From a virus: DNA of 37,588 nt. This document shows positions 1 to 37,588 of the stretch, one piece after another. Numbering within the stretch: the first letter of the stretch is position 1; every line of letters begins with the position of its first letter. The translations under genes and the position numbers were made by a program. Location of the stretch: IMG/VR virus record IMGVR_UViG_3300047310_000500, positions 1 to 37,588 of that record; one strand, given 5' to 3'. The notes under the pieces were generated by a model. The model searched no databases. It was given only the letters and a program-made list of their open reading frames with translations, and had not been told where the DNA came from.

Positions 1-127
1 TACAGGCGCCTGAACACTCAAACCTTCTAATGATTCTTGAGACATATATACCCTCTAATGACTATAACCATCACGTGGACAACCCTCGGATCTCCCGAGT
101 GGAGATAAAACCCCCATTGAGAATGGG
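1..127. repeat. Left copy of 127-bp terminal direct repeat
   Basis: These 127 bases are identical to 37462-37588. The repeat covers the first 15 codons of the scaffold gene (minus strand, start codon ending at 45) and its leader. The length is a common maximum assembly k-mer, so this most likely marks a circular contig written with its overlap rather than a biological terminal repeat. The genome is therefore complete. Confidence 0.95.
90..127. promoter_or_regulatory. Paired hairpins in the scaffold gene leader
   Basis: Two adjacent perfect inverted repeats lie 45-80 bases upstream of the scaffold start. The first is ATCCTC-type: ATCTCC (90-95) with GGAGAT (101-106), loop CGAGT. The second is CCCATT (113-118) with AATGGG (122-127), loop GAG. 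In the minus-strand transcript they would form consecutive stem-loops in the 5' leader, the first one met being followed by GGTTTT. They may stabilise the late mRNA, attenuate it, or be protein sites. The pairing is seen; the role is inferred. Confidence 0.5.
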
Positions 128-131
128 TAAC

Positions 132-151
132 TGTGGATAACCTGTGGATAA
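132..151 (-). promoter_or_regulatory. Two DnaA boxes upstream of the scaffold gene
   Basis: Two perfect TTATCCACA boxes occur on the minus strand at 132-140 and 143-151. They are spaced 11 bp start to start, about one helical turn, which is the spacing of the last three boxes in the main cluster at 17290-17342. They lie just downstream of the candidate late promoter at 168-196. They could let host DnaA influence head-gene transcription, or act as a secondary origin or DnaA-titration site. Confidence 0.7.
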
Positions 152-167
152 GTTATCTATTCAACGA

Positions 168-196
168 CTTATACTGCATATATGATTAAAAGTAAA
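168..196 (-). promoter_or_regulatory. Candidate promoter for the scaffold-to-lysis late operon
   Basis: On the minus strand TTTACT (196-191) and TATAAG (173-168) are separated by 17 bp. This is a reasonable sigma70-type match located about 120 bp upstream of the scaffold start at 45, which is the same as 37506. No better pair was found in 46-300. Only the sequence match and the position support it. Confidence 0.4.
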
Positions 197-295
197 GGAT
201 ATTTTTTTGTTTTAATACTATTGGAGATATAGAAAGAGTAGAAATACTTAGTATATTAAAATCAATAAGTTAAGTGTTTTAATGCAAAACTGAAA

Positions 296-812
296 TTCCC
301 ACGATTTCTTAGTCGTGATCTTAGTCGTGATTTCTTTTACTGGGTTAAGCGTGATAGGGAACTATCCTGGAATCCCGGACAGTTCAAAGACGGACAGCTC
401 TCCCGCGCGGGAACTTGGGATATATTGGTAATGACTTGTATATTAAAAGAAAAATATGATAGGATTAATTTCCAGCTGAAACGAGGAATGTCTCATAAGG
501 CAAGAGGTTATTTCTGTATTCTTATTGGCTGAGAAAAGGACCTTAAGCATGAACAGCTTGATCCGTTGTGCCGTAAAACCTCGCTATTAATGGCGGGGAT
601 ATACGGCATGGATAACGTCATTGTCCTGTATTAAAATTCCCTTGCTTTTCAACAAGGTCTACCGCCGGGCTGGCGGAAAGTAACGCCTTTGGAGATACGA
701 GCAGCTGAAGTAAGGCGCTCGGCCTAGGAACCCACTGAAGCGATCCGTCGATAACCAAGATGGACGCCGTAGGAATCCACTTCCTTTAGGGAGTGGAGGA
801 TGTCAATCTGTA
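296..812 (+). ncRNA. Candidate large structured non-coding RNA
   Basis: This gene-free stretch is visibly richer in G+C than its surroundings and packed with hairpins. They include GATAG-GGAA-CTATC (353-366, a GNRA tetraloop); nested ATCCC/GGGAT (372-376 with 417-421) and AGTTC/GAACT (381-385 with 411-415) around CCCGCGCGGG; TGCCGTA/TACGGCA (569-575 with 602-608) enclosing CCTCGC/GCGGGG (579-584 with 593-598); CCTTG/CAAGG (640-644 with 653-657); CCGCC/GGCGG (662-666 with 672-676); CGCCTT/AAGGCG (684-689 with 712-717); and an 8-9 bp stem with loop TTTA (776-797). Several stems are continuous only if G-U pairs are allowed on the plus strand (581-596, 782-791, 568-609), and the GNRA loop also reads on plus, so I favour the plus strand. 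Size and phage setting recall the large ornate phage RNAs GOLLD and ROOL, but I recognise no family. The ends are approximate and no convincing promoter was found. Confidence 0.5.
308..331 (+). repeat. Perfect 12-bp tandem duplication
   Basis: CTTAGTCGTGAT occurs twice in direct succession (308-319 and 320-331). The preceding CACGA (300-304) can pair with either TCGTG, so two alternative hairpins are possible at the 5' side of the structured RNA candidate. Confidence 0.85.
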
Positions 813-816
813 GTAC

Positions 817-939
817 CTATCTATGGTCTTTAAGTCTCTTCCTAGAGCGTTCGTTTATTCGTTTCTTTCTATTTCGTTCATCCTTGGTTTTGGCTTCTTC
901 CATTCTTTTTTTATTCTCTTTATCATATTTCTTCTTCAT
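817..939 (-). CDS. Tiny highly basic protein (40 aa)
   Basis: A 40-codon reading frame starts MKKKYDKENK and ends RKRLKDHR. About half of the residues are Lys or Arg, interspersed with Glu and Asp, so it should form a charged helix. A GGAG ribosome site lies about 8 bases before the ATG. The gene directly follows the terminator-like hairpin at 958-1006 and is the last gene of the packaging-fibre block. Such peptides may bind nucleic acid or be packaged with DNA, but no function is known. It could be chance, although the ribosome site argues for a real gene. Confidence 0.55.
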   Translation of the reverse strand: MKKKYDKENKKRMEEAKTKDERNRKKRINERSRKRLKDHR

Positions 940-957
940 GCATCACTCCAAATAAAA

Positions 958-1006
958 AACCGCCAAGGTTACGCTTAGAAAACTGTGCTCCATAGGCGTG
1001 GCGGTT
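958..1006 (-). terminator. Terminator-like hairpin after the fibre operon
   Basis: AACCGCCA (958-965) pairs with TGGCGGTT (999-1006). On the minus strand the closing arm runs straight into a T-rich run (TTTTTTATTT), as in a factor-independent terminator, just after the stop of the basic 61-aa protein gene. The loop is long, about 33 nt, and a short inner TACGC/GCGT-type pairing is possible. On the plus strand the same structure lies downstream of the structured RNA candidate. Confidence 0.55.
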
Positions 1007-1048
1007 ATATTATAACTAATTGATAATTATAGTATAAATATACTTACA

Positions 1049-1234
1049 CTATTTTCTTAATTTTCCTAAAGTTTCAGCTAGTTGCGCACGCTTACGCATG
1101 AGAGGATTTTTAGACTTCTCCGCCTTCTCAAGTTTAGCCTCTGGGATCTTCTCACCTTTCTTAACTTTCAAAGCCTTCCGTAGAGCTCCTGGTTTCTTGA
1201 TAGCTCCCGCTATCCAGTTTTTCTTTTCTGCCAT
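1049..1234 (-). CDS. Small basic phage protein, AIKKPGALRK type (61 aa)
   Basis: This lysine-rich 61-aa protein begins MAEKKNWIAGAIKKPGALRK and ends in a basic tail. The pattern, an aromatic residue then AGAIKKPGALRKAL and a KKGEKIP turn, is from memory common in small unnamed proteins beside tailed-phage structural genes. Their role is not established; DNA condensation or a minor virion component is plausible. GGAG sits at a good distance before the ATG. It is the third gene downstream of the fibre-like gene and is followed by a terminator-like hairpin. Confidence 0.8.
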   Translation of the reverse strand: MAEKKNWIAGAIKKPGALRKALKVKKGEKIPEAKLEKAEKSKNPLMRKRAQLAETLGKLRK

Positions 1235-1289
1235 TTTTATTCTCCATGTAATGAGTAAGTACCTTATAAATTAATTCTAAATCATCTAT

Positions 1290-1505
1290 TCAGACATTTT
1301 TATTCTCTAAGTAAGACGGAACACTTTCGACATGATCTCTTAGAAGTTCCAAAAAACTTATGCGAGTCAATATCTTATCCTGAGGCGCGCCTATCACATC
1401 ATCATATATAGGATATCGGCGCCTCGTTTTCTCCAAATGATTAACTTGCTTCTCTAGTCTTGATATTTCATGATCAAATTCAGCTAGTATAGGCTTTGAT
1501 TTCAT
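1290..1505 (-). CDS. Small coiled-coil protein downstream of the tail fibre (71 aa)
   Basis: The first half (EISRLEKQVNHLEKTRRR) has heptad-like spacing of Leu, Ile and Val, suggesting a short coiled coil; the second half is mixed. The gene begins 14 bases after the stop of the large fibre gene and is probably translated from the same message. No strong ribosome site is visible. It may be a fibre-associated chaperone or minor virion protein, judged from position only. Confidence 0.65.
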   Translation of the reverse strand: MKSKPILAEFDHEISRLEKQVNHLEKTRRRYPIYDDVIGAPQDKILTRISFLELLRDHVESVPSYLENKNV

Positions 1506-1519
1506 TTAAAAGTTACTCA

Positions 1520-4500
1520 TTAAGGACTAATATATTTTATACTTAAATTTGTATTCTGTATAGTTAGCGGAATGTTCCCGTTATTCACTCCTCGAACATT
1601 TACGGTGTCTCCTGCTGTTAATGAAATCATTAACGGTGCTGGACTATTAGTTGAATTAATAACTTGTCCAATCGCTACCATCGAATTTCTATTAGAGACA
1701 TATCCACTATCATAAAAAGTTGAATTTATATAAAATGCAGAATCAAAATAATAATTTGTCATTAATGCGGCGCCAGTTCCAGTTGCCTGTAAAGTGTAGG
1801 ATAACTCATAAATACCATTTGCTGGAGCTGTGTAGGTTGATGTAGATGAATTATAAGCGGTAGATTGATCTATATGAACATGATCGAAGAAAAGTTGAGT
1901 ATTACCAGAAGGTAAACTGACGTCGGTCATCGGTGTTAAATCAGCATACAAAATGTGCTGAATGGCAATTTCGCCCAAACGATTATCAATGCCTTTTAAA
2001 TTATTCGTAGTAGATGCTTGAGGATAAAGTGTAGCAACGGGCAATGAATAATTTATGGGTGTGAAATTGATGTTTGCATTAATGCTGTCAGACACAGCTA
2101 AAGTTATGACGTTGCTGAAAGATGCGCCGCCTGAAAATGAAATGCCACTCACATACGATGTAACGTCCGTAGAAACATTAACATTATCTCCAATCATCGC
2201 TAAAGAATCTAGATAGGAATTATCTGAGAAAAGTATGGTTCCCGAGAAAGGTGTAGAACCGGATATCGATATAGCCCCCAATGAATTAGGTGTAGAATTG
2301 TTAGTTAATCCCAAGATGCTTGGATTAACACTAGTGTCGTTATCCATCGATATTCCGCTAGTTGAGCAATTTTCAAAAATAGCGGTGACATTTTTTATTG
2401 TATAGGTTGCTGGTGTATGCGGTGTTAAAACTTTTCCATTAGAAAATAAATAAACTTCGTTGTCAGCCCCACCAGAACCTTCGATATTGACTGTGGGTGT
2501 ATCTAAGATAGGCGCGTTTGTAAAGATTATTTGCTGTTGTTGAGATACGGTGGATACAAAATTTATTCCGCCAGCTGCTGAAATATTTAGGTTACTTACG
2601 AAACATCGTGCCATCGACACAGAATCAAAAGTTGCATCAAGCGATAAAACCCCGGTGCATGTAAGGCTACTTATACTTGGTCCATACCCACCAACATTAA
2701 CATCAGGATATAATGATATATTCCCTGTGACAGTTTCATTTCCCATAGCAAAGACTGTTGTCGGCGTAGATGGACTAGCTACAAGCAAAGCTTCAGTAGT
2801 GGCTTTTGCTAATGACGCATAAGGGTATGCTTCTGAACCATTACCGATGATAGTGTCACTTCCTTTTGAACCCGAGAAAAAGAAAATGTTTGGGATTATC
2901 GCATCACTTCTTGTGACATATCCTACTCTAATAGTTCCGTCAACAACTAAAGGCCCATCGGAAGATTCCAGGAACCACTGGCCACCAGACGCAGCACTAA
3001 AACATCTAAGTACCGCGTTACTTCTCTGTGGAACAAAGAAGCTTGATGTGACTAAATTACCGGTTATTTCTATAAGTGCCGCCGTTCCGATATTAACAGT
3101 GACGCCTTGAGTCGCAGGTGAATAGATTATTAAAATATCACCAGCAGTCGGAGCGATCGGCATAATCCCCATCGCTGGCGACGGCGATGAAACCAGTCCA
3201 ACATAAAACTTGTTCTCTACCATTTGAACAGGTGTCGTTGAAACTAAATTTATTGTTTCAACTGCCTGTTCATTTTGGATTATCCAAACAGCTGTGGATG
3301 AATTCCCAGTTTGTGTACATATCCATAGCTGTAAATCAGCAGTATCAAAATAGAAATTTATTCCCGCAGTTCCCGCATGCACACCGTTTGGATCGCCAGT
3401 TCCAATTATATTTAACGGTTGTGAGCCGACAGTAATAGTGCTATCAATAATTATAGGCCCATCAGAAGATTCTAAGAACCATTGGCCGCCAGACGCAGCA
3501 CTAAAACATCTTAGAACTACATTGCTATGCAAAGGCAAAAAGAAACTTGCCGTAACAAGATTGCCAGATATTTCTATAAGCGCCGCAGTTCCTCGTTGGA
3601 CGGTCACCCCTTGTGCTGCTGCTGCATATATAATCACCACATCTCCTGCTATCGGAGAGACGGGAATAATGCCTGCCGCTGGAGCTGGCGAAGATAAAAC
3701 ACCCACATAAAATTTATTGGTTAACATTTGTGCAGGAGTAGTGGAAACAAGGTCAATCGTTTCTATGCCCCCCGCATTTTTATTCTGAATTTCCCAAACA
3801 GCTGTAGAGGAACTTCCCGTTTGTGTGCAGATCCATACTTGCGCGGTAGTCGTATCAAAATAGAAATTTACTCCTAAGACACCAGCTTGCGCGCCATTAG
3901 GATCACCTGACCCAACGATGTTTAAAGGCTGATATCCGACAGTAGTAGTACCATCAATTATCACCGTGTCATCGATAGATTCTGAGAACCATTGTCCCCC
4001 ACCCGAAGAATTGAAGCATCTTAAAACTACAGTATTTCTGAAAGGGATAAAAAAACTAGAGGAGACCATATTATTTGTTATATTAATAAGTGCCGCAGTA
4101 CCTTTTTGAATAGTCACCCCTGCAGTGGCAGAAGCATATATGATCAAAAGATCACCAGCAGTTGGAGCAATAGGCATTATACCAACTGCGGGCGACGGAG
4201 ATGCAATAAGACCAATGTACAGCTTATTGCTTACCATTTGTGCTGGCGAAGTTGAGACAAGATTCACTACATCTATTCCACCACCTTGCTGATTTTGTAT
4301 AGCCCATACGGCTGTAACACTCGTCCCAGTCTGCGTACATATCCATAACTGAACTGCAGCGGTATCAAAATAGAAATTCTTGCCGGCAGTTCCGGCTTGG
4401 AATCCATTAGGATCACCCGTTCCTACTATAGTTTGTTGTTGACCTCCGATATTAGCTAATGACGTAACTGGATTAGCGACATCTGAAAGATTATTTGCAA

Positions 4501-4849
4501 CTAACAGCGCGCCAGACAAGTTAGTCTGTACTTGCCATGTAGCGGTAATTGCTGTACCAGCAACGATACATACATAAAACTTGTCAGTAGAAGCGATGGT
4601 ATCTATGTATAGATCTCCCAAGACACCCGCAACTACTCCCTGAGGAGATCCAGTACCAGAAGATATTTTAGGGACGCTAAGGTTAGTTCTTGACGTGCCG
4701 GTATTCGTTACATCTGAAAGATTTTTTGCAGATAGGAGAACTTCAGTGGGACTATATTGAATGTTTACGCCAGCTCTTAAGCCTACTAGTGTATCTGTAT
4801 CTACTATAGGTCCCCCTGGTGGAAACTGACTCCATTTTGTATCGGCCAT
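1520..4849 (-). CDS. Large modular tail fibre/spike with three 170-aa repeats (1109 aa)
   Basis: Residues 1-60 form a short N-terminal part likely to attach to the particle. Residues 61-110 are a partial repeat, followed by three near-equal repeats at 141-310, 311-480 and 481-about 647, each starting with a GTGDPNG-like motif then NFYFDT and WICTQTG. From about 650 a run with SGSKGSDTIIGNGSEAYPY and many turn-rich strands resembles the start of a right-handed beta-helix, as in phage depolymerases. The last 110 residues (YTAPANGIYELSY to NTNLSIKYISP) resemble a C1q/TNF-type trimeric jelly roll, a common receptor-binding tip. It probably binds the host surface; whether it has enzyme activity is unclear. 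The gene follows the tRNA region and heads a short minus-strand group. Confidence 0.85.
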   Translation of the reverse strand: MADTKWSQFPPGGPIVDTDTLVGLRAGVNIQYSPTEVLLSAKNLSDVTNTGTSRTNLSVPKISSGTGSPQGVVAGVLGDLYIDTIASTDKFYVCIVAGTAITATWQVQTNLSGALLVANNLSDVANPVTSLANIGGQQQTIVGTGDPNGFQAGTAGKNFYFDTAAVQLWICTQTGTSVTAVWAIQNQQGGGIDVVNLVSTSPAQMVSNKLYIGLIASPSPAVGIMPIAPTAGDLLIIYASATAGVTIQKGTAALINITNNMVSSSFFIPFRNTVVLRCFNSSGGGQWFSESIDDTVIIDGTTTVGYQPLNIVGSGDPNGAQAGVLGVNFYFDTTTAQVWICTQTGSSSTAVWEIQNKNAGGIETIDLVSTTPAQMLTNKFYVGVLSSPAPAAGIIPVSPIAGDVVIIYAAAAQGVTVQRGTAALIEISGNLVTASFFLPLHSNVVLRCFSAASGGQWFLESSDGPIIIDSTITVGSQPLNIIGTGDPNGVHAGTAGINFYFDTADLQLWICTQTGNSSTAVWIIQNEQAVETINLVSTTPVQMVENKFYVGLVSSPSPAMGIMPIAPTAGDILIIYSPATQGVTVNIGTAALIEITGNLVTSSFFVPQRSNAVLRCFSAASGGQWFLESSDGPLVVDGTIRVGYVTRSDAIIPNIFFFSGSKGSDTIIGNGSEAYPYASLAKATTEALLVASPSTPTTVFAMGNETVTGNISLYPDVNVGGYGPSISSLTCTGVLSLDATFDSVSMARCFVSNLNISAAGGINFVSTVSQQQQIIFTNAPILDTPTVNIEGSGGADNEVYLFSNGKVLTPHTPATYTIKNVTAIFENCSTSGISMDNDTSVNPSILGLTNNSTPNSLGAISISGSTPFSGTILFSDNSYLDSLAMIGDNVNVSTDVTSYVSGISFSGGASFSNVITLAVSDSINANINFTPINYSLPVATLYPQASTTNNLKGIDNRLGEIAIQHILYADLTPMTDVSLPSGNTQLFFDHVHIDQSTAYNSSTSTYTAPANGIYELSYTLQATGTGAALMTNYYFDSAFYINSTFYDSGYVSNRNSMVAIGQVINSTNSPAPLMISLTAGDTVNVRGVNNGNIPLTIQNTNLSIKYISP
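2909..4429 (-). repeat. Three tandem ~510-bp coding repeats in the fibre gene
   Basis: The units are approximately 4429-3920, 3919-3410 and 3409-2909. The second and third share long near-identical DNA stretches, for example the segment encoding LRCFSAASGGQWFLESSDGP, which suggests recent duplication or gene conversion. A degenerate half unit lies upstream at about 4669-4520. Such arrays can change copy number by recombination and so alter fibre length. Confidence 0.85.
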
Positions 4850-4878
4850 GATATTATTCTCCTGTATTCTGTGATATT

Positions 4879-5136
4879 TTAAATATTTGGATAGGTATCC
4901 AAGTGGTTAAAGGTGGTAGACTGTAAATCTATTGGCTCAGCCTTCGAAGGTTCGAATCCTTCCCTATCCACCATTGCTTTTTTGAATTTTGATTGGAATT
5001 CTTCAGAATGGAAAATATCTAGAAGTGATCCTAGTTCTTTACGCGAAACTTTATTAATCTTATTTAAGCGTGATTGTAATCCACGCTTTCTAATAGGATT
5101 AATAGCGCGAAGAGCAATTCGCAAATTTCGTTTCAT
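4879..5136 (-). CDS. Small basic ORF whose 3' third is antisense to the tRNA (85 aa)
   Basis: The first 55 residues (from MKRNLRIALRAINPIRKRG) are basic and have a GGGAGAT ribosome site. The remaining 30 residues are read from the strand opposite the tRNA-Tyr, giving the REGFEPSKAEP-type string typical of spurious tRNA-antisense peptides. Its N-terminus resembles that of the next upstream 44-aa ORF (shared KRNLRI), suggesting a duplicated gene. Either the tRNA inserted into the end of a real small gene, or only the N-terminal part is meaningful. Confidence 0.4.
   Translation of the reverse strand: MKRNLRIALRAINPIRKRGLQSRLNKINKVSRKELGSLLDIFHSEEFQSKFKKAMVDREGFEPSKAEPIDLQSTTFNHLDTYPNI
4889..4973 (+). 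tRNA. tRNA-Tyr (anticodon GTA)
   Basis: An 85-nt class II tRNA. The acceptor stem GGATAGG (4889-4895) pairs with CCTATCC, followed by discriminator A and an encoded CCA (4971-4973). The anticodon loop CTGTAAA places GTA at 4923-4925. There is a long variable arm, and the T arm GAAGG-TTCGAAT-CCTTC is perfect. It lies on the plus strand inside a minus-strand late block. A normal tyrosine decoder, it may support translation of Tyr codons or be a relic of recombination with host DNA. There is no integrase that would use it as an attachment site. Confidence 0.95.
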
Positions 5137-5271
5137 CTATTTATCTCCCATATTGAATTTTTTTAATAAAGAATCCCATGCATTCAAAATTTCAGTAATA
5201 ATCAACCTATTTTCTAATTTACGCATTTCTTTAAATACTATGCGCAAATTTCGTTTCACTTTACGTTTCAT
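5137..5271 (-). CDS. Small basic protein overlapping the portal gene end (44 aa)
   Basis: The ATG lies within the last codons of the portal gene, an 11-bp overlap, and the stop immediately precedes the ATG of the next ORF, so the three look translationally coupled. The protein starts MKRKVKRNLRIVFKEMRK and is basic with a helical C-terminal half. Its KRNLRI segment is shared with the following ORF and the underlying DNA (CGCAAATTTCGTTTCA on plus) is nearly identical. Function unknown. Confidence 0.55.
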   Translation of the reverse strand: MKRKVKRNLRIVFKEMRKLENRLIITEILNAWDSLLKKFNMGDK

Positions 5272-7426
5272 CCATAGCACCTAACTTTTTGCTCAGCTGT
5301 TCGCGAGCATGATGGAGATTCAGAAGATCCATTGCTTTCGCATGATGATGATCCCTATCAGATCTTTCTAGATCAACTTCACTTCGGATATTGCGAGCTT
5401 CTATCTCTGAAGCTTTTAAAGCATTCTCAATCCCCTGGTTCTCAATCTCAGCTTCGGCCTTCATGTAATTTATAGCCACCTGATCTTGCTTAACCTGAAC
5501 TTCTGCCGCGTCTTTCTGAGCCTTAAGCTGGATCTCTTGCTCTTTAAGCTCTACCGGCTTCATCATGATCTGAAGTTGCTGCTGCTGCATCTGCATCTCC
5601 TGCTGCTGTTGCTGTTGTTGCATCTGCTGAGCTTGTTGTTGCTGTTGCTGCTTCATCTGCATGTATTCTTGTACGCTAGCTCTTAGCTTATCAATTCCTC
5701 TGATATCTATGTTCTCTAGAATCGTCGGGAGACCAGATCCAGAGTTATTCATGAAATCAGAGAATTCCGGCACTGTTTGCATCAAACTTATAATCGTTTG
5801 GAACGCTCTTGCGCGCTGTGTTTCGAAGCTAACACCAGGTTCAATATTAACTTGAAGATCGTGTGGAGCGTAATTCATAGAAAGTCCACCACGCGCACGA
5901 TCATTTAGCCTAACTTTCTGACCACTCTTAAGTGTTATATCTTGAGCAGCCGTCATATTCAGCTTCATGCGCTCTAGTAGAATATTTCCAACCTGCGACC
6001 ATCCCTTCATGTAATTTACTAAGAATGGGATAGAAACCGGATTACTTTGCATCGCTGCTGATTCTATAGCTCTCCCCGAAAGTTGATTATCATTTATCCC
6101 CAAGGCTCCATCATATGACCCAACTATTGTTTGCAACGTTTGATCACATATCATGAAAGTTTGAGCTAGTTCTGGGGGAATAGGAGTTCGAGGGGCGGCT
6201 ACAGGGGCCGGTAGCTGCTTATCAGGATTATCCTGAGAATAAGCCGAATATATAAGCATGCTCGGATTTTGCACGTTCTTATATGCTTCTGAGTACTGAT
6301 CTAGCAGAGACTCAATGCATACTAGAAACTTGTGCTGCACCATATTCTCAAGCTCATTAGCCAACGCTTGGCCTGCAAAGTTCTTGAGTTGCTGCGTACC
6401 TTGAGCATGATATAGGAAGGGTCTCGTTAATTGATAAGAAGAACCTTGAGTTGCGCGTCGGAGTATCTTCGAATTTCCATCAAAGAACACATGGGGGAGA
6501 AGTCGCCATTGAGTCGATACGTGATCTAAAATAGATCCACCTGAAATCACATATCTATCTATTGTCTCTATCTCAGCTTTCTTGCTGGCTACAACTACTG
6601 GAACCTGTTCAATCCTAGATACAGCCCATTCAGCTGCAAATATCTCGTAATCCTTTTCTGTCATGACTTGTTCAGGTTCATCTATAGACGCAGCCACCTT
6701 CACCATCTTCACAGTCTTCGATTTTTTCTCGTAGTAGTCAGCTACTAAGACGATTCCTTCCCCAGAGTTATCTCGGAAAGACCAGTTAAAGCCTTCTATG
6801 GCAGCGCTATCCGAAGATTCTGCCGCATCAGAACCATATTTCTTTTTAAAATCTTCGCGCAGCATCGGGAAAAGTTCGGCGCTATATTTTCCGTCCCCCT
6901 TATGTGACTCACGCGCCATCTTATCAAAGACACAAAGCGTAGGATCATAGAAGCGCTCTATACGAGACACGATCTCGAAAGATTCAGGAGTAGCATACTG
7001 ATCAACAATCTTCACAGCACCAAAACCGCCGGATAGAGTGTCGGAAAGAACATCGTACTGGAGATTATCTCTATTGGAATCAAAGATAGTTTGGAGAAGA
7101 TACCCTTCTAGGAACTCAATAAGCTGAGGATTTTCAGAAGAACCATTTAGTTTTGAGCTAATATTTAAGGTGGGTTCTTGCCGAGAAAATTCGCCGAGCA
7201 GACGTGACAGATATGCTTCTTGGATATTGAACTCGATAATAGGTTTTTGTTGTATAATAAGCGCTTGCCGGTTGGCATCAGAAAGAGATGTCTCAAAAGT
7301 AAACACTCTAGAATCATTGAATCGGTTAAAATTTTCTCTAAATTCATCATTAAATGATCGTATATTACTCTTTATTTGAGTAAGTTTCTCTATATTCTTG
7401 CGGCTACTCATCATTACCTTTGCCAT
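5261..7426 (-). CDS. Portal protein, P22-like (721 aa)
   Basis: The length, the position directly after the large terminase and the internal pattern match the P22-type portal family, a dodecameric ring at the capsid vertex through which DNA is packaged and ejected. The P22 portal is about 725 aa. Residues about 589-617 form a glutamine-rich tract (QQQQQQAQQMQQQQQQQ), followed by a long charged helical C-terminus that could form the barrel extension seen in P22-like portals. AAGGAG precedes the ATG, and the gene overlaps the terminase stop by 13 bp. The exact family is inferred by pattern, not by search. Confidence 0.85.
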   Translation of the reverse strand: MAKVMMSSRKNIEKLTQIKSNIRSFNDEFRENFNRFNDSRVFTFETSLSDANRQALIIQQKPIIEFNIQEAYLSRLLGEFSRQEPTLNISSKLNGSSENPQLIEFLEGYLLQTIFDSNRDNLQYDVLSDTLSGGFGAVKIVDQYATPESFEIVSRIERFYDPTLCVFDKMARESHKGDGKYSAELFPMLREDFKKKYGSDAAESSDSAAIEGFNWSFRDNSGEGIVLVADYYEKKSKTVKMVKVAASIDEPEQVMTEKDYEIFAAEWAVSRIEQVPVVVASKKAEIETIDRYVISGGSILDHVSTQWRLLPHVFFDGNSKILRRATQGSSYQLTRPFLYHAQGTQQLKNFAGQALANELENMVQHKFLVCIESLLDQYSEAYKNVQNPSMLIYSAYSQDNPDKQLPAPVAAPRTPIPPELAQTFMICDQTLQTIVGSYDGALGINDNQLSGRAIESAAMQSNPVSIPFLVNYMKGWSQVGNILLERMKLNMTAAQDITLKSGQKVRLNDRARGGLSMNYAPHDLQVNIEPGVSFETQRARAFQTIISLMQTVPEFSDFMNNSGSGLPTILENIDIRGIDKLRASVQEYMQMKQQQQQQAQQMQQQQQQQEMQMQQQQLQIMMKPVELKEQEIQLKAQKDAAEVQVKQDQVAINYMKAEAEIENQGIENALKASEIEARNIRSEVDLERSDRDHHHAKAMDLLNLHHAREQLSKKLGAMDET

Positions 7427-8970
7427 TGACTACTCCTTGCGGTACTGATACTAAGCTGATGCTCCATAATACTTTTGAGCGCCAAATTATTTGTTCCACG
7501 TGGAACATACTGGTTTTGCACAGTCTTATCAATCAAACTTATCTTAATGGCGTCATATAAAGTATCAGCTATGTCATCATGTCTATGTGAGTCGTTAGCC
7601 GTTATCTTCCCCATATGCTCAATGAACATCTCCGTATGTTTCGCACCACGTCTGAGCGATATTAACTTTTTGGCTACGTAAGGCTGGATATTCATGAAAC
7701 GTGCAGTCTTACTACCCGAAATCCTGCTTCTATCTATATCACGCACTGACAGTCCACGCATATCGCTTAGACAGGAAAGTAAAGTGACACCAGTTGACTT
7801 CTTCTCTATAGCGACAAACTGTGGCCTCGATTTGTGCATATTACATTCAGAGTAAAAAGAAATAAACTCGCTTCGCAAGTGTTTGGGTTCTACTCTAATC
7901 TGCAAGCAGTCTATACAGTGGAGAGCAAAGTCGTCTATTGTATCTCCCGAATGCGAGTTTAACTTGTATAATCCCCAAAAGCTAAAGACCGTCGCATCGT
8001 TGTACGTCTTATCTGTCTCAGCTGTATCAGCCGTTATGAAAGTAGCAAAGAAGTCAGGATCTTCATCGAGAAGAACAAAGTCATCTTTCTTGAAGATACC
8101 ACCTCCAGCGGGCTGAGGATTTTGCTGATATTGTGCGCAAAATTCGTACTCGCTATGCTTTTCCATGAGCTTATATGCAGCAAGCGTTCGTATAGCTGGA
8201 TCTAAAACGTTGCCGGCATCATCTATACCTTTTAGTACTACTTGATCCCATACATGACCGTCACCAGCTCTTTTAAAGAAGGCTGCGATATCGTCTTCAT
8301 GTAGGCACTGGCCAAGAAAGATCTGTGGAACTTTTGGGCCCCGCACGCGCGGCGCCATTGTCTGCTTGTAATTATTTATTATACCAATTCGCATATTATC
8401 ACTAAAAACTTCATCCGGTTTGTGCATATCATCCATGATTAGGCCGCCGGAGAAGCGATCACTTCCAGGAAACCCCGCATTCTTTCCAGTAACTGCACCC
8501 GCAGATCCATATGCCTTTAGTGTGCCGCCGTGGTTAGTCTTGAAGTCATCCTTAGCAGAGGAATCCGCGCTTACTTCTACGCCAAAGAACTTTCGATACA
8601 TAGGATGCGATATGATTCCGCGCACTTCCGAAGTGTTTCTTGAGGCTTCATCGTGAGAGTAAGAGACATATAGGAAGTTGCAGTCAGGATAGTGCGCCCA
8701 TGCCCAGGCTATAAAGTACACCAGCATGGTGCTCTTACCATGCCCAGGAGGCACATTGATGACCAAGCGCGTTGATTCTAAATGGAAAATTCTGGTTAGT
8801 TGACGACAGATGGAGATATGATGCGATTCTCTACCGATCGGCTGACTTACTCTAAAGTCTCTGCCTGTGTGAGCTTTATAGAAAGTACGGATGAAGTAAA
8901 GTAGTGAGCCAAGTAGCTTGGCTTTTTCGGTAGCAAGATCAGTATCTTTTTCAATGCCGGTTATGATCAT
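7414..8970 (-). CDS. Terminase large subunit (518 aa)
   Basis: The DNA-packaging motor and nuclease. The N-terminal ATPase has Walker A PPGHGKST at residues 74-81, a motif YVSYSHDEASR near 101, Walker B LIMDD at 177-181, and a probable coupling segment around PQIFLGQCLHEDD. The C-terminal RNase H-like nuclease starts near FITADTAETDKT with Asp314 as a likely metal ligand, and a late acidic cluster RHDDIADTLYDA supplies another. It pumps DNA through the portal encoded immediately downstream. The length is normal for headful-type terminases. Confidence 0.95.
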   Translation of the reverse strand: MIITGIEKDTDLATEKAKLLGSLLYFIRTFYKAHTGRDFRVSQPIGRESHHISICRQLTRIFHLESTRLVINVPPGHGKSTMLVYFIAWAWAHYPDCNFLYVSYSHDEASRNTSEVRGIISHPMYRKFFGVEVSADSSAKDDFKTNHGGTLKAYGSAGAVTGKNAGFPGSDRFSGGLIMDDMHKPDEVFSDNMRIGIINNYKQTMAPRVRGPKVPQIFLGQCLHEDDIAAFFKRAGDGHVWDQVVLKGIDDAGNVLDPAIRTLAAYKLMEKHSEYEFCAQYQQNPQPAGGGIFKKDDFVLLDEDPDFFATFITADTAETDKTYNDATVFSFWGLYKLNSHSGDTIDDFALHCIDCLQIRVEPKHLRSEFISFYSECNMHKSRPQFVAIEKKSTGVTLLSCLSDMRGLSVRDIDRSRISGSKTARFMNIQPYVAKKLISLRRGAKHTEMFIEHMGKITANDSHRHDDIADTLYDAIKISLIDKTVQNQYVPRGTNNLALKSIMEHQLSISTARSSQWQR

Positions 8971-8979
8971 ATCTTCGTC

Positions 8980-9327
8980 TTAGAGTTTTGTGCTATCTCC
9001 GTTGATCATACTATCTACAAGATCGTGAATCTCTTTTAATTTCTCTTTTCGCTCCGCTTCTCCACTAGGTACTTGATAAAGATCATAAATCTCTTTCTCT
9101 GGAGGAACTGCGGCAACAAGCGATTGTAGATATTCTATAAGCTGCGGAAGCGCCTCGTATGACAGTGAATAAGCAGTGTAAGAGGGCACGGCATTGTAGT
9201 CAATTAGCTTAATAGCTACTGAAGAAACCATACGGGGAACGTTCTCTTCGACCTCTTCAGTAAAGTGCAGTTCAGGCTTGAGATCAAATCCTCGTACAAT
9301 TCCGATTACCAAATTTTTAGTAGTCAT
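8980..9327 (-). CDS. Unknown protein in packaging cluster (115 aa)
   Basis: An acidic mixed protein beginning MTTKNLVIGIVRGFDLKPEL. The middle contains a beta-rich stretch and the C-terminal 40 residues are charged and helical. It starts at an ATGA overlap with the preceding 45-aa gene and ends 9 bases before the terminase start region, so it is part of the terminase transcript. I do not recognise a family; a packaging accessory role is possible from position alone. Confidence 0.75.
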   Translation of the reverse strand: MTTKNLVIGIVRGFDLKPELHFTEEVEENVPRMVSSVAIKLIDYNAVPSYTAYSLSYEALPQLIEYLQSLVAAVPPEKEIYDLYQVPSGEAERKEKLKEIHDLVDSMINGDSTKL

Positions 9328-9461
9328 TTGGTAGTCTCTTCTTCATCAATTTCATCGATTTTATTAAGCTCATCTTCACCAAGCTCGTCGAGTTTATCCT
9401 GAAGTCCACTTATCAGCAGACGGGCGAACCCTGGATCTCCCACACCTAAAACTCTTGTCAT
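9324..9461 (-). CDS. Small acidic protein (45 aa)
   Basis: It reads MTRVLGVGDPGFARLL, then a strongly acidic tail with many Glu and Asp. Its ATG overlaps the stop of the upstream gene and its stop overlaps the start of the downstream gene (ATGA at both ends), a compact coupled arrangement that supports real translation. Function unknown. Confidence 0.65.
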   Translation of the reverse strand: MTRVLGVGDPGFARLLISGLQDKLDELGEDELNKIDEIDEEETTK

Positions 9462-9877
9462 AATCTCTCCTTTTTAGAGTAATCATTTACGATCTTATAT
9501 GAAGCGATGATATTTTGGCGCTCTATCTCAGTGTATATGCTCGGATCTATAGAGAAGTCTTTTCCATCCGTCAGAAAGATATTTCCGCTAGGCTTACCTA
9601 CTAATGGCTTTTTAGCAGATATTTCCACTATTTCGTATGCAGTAAGATACTTTTTATAGTCAGATAGTGCAGTCTTTATGACTTTATAAAACTCGGCCAC
9701 TTCTCGTAAGGCTTTCTCGGTAGCAAGATCTCGAGGTATGTGGGATAGGTCGATAGACGTCTTTAGGCGCGCTACTTCTTTCTCTGCATAGTCTCCCTTC
9801 TCGCTAAGGATATAAAAGCCTGTAGCATCTCGTCCCACCTTTATATCGAAATCACCACTTTTCGGATCAATACTCAT
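9458..9877 (-). CDS. Unknown protein next to small terminase (139 aa)
   Basis: A mixed alpha/beta protein starting MSIDPKSGDFDIKVGRD, with GGAG before the ATG. It overlaps the small-terminase candidate by 11 bp and the 45-aa gene by 4 bp. The first 30 residues look like beta strands and the rest is helical. No recognisable catalytic motif is seen. A role in packaging or head assembly is suggested only by its neighbours. Confidence 0.75.
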   Translation of the reverse strand: MSIDPKSGDFDIKVGRDATGFYILSEKGDYAEKEVARLKTSIDLSHIPRDLATEKALREVAEFYKVIKTALSDYKKYLTAYEIVEISAKKPLVGKPSGNIFLTDGKDFSIDPSIYTEIERQNIIASYKIVNDYSKKERL

Positions 9878-10181
9878 TCCTATGCTCCAATATCAAGGAA
9901 GCCATAAATTCTTTGATGCCAGCCAAGCCATCTGCAACTTGATCAGACTTGACATCGATGGCCTTCAGATCAGGGTATGCTTTGTCCAAAAGATCCTTCG
10001 TGGCTGACTTGCGCACTTTGATATCATGATCTTCGCACATAGCTATATCTATGAGAGCCTTGACGGGGTTAAAGCCGGCTGCGACCAGCTGCTCCTGTAC
10101 GCTCTTATATAAGGTGCGCTTGTCAGGAACTCCTTTTGGCCTACCCAAAAGATTACCAGATACTCCTTTTACGCCTCCCAT
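9867..10181 (-). CDS. Probable terminase small subunit (104 aa)
   Basis: The N-terminus VSGNLLGRPKGVPDKRT is the GNPxGRPKG-type basic motif frequent in phage terminase small subunits and neighbouring DNA-binding proteins. It is followed by helices (LYKSVQEQLVAAGFNP and DIKVRKSATKDLLDKAYP) as expected of a DNA-recognition domain. The position, three genes upstream of the large terminase, fits. The small subunit would recognise the packaging site. Family membership rests on motif and order. Confidence 0.65.
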   Translation of the reverse strand: MGGVKGVSGNLLGRPKGVPDKRTLYKSVQEQLVAAGFNPVKALIDIAMCEDHDIKVRKSATKDLLDKAYPDLKAIDVKSDQVADGLAGIKEFMASLILEHRNEY

Positions 10182-10217
10182 CTATCACTCCCATCATGTG
10201 ATATTTTGTGATCTATT

Positions 10218-10415
10218 TCATATCTCATTTTCAATATTTTGATTCCCTGCCCAATCTTTTCGCTTCTTTCGTATCTTTCGGATCGGATTATCGGAAAAAG
10301 CTGACTCTGCTTTCTCGATAGCTTCCTTTATATACACATCTGGGCACAAGCATCGAGTCTTCATGCCGCCCATGATAAAGCTCTTGCTATCCTTGCACCT
10401 TTCGCACTTTGTCAT
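10218..10415 (-). CDS. Small zinc-finger-like protein (65 aa)
   Basis: Residues 4-24 contain CERC and CLC, four cysteines that could bind one zinc ion. The C-terminal half is basic (RKIRKKRKDW). It may bind nucleic acid. It lies in the minus-strand packaging transcript between the Cys-Lys repeat peptide and the small terminase. I recognise no named family. Confidence 0.7.
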   Translation of the reverse strand: MTKCERCKDSKSFIMGGMKTRCLCPDVYIKEAIEKAESAFSDNPIRKIRKKRKDWAGNQNIENEI

Positions 10416-10424
10416 GTCTTTTCC

Positions 10425-10580
10425 CTACTTCTTGCCTTTACAAGAGCTTTTCCCCTTACAGGAGCTTTTACCTTTGCACGAGCTCTTGCTCTTTTCCTTC
10501 TTCACTGCTTCACATGAAAGTACTTCTGTAGTGATAGTGCCTTTTATAAGCTCTTGTATAGTCTTCTCGATAGTAGTCAT
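10425..10580 (-). CDS. Peptide with triple SSCKGK repeat (51 aa)
   Basis: A 30-residue mixed N-terminal part is followed by a tail with three consecutive SSCKGK hexapeptides and a final Lys. The tail is encoded by an 18-bp repeat whose copies differ at synonymous positions, which suggests selection on the protein. A GGAG site precedes the ATG. This is the first gene of the minus-strand packaging block. Regular Cys-Lys spacing could bind metal or nucleic acid. I know of no matching family. Confidence 0.6.
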   Translation of the reverse strand: MTTIEKTIQELIKGTITTEVLSCEAVKKEKSKSSCKGKSSCKGKSSCKGKK

Positions 10581-10706
10581 GAGTGCTCCGCAGGTAGGAA
10601 GGAAAGAAATTTTTCAGATTGTGCCACTATTATTCATATCAATCAATAATTTCCCATTTAAATCGCGCCAATAATCATATTTCTAAGAATAATTCACACA
10701 AGGCAC

Positions 10707-10735
10707 TTGCGCAAGTCTCCTGCGTGATCTATACT
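10707..10735 (+). promoter_or_regulatory. Strong candidate early promoter
   Basis: TTGCGC (10707-10712) and TATACT (10730-10735) are separated by exactly 17 bp, a good sigma70-type match. The expected start is near 10742, about 45 bp before the first gene of the plus-strand early operon. The divergent minus-strand packaging operon begins on the other side at 10580. Confidence 0.65.
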
Positions 10736-10742
10736 ACTTTCA

Positions 10743-10762
10743 CTGAGTCACTGATGACTCAG
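10743..10762. promoter_or_regulatory. Perfect palindrome at the early transcription start
   Basis: CTGAGTCA (10743-10750), spacer CTGA, TGACTCAG (10755-10762). Its position at about +2 to +21 of the candidate promoter suits an operator for a dimeric regulator. It could instead form a leader hairpin in the mRNA. No dedicated repressor gene lies adjacent. Confidence 0.5.
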
Positions 10763-10788
10763 CAACTTGGATAAACGGAGAGAATGCT

Positions 10789-11034
10789 ATGACTACAAGA
10801 TACTGGAAGGATGATGGGAGCGTAGTAGGAGAGATGGTTGACTATTCCCTAGATGAGGCTAAAAATTTTATATCTACAGTGAGACCGTATTACCAGTCAG
10901 CTATACAGGCTGCTGAACATCTTTTACATATAATGGAGGGAACAGCTCTCTCGCCAGATCAAATCTGGGCTGACCGATCTTTCTGGTCCTATATGGATGA
11001 GTTAGGCTATGACTATAGCGCAGAGAATCTTTGA
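10789..11034 (+). CDS. First early-operon protein, unknown (81 aa)
   Basis: An acidic, aromatic-rich protein (MTTRYWKDDGSVVGEMVDYS). CGGAGAG lies at the right distance before the ATG. As the first gene after a strong promoter, it is probably made early in infection and may act on host functions. No family is recognised and no membrane segment is seen. Confidence 0.75.
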   Translation: MTTRYWKDDGSVVGEMVDYSLDEAKNFISTVRPYYQSAIQAAEHLLHIMEGTALSPDQIWADRSFWSYMDELGYDYSAENL

Positions 11035-11095
11035 CTATAACTAGAATTGTAAATTAATAGAATATTTTAATTAAATTTTTAACGAGGATATTAAA

Positions 11096-11212
11096 ATGGA
11101 AGATTTTACTACTGAAATAACTCACCTGGAAGAACTAGGAATATCACAGAAAGATTTAGCAGCATTCAAATATTGGGAAATGAATACGGAACAGACAGGA
11201 GAAATTCTATGA
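11096..11212 (+). CDS. Very small acidic protein (38 aa)
   Basis: It begins MEDFTTEITHLEELGISQKD and is predicted helical. It has an ACGAGG ribosome site, and its stop overlaps the next ATG (ATGA), which supports coupled translation. Function unknown. Confidence 0.55.
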   Translation: MEDFTTEITHLEELGISQKDLAAFKYWEMNTEQTGEIL

Positions 11213-11364
11213 ATAATTTTGATTTTGAAGAATACGCGCTACTTAGTAAAAATCTTAACGAATTCCTTGATAAATCTTCTAGTCAAAGAAAAATGCGTGA
11301 TAAAGAGCACGAAAAACTTTGGGCGAAAATGAGTGAATGGGAAAATTTTAAAATTAGAAGCTAA
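11209..11364 (+). CDS. Small charged helical protein (51 aa)
   Basis: The start at 11209 was chosen because its ATG overlaps the previous stop and AGGAG lies just upstream; an in-frame ATG at 11173 has no such support. It starts MNNFDFEEYALLSKNLNEF and ends in a charged helix with Trp residues. Function unknown. Confidence 0.65.
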   Translation: MNNFDFEEYALLSKNLNEFLDKSSSQRKMRDKEHEKLWAKMSEWENFKIRS

Positions 11365-11366
11365 AA

Positions 11367-11410
11367 GGTAGCCGTCAACTACCCGCCTGCCAGAGCGTAT
11401 CTGGCCTTAT
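11367..11410 (+). promoter_or_regulatory. Double hairpin between early genes
   Basis: Two adjacent stem-loops: GGTAG (11367-11371) with CTACC (11379-11383), and GCCAGA (11389-11394) with TCTGGC (11400-11405), the latter followed by CTTATTT. Located between two tiny early genes, this could be a weak terminator, a processing site or a translational control element. Confidence 0.5.
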
Positions 11411-11425
11411 TTAGAAGGACACAAT

Positions 11426-11611
11426 ATGACAAAGGAAGAGATTAATATGATAAAACCTTTTATAAAGAAAGATGGAAGATATGTTGTAAATAAAAAATTT
11501 TCTGATCTTTCTGAAGAAGATCAAATTTTATATTACAGACTTCAGCTAAAACAGGCGAAAGAATTTGCAGCCGAATGTCTAGCTAATCATCACTCTATTA
11601 TAGAGGAATAA
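11426..11611 (+). CDS. Small early protein, unknown (61 aa)
   Basis: Begins MTKEEINMIKPFIKKDGRY and is mostly helical and charged. AGAAGGA precedes the ATG. It follows the double-hairpin spacer and precedes the paralogous pair at 11625 and 11813, with which it shares only the MTK start. Function unknown. Confidence 0.7.
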   Translation: MTKEEINMIKPFIKKDGRYVVNKKFSDLSEEDQILYYRLQLKQAKEFAAECLANHHSIIEE

Positions 11612-11624
11612 AAGGAGATTATTA

Positions 11625-11816
11625 ATGACGAAAACTGAAAGAGAGATGATAGCTCTTGATATAGAGATAGACATACAAAAATTCAGAGACACCATGAAAC
11701 TATGGGATATAACTGCCGACGAAAATTTCTTATCGCTATCTCTTTTAATTGCGGTTCTAACCCGAAATATTGAAAGACTTGAATCTTTGCATTCTGAAAA
11801 GGAGGAGATTTTATGA
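11625..11816 (+). CDS. Early protein, first of a tandem paralogous pair (63 aa)
   Basis: It starts MTKTEREMIALDIEIDIQK and ends RNIERLESLHSEKEEIL. The next gene has the same start (MTKTERELIA), the same length and the same end (SIKRLESLRSEKEEK), so the two arose by gene duplication. Both look like helical hairpins with coiled-coil spacing. GGAG precedes the ATG, and the stop overlaps the next start. Confidence 0.75.
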   Translation: MTKTEREMIALDIEIDIQKFRDTMKLWDITADENFLSLSLLIAVLTRNIERLESLHSEKEEIL

Positions 11817-12001
11817 CAAAAACTGAAAGAGAGCTGATTGCGCGTGAGATAGATAGCGACAATAGATGTATTAGCGACATGCTAAAAATATTTGACATTA
11901 TCAGCGATAAAAATGAGTTAGCCATTTCACTCATAACAGAAATTTTGCAAAAAAGCATAAAAAGACTTGAATCTTTGCGTTCTGAAAAGGAGGAGAAATG
12001 A
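11813..12001 (+). CDS. Early protein, second of a tandem paralogous pair (62 aa)
   Basis: A paralog of the preceding gene, with conserved ends and a diverged middle (DSDNRCISDMLKIFDIISDK). The ATGA overlap and an AAAGGAGGAG ribosome site inside the upstream gene show coupling. The two may form a heterodimer. Function unknown. Confidence 0.75.
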   Translation: MTKTERELIAREIDSDNRCISDMLKIFDIISDKNELAISLITEILQKSIKRLESLRSEKEEK

Positions 12002-12002
12002 A

Positions 12003-12182
12003 ATGACAGAAGAAGATATCAGAAAAAATTATTATGAAGAAATTCTTCCCACTTTCTCTTCCCTCCATATATCACAAAAAATTAGGCTTGAAAAGGATGG
12101 ATGGCGTGTTATATGCAATCCAACTTTCGAGCAATATGCGTCACCGGTAAAATCATATTATTGCAGTGAAATTTTAAAATAA
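12003..12182 (+). CDS. Small early protein, unknown (59 aa)
   Basis: The start at 12003 (MTEEDIRKNYYEEIL) was chosen because AAAGGAGGAG lies just upstream; an in-frame ATG at 11967 lies inside the previous gene. The N-terminal half is helical and acidic and the C-terminal half has aromatic residues and two cysteines. Function unknown. Confidence 0.65.
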   Translation: MTEEDIRKNYYEEILPTFSSLHISQKIRLEKDGWRVICNPTFEQYASPVKSYYCSEILK

Positions 12183-12192
12183 GGAGGATGAA

Positions 12193-12414
12193 ATGATAAT
12201 AACTGAGCGCATTAATTATATTAAAAAAAGTATAGAGGAAAATATTGAAGGCGTAGCACAGGTTCATAGTGCGGAAATGATTATTACCTACAATATTCCC
12301 CTTAAAGTTGAATTGGATCATCTAGAAAAAGGTATTACCCCCGAAGTAACAGATTTTCAGTTCTTATATGAGGGTAAATGGTACCGATTAGTCGAAGTCG
12401 AAGAAGAAAAGTAA
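12193..12414 (+). CDS. Small early protein, unknown (73 aa)
   Basis: Begins MIITERINYIKKSIEENIEG. The second half looks beta-rich (DFQFLYEGKWYRLVEVEEE). A strong AAGGAGG site precedes the ATG. It is part of the tightly packed early operon. No family recognised. Confidence 0.7.
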   Translation: MIITERINYIKKSIEENIEGVAQVHSAEMIITYNIPLKVELDHLEKGITPEVTDFQFLYEGKWYRLVEVEEEK

Positions 12415-12443
12415 ATTTAACCACACTCAAGGAGGAGTAAAAA

Positions 12444-12599
12444 ATGAAGTTATTTAAACGGATAGATTTTGATTGGCTGTTAGTAGGGGTATCGATAGCA
12501 TCGATTGTGGCAGTTTACTTTATAGTAACCAACTCTGAGCGCGGAGAAGAAATAGCTATACAGCAGTGTGAGATACTTTTTGAGAGAATGGAGGATTAA
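12444..12599 (+). CDS. Small single-pass membrane protein (51 aa)
   Basis: MKLFKRIDFDW is followed by about 20 hydrophobic residues (LLVGVSIASIVAVYFIV) and a polar acidic tail. The basic N-terminus suggests an N-in topology. AAGGAGGAG precedes the ATG. Small early membrane proteins of phages often affect the host envelope or superinfection, but nothing specific is shown here. Confidence 0.65.
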   Translation: MKLFKRIDFDWLLVGVSIASIVAVYFIVTNSERGEEIAIQQCEILFERMED

Positions 12600-12603
12600 G
12601 ATA

Positions 12604-12804
12604 ATGAACATATTGGACTTTACTAATATATGCATGTGGGCACAAGATTCAGGATGGGACGAAAACTTGCGATATAATTGTGAGATAGGTGCGCATTATG
12701 TAGTAGCAAATACTTTTTTGCATATGGTGGGCAATTCCTACGTGATAACTGACCAAGATGAAAATACCACCACAATTTGTATAACAGGAGATAAACATGA
12801 ATGA
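12604..12804 (+). CDS. Small early protein, unknown (66 aa)
   Basis: The start at 12604 (MNILDFTNICMWAQDSGWDE) follows a GGAGG site at the end of the upstream gene; a farther upstream start at 12568 would overlap that gene. It contains several Trp and Cys residues and probable beta strands. Function unknown. Confidence 0.65.
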   Translation: MNILDFTNICMWAQDSGWDENLRYNCEIGAHYVVANTFLHMVGNSYVITDQDENTTTICITGDKHE

Positions 12805-13021
12805 ACAAGAGATATCAATAGATATTGATCGGCAAGATCTAGAGCAATTAGAGCTATGGAAAAATAGGATAGAAACTGAAATTAGATTTCTTAATGGCAT
12901 CGAACAGCGTTTATACAAGCTAGTCTTGCGTCAAACTGACTGGGTTACCTTAATAGCATCTTTAATTGCTATTGGCTTAGCATCAATTTTGCTAATAATA
13001 GTTTGTATGGAACATATTTAA
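12797..13021 (+). CDS. Coiled-coil plus C-terminal membrane anchor protein (74 aa)
   Basis: Residues 8-45 are charged and helical with heptad spacing (DRQDLEQLELWKNRIETEI). Residues about 50-71 are a hydrophobic span (LIASLIAIGLASILLIIVC). This resembles a small tail-anchored membrane protein. Its start overlaps the upstream gene by 8 bp, and AGGAG precedes the ATG. Function unknown. Confidence 0.7.
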   Translation: MNEQEISIDIDRQDLEQLELWKNRIETEIRFLNGIEQRLYKLVLRQTDWVTLIASLIAIGLASILLIIVCMEHI

Positions 13022-13045
13022 TTATTAAGAGAATGGAGAATTAAC

Positions 13046-13177
13046 GTGAAGTATGAGAAATATTTTAATACACAATCCTTGATCTGTATATTTTCAATAA
13101 GTATACCATTACTAACTATTATTACTATTGTTTTGTTATTAATTTTATTTATTACAGGAGGATGCACGAATGCCTAA
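13046..13177 (+). CDS. Tiny hydrophobic protein, GTG start (43 aa)
   Basis: A GTG codon with GGAG upstream opens a 43-codon frame in which residues 12-38 are almost all hydrophobic. It ends at the start of the next gene, whose AGGAGG ribosome site it encodes. It may be a small membrane peptide or simply a coupling leader. The terminal GGCTNA looks like a weak lipobox but has almost nothing after the cysteine. Confidence 0.4.
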   Translation: MKYEKYFNTQSLICIFSISIPLLTIITIVLLLILFITGGCTNA

Positions 13178-13544
13178 AAAAACCATAAATGAGATTATTG
13201 ATGAACCTTTAAGAGTTAAAGCTCATGTGAGCAGAGATGGACTTACAATTTCGCATTTATTCCATACTACTGAAGAGTTTGTGCAAAGACTAGCAGAATT
13301 ATCGCGAGAAGATTTGCCGAAATGCGAAGAAGAAATGATGTCGATGAGTATAGAGGATTTATGGGATATCGCATATCTAATCAAGTACTATTATAAAGAT
13401 GAACTTCCGGGGGAAGAGGAACTAGAATATTTTCTAGTTGATGAATTTAAGAAAGTATTTACCCTAAAATTACTCCTCGATAACTTCATTAAAAAATCCA
13501 ACAGAAATAGGCGAAAATATGCGAAAACTTCAAGAGATAAATAA
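13170..13544 (+). CDS. Early protein, unknown (124 aa)
   Basis: An acidic helical protein beginning MPKKTINEIIDEPLRVKAHV with a basic C-terminal tail (KKSNRNRRKYAKTSRDK). AGGAGG precedes the ATG. It overlaps the following helix-turn-helix gene by 26 bp. The basic tail could contact nucleic acid. No family recognised. Confidence 0.75.
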   Translation: MPKKTINEIIDEPLRVKAHVSRDGLTISHLFHTTEEFVQRLAELSREDLPKCEEEMMSMSIEDLWDIAYLIKYYYKDELPGEEELEYFLVDEFKKVFTLKLLLDNFIKKSNRNRRKYAKTSRDK

Positions 13545-13740
13545 GGAACTCTCACACTATCTTACTATAGATAAGATATGTGAGCTATATCCTGACTTTA
13601 CAAAATGGTCGATCGAATATCATATTCGCAATAAAGATCGGAACGGCCTAGATCAATATCTTGTAAAGATAGGAGGTCAGTTCTATATCGACAAAGTTGA
13701 CTTTGATGAGTGGATAAAGACATACTTCGAGGAATGTTAA
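13519..13740 (+). CDS. Small helix-turn-helix DNA-binding protein (73 aa)
   Basis: LTIDKICELYPDFTKWSIEYHI followed by GGQFYIDKVDFDEWI has the layout of an excisionase/MerR-type winged helix: a helix-turn-helix, then a short wing, then a helix with Trp. It is likely to bind DNA and could regulate early genes or act at the palindromes in this genome. There is no integrase, so a recombination-directionality role is unlikely. Confidence 0.6.
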   Translation: MRKLQEINKELSHYLTIDKICELYPDFTKWSIEYHIRNKDRNGLDQYLVKIGGQFYIDKVDFDEWIKTYFEEC

Positions 13741-13758
13741 TCATATAGGAGTACGGAT

Positions 13759-13860
13759 ATGACCATAATTCTATACATTTGCTTAATATTATCGCCATTT
13801 AATCTAGAATATTCAATAGAAATACCTGACGTTTATAATGACATTGTATATTTTGCATAG
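13759..13860 (+). CDS. Possible tiny protein (33 aa)
   Basis: A 33-codon frame (MTIILYICLILSPFNLEYS) with an ATAGGAG ribosome site fills the gap between two genes. The first 13 residues are hydrophobic. The short length means it could be chance. Confidence 0.35.
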   Translation: MTIILYICLILSPFNLEYSIEIPDVYNDIVYFA

Positions 13861-13874
13861 CTTAAAGGATAATT

Positions 13875-14090
13875 ATGAAAAGTCATACCTTTATAAACAA
13901 AATCACGGAGATATTCTCCAATATAGATGAGGGAGAAATTATATCTTTTCATTTGATTGGTAAGAGTATATTTCCTTGCCATTCCAATGGGAATATACCG
14001 TATTTAGATATCAAACCACACAATTTAACAGTATATATGGAAGATAATGAAATATATATAGAGGGAAAGGAAAATCATGAAAGAACTTAA
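13875..14090 (+). CDS. Small early protein, unknown (71 aa)
   Basis: MKSHTFINKITEIFSNIDEG starts a mixed protein with a beta-rich C-terminal half (HNLTVYMEDNEIYIEGKE). AAAGGA precedes the ATG. The end overlaps the next gene by 14 bp. Function unknown. Confidence 0.65.
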   Translation: MKSHTFINKITEIFSNIDEGEIISFHLIGKSIFPCHSNGNIPYLDIKPHNLTVYMEDNEIYIEGKENHERT

Positions 14091-14469
14091 TTTACATATT
14101 TCAGGAACAGCGGGAAATAACAATGATAAGTTAGTATTAAAAGACATGGTAATTAAATATGATTATATTACAGCTTTTGTTTTTAGTGGGATAACTGAAG
14201 ATAATGGGGCATTTAAGGCGGGTGATGTGCTAATCATTGACGAGATTTTTGAATGCAAGCTCAAAGAGAGTGTTGATGCAATAAATGGAATAGCTACAGT
14301 TTCAATTTATCCTGATCTTCCAATTGACCCTAAGGGTAAGGAGTTATTTTACGTTGGTACACTACCAACTGAATATGATACATTCCGCGTACTCCCTGAT
14401 CATAGGGTAGGTATTGTTTGGCCAGATCACATGCAACAAGATCCACTACCTATGCCGCCTAATCCTTAG
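14077..14469 (+). CDS. Last gene of the first early operon, unknown (130 aa)
   Basis: A beta-rich protein with an AFKAGDVLIIDEIFECKL segment and a proline-rich end (PLPMPPNP). It overlaps the preceding gene and ends convergent to the alpha-CTD-like gene with an 11-bp overlap. GGGAAAGG lies before the ATG. No convincing match to a known fold. Confidence 0.75.
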   Translation: MKELNLHISGTAGNNNDKLVLKDMVIKYDYITAFVFSGITEDNGAFKAGDVLIIDEIFECKLKESVDAINGIATVSIYPDLPIDPKGKELFYVGTLPTEYDTFRVLPDHRVGIVWPDHMQQDPLPMPPNP

Positions 14470-14668
14470 ATACTTTCCCAAGACACCTATTCCTGACTTC
14501 CCTAATCTTATCGATAGTCTTATCTCCTATCATCGGCATATCTATCAGATCTCTATCTCTTAAGCGCAACATATCCTCTATCGTATGAACTCCTTCACGT
14601 CTTAGATAGTTTGCTTGCTTAGTAGAAAAAAAGTCGCCTATTTTCTGTATTTCATGATTAGTTTTCAT
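14459..14668 (-). CDS. Stand-alone RNA polymerase alpha-CTD-like protein (69 aa)
   Basis: Residues 11-64 align without gaps with the E. coli alpha C-terminal domain. STKQANYL matches TVRSANCL, and PMIGDKTIDKI matches PNLGKKSLTEI. The DNA-contacting positions of alpha (R265, N268, G296, K298, S299) become K17, N20, G48, K50 and T51, all conserved or conservative. This helix-hairpin-helix fold could bind UP-element DNA, or imitate alpha to bind activators and redirect host polymerase. The start at 14668 overlaps the upstream stop; a start 11 codons earlier is possible but lacks a ribosome site. It is the last gene of the minus-strand early cluster. The similarity is by eye. Confidence 0.65.
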   Translation of the reverse strand: MKTNHEIQKIGDFFSTKQANYLRREGVHTIEDMLRLRDRDLIDMPMIGDKTIDKIREVRNRCLGKVSKD

Positions 14669-14954
14669 AATCTTCCCAACATTCATCCCCCTCAGCCTCA
14701 ATCATAATTATCATAGCTTTTAGTGATTCAACAAATCTTTTGCTGAAAGGTAACCAAATTGAAAACAAGCCCTCATCTTTTTTAAATACTTCAATAATTA
14801 AAGCATAACTATCAAATGTGATCTTATGATCACAATCAATAATATCTCCATCATCTCCGTCTATCAATGACTCTTTATTATCATATCTGATAAAATCAAA
14901 ATTCTCTCTAATATTTAATTCAGTATTTATGTTAATAGAAAAACGTACATTCAT
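14658..14954 (-). CDS. Small acidic protein, unknown (98 aa)
   Basis: Begins MNVRFSININTELNIRENF and is rich in Asp in its centre (DGDDGDIIDCDH). The second half is helical with aromatic residues. GGAGG lies well placed upstream, and the gene overlaps the alpha-CTD-like gene by 11 bp. Function unknown. Confidence 0.7.
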   Translation of the reverse strand: MNVRFSININTELNIRENFDFIRYDNKESLIDGDDGDIIDCDHKITFDSYALIIEVFKKDEGLFSIWLPFSKRFVESLKAMIIMIEAEGDECWEDYEN

Positions 14955-14957
14955 TAA

Positions 14958-15167
14958 TCAAATCTCCTCCACATCTATCCAGCGCTCTCCATCAAACTCA
15001 TAAAATTTAAGATCCCAGTCTGTATAACCAGTTATGCTCATTTTTATGATTCGCACTTCTTCATATAATAATTTGAGAACTTTTTTAGTAACGATCTTAC
15101 CGTAGGAATAGTCATCTTCAAGTCGATATATTTTACTTCCATCTCTTGGAATAAATAGATAAAACAT
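14958..15167 (-). CDS. Small protein, unknown (69 aa)
   Basis: MFYLFIPRDGSKIYRLEDDY opens a beta-rich protein ending DGERWIDVEEI. AGGAG precedes the ATG. It sits 3 bases from both neighbours, consistent with one transcript. Function unknown. Confidence 0.7.
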   Translation of the reverse strand: MFYLFIPRDGSKIYRLEDDYSYGKIVTKKVLKLLYEEVRIIKMSITGYTDWDLKFYEFDGERWIDVEEI

Positions 15168-15170
15168 CAG

Positions 15171-15455
15171 CTAATCTCCTGGATTTTTATAAAGGTCATC
15201 TATGACATACAAAACTTGATCTAAAAACTCCTTAAGTCTTAATATATCAAAATAATTCATTATACCCGATTCTTTTTGTGATAATTCATTGCTATCTTCC
15301 TGTATTTTTAAATAGAGATTTAGGTCGGCAAATTCATATATATTTTGAAGAGATAAGAATGGGCCTTCCAAGAAATCACCTTTCTCCTTTGGTAAAGGTA
15401 CTACACCAATCCTAAGAAAATCTAATCTAGATTTATTTTTTGGAAAACTATGCAT
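15171..15455 (-). CDS. Unknown protein of minus early cluster (94 aa)
   Basis: I chose the start at 15455 (MHSFPKNKSRLDFLRIGVV) because GCGGGGA lies at a good distance. The frame extends to an ATG at 15524 without a ribosome site, which would add 23 hydrophobic residues. The C-terminal half is helical (YFDILRLKEFLDQVLYVIDD). No family recognised. Confidence 0.65.
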   Translation of the reverse strand: MHSFPKNKSRLDFLRIGVVPLPKEKGDFLEGPFLSLQNIYEFADLNLYLKIQEDSNELSQKESGIMNYFDILRLKEFLDQVLYVIDDLYKNPGD

Positions 15456-15546
15456 ATTGATTCCCCGCTTAGTTATTACTACAGACGCAATATAGGATGT
15501 CAGTAGCGCCGCATACGCATCCAATATAATATTCAGTAATCATCAA

Positions 15547-15696
15547 TTAACCCTTTTTCTCATTAACTTCACATTCGCATTTAGCCGAATTATTAATAAC
15601 TAAATCAGGAATATATTTAGTAGATATGGCCATACAGACACATACAAGAAAAAAGAAAATCATACATCCCACGATAAATTCTATAAACTCATTCAT
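15547..15696 (-). CDS. Small membrane protein with CEC motif (49 aa)
   Basis: MNEFIEFIVGC leads into a hydrophobic span (MIFFFLVCVCMAI), then a polar tail with CEC. It starts at a TAATG overlap with the nuclease gene. There is one membrane segment and four cysteines overall. Function unknown. Confidence 0.6.
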   Translation of the reverse strand: MNEFIEFIVGCMIFFFLVCVCMAISTKYIPDLVINNSAKCECEVNEKKG

Positions 15697-16025
15697 TAAT
15701 TATTTACCTCTTTAATTTCTATCGGATATAAATGCTCGACTTGCTTCTTCTTCAGGAGGTACATATCGGTCTTCACCCCCTTGACATCAACGAACTCTAC
15801 TGTTCCATCAGAATAGAACACAATGAAGTCTACAACGTACTTTATGCCTGCTGTGAGATGCATAGGACACTGTCTAAGAAAGAACGATACAGTCCCGGAT
15901 GTCTTTAGGTGTTTAAGCGTATCGTAATATTTCGCCTCAGCCTGAGAGTCGAACTTCATTCCATCTCTAACACATGGCTTATTATGATATTTAGTTTCTG
16001 ACTTCAGTTTCCACTTTATCGGCAT
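15696..16025 (-). CDS. DUF1064 family PD-(D/E)XK-like nuclease (109 aa)
   Basis: The order of motifs matches DUF1064 phage proteins: FDSQAEAKYY at residues 25-34 (Glu30), an aromatic or hydrophobic linker, YVVDFIVF (Asp66), and VEFVDVKGVKT with D80-x-K82. These proteins have a restriction-endonuclease-like core and are proposed to resolve or cut branched DNA in phage replication and recombination. That would suit a genome with RecT and SSB but no other visible nuclease. The length is typical. The activity itself is inferred. Confidence 0.8.
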   Translation of the reverse strand: MPIKWKLKSETKYHNKPCVRDGMKFDSQAEAKYYDTLKHLKTSGTVSFFLRQCPMHLTAGIKYVVDFIVFYSDGTVEFVDVKGVKTDMYLLKKKQVEHLYPIEIKEVNN

Positions 16026-16044
16026 CTTCTATCTCTCTTAAATT

Positions 16045-16296
16045 TTATCTTCTTCTTATAAAAAGTAAGATAGCCTTATCTATAGCCTTTTTTAAATTAT
16101 CAGATGGCTCTATCCTTTCATAAAGAATATTTTTTATCTTTTCAACCATCGAATTTCTTGAACTCCCAGTATTCTCTACAAGAAGATCAGCTAATGCATT
16201 TAAGGTGATGTTTTCAGAATCTAGTCTATGTTTTAGCTTTACAGAATACGGCCTACAACTACTCATCATATCAAAAAAGAATTTAACAATTTTCAT
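16045..16296 (-). CDS. Small helical protein, unknown (83 aa)
   Basis: MKIVKFFFDMMSSCRPYSVK starts a basic, helical protein ending AILLFIRRR. Its start overlaps the end of the upstream membrane-protein gene by 14 bp. It resembles a small DNA-binding or regulatory protein in composition, but no motif is clear. Confidence 0.65.
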   Translation of the reverse strand: MKIVKFFFDMMSSCRPYSVKLKHRLDSENITLNALADLLVENTGSSRNSMVEKIKNILYERIEPSDNLKKAIDKAILLFIRRR

Positions 16297-16450
16297 GATT
16301 ATTATCCTTAACTATATCAATATATCTTATATCTGTTTTAGGTTCATAGGAAGGGTGTTTATCAAAATCAAATGCTAAATAAATCACTATAGAAAATATT
16401 ATAATCACTATAATACTAAAAATTAATGTAATTAAGTTATCATTTTTCAT
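16283..16450 (-). CDS. Small single-pass membrane protein (55 aa)
   Basis: MKNDNLITLIF is followed by an isoleucine-rich membrane span to about residue 26, then a polar tail. It starts at an ATGA overlap with the gene before it, and AAGGA lies upstream. Two of the AATCACTATA motifs fall inside this gene, on the opposite strand. Function unknown. Confidence 0.6.
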   Translation of the reverse strand: MKNDNLITLIFSIIVIIIFSIVIYLAFDFDKHPSYEPKTDIRYIDIVKDNNHENC

Positions 16451-16668
16451 TTTCCTTCTCTAATTTTTAATACCTCAATAAATCGCTCATGATCTATTGC
16501 ATCAGAGATCTTCCTTTCTTCAGGAGTTTTAGAAAAAGAAATATATAATTCATTTAAAATAAAAATTACTCCCGAAAATATTAAAGCAGTAAATGTTATG
16601 CAAACAGAAATAACAATGCAATCAAGTATTTTCTCATACTTACTCTTAAAATTTATATCTCTACACAT
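16447..16668 (-). CDS. Membrane protein, first of the minus early cluster (73 aa)
   Basis: Residues about 14-38 are hydrophobic (LDCIVISVCITFTALIFSGV), and the tail is charged (KTPEERKISDAIDHERF). GGAG precedes the ATG. It heads the minus-strand cluster that runs from the origin region toward 14459. Function unknown. Confidence 0.7.
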   Translation of the reverse strand: MCRDINFKSKYEKILDCIVISVCITFTALIFSGVIFILNELYISFSKTPEERKISDAIDHERFIEVLKIREGK

Positions 16669-16724
16669 ATAAACTCCTCATAACTATATTAAATCAAGTT
16701 TATATGTATGAGTGATAATTGTCC

Positions 16725-16753
16725 ATTATGTTAATTGCTATTATGACAAACAA
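16725..16753 (-). promoter_or_regulatory. Candidate promoter for the minus early cluster
   Basis: On the minus strand TTGTTT (16753-16748) and CATAAT (16730-16725) are 17 bp apart, about 55 bp upstream of the first gene of the cluster. The surrounding DNA is very AT-rich, so chance matches are likely. Confidence 0.3.
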
Positions 16754-17068
16754 AGATAATTTACTACAAATATAACAATGGCTAATAAGATAAATCACTA
16801 TAAGAAGAGTAGGTGCCTTATCAATGATCTTGCTAAACATTTCTCTCTAAATACAAAGAAAAAATCACTATAATTATTAATGATAGATTTTTATCATAAA
16901 TGATCTAATACTGAGATAATATTTCAATAATTTCGATAAATATCCTGTAAGCTCATTTAAGGGCACTTTAAAGCGTTTAAATAATAAAATGCTACCGTAT
17001 TGCCTAAATCACTATAAAAACAGAAATAGCACCCTTCTTGTTTATTATAGGGCATGCGTATGAGTCAA

Positions 17069-17086
17069 TTCATTCTGCAGAATGAA
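17069..17086. promoter_or_regulatory. 18-bp perfect palindrome in the origin region
   Basis: TTCATTCTGCAGAATGAA reads the same on both strands. It lies between the AT-rich stretch and the tandem repeats, where an initiator or regulator dimer could bind. Confidence 0.55.
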
Positions 17087-17129
17087 GATTTTGCCGTCTC
17101 TCTGCCCTACGGTGTACAGCTATAACAAT

Positions 17130-17156
17130 ATGAAGTTAATGAAGTTAATGAAGTTA
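17130..17156 (+). repeat. Three tandem 9-bp repeats
   Basis: ATGAAGTTA occurs three times without gaps (17130, 17139 and 17148). It forms part of the repeat array of the putative origin. Confidence 0.9.
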
Positions 17157-17236
17157 TAGGTTCTCAGAATGAAAAAATGGCTGAACTCATTGATTTTAAA
17201 AACTAAACGAGGAAAATGATAGGCAAAACAGCGTAC

Positions 17237-17280
17237 AAATTGTACCCAAATTGTACCCAAATTGTACCCAAATTGTACGC
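17237..17280 (+). repeat. Four 11-bp iterons
   Basis: AAATTGTACCC is repeated at 17237, 17248 and 17259, with a variant AAATTGTACGC at 17270. The 11-bp period places all copies on the same DNA face, as in iterons bound by a replication initiator. A flanking GTAC also makes the first unit near-palindromic (GTACAAATTGTAC). Confidence 0.9.
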
Positions 17281-17289
17281 TAAAGTGTG

Positions 17290-17342
17290 TTATCCACAGG
17301 TTACTAACAACTTATCCACAGGTTATCCACAGGTTATCCACA
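17290..17342 (+). promoter_or_regulatory. Cluster of four perfect DnaA boxes
   Basis: TTATCCACA, a perfect match to the TTATNCACA consensus, occurs at 17290-17298, 17312-17320, 17323-17331 and 17334-17342. Start-to-start spacings are 22, 11 and 11 bp, so all lie on one helical face. This is strong evidence for binding of host DnaA, presumably to start replication. Confidence 0.9.
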
Positions 17343-17345
17343 GGT

Positions 17346-17651
17346 CTATTTCTTATTGTTTTTTGTTTTATTTGATACGGATCGGTATCTTGTGCTGATA
17401 TAGCCTTCTTGTGATTTTTCGAAGGTAAGATCTAATACGGGCATGATTTTTGGAATGGCGCGACATGGCCTAATGGTCGGGAATATGGTTTTGCATATAT
17501 CAGTCAGATCAAGCGGAATGGGGCCTCTCTGCAAATAAAAATGACAAAGCTCTAGATAAATGCCGCGCTGCTCTAGCGTAAGATATTGCGTATCTTTTAT
17601 GTAATGTGCGATATCGAATTGATAAAAGTGAGGAAGCATTTTTCCATCCAT
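17346..17651 (-). CDS. DUF1376 replisome-organiser-like protein (101 aa)
   Basis: HFYQFDIAHYIKDTQYLTLEQRG followed by YLELCHFYLQRGPIPLD is the characteristic N-terminal winged-helix pattern of DUF1376 proteins, found in phage replication modules and related to initiator proteins that load the helicase. Many relatives carry a C-terminal extension; this one is only the core with a basic tail (NKTKNNKK). The gene ends 3 bp from the DnaA-box cluster, so it is the best candidate for the iteron-binding initiator. The start may instead be the ATG at 17639 (MLPHFYQ), since a GGATGGA lies before it. Confidence 0.75.
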   Translation of the reverse strand: MDGKMLPHFYQFDIAHYIKDTQYLTLEQRGIYLELCHFYLQRGPIPLDLTDICKTIFPTIRPCRAIPKIMPVLDLTFEKSQEGYISTRYRSVSNKTKNNKK

Positions 17652-17655
17652 GTAT

Positions 17656-17683
17656 TTGAAATTTCTATCTTACTTACTATGAT
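17656..17683 (+). promoter_or_regulatory. Candidate promoter for the recombination operon
   Basis: TTGAAA (17656-17661) and TATGAT (17678-17683) are 16 bp apart, each matching the consensus at five of six positions. They lie about 110 bp before the first gene of the second plus-strand operon. A TATAAT at 17764-17769 is a possible alternative with a poorer partner. Confidence 0.45.
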
Positions 17684-17794
17684 ATAAGATTATGCAATCA
17701 AATAGCTTAAATATTTTATTGCTGAAATCGATAATAGATTACATTTTTCTTGAAAATATAATTTATAATTCTTTCAACAGATGGAGGAGACGAA

Positions 17795-18097
17795 ATGAGT
17801 TTTTATTTTACAAAGCACATAATGTATTCAGAGATAAGCACAAGATCAGTGTGCTTTAATGAGATGGATAAAAAGTCTGAAAAAATGATAGCTAGATATT
17901 TCTTAGATGAAAGTAATAAAAAATATTTTCCAATAAAAAATGAATTTATTCATCCGTTTATGGATGCTAAATATTTAGAGCAATTTAAACATCTTCAATC
18001 AGTATTAGCCGAATCTATAATAGATAACGACAAAGAAGTTTTACTTGAAATGTGGCATGAACAAGTCAGTAAATATCTAATGAAGAAAGCATCCTAA
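17795..18097 (+). CDS. First protein of the recombination operon, unknown (100 aa)
   Basis: MSFYFTKHIMYSEISTRSVC opens a mixed helical protein with a charged tail. ATGGAGGAG precedes the ATG. It is probably expressed early. No family recognised. Confidence 0.75.
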   Translation: MSFYFTKHIMYSEISTRSVCFNEMDKKSEKMIARYFLDESNKKYFPIKNEFIHPFMDAKYLEQFKHLQSVLAESIIDNDKEVLLEMWHEQVSKYLMKKAS

Positions 18098-18117
18098 ATT
18101 AACTATTGGAGGTGAAA

Positions 18118-18348
18118 ATGATCCATGGAATGATACAGGCGGTTGACTCATCTTTAAAAAGCACATCTTATATATTTATAGATATGATTGATGAGATGAT
18201 TGATAAGTATGGTGAAGATTCTTGGATAGTCTTTGACAGTATAGGAATATCCGAAAAGGATTATACTGAAATGAATTTCAAACCTGATAATTTCAGAAAA
18301 GCTATTAATTTTTATCTTAAAGAGAAATCAACGAAAAAGGAGATATAA
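18118..18348 (+). CDS. Unknown early protein (76 aa)
   Basis: The start at 18118 was chosen because GGAGG lies 7 bases upstream; an ATG at 18106 overlaps that site. Helical and acidic in the middle (FIDMIDEMIDKYGEDSW), with a lysine-rich end. Function unknown. Confidence 0.7.
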   Translation: MIHGMIQAVDSSLKSTSYIFIDMIDEMIDKYGEDSWIVFDSIGISEKDYTEMNFKPDNFRKAINFYLKEKSTKKEI

Positions 18349-18350
18349 TT

Positions 18351-18596
18351 ATGCCGCTAGATGAAATAAAAAATATCCCTAAAATTAAAGATTCGGTAGA
18401 TTGGGTAGACCTTAAACATTTTTCAAAAGAAGATGTTATTGACTTTCTTGGGAGCCCAGCAAATCTGCTTAGTAAGCTTAAAAATATGTCACTGGAAGAG
18501 ATAAAATCTAAAATTATTAGATTACATGTGATCACTCAATATGTTAAGGAAAAAATTAATAAGGAGAAATCAAGAAATGAAGAATATAGAGAATAA
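18351..18596 (+). CDS. Unknown early protein (81 aa)
   Basis: MPLDEIKNIPKIKDSVDWVD begins a charged helical protein. AAGGAG precedes the ATG, 3 bases after the previous stop. It overlaps the next gene by 20 bp. Function unknown. Confidence 0.7.
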   Translation: MPLDEIKNIPKIKDSVDWVDLKHFSKEDVIDFLGSPANLLSKLKNMSLEEIKSKIIRLHVITQYVKEKINKEKSRNEEYRE

Positions 18597-18711
18597 AATT
18601 AGATATTGGGAAGAAAAGGCTCCTCGTTGCCCTCCTATATTTGATAAGCTTTACCTTCGCGAAAATTTATGGAGAACTTTCATGGAGGAGCCTTTGAATG
18701 ATAGAGAATGA
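18577..18711 (+). CDS. Small early protein (44 aa)
   Basis: MKNIENKIRYWEEKAPRCPP, with AAGGAG upstream, overlaps the genes on both sides by about 14-20 bp. Tightly interleaved frames with ribosome sites support translation. Function unknown. Confidence 0.55.
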   Translation: MKNIENKIRYWEEKAPRCPPIFDKLYLRENLWRTFMEEPLNDRE

Positions 18712-18868
18712 AATTTATGAAATAAAGTTCCCAAAACATATGGATATATTCAAAATTGGGATATTTGAAATGTTGATGGAAATGAGCATAGAAGAGACGT
18801 ATCATTATGCTCAGGAACTTATGTGGCAAGATGAACAGGGATGTAGTCAAGCAATGAGGAATGATTGA
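18698..18868 (+). CDS. Small early protein (56 aa)
   Basis: MIENEIYEIKFPKHMDIFKI opens an acidic helical protein rich in Met. GGAGG lies upstream. Its stop overlaps the next start by 1 base (TGATG). Function unknown. Confidence 0.6.
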   Translation: MIENEIYEIKFPKHMDIFKIGIFEMLMEMSIEETYHYAQELMWQDEQGCSQAMRND

Positions 18869-19110
18869 TGAATAAAATAGACATATGGTCAACAAAATAT
18901 CTATTCACAGATGGAATAGTAAAACAAGAATCTCTCATATCATCTAATAATGTTGTAACTATTTTTGGAAATATGATTACAAAGCCATATTGGCATGATA
19001 ATGAAAAAGATGCTATCGAACATGCTAAAGTTTTATTGGATAGGAAGATAAAGAGTACGAAGAGACTTTTAGATAAATTAAATAATTTTGAAATAATCAT
19101 CAGATCATAA
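18868..19110 (+). CDS. Unknown early protein upstream of RecT (80 aa)
   Basis: The start at 18868 is an ATG in a TGATG junction; an in-frame TTG lies one codon before. Begins MNKIDIWSTKYLFTDGIVKQ and ends in a basic helix. It immediately precedes the RecT-like gene and may belong to the same function, but no motif is seen. Confidence 0.7.
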   Translation: MNKIDIWSTKYLFTDGIVKQESLISSNNVVTIFGNMITKPYWHDNEKDAIEHAKVLLDRKIKSTKRLLDKLNNFEIIIRS

Positions 19111-19131
19111 TTTATATAACGGAGAAATTAA

Positions 19132-20079
19132 ATGAATAATATAGCAACTACACAACAAACAGGAACATTTTCATTAACTCCTCGAACTTTAGAGGAAGCC
19201 ATGAAGTTCGCAGATATAATGGCGAAAAGTTCTATTGTGCCTAAAAATTATCAAGGAAAACCAGCTGATGTTTTGGTGGCTGTGCAGATGGGCTCAGAAA
19301 TAGGGTTAAAGCCCATGCAGTCATTACAAAACATAGCTGTGATTAACGGTAAGCCTTCTATTTATGGCGATGCATTGATAGCCTTAGTACAAGCTCATCC
19401 TGAGTTTGAAAATATAATCGAATATTTTGATGAACAATTACAGGCGGCTACATGTATTGTAAAGCGTGCGAATCAAAGTGAGCATACCGTGCTATATAGC
19501 ATAGAAGATGCCAAGAAAGCTGGTCTATGGGGAAAGGTGGGCCCATGGCAGCAATACCCCAAGAGGATGCTGCAAATGAGAGCTAGAGGTTTTGCTCTAA
19601 GAGATAAATTTGCTGATGCTCTAGGCGGTTTAATTTCTCAAGAAGAGGCTCGAGATTATCCGATAGATATAACGCCAAAATATGATGAAAATAATAGAAA
19701 TATGAGGTTAGAAGGAGAAGTGGCTGATAATAAAAATCAGCTAGAACAAGAAGTAAAAGATGAAATAGAAGCCCACGCTGTAAACCTTAGAATACAAATG
19801 ATGGAACGCAAGAATTTAGAAGTAAAAGATGAAATAGAAGCCCACTCTGTAAACCTTAGAATGCAAATGATGGAATGCAAGAATTTAGAAGAGCTTAAGA
19901 CGATATTCTTGGAAGCCCAGAAGACAATTAAGTCATATTTCCCTCTAGATTATGCTCAGAGTGCGCTTGATCAGATAATCAGATTTAAAGATCAGATCAA
20001 GGATAAATTAGAGTATATAGAAAACGTACCGATGGAAGAAGTACCGCAAATTAGTGAGGAGAGTGGGAATGTTAAGTAA
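19132..20079 (+). CDS. recT: RecT-like single-strand annealing protein (315 aa)
   Basis: The core (residues about 15-185) has the RecT family signature: AVQMGSEIGLKPMQSLQNI, then VINGKPSIYGDALIAL, then WGKVGPWQQYPKRMLQMRAR and LGGLISQEEARDYP. RecT proteins coat single-stranded DNA and anneal complementary strands, promoting phage recombination. The C-terminal third is unusual: residues 207-252 are two copies of a 23-aa helix, encoded by an exact 69-bp tandem duplication. ACGGAG precedes the ATG. A 5'-3' exonuclease partner is not seen nearby; an SSB gene lies 0.8 kb downstream. Confidence 0.9.
   Translation: MNNIATTQQTGTFSLTPRTLEEAMKFADIMAKSSIVPKNYQGKPADVLVAVQMGSEIGLKPMQSLQNIAVINGKPSIYGDALIALVQAHPEFENIIEYFDEQLQAATCIVKRANQSEHTVLYSIEDAKKAGLWGKVGPWQQYPKRMLQMRARGFALRDKFADALGGLISQEEARDYPIDITPKYDENNRNMRLEGEVADNKNQLEQEVKDEIEAHAVNLRIQMMERKNLEVKDEIEAHSVNLRMQMMECKNLEELKTIFLEAQKTIKSYFPLDYAQSALDQIIRFKDQIKDKLEYIENVPMEEVPQISEESGNVK
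19750..19887 (+). repeat. 69-bp tandem duplication inside the RecT-like gene
   Basis: Copies 19750-19818 and 19819-19887 differ at only three bases. The duplication is in frame and adds 23 residues (EVKDEIEAHAVNLRIQMM...). Low divergence indicates a recent event. Confidence 0.95.
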
Positions 20080-20269
20080 AGAGATTATTGAGAAATTATA
20101 TAAAGTTCCTCCTTTCATTGATTGCTCACAAGAAAATCTCATTAAATATGGATTTACTGAAGAAGAAGCTAATGAAGCAATGAGACATATAAAGAATCCT
20201 TATACGAACGGGAATGATCATGCGATAGTATTATCACATAAACTTTTTGGCACAACTAAATATAAATAA
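20069..20269 (+). CDS. Small protein downstream of RecT, unknown (66 aa)
   Basis: The start at 20069 (MLSKEIIEKLYKVPPFIDCS) has AGGAGAG upstream and overlaps the recT end by 11 bp; an ATG-like start at 20054 is less likely. It contains FTEEEANEAMRHIKNPY, a helical segment. Function unknown; it may assist the annealase. Confidence 0.7.
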   Translation: MLSKEIIEKLYKVPPFIDCSQENLIKYGFTEEEANEAMRHIKNPYTNGNDHAIVLSHKLFGTTKYK

Positions 20270-20280
20270 CGGAGAATAAG

Positions 20281-20865
20281 ATGATTAAGATTACTACTTG
20301 TAAAAAAGTTGCAGAAAAAAATGGTAGCATACTTGGAATTGTCGGAACGGTAGATAGATCAATATATATGTTTGGTGATGTAGATTGTACTGAAACTATA
20401 AAAGAAGGAATAAGATTAACTTTAATGCTAAATGATGGATGCGCCCTTGAGATTAAGGAAGTAGGATCAGAGTTTAAGCGTAATAAAGAGCTGGATGATA
20501 AGATTGAAAGAATGTTATGTGATCTTTTTATCATTAAAGATGAGTCAGGATATCGTACGAGAGCAATTCTAGCACATTGTGAGATTGTGAGAGAAAAAGA
20601 ATACTTAAAAAATATTTGTGGTAGTTCATTTATAGGAAATTTTGATGATGAAGATTATTATGATTTTATAAAAGATCTATATAATACGTATATGAACGAA
20701 AAAAAAGATTCAGATATAAGATTATGGGCGACGAACATAATAAAAGATTTAATAATGTTAAATATTGAAAATTTAACAGGAAAAAATAAAGCTATAGATT
20801 TTCTTAAAAATTTAAGCTATCAGGATATAATATCTTTGGTTAGACAGGAACAAAATAATGAATAA
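20281..20865 (+). CDS. Unknown protein between RecT and SSB (194 aa)
   Basis: A mixed N-terminal half (GTVDRSIYMFGDVDCTETIK) and a helical, acidic C-terminal half. ACGGAG precedes the ATG, and the end overlaps the SSB start. In many phages this slot holds the exonuclease partner of RecT, but no PD-(D/E)XK or other nuclease motif is visible here. Not recognised. Confidence 0.75.
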   Translation: MIKITTCKKVAEKNGSILGIVGTVDRSIYMFGDVDCTETIKEGIRLTLMLNDGCALEIKEVGSEFKRNKELDDKIERMLCDLFIIKDESGYRTRAILAHCEIVREKEYLKNICGSSFIGNFDDEDYYDFIKDLYNTYMNEKKDSDIRLWATNIIKDLIMLNIENLTGKNKAIDFLKNLSYQDIISLVRQEQNNE

Positions 20866-21265
20866 AGCTATATTAATAGGAAAGGTTGAGAGTATTAAAA
20901 AGTGCTCGACAAATAATGTAACGCGAGTAATTTTAGTCACCTCTCACAAGTATACGGAGAAGGCAACAGGATTAAAAAAGTCAGAGAAGGAATATCATAA
21001 CGTGGTTTTTTTTGATAAACTATCTACAATTTCTGCTACTTTTATAAAGATAGGAGGAAAGATTGCAGTTGAAGGATACATAAAGACTACTGGAGAATAT
21101 ATAAACAAGGAAGGACAGAGATGTAAAGATAAGGATATTATTGCATCGCATTTTTATGCACTAGATGATAATAGAGATAAAATTGTTCCTGATAAAATAG
21201 ATAATAATGTGCGTGATGAAGAAAATGAGTATCTTAATTCCTGGGAATCTTCCTTTAACCGATAG
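20858..21265 (+). CDS. ssb: Single-stranded DNA-binding protein (135 aa)
   Basis: MNKAILIGKVESI, then TRVILVTSHKYTE, EYHNVVFFDKLSTI, then KIGGKIAVEGYIKTTGEYINKEG is the OB-fold pattern of bacterial and phage SSB. It binds single-stranded DNA during replication and recombination. The C-terminus (NEYLNSWESSFNR) lacks the DDDIPF-type acidic tip by which SSB normally recruits host partners. The 8-bp overlap with the previous gene indicates coupling. Confidence 0.9.
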   Translation: MNKAILIGKVESIKKCSTNNVTRVILVTSHKYTEKATGLKKSEKEYHNVVFFDKLSTISATFIKIGGKIAVEGYIKTTGEYINKEGQRCKDKDIIASHFYALDDNRDKIVPDKIDNNVRDEENEYLNSWESSFNR

Positions 21266-21275
21266 AGAGGTGATT

Positions 21276-21668
21276 ATGAGCTGGACAGATATATTTTTAA
21301 TACCGTTTAAAATAGCGCAAGATAGATTTAAGAATATGAATCCATTAATAAGATGTAAATCTATGGATGAAGAAGTGTCAGAAGAATCAAACAACGATGA
21401 TATTGAAGTATCTCCATTTAGAATAGAATTAATGGATATTTGCAAAAAATCATTATGGGGAATGCCAGACGAAGCATTGAAGAGTATGATGTTTGGCGAA
21501 AATTATGATAAAGACGAAGATATTATGTTAGATACACTTAAAGAGTTTAAGACAGAAGATTCACAAACTATAGTAGTCGATACGCTTGATAAGCTGATTA
21601 TAGATGAACTTATCAGGAGACTAGAGAATCAAAATATTTCATCTGAGTCAATATTTTCACCCAACTAG
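21276..21668 (+). CDS. Unknown acidic protein (130 aa)
   Basis: The start at 21276 (MSWTDIFLIPFKIAQDRFK) has AGAGAGGTG upstream; an in-frame start at 21207 lies inside the SSB gene. Strongly acidic and helical in the second half (YDKDEDIMLDTLKEFKTED). Function unknown. Confidence 0.7.
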   Translation: MSWTDIFLIPFKIAQDRFKNMNPLIRCKSMDEEVSEESNNDDIEVSPFRIELMDICKKSLWGMPDEALKSMMFGENYDKDEDIMLDTLKEFKTEDSQTIVVDTLDKLIIDELIRRLENQNISSESIFSPN

Positions 21669-21671
21669 GAA

Positions 21672-21734
21672 GGACGCGTCTGAGTCCACGCGAAAGGTTG
21701 CCTGGTGCCTTTATAAGGATATTAATCATCAGGC
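21672..21734 (+). promoter_or_regulatory. Structured spacer after the 130-aa gene
   Basis: CGCGT (21675-21679) pairs with ACGCG (21688-21692). Then GCCTGGTG (21700-21707) pairs with CATCAGGC (21727-21734), with one G-U pair, enclosing a small CCTT/AAGG hairpin. The 88-bp gap between genes is thus mostly structured. It could be an RNA processing or regulatory element. Confidence 0.5.
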
Positions 21735-21756
21735 GCTAATTGATAGGGAGAATATA

Positions 21757-21969
21757 ATGAATAATAACATAGATGAAATAACAGAATCTTTTTATAAACT
21801 ATCAGATCAAATAGTTGAATTTGAAAATAAGTTATCAAGAAGGATTTATAAGTTAGAAGAAGATTTTGCAGAGTTATCCGCTGAATTTCATGTGGAGACG
21901 ACTAGGATTTTCATGAATATGGATAAGATACGTAAACGGTTGGAGAAATATCAAGAGGAAAATAAATGA
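21757..21969 (+). CDS. Coiled-coil protein (70 aa)
   Basis: MNNNIDEITESFYKLSDQIV, then long heptad-patterned helices through RIYKLEEDFAELSAEF to the end. Likely a short coiled-coil dimer. AGGGAG precedes the ATG, and it couples to the next gene by an ATGA overlap. Function unknown. Confidence 0.7.
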   Translation: MNNNIDEITESFYKLSDQIVEFENKLSRRIYKLEEDFAELSAEFHVETTRIFMNMDKIRKRLEKYQEENK

Positions 21970-22232
21970 TAGAGACGTCAATCGGTGAAGTATTAGAATT
22001 TTGTGATAAAGCATTATCTGATGCTGAGGATTTACAACATAGTATTATGATTGATTTAGAGCATGATAAGTGTATTAATTTTTCAGGCCCTACAGATAAT
22101 ATGGATTTAATAAAAAAAATAAATACGAAGTTAAATTCGATGAGGAATCAGTTGATAGTCCTTAAAGAGTTAGACTGGGAATCTATGTATAGAGAAAAAT
22201 TACACGATGAGTGTTGGGAAAGATTTCCGTAA
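21966..22232 (+). CDS. Helical acidic protein (88 aa)
   Basis: MIETSIGEVLEFCDKALSDA opens a helical protein ending HDECWERFP. It starts on an ATGA overlap with the coiled-coil gene and is followed by a 212-bp structured spacer. Function unknown. Confidence 0.7.
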   Translation: MIETSIGEVLEFCDKALSDAEDLQHSIMIDLEHDKCINFSGPTDNMDLIKKINTKLNSMRNQLIVLKELDWESMYREKLHDECWERFP

Positions 22233-22248
22233 GCCGATAGGCACGGAT

Positions 22249-22382
22249 CAGGCTTTGTCTATTGAGCCTGTAGACAAATCAATAGACAACACTAATAAAG
22301 CTGTAACATCTTTATTATCTCCGTGGTAAAGATGATATTTTCATGGATTTACCTATTGACCCATGACAGCGAAATCAATAGG
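22249..22382 (+). promoter_or_regulatory. Leader with mutually exclusive hairpins
   Basis: TTTGTCTA (22254-22261) can pair perfectly with TAGACAAA (22271-22278). The longer TTGTCTATTG (22255-22264) can pair with CAATAGACAA (22280-22289). CAGGCT (22249-22254) can also pair with AGCCTG (22265-22270). Further on, CCTATTGA (22352-22359) pairs with TCAATAGG (22375-22382), competing with TCATGG (22341-22346)/CCATGA (22361-22366). These alternatives in the 212-bp leader of the zinc-ribbon/HTH gene look like a switch or attenuator, or an origin-type repeat set. Confidence 0.5.
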
Positions 22383-22444
22383 ATTTTATAAATATAGAAT
22401 GGAAATAGTTCATAATCTGATCAAATATCTCCAGGAGATGGTTA

Positions 22445-23227
22445 ATGAAAACAATGCAAGAGGTTAAAATGAAATTTTGTATTTGGAAACCACATAACGG
22501 ACATGAAACAGATAATGCAAAATATTATATGCCTGCGTGTGTAGATATAGTACATAACCTACATGGAGAAATGTTTAAATTTTGCCCACATTGCGGGGGA
22601 GAGATAAAGTGGGATGGTAATTGTGTTTCCATAATCAAACCTATACACCCTGGCACTATACTAGAAGAACTCATGAAACCTATGGGTTTTAGCACACATT
22701 ATCTAGGTGGACTTCTTAATATATCTCATACACGACTTGACGAAATTATCAATGGTAAACGAGCCATTACTAAAGATATAGCAAAACGACTCACATCAGT
22801 CTTCAAAATATCATCATCTTTTTGGATGGAACTGCAAAAGGACTATGAAATTGATATTGCTAAAATTGAATCCCCGCAAAAAGAAAAGGATTGTATAATA
22901 GAAGAGATGTTTAAGGAGTGCGGGATAAACGTAAATTTCGTGGATGTAACTAAAAAATATCAGAATGAGAATAATATGGAAAAAGTTGATATAAAAATGA
23001 GTAAACTTCTAGATAAAATTTATGATTATAAATGTGATTATAAAGAGTATTGCGATAATTATGAGGATACCATAGAAAAATGTAGGAAACTTTATTTTGA
23101 AAATATGGAACATTTCGATAAAATATTAGATATGGGAAATTCGGAAAATGTAGTATTTATGTATATCTCGTGGAAATTATATAATTATTACCATTATATA
23201 ATTATAGAAAAATGTGAGGATAAATGA
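22445..23227 (+). CDS. Zinc-ribbon fused to HigA-like XRE regulator (260 aa)
   Basis: Residues 12-51 hold Cys12, Cys32 and CPHCG (47-51), a probable zinc ribbon. Residues 67-140 (PIHPGTILEELMKPMGFSTH, then ISHTRLDEIINGKRAITKDI) match the HigA family antitoxin/XRE helix-turn-helix, including the typical PGxxLxEEL start. The remaining 120 residues are helical and acidic with several Cys and Tyr. There is no HigB toxin beside it, so it is more likely a phage transcription regulator or an antitoxin mimic against a host toxin. AGGAG precedes the ATG, after a long structured leader. Confidence 0.75.
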   Translation: MKTMQEVKMKFCIWKPHNGHETDNAKYYMPACVDIVHNLHGEMFKFCPHCGGEIKWDGNCVSIIKPIHPGTILEELMKPMGFSTHYLGGLLNISHTRLDEIINGKRAITKDIAKRLTSVFKISSSFWMELQKDYEIDIAKIESPQKEKDCIIEEMFKECGINVNFVDVTKKYQNENNMEKVDIKMSKLLDKIYDYKCDYKEYCDNYEDTIEKCRKLYFENMEHFDKILDMGNSENVVFMYISWKLYNYYHYIIIEKCEDK

Positions 23228-23427
23228 ACATGCTTAGATATTATGAACCTAAAGCCATAATTAAACCTCCTAAAGGGTATTGTATCCGATCTCCCGAAGA
23301 TAAAACAAAAAACAGCATTATTGTATACGATTTTTGTCCAGTGTGTGGAAAAGAAATAAAGAGGATGGAAAATTTACAAGACTACGAATCAGAATTGATA
23401 AGGAGTGGATCAAATGAACACACTTAA
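23224..23427 (+). CDS. Small zinc-ribbon protein (67 aa)
   Basis: A single CPVCGKEI knuckle (residues 38-45) plus an upstream Cys in GYCIRSPEDK suggest a zinc-binding fold like other small phage zinc-ribbon proteins. It overlaps the upstream gene by ATGA. A second in-frame ATG lies two codons later. Function unknown. Confidence 0.7.
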   Translation: MNMLRYYEPKAIIKPPKGYCIRSPEDKTKNSIIVYDFCPVCGKEIKRMENLQDYESELIRSGSNEHT

Positions 23428-23614
23428 TTGTTTCACTTGCGGGAAGTTTATTAGTTATGAACATCTAGAAACGGTTGATCCAGTAGCGTATGAGCCTGAC
23501 TATGAATATTATGCAGGTTTTCCGTATGATGAAGGCGGCGTATATAGATATGATTGTAAAAAATGCACTAATCTAAAGGTGGCGGATTCGACACCTTTGA
23601 TTACTTATGCTTAA
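23414..23614 (+). CDS. Small zinc-finger protein, last of the operon (66 aa)
   Basis: CFTCGKF near the N-terminus and CKKCTNL near the C-terminus form a CxxC...CxxC pair that could bind zinc; between them is an acidic Tyr-rich stretch. The start at 23414 has AAGGAG upstream. It ends convergent with the lysis operon with a 14-bp overlap. Function unknown. Confidence 0.7.
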   Translation: MNTLNCFTCGKFISYEHLETVDPVAYEPDYEYYAGFPYDEGGVYRYDCKKCTNLKVADSTPLITYA

Positions 23615-23813
23615 CACCGAATAACCTCTGAGACAGCTCACAGGCTATCACAAGGCCTAGTGTAACGGCACTTAGTATCTTATTATCAGAGATCAAAGAA
23701 TAGCTAGCAGCGACCGCACATGTCCCTTTAATCGCATCAGCTATTACAAGTATCTTCTTAGGCGTCATTTCATAGAAATGATCCTTTCCAAATAAGATAT
23801 CAGTCTTCTTCAT
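23601..23813 (-). CDS. Putative holin (70 aa)
   Basis: MKKTDILFGKDHFYEMTPKK is followed by two hydrophobic segments (ILVIADAIKGTCAVAASYSLI and ILSAVTLGLVIACELSQRLF) and a short basic tail, the layout of small class II-like holins. The start at 23813 overlaps the endolysin stop (ATGA) and has AAGGAAG before it; a longer frame inside the endolysin gene is not supported. A holin next to the endolysin would permeabilise the inner membrane at lysis. Confidence 0.65.
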   Translation of the reverse strand: MKKTDILFGKDHFYEMTPKKILVIADAIKGTCAVAASYSLISDNKILSAVTLGLVIACELSQRLFGVKHK

Positions 23814-24247
23814 TTCTTTACTTCCTTTAGACAGAAATGACATCCTTCGCGAAATGGAGCGTCCTTTCTTCCATACCAATCAAGATAATATCCATTTATG
23901 GGTTTCATTTTCTCCCATATACCTTGAATTTGCTTCCATGCCGTGCTCGATAAATTATCGTCACATTTCCCATGAACAACGGGCATTATATCGAATGCTT
24001 TAGATGCAGGTCTACCATTAATAGTAAAGTTATGCTCAGATTGCCCTCCTTTGGCCTTCGTAATAACTCTTCCTGGTATTGTTCGTCCTTGAGCATATAA
24101 TTTATCTTGCTCATTATTTGATCTATAAGTGCAAAATACCACTATATCTAGTCCAGCATCCTTGCAATCCAGGAGAAAGTGCTGACACAAAGGAATCAAA
24201 TCTGGGTGTAAGTCTTCAATCTTTCGGCTCGCCATTGTATTTTCCAT
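23810..24247 (-). CDS. Endolysin, M15 family peptidase (145 aa)
   Basis: TYRSNNEQDKLYAQGRT, then GGQSEHNFTINGRPASKAFD, and a C-terminal CHFC segment match M15C-type L-alanyl-D-glutamate or D-Ala-D-Ala peptidases such as phage endolysins. The probable zinc ligands are His72, Asp86 and His137. It cuts the peptide part of peptidoglycan at the end of infection. The ATG at 24235 (MASRK) is an equally good start. The holin-like gene is coupled downstream. Confidence 0.9.
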   Translation of the reverse strand: MENTMASRKIEDLHPDLIPLCQHFLLDCKDAGLDIVVFCTYRSNNEQDKLYAQGRTIPGRVITKAKGGQSEHNFTINGRPASKAFDIMPVVHGKCDDNLSSTAWKQIQGIWEKMKPINGYYLDWYGRKDAPFREGCHFCLKEVKK

Positions 24248-24755
24248 TCCTTATCAGATACTTAACGCGATTATACTCCATCTTCTTTTTTTTTTCTTCA
24301 GATTCTTGCATGATAATAAGAGCAGCATGTTCTCGTTCACCTCTTATATTTTCAAGGTATCCATTTATCGCAGTCCATATGGTAAAACATCCAACGACCA
24401 TAGAAGTCAATATCTTCCATCCTAGCTTTCCAGTAGAAATTACTGTCTTCTGCGCATCTGCAATTCGCTTCAATGATGCAATATCGGCATCATGATCAGT
24501 AATTTTTTTTTCATGTGTCTTCTGAAGAAACGATATCTGCATACAATCTTCTGCGATCTTGGTAAGAAGCTTATCTGATACTGCTCTACGCATAAGATCA
24601 TCTTCCATGCGTAGGTTTATCTTTGCCAGTAGTGGCAGACTATTATCTATCTGCTGACAAAGTTTTTCTACCCGATCAGATAAATGATCAATGTTAGTCT
24701 CCAAAACCACTGTTTTAACAATAGTTTCTTGCAATTTTTCAGAATCCAAAGACAC
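24216..24755 (-). CDS. Coiled-coil membrane protein in the lysis cluster (179 aa)
   Basis: Residues 1-100 are long helices with heptad spacing, followed near 110-130 by a hydrophobic span (WKILTSMVVGCFTIWTAI) and a charged tail. The start is a GTG. It may be a spanin-like or XhlA-like lysis accessory, because it lies directly upstream of the endolysin and overlaps it by 32 bp. The order coiled coil, then membrane span, then charged tail does not match a classical spanin, so the role stays open. Confidence 0.65.
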   Translation of the reverse strand: MSLDSEKLQETIVKTVVLETNIDHLSDRVEKLCQQIDNSLPLLAKINLRMEDDLMRRAVSDKLLTKIAEDCMQISFLQKTHEKKITDHDADIASLKRIADAQKTVISTGKLGWKILTSMVVGCFTIWTAINGYLENIRGEREHAALIIMQESEEKKKKMEYNRVKYLIRNGKYNGEPKD

Positions 24756-24759
24756 AAGT

Positions 24760-24939
24760 TCACTCGGTTATCATGTAATTGCCGTCTTCTGTTATCATCA
24801 GCTCCCCACTTTCCATGATAATGAAACTTCCAGGGGGAGGGGGAGGCAAGATAGATTCCAGCGTTGTTCCATCAGTAGTAAATGGCGATAAAACTAATGG
24901 ATTCGCCATTAACTCAGAAAACCCATTAGTAAGTGGCAT
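24760..24939 (-). CDS. Small protein with polyproline and DGxYMITE repeat (59 aa)
   Basis: MPLTNGFSELMANPLVLSPF, then a PPPPP run, then ESGELMITEDGNYMITE, two short beta-like repeats. Such ITEDGxxLITE repeats are common in minor tail proteins. Its start overlaps the upstream gene end by 14 bp. Function unknown; probably structural. Confidence 0.6.
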   Translation of the reverse strand: MPLTNGFSELMANPLVLSPFTTDGTTLESILPPPPPGSFIIMESGELMITEDGNYMITE

Positions 24940-25285
24940 AGAGCATTACCCCTACTTCTGATGTTGTAGATCGTGTAATCATATGGATTACATCTCCAGC
25001 CTTGAGATACCTAACTTGTGGATTTTCCTCACTATCTGTTAATGTAAAAGAACCACTGGGAACTGTAGCTGTAGCATTTATTGCTACCCATACGGTTGTA
25101 CCAGGCTGAAAACTGAATACGGCGGCTATTCCTGGGTATGTAGAATCTCCAGTAATCGGAACAGTCAATGTTTGTTCAGTTAATGCCGTGAGAACTGTTT
25201 GATATTTCCTATTAGAAATTGGAAGTCCAAAAGCAGTAAATCCGGCATTATCTCGTGTTATTTGAAATCTTGTGATTGGGTTCAT
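24926..25285 (-). CDS. Small beta-rich virion-type protein (119 aa)
   Basis: MNPITRFQITRDNAGFTAFG, with many Thr/Val strands (FSFQPGTTVWVAINATATVP), fits a small tail or decoration subunit. It lies 15 bp downstream of the large tail protein gene. No family recognised. Confidence 0.7.
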   Translation of the reverse strand: MNPITRFQITRDNAGFTAFGLPISNRKYQTVLTALTEQTLTVPITGDSTYPGIAAVFSFQPGTTVWVAINATATVPSGSFTLTDSEENPQVRYLKAGDVIHMITRSTTSEVGVMLYATY

Positions 25286-25299
25286 TTTTGACTCCTACA

Positions 25300-27783
25300 T
25301 TAATATTTAATGACATAATTTAAGAAAACGTTTTTAACATCCGTCTGTACAGCCCCAGAATATCCGAAACCGGCTGCAGCAGGACCTGGAGTAAACCTTT
25401 TTGGATTAGTTGCGTCAGCGGTTCCATATCCTGGATATATATCAGCAGGACTGGGCCCAGGCTGCGCTTGTCCACCCACAACATCGCCTGCTTTACAATC
25501 AAACTGATAAGTTCCCGGTACATAATTTGTACTATTCGTTGAATTTATCCTATTTCCATCCTTCATAAATCTAAGACTAACTCTTGAATCCGCAATAGAA
25601 GCCGCGTCCCATCCTTTTATTACCCAGCCGCGCAAATCAGGAAGTCCATAATATAATCTGTTAATTGCCGATGCAGTTGCAAGAGAAATAGCACTTTGCG
25701 TATCTGAAGTGGAGTAGATAACTTTTGCACCTATCGCTCCCGAAATAGTGGGATCAATTCCAGTGTTATTCAAACTATACCATGCATAATATGCTTGAGT
25801 TCCTACAGAATATGTGAAATACGAGCTGTTAGGAATTGTTGCGCCGGAAGTTGTTCCTATAAGAGATACTTTAGCGCCAGCGATAGCTCGACTTAAAACA
25901 TATGCAATATCAAAAGTTGAAGTGAAATGTGATGCGAAAAGATTAACGCGAACATATGTATTTATACCTGGAGCAACTGGTTGTACGCCAGCCCCATCCA
26001 CATTGAACCAAAACACCATATCATTTACAGATGCAGGCAATCTTATGCGAATATAACTGCCAGCAGCAGGAAGACCACCTACAAAGAAGTCGGCCAACAT
26101 GCGGGAAGAAGGAGTTCCATATTTTTCCCCAATATCAGGATTACAAAATGGCAATCCACTTGTTGTTGCATTTCCATTCGTACTTATATTTGATCCGGCC
26201 GAACTAAAAGTTGAACCTGTTACACCAGTAATAGTAGATTCTACCCATAGATTATCTGCAACTTGGAGGGTCCAAGAATTTAAATTATAAACAGATAATG
26301 ATGCCACTCCGGGAGCTACTTCAGCATATGTAAATCCAGGAGAAATACCACCATTCGCGGGGGTGGAAGAGACTCCGAAATTATTGGCGGCTATTATTAA
26401 AATCCTATCAGCAGGAATTCCACTATTCAGCGCCGAAGCAGTTACATAATCTCTACCAGTTCCCCATATAGGCATTTCTTCCGTAAAAAGTGAATAATCC
26501 ATAAAGGCATTGCGTAACCGGCTGCATGGGACACCATCAGGAAAGAATCCGTCCGTTCTAATCGTAGCACCGTCACACACCAAGTCTCCCCTTTGAGGAA
26601 AGGGGCTGCTAATGGGATGTATTTTTCCTACTACAGAGTAATCAAAATCTAATCCTTTTGCTGTAGATATAAGAGGAAGTCCATAAGTTTCAGCATTAAA
26701 GCCAGGAATTGGTGGAACCAAACTACGATCTACAAAATCTTCGTCTGTTGTAACGGGGAAGTTTGTTATATTTATGTCACCAGGTAAATATACAAAATCA
26801 GTTAAGACTGCTGAGATATTTACATTAGTTTCTAAGCTAAATGCGAGTTGATTAAAATCATCATTTAGAAGACCAATTGACTTTCCATTATTACTGCCCC
26901 ATAAAAAAGATACCATGAAATCTTGTCGAACTGGAGTTAATACAAAATCATCAATATTAATGATTTCTTGAGGATCTCCGCCAGTTCCATAATTTTTTAT
27001 TAGATTGAAACTAAGTGTGGTATCTGCCCCACTATTAGATTTGCCAGAAAAGAAAATAGTATACATCTGATCATCGGATGCAAACTTATTGACATCATTA
27101 AATTTAACGCGCAAATCTTTGAATGTATCTGAAGGAGATCCTCCATTGGATGCAATAGAAATCTCATAACGAGGGCTGGATGTTGGATCTTCTGTATAAG
27201 CCGGGAATCTTATAAACGTTACGGTATCAGTAGCCGTAGATGTAGAAGGTCTCTCAAATGTCCACCCACCTGGCGCTACATCAGTAATCGCATTAACTAT
27301 ACGTCCTAGAGGTCTATTATTAACGATATCAGCGGGAATGTTATTATGGAGAGCAAATTGCCCATTCGGTATTATGTTTATTGGGGATTCATCTTGAGAG
27401 ATGCCGCCTCCTTTAGCGGCTTCAGGAGGCCATGCTTGTCGAGTAAATTGTAATATTCCGTCGGTTTGTCCACCAGCACTGTAGATTTCTACGTAATAAA
27501 ACTGTAAATTCCCGTCCGCATCTTCTGGCAAAAGATAAGGGATAAAGTCATTCCCTAGATCATCTTGCATAGTTCCAACAGAACTGAGCGTTATCTTATT
27601 GCCGATAGGCACAAAAATGTAATCTGGCGGGCTACCCGATATCTTATAAACTGATTTTGGCTGAGATCTATTGTTATCTTCGAAAAAATACACTTCTCCT
27701 GCTGCGAGCGGGAATCCTGTGTCTTTGTCTACAAAATATTGCTGAAGACTTGGTGACATTAAGTATCTTGTATCTATTGCCAT
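25300..27783 (-). CDS. Tail fibre protein with collar-like C-terminus (827 aa)
   Basis: The N-terminus (LQQYFVDKDTGFPLAAGEVYFFED) resembles the attachment domain of podovirus tail proteins. The middle is beta-rich, with carbohydrate-binding-like segments. The C-terminus (LPDLRGWVIKGWDAAS ... NVFLNYVIKY) is the pattern of phage tail-collar/fibre-tip domains. It is likely a host-recognition fibre; the genome carries a second, unrelated large fibre-like protein at 1520-4849. It lies between the ejection genes and the lysis genes, as in many P22-like phages. Confidence 0.8.
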   Translation of the reverse strand: MAIDTRYLMSPSLQQYFVDKDTGFPLAAGEVYFFEDNNRSQPKSVYKISGSPPDYIFVPIGNKITLSSVGTMQDDLGNDFIPYLLPEDADGNLQFYYVEIYSAGGQTDGILQFTRQAWPPEAAKGGGISQDESPINIIPNGQFALHNNIPADIVNNRPLGRIVNAITDVAPGGWTFERPSTSTATDTVTFIRFPAYTEDPTSSPRYEISIASNGGSPSDTFKDLRVKFNDVNKFASDDQMYTIFFSGKSNSGADTTLSFNLIKNYGTGGDPQEIINIDDFVLTPVRQDFMVSFLWGSNNGKSIGLLNDDFNQLAFSLETNVNISAVLTDFVYLPGDINITNFPVTTDEDFVDRSLVPPIPGFNAETYGLPLISTAKGLDFDYSVVGKIHPISSPFPQRGDLVCDGATIRTDGFFPDGVPCSRLRNAFMDYSLFTEEMPIWGTGRDYVTASALNSGIPADRILIIAANNFGVSSTPANGGISPGFTYAEVAPGVASLSVYNLNSWTLQVADNLWVESTITGVTGSTFSSAGSNISTNGNATTSGLPFCNPDIGEKYGTPSSRMLADFFVGGLPAAGSYIRIRLPASVNDMVFWFNVDGAGVQPVAPGINTYVRVNLFASHFTSTFDIAYVLSRAIAGAKVSLIGTTSGATIPNSSYFTYSVGTQAYYAWYSLNNTGIDPTISGAIGAKVIYSTSDTQSAISLATASAINRLYYGLPDLRGWVIKGWDAASIADSRVSLRFMKDGNRINSTNSTNYVPGTYQFDCKAGDVVGGQAQPGPSPADIYPGYGTADATNPKRFTPGPAAAGFGYSGAVQTDVKNVFLNYVIKY

Positions 27784-27811
27784 AATAAAATCTCAATTAA
27801 GGATTAATAAA

Positions 27812-28024
27812 ATGATAAATCTTGTTACAAACCTATTTAACTGGTTAATCGATAAATCAATCTACTTCATTTATGAACATGGACTAGGTACTCTATTAGG
27901 AATAATACTAGCCATAGTATTTTTTTTAATAGCTGTTGATGTCGTAAATTATGCCGAAGAAGGCCGACGAGCAAGATATGAAGAAGAGAAAAAAGAGAGA
28001 GAAAAAGACAGATTATCTAAATAA
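27812..28024 (+). CDS. Plus-strand membrane protein inside the late block (70 aa)
   Basis: The hydrophobic span at residues about 25-45 (LGTLLGIILAIVFFLIAVDV) is followed by a highly charged helix (EEGRRARYEEEKKEREKDR). TTAAGGA precedes the ATG. It is the only plus-strand gene in 14 kb of minus-strand late genes and shares a bidirectional hairpin with its convergent neighbour, so it looks like a separately transcribed moron. A superinfection-exclusion or envelope role is plausible but not shown. Confidence 0.75.
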   Translation: MINLVTNLFNWLIDKSIYFIYEHGLGTLLGIILAIVFFLIAVDVVNYAEEGRRARYEEEKKEREKDRLSK

Positions 28025-28033
28025 TCTGTCTTT
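28004..28033. terminator. Bidirectional terminator between convergent genes
   Basis: AAAGACAGATTAT (28004-28016) and ATAATCTGTCTTT (28021-28033) are perfect inverted repeats with loop CTAA, giving an A-run/T-run bounded 13-bp stem on both strands. It covers the last codons of the membrane-protein gene and the 713-aa gene. Confidence 0.75.
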
Positions 28034-30154
28034 AAATTCATCTTTCTTTTCTTCATAATCTTCAGCTGCTAATTTCCCTAAAGAAACGGTTAAACCTTTG
28101 TGCGCTTTTCGAACAGATGGACGAATTGCGCCACCTCTTTTCTTTTCGGATATAATAGCATTTACCATCATCTCTCTAACTTTTTCATTGGTTAAGGCTT
28201 TAGTAATTAAATTAGCACCGCCTAAAACTGCAGCGCCCCCACCTAATGCGCCTAATGCGCCACCACCAAGTGCAGTCGCTAGTGCGGCACCTAATCCAGT
28301 TGCCATATAAGGGACTAATTTATCAGATCCCATCTGGCCTGTTTTTGGGTTAAGCATCCGATTGAGGGGAGCGCTATTTAATTTTGCCAATTCCATAAAA
28401 TCGTACATCTTCTTAGCTTCACCAGGACGGTTGAATAAAGCCTCCATCTGGTTAGGTCCAAGTTTTTGTTTTCCAAAAAGAGTTTTCAATTTTGATGGAT
28501 CAAGTTTTCCATTTTCAATGGCACGAGAAAGATATGAATATTTTACTAAATCTTGAGTTCTCTTAGGTAAAACTTTCATCAACTTTTTAACTTGATCACT
28601 TTTATCCGAACCGATCCCAGTTTTTATGAATGTAGAAATAATCTCCTCGGGGGATTGATTCCCACCTAAAAATTTGTATACATCTTTGTCTAGAAATCCA
28701 GAATAATTTTCAGCATAATTTTTATTTGCCGCCAACATACCTTCTTTAATCTCTGGATGACCACCATATTTTGAAAACATATCTAATGATTTATTTATAT
28801 CATTATCAAGAGCGCGAGAAAATCTCGAAAGAATATCTCCCTTCTTTATATCCATTGGATTGTTTGATGCTAAATATTTTCTTGACTCATCATTTAAGGT
28901 TGATTTAAGAATATTTGCTTGTTTAAGATCTAATAGATTTTCATTATCTCGATCAAGCATTTTAAAAAACCCAGATTTCTTTTTAGGCATTAATCCTTCT
29001 TTTAGATTAATAGTTCTTTTTATAAGATCTCTCTCTTCAGGAAATAAGTCTAGGATATTATTTTTTTCAATTACATCTAAATATTTTGATGCTTCTTTGC
29101 CTAAGCTGGATGCATTAACTTTATATCCTAATTCCTCCGCTCTTTCTTGAGGAGCTTGATATGACTTATTTTTAATATTTCGCTGCATTTTGTGTGCATT
29201 TCTTAAATCATTTCCAATCTCAGAACTTATTTGTTTCTCAGGAACACCATGACTTAAATCACTCATTATTACGTTTGCTTTTGTATTCAAGTCATGAGCA
29301 ACATTAGCCGATGCATCTTCAGCACCACTAAAAGGAATTTTAGTTAATTTATTCTCTAATGTTCTTTGGAGCCGAGGAGAACCAAGAATATCCCCTAAGC
29401 CTGTTTCAGTTCCTTTGGTTAACCTTAAATTTTCGAGTAATTGTTCTGTAGGATAATTCCCGGCAAAATGTTTATGAGGAAGCAGCTTGCCAGCGCCTCC
29501 CAATAAAGCATCGGATCCCAAAGATGCAAGGCCCATTTGCTCGGCACCTCTGAGCCTGTCTTCTTCGTCTTGAGATGCGCCATAAGCGGATGCTCCAAGA
29601 GCACGCCTAGCAATCCCTTGTGGGCCACCAAGCGCCATAGATAATCCGGTTGCTCCAGTTTCTGATAATGGAACTCCCGCTGTCCCTGCAGGCGCTGCTC
29701 CCCCTAGGCCAGCTGCCAATCGCCCTACATACGGTAACGATTCAGCAGCCTTTAGCGCAGTTCCGCCGGCGCCTCCAAGTAGTCCAAACGAACCAATCTC
29801 CCCAGCAACTTTCCCATAATCATAAGCGTCCCCTTCACCAAATTGGCGTTTAGGAAACTTCAGTTGTTGTTGACTATTTGGGACGAAAAGATCGGCAACA
29901 TTCCCCATGGAGTTCATGAATTGATCGCCAGCTCCAATTGCGAAATTGGTAACTGGATTATTGGCGGCTGCGTTTAAGAAATCCTGTAGGCGGTTAGGAG
30001 GCTGAGTCTGACTCGACATTTCTTCACGGTCTGTATCAATAGGTCGTATTTGTCCTTCAGACATTAACCTAGGAATAGTGGCCTCGATTTCTTCATCTGT
30101 CATGCTATCTGGAAAATTTATTGATTCATAACCTGGGATATTAACTAAAGGCAT
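28013..30154 (-). CDS. Large ejection (DNA-transfer) protein (713 aa)
   Basis: The N-terminus (VNIPGYESINFPDSMTDEEI) is typical of large internal virion proteins of podoviruses. A glycine/alanine-rich region (GGAGGTALKAAESL) and long helices follow, and another Gly/Ala segment with membrane character appears near 640-680 (GALGGGAAVLGG). The position after two other ejection-type genes matches the largest of the P22 ejection proteins (gp16). It would be ejected with DNA to build a channel across the envelope. It starts at a TAATG junction with the previous gene. Confidence 0.7.
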   Translation of the reverse strand: MPLVNIPGYESINFPDSMTDEEIEATIPRLMSEGQIRPIDTDREEMSSQTQPPNRLQDFLNAAANNPVTNFAIGAGDQFMNSMGNVADLFVPNSQQQLKFPKRQFGEGDAYDYGKVAGEIGSFGLLGGAGGTALKAAESLPYVGRLAAGLGGAAPAGTAGVPLSETGATGLSMALGGPQGIARRALGASAYGASQDEEDRLRGAEQMGLASLGSDALLGGAGKLLPHKHFAGNYPTEQLLENLRLTKGTETGLGDILGSPRLQRTLENKLTKIPFSGAEDASANVAHDLNTKANVIMSDLSHGVPEKQISSEIGNDLRNAHKMQRNIKNKSYQAPQERAEELGYKVNASSLGKEASKYLDVIEKNNILDLFPEERDLIKRTINLKEGLMPKKKSGFFKMLDRDNENLLDLKQANILKSTLNDESRKYLASNNPMDIKKGDILSRFSRALDNDINKSLDMFSKYGGHPEIKEGMLAANKNYAENYSGFLDKDVYKFLGGNQSPEEIISTFIKTGIGSDKSDQVKKLMKVLPKRTQDLVKYSYLSRAIENGKLDPSKLKTLFGKQKLGPNQMEALFNRPGEAKKMYDFMELAKLNSAPLNRMLNPKTGQMGSDKLVPYMATGLGAALATALGGGALGALGGGAAVLGGANLITKALTNEKVREMMVNAIISEKKRGGAIRPSVRKAHKGLTVSLGKLAAEDYEEKKDEFKDRLFR

Positions 30155-31425
30155 TATCTTACAATCCTCCCACTTCCTGGATCATAATTTAAAGCTCCTC
30201 TTTGACCACTTGGATTTTGTAAATATTCTGATGGCGGTCCTTGTAATTGTGATGGATATCCAAGTTTATTATAAGAACTTTCGACAGAATCTCCCACTCT
30301 TCGCATCGTAGACTTGAGATTTCCTAACTGTGTCATGAATCTTCTTGGGTTTGAGGAAAGAGAATCTAAAGTTGAATCATACATATCATTCAACTCTTTC
30401 CTTTGAGCATCGGTTGATCCCATTCCTTCAAGTTGCTTTATCCTATTCTTAATTGCTGTCATATCATGATGTTTGAAACTTTCGTAATCAGTCTGAGCAG
30501 CTGGATTTGACTGGAACAATTTCTGAACCATTCCTTTTCCTTGCCGAACAGCACCTGCATATTTAGATGCATTTTCAGCCTTTGCCATGAAATCAGGATT
30601 ATTTACGAATGTTTCAAATTGAATAGTTCCCTCCATCTGATTTCTATTCTTCATTGTATTTAAAGAATTATTGGCTGATATTTGAGATGATCGCCTAATT
30701 CTATCTATATCTTCAGGAGTGGAAGAGAATTGTTGTGCAGGAACATTACCAGGATAAGCAATTCCAGCATTTATAAGATTCTGCTCTTGCTCAGGCGTAA
30801 GATTTAAAGCATAAGGGTTACCAATATTTTGTGCGTTATTAATATCTTGAGCAGCCGCATTCCCTAGGTCATCTATCATCTGGTTATATTCCTCGGCATG
30901 TGTTGCGATATAATCAGCTCTACTTGCTGGAGGCATATTCTTAAGAATCTGAGAAAATTTAAATGCGTTCCCAAATCTATTTTGTTGATGCTGAAGTTTT
31001 TCCTGATTAAGCGCATGTTGAAGCGGAAGAAGACGCAATTTTTCCTTATTTGTAGCTAGCTCAGTTTCTTTCTCTTCCGGTAAATATTTTAGATTTATTC
31101 TAGATAAAGCATTAGAAAGATCACCACGTTGGAATCCTTGTTCGTACATTTGCGGCATATATTTCAAATCAACTTGAGATAATTGATTAGCTAAATTCCC
31201 TTTCTGAACTTCATTCTCCATCTGTTGAGGTGCATACTTATTTTTTAGGCGCGAAAGCTCGTTGGATAATCGAGCATTCTGAAGCTCCTCTTTTTTCTGC
31301 CATGGCAATAAACCTAAATTGATGCCGCGCTCAATAGAGCCGAGCCAATCGACATTCCCGGACCCATTACCAATCCCTAAATTTTCAGGTTGTTGTGCAG
31401 AATAATTAATCACTGGAACAGGCAT
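30154..31425 (-). CDS. Ejection protein with 25-aa helical repeats (423 aa)
   Basis: Residues about 50-125 contain three imperfect 25-residue repeats built on a GNLANQLSQVDLKYMP-like pattern, giving a long helical segment. The rest is Gln/Asn-rich and helical. Length and position resemble P22 gp20. Probably part of the DNA-delivery assembly carried inside the head. Identification rests on position and composition. Confidence 0.65.
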   Translation of the reverse strand: MPVPVINYSAQQPENLGIGNGSGNVDWLGSIERGINLGLLPWQKKEELQNARLSNELSRLKNKYAPQQMENEVQKGNLANQLSQVDLKYMPQMYEQGFQRGDLSNALSRINLKYLPEEKETELATNKEKLRLLPLQHALNQEKLQHQQNRFGNAFKFSQILKNMPPASRADYIATHAEEYNQMIDDLGNAAAQDINNAQNIGNPYALNLTPEQEQNLINAGIAYPGNVPAQQFSSTPEDIDRIRRSSQISANNSLNTMKNRNQMEGTIQFETFVNNPDFMAKAENASKYAGAVRQGKGMVQKLFQSNPAAQTDYESFKHHDMTAIKNRIKQLEGMGSTDAQRKELNDMYDSTLDSLSSNPRRFMTQLGNLKSTMRRVGDSVESSYNKLGYPSQLQGPPSEYLQNPSGQRGALNYDPGSGRIVR

Positions 31426-31434
31426 TGATTTCTC

Positions 31435-32124
31435 CTAATTAGATAATTGCCTAGGACGTCCTAAAGAAGAACCGACAACAGAGGTTGCGGCTCTCATAGG
31501 ACCTCCTAAATAAGCGCTAGCCACGGCAGTACCAGCGCCCAACAACTGACTAAACAAATTCGAATTTGCATTAGCTTCGTTAACATTAAATTGATTCTTG
31601 TTTGATTGACCAAGATAAGCCATATTAGCCTTATTCATTTGATTATTACCAAGCGTATTTCCATATTCATTTGATGCTGTATAGCCAAGTTGATTAATTC
31701 CGCCTAATCCTTGCAGCCCTTGACCATATAAACCCATCATTCCTGATAAGTAATCCATATAATCTTTGTTAGCTAAATTTGAAGCCATTGTTGCAGATTG
31801 TGTCTGATGTTGAGTTCCGCCAATACCACCACCTGCCGCAGCTGCATTATTAGCAGCATTCATGGCTTCTCGCATCTGAAATTGATATCCCGGAGACTCT
31901 TTGTAACCTTGACCAAGCATGGTCATTACCTTGTTTGGATCATTTACAAGATTTCCATATTGACCCATCAGCGTATTCAATGACTGCCCACCTGCATTCA
32001 TATAGGGGTCATATATAGGCTTGATCATTCCTGGCAAATCATTGAGATATGGCATTGCCACATCAGCAGGATTAGTATAATCCGGTTTATCTCTTTTAAA
32101 TCCCAGCATTTTTCCAATATTCAT
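31435..32124 (-). CDS. Ejection-type protein (229 aa)
   Basis: A Gly/Asn/Gln-rich protein with many short GLGGINQLGY-type segments and a C-terminal hydrophobic stretch (SQLLGAGTAVASAYLGG), as in P22 gp7-like internal proteins. It is the first of three ejection-type genes in a row. Likely packed in the head and released with DNA. Confidence 0.7.
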   Translation of the reverse strand: MNIGKMLGFKRDKPDYTNPADVAMPYLNDLPGMIKPIYDPYMNAGGQSLNTLMGQYGNLVNDPNKVMTMLGQGYKESPGYQFQMREAMNAANNAAAAGGGIGGTQHQTQSATMASNLANKDYMDYLSGMMGLYGQGLQGLGGINQLGYTASNEYGNTLGNNQMNKANMAYLGQSNKNQFNVNEANANSNLFSQLLGAGTAVASAYLGGPMRAATSVVGSSLGRPRQLSN

Positions 32125-32132
32125 AATCTCAC

Positions 32133-32411
32133 CTATATAACTTGAATTACTTTAATAGTATTATTCAATTTAACTTTAAGTTCACCCGTATCTGAATCAA
32201 AAAATATGGTTCCATTAGGCTTTGCATTTTGGTTTGACGGGGATGCAATATTGTTTATATCAACAGTCGTTCGCGCAGGAGCAACAAGACCATCATCAGA
32301 AATATTTATCTGAGCCTGCTGAAAAAATACATCAAAAACCTGTTGCATAGGAGCAGTTAAATTACCTTCAATATCAACAAATTTTTGTCGCGTAAATGGT
32401 GGGATATTCAT
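32133..32411 (-). CDS. Small virion-associated protein (92 aa)
   Basis: MNIPPFTRQKFVDIEGNLTA, with NISDDGLVAPARTTVDIN and GTIFFDSDTGELKVKLN, is a pattern seen in small phage structural proteins between head-tail and ejection genes. It overlaps the gp10-like gene by ATGA. It might be a tail-needle adaptor; the exact role is unknown. Confidence 0.65.
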   Translation of the reverse strand: MNIPPFTRQKFVDIEGNLTAPMQQVFDVFFQQAQINISDDGLVAPARTTVDINNIASPSNQNAKPNGTIFFDSDTGELKVKLNNTIKVIQVI

Positions 32412-33922
32412 TGTCTGACCCCCATTACACCATCAAATGTGTTCCATTGAGCCTTTGCATAAAACCTAAGTTTAAGGACCATATCGTTTGCCGATCCTAA
32501 TTTATCCCACCTAACTATATTTTCACGATGACCAAGCGGATTTAGAGGCTGAGATACGGATGATCCGAAAGAAATACCACCATCTCTAGATATAGATAGA
32601 TCAATTCTAGGATCATAGTTATCGAGCGGAATCATGTTATTCGTGTCTTCACCTTGTTGCATATTCACTACCACATTACTCACAATAAAACGTTTCGAAT
32701 TTGGATATCTGAAATTTGCACATACACGAATCCTTGGGATATCAAAATTCATCGAACCATAATCATAAGTCGGCAAATCTGAGCTCATTACATAGATGCA
32801 ACCATCATTCAAACTTACGAAATAATATTCATCTGTGTAAAATGCAACATGCCTAGCAATGTGATAATTCTGATTTTCATCAGTAACATCAAAGAATTTC
32901 TGAGCAGTGAAATCATAAATAAGTGAATAATTATCTCGCTTATCATAGAATGTTAGTTGATATATAAGGTGGCCGTATATTTTAACAAAGAATCCAACGG
33001 ATTTCCTTGGATTAACAATGGCTTGTAGCTTATTGTTAATCCCATCTGTTGATATAGTTTGCACATCGCTACCATCAGAAAACATGATGACTGATTCAGA
33101 TCGTTCATTGGTACCTAACCATGCTACAAATTTCTCAGAAGTAGCTACAGTTGCAGAACTTATGCAACCATAGTCAAAGTTCACTGATGTGTTTTTCTGA
33201 TATGGGAATAGCGAACCCCCTACATCTGTCCATAACTCTGATACATTTTCACCCTGCAAAAGTAGCAAATTACCTCTTCCAGGAAATCTTAGAGCAACTT
33301 TCCCATAATCAGGTTTACTATCTATTTTACTTTCTACTGGGCCACCAGAATTGCTTGGGAACCAATCAAGTCCACTTGAGACGCTTGATACAAACCACCG
33401 ATTACTTTTTAGATCAACCGTAATAAATCTACCGTCTTGATAAGTAATATATCCAGGAACGATTCCTTCTGGGAGGATAGCTTTCTGAAAAACATCAGTA
33501 AGATAATTATAGATATAGATATTTACTTTATCGCATATTCCTATCTGTCCAATATTATTTTCATCAATAAAGACATCGCCATTTATTGTATCAATTGTTC
33601 CTATTTTCTTAGTAGAATATTTTCTCTTACCAGAACCATTTATACTATAAAGAGTGGTAGAATAGACGCTGTCGCTAATAACACTTATAAGTGTCCCTGA
33701 TTTTATGCTTGTGAAAATGAATCGTCCTTCACCTTTTTCTTGAATGATTATTTCTTTTCGATATCCAGCATAGTTAACTAGCCAACCATCGCTCATAATC
33801 ATGTTAAATGTTCGATCCGAGACGATCTTTTGGTTTATTCCAAATGTGCTCGATCCCACTACATTAAGTGGTTGATATGCAATATCAGGTGATGGTGTTT
33901 TTAATTGCATGACATCTCGCAT
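32408..33922 (-). CDS. P22 gp10-like head-closure/DNA stabilisation protein (504 aa)
   Basis: A repetitive beta-sheet protein with propeller-like blades (YQDGRFITVDLKSNRWFVS, GNLLLLQGENVSELWTDVGG) matching the phage stabilisation protein family of P22 gp10. In P22 gp10 (472 aa) attaches below gp4 and seals the portal after packaging. Order and length fit. It follows the gp4-like gene by 3 bp. Confidence 0.8.
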   Translation of the reverse strand: MRDVMQLKTPSPDIAYQPLNVVGSSTFGINQKIVSDRTFNMIMSDGWLVNYAGYRKEIIIQEKGEGRFIFTSIKSGTLISVISDSVYSTTLYSINGSGKRKYSTKKIGTIDTINGDVFIDENNIGQIGICDKVNIYIYNYLTDVFQKAILPEGIVPGYITYQDGRFITVDLKSNRWFVSSVSSGLDWFPSNSGGPVESKIDSKPDYGKVALRFPGRGNLLLLQGENVSELWTDVGGSLFPYQKNTSVNFDYGCISSATVATSEKFVAWLGTNERSESVIMFSDGSDVQTISTDGINNKLQAIVNPRKSVGFFVKIYGHLIYQLTFYDKRDNYSLIYDFTAQKFFDVTDENQNYHIARHVAFYTDEYYFVSLNDGCIYVMSSDLPTYDYGSMNFDIPRIRVCANFRYPNSKRFIVSNVVVNMQQGEDTNNMIPLDNYDPRIDLSISRDGGISFGSSVSQPLNPLGHRENIVRWDKLGSANDMVLKLRFYAKAQWNTFDGVMGVRQ

Positions 33923-33925
33923 TTA

Positions 33926-34630
33926 TCAAAACGGAAATATAATTCCGGCATTTGTTACTGAATCATTATAACGCCAATTCCTTTGTTTTAATGTGCTTAC
34001 CTTCTTCATCGTAAAATCTACGGGACTTGTATCGAGCATCTCAGCTTCATATTCATCTAGCCTTTTCTGAACGGGCATCGGAAGTGAAACTTCATAAAAA
34101 TCACATATATATGACGCTAGCAAATATCGTAAATACTCAATATAGAATTTATCAAATGTTAATTCTAAATCTTGATCTATTGTTACTTCCATTAAACGAA
34201 AATTTGCATACATGGTAAATGTATAAACAATATTTGGAATAGGATATAAAAATATATTAGCCCCACCCATACATTTTTCTACATGATAAACCGATGGCAA
34301 ATTTGGAAGCATTGATATTCGATAGGTATTAAAATAATCATATCTTTCAGTTGACCGCATAGGAATTCTTGCGCTATTTAATTCATAGGTAAGAGTTTCT
34401 ACAGAAATAAGACCAGATATGAAATATTTTTCCTGACCTGCAATAGTAAGAAATTGTAATTCTTCAAAGTAAGGAATTTTTCTACTATCAATAGTTTTAA
34501 ACGACAAGATAGAATTTAACAACTCGTGTGAATCTCTAAGTTTTGATCCAGGGACTGTTTGGAAGTCCCTGGCAACTAAACCGGAAAGATATAAACTTTT
34601 CGTTATTAACTCTCTTGTCGTTGTTGGCAT
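33926..34630 (-). CDS. P22 gp4-like head-tail adaptor (234 aa)
   Basis: MPTTTRELITKSLYLSGLV, then a central HVEKCMGGANIFLYPIP, and a helical C-terminus (YIEYLRYLLASYICDFYEVS) ending near the IFPF terminus are typical of the gp4/packaged-DNA-stabilisation family. It binds the portal after packaging and starts tail assembly. It is somewhat longer than P22 gp4 (166 aa). Confidence 0.8.
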   Translation of the reverse strand: MPTTTRELITKSLYLSGLVARDFQTVPGSKLRDSHELLNSILSFKTIDSRKIPYFEELQFLTIAGQEKYFISGLISVETLTYELNSARIPMRSTERYDYFNTYRISMLPNLPSVYHVEKCMGGANIFLYPIPNIVYTFTMYANFRLMEVTIDQDLELTFDKFYIEYLRYLLASYICDFYEVSLPMPVQKRLDEYEAEMLDTSPVDFTMKKVSTLKQRNWRYNDSVTNAGIIFPF

Positions 34631-34640
34631 TTAAAAAACC

Positions 34641-35444
34641 TTAAATAGTATAAGTAAATCCATCTATATCGATATCAAGCGTTGCGCCAGTTGTACTCGT
34701 AATTATATATCGAATTTGATAGTCGCCCGTATTTGTGAAATCCGCAGCACATACATATTGTCCTTGGATAAGTACGCCAACTACTTGGCCTAGTAAAACC
34801 GATGAAGCATTAATAGACGTATCAAATGTCCATAATTGCCCATTATCACCAGCCCCGGTGGGATTTAGGCTCATAGTGAAAATTGCTGCTACTGATTGAG
34901 GCGCCGCATCTGAAATACCAAGAATTGATGGAATCCCCTCTGCTAAAGATACAGGTGTAAGCGTAGTTGCCGTACCTCCCAGTAGGCCAGTCTGATCGGT
35001 CGCCCATAAATGCGTTCTATCATTCGAAGATCCCGACACATTAAATGGAGTAATATCAGGAGTACTAAAGGATGTCTTAATATAACCAACCACTCTATAA
35101 GATGAATATGTGACGCCATTTACAGAAGGCATAACAGGATTCTTAGAGACGGCCGATAACATACCAACTGGATTATTTGCATGTGTATAGTCATACAACA
35201 CATAAACAGCGTAGAACGTATTATTCTGAATTGTTCCTTCGTCTAATCCTCCTGCACCAACAAATTGTGTTGAAACGGTAAGATTACTCGGCACATTAAT
35301 ATCAAATGTATCGGTGGCATCACTCAATCTGCCAGCGGTTATTGTTAATGTTGTCGCCGATTCATAAGTGGGCACACATCCGTAAGCATAAGGCATCCTT
35401 TTATTATCAATCTGAGTGCCTAAAGTATTTGATGGAATTGTCAT
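34641..35444 (-). CDS. Beta-rich virion protein, possible decoration protein (267 aa)
   Basis: It contains TITAGRLSDATDTFDINVPS and TFYAVYVLYDYTHANNPVG, a pattern I associate with phage structural proteins located next to the coat gene. The position directly after coat suggests a capsid decoration or head-completion role. AAGGAG precedes the ATG. P22 itself has no counterpart here. Confidence 0.7.
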   Translation of the reverse strand: MTIPSNTLGTQIDNKRMPYAYGCVPTYESATTLTITAGRLSDATDTFDINVPSNLTVSTQFVGAGGLDEGTIQNNTFYAVYVLYDYTHANNPVGMLSAVSKNPVMPSVNGVTYSSYRVVGYIKTSFSTPDITPFNVSGSSNDRTHLWATDQTGLLGGTATTLTPVSLAEGIPSILGISDAAPQSVAAIFTMSLNPTGAGDNGQLWTFDTSINASSVLLGQVVGVLIQGQYVCAADFTNTGDYQIRYIITSTTGATLDIDIDGFTYTI

Positions 35445-35458
35445 TATTAAATAACTCC

Positions 35459-36754
35459 TTAATTAAGTGGGAAATTTACACGCAATGCATTGCGGGCAAG
35501 AAGATAGGCGCCATAGATAGAATCAGTTGCATATATCCGTTTATTCAGACCAGGCAATGCACCCCAATATGATCGAAGAGAAATACCGCTACCTGGATCA
35601 GTAACAATGGATGTGTCATAAGGACGTTGATCGCTCAATTTTGGAAGAGCTACATAGAAAGGATTTCCCGACCAAACAACACCGGCAATATGCGAAGCAG
35701 GAATTGTTGCTTGCATCCCAGCCTGCAATGAAGTGCTCAAATTCTGTTTTGGGCCTGGTGTGGATTGGAGAGGAGGATAAATATTGACAGTTATTTGACC
35801 ACCGATACTTTCTGCATCACCTGTAGCACGAACTTGAACAGGCTGATTAGAAACTCCATGACCGAACCATTGACGATAACGCAATCGCGGTTGACCAGAA
35901 ACATCTATAAATTCAATAGGATCGCCTGCTTTTATAGCATTGATATCATTACCCAATGAACTACTAAAAGTTAACTGTGTGATATTGTTACCAGATGGAT
36001 CATTTGTGCTAACCAAGGTAAGGGTAATTTGCGCATCTCCAATTGTTCCCGCCATGTGAACAGGCAGCAAATTAGAACTTGTCCAACGGCAACCGGAAAC
36101 TGTTCCAAGATCCCAAGATTCAGCAATAGAATTATTACGATTTAATGCGAATTGGTCTAAGCCATTACCGATGATAATGTCTTTCTTTGTAATTGGGATA
36201 ATTCCGCAAAGATTAACGTCCGAAGAACCATAGTCCTTGAAATTACTAATAATCTGAGAAAGAGTAGTAAAAGAATCAATTTGATTTACACCATTTCCAA
36301 AGAATCTATACGGGCCAGAAGATGGATCGATTAATTGACCATTTAACGGATTTTGATCATCTTTGTATCTTGCCGTCCCAGTGATATGTTCAAAATTGGA
36401 TCGCTCTATAACAGATCCAAGTTCTGCCGCTCTCTGGTAGCCAAAAATGTTCATGTAATCTTTAGCTTGGTATGTAAATTCTTTTTCATTAAAATCATTT
36501 GACGTAGAAATAGCATTGGCAGCTATAAGTTCTGCCTTCTCTAGGATTGCTGGAGTGGTAGTAATGACAAGGGAATTTTGCGAGACAGTTTGAGAACCAA
36601 CTTCAAAACTTATTTTATCGCCAAGATTGGAAGTTTTGTTTTCAAAATCGATGAATTTCTTATTTGCTAGGTCCATCCCTGCGTATTGGTTTAATAACCA
36701 CGCAATGGTATTCATTTGGTATGTTTCAACCGTTTGTAACATATTAATCGCCAT
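35459..36754 (-). CDS. Major coat protein, P22-like (431 aa)
   Basis: Length matches P22 coat (430 aa). The central region (GDPIEFIDVSGQPRLRYR to QITVNIYPPL) resembles the inserted I-domain, and the C-terminus (IYGAYLLARNALRVNFPLN) the final HK97-fold strand. It would form the T=7-type shell together with the upstream scaffold. I chose ATG 36754 (MAINMLQTVE) with AAGGAT upstream; the frame can extend two codons to a TTG. Confidence 0.85.
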   Translation of the reverse strand: MAINMLQTVETYQMNTIAWLLNQYAGMDLANKKFIDFENKTSNLGDKISFEVGSQTVSQNSLVITTTPAILEKAELIAANAISTSNDFNEKEFTYQAKDYMNIFGYQRAAELGSVIERSNFEHITGTARYKDDQNPLNGQLIDPSSGPYRFFGNGVNQIDSFTTLSQIISNFKDYGSSDVNLCGIIPITKKDIIIGNGLDQFALNRNNSIAESWDLGTVSGCRWTSSNLLPVHMAGTIGDAQITLTLVSTNDPSGNNITQLTFSSSLGNDINAIKAGDPIEFIDVSGQPRLRYRQWFGHGVSNQPVQVRATGDAESIGGQITVNIYPPLQSTPGPKQNLSTSLQAGMQATIPASHIAGVVWSGNPFYVALPKLSDQRPYDTSIVTDPGSGISLRSYWGALPGLNKRIYATDSIYGAYLLARNALRVNFPLN

Positions 36755-36804
36755 TTTCAATATCCTTTTAATAATTAAAGAAAAAGATAATGGCGAATCT
36801 AATA

Positions 36805-37506
36805 TTATCTGTTGCGCATCATTTTACGTAAATCAGCAACCGAATTAGAGCCATTATCTAAAGAATTAGATGAAGGGGTAATTTGGCTCATAGGTTCATT
36901 AGGTCGTTGCTGATTTTTAGCATTTTCGTTCAGTTTGATAGATTCAGAAATTTTACGCATTGCATTAAAAGCACCTTCGGGATCTGTTTCGGCAATTGAT
37001 AACATGGCACCTTTTTTGATATCATTTGTAGCTAATTCATAAATGATATCGCCAGTATTATCAAATTGACTCGCTAAGTATGCTAAACCTGTATAGCGAT
37101 CATGCGGAAATGATTCTAAAACGGTTTTTTGTTCTTCATAATTTGGAGAACTTCTCATCCTCTCAAAATATGTAGATGCAATTTGTTTAATCTCTTCTTG
37201 ATCTCGTCGTTCTTGCTCTTTCTCGTATGCTTGTGTTAACGCACGCTGTACTTCCTCAGAAACCGTATTCCTTAAATCAGGAGCAGAATATTGCTGTGAT
37301 TGAGGCGCAGAATTCTGATTATAGTCAGGAGCATAAGATTGCTGTTGTTGTTGCATTTGCAATACATCACGACGCGCCTTTTCGGCTGCCGCATGTTTTG
37401 CATTTACAATCAACTCATTAACCTTCGATTGCGGGATCATCTGTTCAGTTTGCTGCATTTCTACAGGCGCCTGAACACTCAAACCTTCTAATGATTCTTG
37501 AGACAT
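36805..37506 (-). CDS. Capsid scaffolding protein (233 aa)
   Basis: A highly helical, Gln-rich protein lying just before coat, ending in a basic helix (VADLRKMMRNR) of the type that binds P22-like coat. It should direct procapsid assembly and then leave. The first 15 codons also appear at the start of the window (1-45) because the genome is circular. P22 scaffold is longer (303 aa). No sequence motif beyond layout and charge pattern is decisive. Confidence 0.75.
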   Translation of the reverse strand: MSQESLEGLSVQAPVEMQQTEQMIPQSKVNELIVNAKHAAAEKARRDVLQMQQQQQSYAPDYNQNSAPQSQQYSAPDLRNTVSEEVQRALTQAYEKEQERRDQEEIKQIASTYFERMRSSPNYEEQKTVLESFPHDRYTGLAYLASQFDNTGDIIYELATNDIKKGAMLSIAETDPEGAFNAMRKISESIKLNENAKNQQRPNEPMSQITPSSNSLDNGSNSVADLRKMMRNR

Positions 37507-37588
37507 ATATACCCTCTAATGACTATAACCATCACGTGGACAACCCTCGGATCTCCCGAGTGGAGATAAAACCCCCATTGAGAATGGG
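37462..37588. repeat. Right copy of 127-bp terminal direct repeat
   Basis: Identical to positions 1-127. Joining the two ends gives a continuous scaffold gene leader, so nothing is missing between them. Confidence 0.95.

Follow-up and report, generated by a model that had tools for sequence, protein, structure and literature searches.

The window, by which we mean the whole stretch of DNA that was analysed (37,588 nucleotides), carries portal, terminase, head and RecT genes of a phage. Because its two ends form an exact repeat of 127 bases (1-127 = 37462-37588), the phage genome is probably a closed circle of ∼37,461 bp (about 37.46 kb); the record may be classed linear despite this repeat, and 127 bases is also common as an assembler overlap. 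A tRNA-Tyr (GTA) gene lies among the late genes (4889-4973, plus strand), and DnaA-box-like clusters of TGTGGATAA/TTATCCACA have been seen at 132-151 and 17290-17342 (2 and 4 copies), with similar repeats in the related contigs L083 and L089; they are possible replication origins. The first kilobase is gene-poor, as a sequence-only reading of the window had remarked, and no open reading frame in 1-1048 is as long as 60 aa. A basic 40-aa reading frame (MKKKYDKENKKRMEEAKTKDERNRKKRINERSRKRLKDHR) on the minus strand at 817-939 has its stop-codon end 11 nt from the element described below, is overlapped by the predicted guide, and has no relative in 41 related contigs, which were recognised by a TerL of 45-64% identity or, in one case, by the portal.

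The structured part of the window has been located at 563-806 on the plus strand (244 bp). A structured RNA of ∼500 nt had been proposed for 296-812, and the proposal holds for this right half, whereas 296-557 folds no better than shuffles. Taken as a whole, 270-830 reaches a z of -3.10 on the plus strand and -2.37 on the minus strand, of which the former would agree with a single new phage RNA of ∼500 nt in the manner of GOLLD or ROOL. The signal is uneven, though, with z -0.89 for 296-557 alone (46 of 200 shuffles fold as well) and z -2.69 for 563-826 alone, so that roughly one half of the 500 nt proposed is unsupported as structured RNA. Since the fold signal is confined to the transposon, the left half has chance-level matches only, and an Rfam search of 1-1300 at E ≤ 10 yields neither GOLLD nor ROOL, a single RNA of this kind, and the likeness to those two families, is very improbable. 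The stems of the 3′ half are genuine, that at 568-609 being a transposon left-end palindrome and that at 776-797 a right-end hairpin, and the G-U pairs from which a strand direction had been read (581-596, 782-791 and 568-609) are all present. The distinct local composition is likewise borne out, with a GC content of 51% in 563-806 vs. 34% in 807-1050 and 37% genome-wide. The conserved stems contain no GNRA tetraloop (the loop of the right-end hairpin is UUUA), and the words “large” and “undescribed” do not apply to a scaffold RNA of ∼150-170 nt plus guide that belongs to the TnpB omega-RNA/reRNA scaffold class. A match to a known element, which the sequence-only reading had itself named as speaking against its proposal, does exist, namely to an IS200/IS605-type element.

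The stretch 563-806 is very probably an IS605-type orphan that carries the scaffold of a TnpB guide RNA (Table 1). In blastn searches, 600-830 matches the 3′ ends and right ends of IS200/IS605 tnpB (InsQ) genes, in 1,333 plasmid records, in 4,749 E. coli genomes out of 5,426 and in some phages. Most of these matches span the last 40-90 bases only, and a few comprise the whole scaffold outside any tnpB (Allochromatium tepidum, Paenalcaligenes faecalis and two E. coli plasmids), the closest full-scaffold relatives being only ∼70% identical to the window copy. A separate blastn search has matched 541-611 to left ends of the same element type, at 76-80% for those adjoining tnpA/tnpB in four loci (L001, L003, L005 and L008). 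Left-end and right-end matches combined give the layout TTGAT^CCGTTGTGCCGTAAAACC-palindrome-GGGGATATACGGC ... scaffold ... GGATGTCAA^TCTGTAGTACC, in which carets mark the element boundaries; the aligned left ends read TTTAT^CC[AG]GTGCGCC in E. coli and TTGAC^CCGGTGCGC in the Burkholderiales orphans. TTGAT, which is both the TnpA target and the TnpB TAM of ISDra2 (PMC8612924), stands at the place expected for an insertion without target duplication. The empty site has been found neither in viral contigs nor in genomes, because the collections searched contain no close relative of the phage. The insertion lies in an intergenic gap in the late region of the TnpB-less phage. From left to right end the 244-bp element is complete, too short for a protein gene and free of any transposase, and the subterminal palindromes at both ends are homologous to those of autonomous IS200/IS605 elements; it is a non-autonomous, PATE/MITE-like IS200/IS605 element, which has lost both protein genes and kept both transposition ends. 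A hidden tnpB has been rejected, all three plus-strand frames being broken at 600-820 and no TnpB family occurring in the genome.

Table 1. Features of the orphan element and its flanks, in window coordinates.
Feature	Position	Strand	Basis
TTGAT, predicted insertion target/TAM, phage side of left boundary	558-562	+	Alignment with other left ends
Left end (LE), imperfect palindrome, stem 568-609	563-611	+	blastn; inverted repeat 569-591/586-608
Candidate promoter TGGATA-17-TAAAAT	609-637	+	Consensus match only, 9/12; placed like the TATAAT box of other orphans
5′ hairpin P0, CCTTG-CTTTTCAA-CAAGG	640-657	+	Shuffle p 0.10 in the window alone (weak)
TnpB omega-RNA (reRNA) scaffold including transposon right end (RE)	657-806	+	Held-out covariance model; covariation
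Scaffold hairpin 1, CCGCC-GGGCT-GGCGG	663-677	+	Helix 1: 100% of cells paired; 4/5 pairs with double changes
Scaffold hairpin 3, GCG/TCCGTC...GATGGA/CGC	740-767	+	Helix 4 (plus poorly aligned helix 5)
RE hairpin TCCACTTCC-TTTA-GGGAGTGGA	776-797	+	Covariation helix 6
Element end ...GGATGTCAA	798-806	+	GATGTCAA invariant in 25/25 aligned copies
Predicted 16-nt guide TCTGTAGTACCTATCT, flank-derived	807-822	+	Position by homology; guide length per PMC8612924

A search with a scaffold-core pattern has returned 14 stretches in genome contigs and one further viral contig. In an assessment of conservation on 14 copies of the scaffold, standard pairs make up 91.6% of pair cells; shuffles reach 84.5% and slid controls 28-48%. 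Both sides have changed in 11 of 33 pairs, which amounts to 24 such cells against 4.9 expected and is matched by none of 500 shuffles, the relatedness of the copies inflating these figures; helix 5 is poorly aligned in this test (37.5% paired). The stronger test is a covariance model built on 13 copies from other organisms with the window excluded, whose sole match in the 37.6 kb is 657-806 (129.2 bits, E 1.3e-29 as a rough value), on the plus strand that had been correctly assigned from the letters. A structured, strand-specific RNA fold with covarying stems, which had been proposed as the check, is supported for 657-806. In Rfam nothing has been found at the gathering threshold in the window, GOLLD and ROOL included, and for authentic tnpB loci of the same type Rfam 15 likewise stays below threshold; the guide RNA is missing from this collection, and therefore such elements read as unknown structured RNAs. 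With open thresholds the same check gives weak matches only. The 3′ half of the scaffold (725-819) weakly resembles HgcC (RF00062), with 23.6 bits against a gathering score of 50, and this match, which has been rejected, is probably due to a right-end hairpin of similar shape. HgcC may itself be an archaeal TnpB guide RNA; a literature search has found no paper that links the two. The non-significant match of 655-797 to sot0042 (13.7 bits, E 0.84), the sotRNA model (RF02656) of a haloarchaeal omega-RNA family (PMC12558985), was a first hint of an omega-RNA identity.

Neither the TnpB Zn-ribbon domain (PF07282) nor the Y1 transposase TnpA (PF01797) has been detected in the phage genome in searches whose controls worked. 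Because PF07282 is absent, the element is an orphan of the omega-RNA family and not a cis-encoded member, and the guide RNA of a phage without its own TnpB would therefore need the nuclease of the host. No nuclease-dead TnpB homologue (TldR) linked to the scaffold has been found in a Zn-ribbon family search, which a highly diverged TldR without this domain could escape. The scaffold is absent from all 41 related phage contigs, many of these loci being fragments, and no close copy of the element occurs in 369 genomes from the class of genome G004, among which the host was sought via the closest element.

Elsewhere, the same scaffold forms orphan elements of ∼250 bp in proteobacterial chromosomes, plasmids and viral contigs. 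Of 13 genomes in which scaffold copies (mainly orphans) occur, 9 have TnpB, and Y1 TnpA is present in 8 of the 10 tested. An orphan guide together with the nuclease that presumably serves it in trans is seen most clearly in Yanghanlia caeni. One of its contigs carries three identical orphans of 249 bp, and a full tnpB element (C24:33045-34590), with 95% identity to the orphan in the left end and 93% in the right end, encodes a TnpB of 406 aa with intact RuvC motifs (GIDMG, IEDL and NADVVGA). Joining the Yanghanlia flanks leaves the frames open, but random deletions often do so too, so that the open frames are no proof of exact boundaries. A right-end pattern scan of viral stretches has returned at least 82 sites in at least 80 stretches. 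Among the matches listed, at least 60 have tnpB within 1.7 kb and at least ten, with enough upstream sequence, do not, and orphans, though the smaller group, are thus no isolated accident among them; several of the ten have a recognisable scaffold, the rest the end hairpin only. TnpB-type right ends with scaffold-like sequence and no tnpB within 1.7 kb have been noted in viral contigs L106, L111, L122, L140, L148 and L157. The matches in HK97 and PhiR12_3 were set aside as short right-end-like hairpins in which no scaffold has been recognised. On the E. coli plasmid pZH177-3 (L003:2358-2630), a tnpB-less TTTAT^CC...GGATGTCAA element with full scaffold adjoins a hok gene, and so an orphan guide exists in a genus accessible to laboratory work. 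The plasmid pRM10042-1 (L004:2281-2311 and 2501-2630) has, ∼300 bp upstream of its orphan scaffold, another copy of the right end, as a nested or a tandem insertion.

Upstream of the scaffold, tnpB-bearing elements have coding sequence (e.g., L027/L050), and the orphans have a conserved -10-like box (TATAAT, TACAAT, TATAGT or TATGAT; TAAAAT in the window). It is followed in most orphans by a 5′ hairpin whose arms are spelled differently from copy to copy: GTCGGC with GCCGAC, GCTGCC with GGCAGC, GCCAGC with GCTGGC, and CCTTG with CAAGG. The arrangement is poor in L021 and L024, absent from the E. coli orphans and non-significant in the window alone. The shared box and hairpin suggest a transcription of the orphans' own; since no good -35 has been seen across the family, the promoter is an inference only.

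In ISDra2, a reRNA of ∼150 nt carries a 16-nt guide derived from the flank and acts with a TTGAT TAM (PMC8612924). By analogy, the guide TCTGTAGTACCTATCT at 807-822 is predicted to recognise the empty site of the element itself. A TTKAT-flanked match to the 16-nt guide has been found in none of 84,980 species genomes, and neither the phage itself nor related phages hold a match above chance, the best among TerL relatives having 6 mismatches, which is chance level. Matches of 18 nt in three viral contigs represent one homologous site without a TAM and are about as expected by chance, and a blast match in a coding gene of Bacteroides phage DAC17 (E 0.02, 39 nt) has been taken as chance. Consequently, with no TAM-flanked target found elsewhere, targeting beyond self-retention is unsupported. 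These results bear directly on an exapted, trans-acting guide, with which the phage would steer a host TnpB, or a TldR repressor, at other DNA such as a rival phage or a gene of the host. The scaffold is intact, as this would demand, and a phage-encoded TldR with a guide RNA that regulates flagellin has been published (PMC13418256); against the empty target searches in species genomes and viral contigs, a guide that is simply the insertion flank, and a phage without tldR or tnpB, we consider such a function improbable.

The best explanation, to which we assign a probability of about 0.6, is a host-TnpB-dependent retention or homing guide on a non-autonomous IS605-type element. The element would descend from a tnpB-bearing one that lost its protein genes internally and inserted 3′ of TTGAT. 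Transcribed from the small candidate promoter inside it, the scaffold with ∼16 nt of right flank would be bound by a TnpB from the host or a co-resident element, and the complex would cut TTGAT^TCTGTAGTACCTATCT, i.e., the empty site, be it one vacated by excision or one in sister or co-infecting phages without the element. Repair after the cut would restore or spread the element, and TnpA in trans could mobilise it. For the phage copy we infer expression, TnpB loading, cutting and homing, and the weakness of the promoter and of P0 in this copy counts against them. The main rival, which we hold to be possible but not likely, is passive decay of a remnant: the element would be the scar of a transposon, its hairpins surviving in the role of DNA ends or of a terminator, and its guide RNA would be neither expressed nor loaded. 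This reading would account for the lack of TnpB and TnpA in the phage, for the weak promoter match and for the missing guide target in genomes, viral contigs and related phages, and transposase-free IS605 derivatives (PATEs) are indeed common in haloarchaea (PMC3119063). Such decay fits less well with helices whose sequences are unlike those of any relative and which still pair, with a scaffold, left end and right end that appear complete, and with a -10-like box at the same place across the orphan family. The fold of the element may simply have yet to decay.

TnpB is the ancestor of CRISPR-Cas12, and its guides are regarded as a by-product of tnpB; for IscB, free-standing omega-RNAs have been described. 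At the time PATEs were described, TnpB guide RNAs were, to our knowledge, not yet known. No literature on orphan TnpB guides has been found, though key papers may have escaped the search and priority is not excluded. The recurrence of orphan scaffolds with an apparent promoter in genomes that also encode a cognate TnpB suggests that one nuclease serves several guides in trans, which would be a move in the direction of the effector/guide split of CRISPR. Extending the homing reading beyond this phage, we tentatively propose, as a reading that is possible but not likely, that free-standing, protein-less and mobile TnpB guide-RNA genes in bacteria, plasmids and phages parasitise TnpA and TnpB in trans, and that in a phage they act as RNA-only homing elements for which the host nuclease cuts sister genomes without the element. 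If true, the phage-borne copy would be a homing element carrying no protein.

With the ISDra2-type omega-RNA/reRNA (Karvelis et al., 2021, PMC8612924), the phage element shares a right-end scaffold up to the transposon boundary, a guide taken from the flank, a TTGAT that precedes the left end and the restriction to the plus strand; it differs in that element and phage lack tnpB, that no coding gene overlaps the scaffold, and that an apparent promoter of its own and a 5′ hairpin precede it. The PATEs of Haloquadratum (PMC3119063) are equally short and protein-less, with near-terminal palindromes and a deleted IS605 core, whereas the phage element keeps an intact guide-RNA scaffold and its kind occurs in a phage and in proteobacteria. 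The sotRNAs (RF02656, PMC12558985) take the same position within the transposon, but in haloarchaea they overlap tnpB, and the sequences are not recognisably homologous. Prophage TldR guide RNAs (PMC13418256) are likewise phage-borne guides of the TnpB superfamily; TldR systems encode their own protein, whereas the phage element encodes none.
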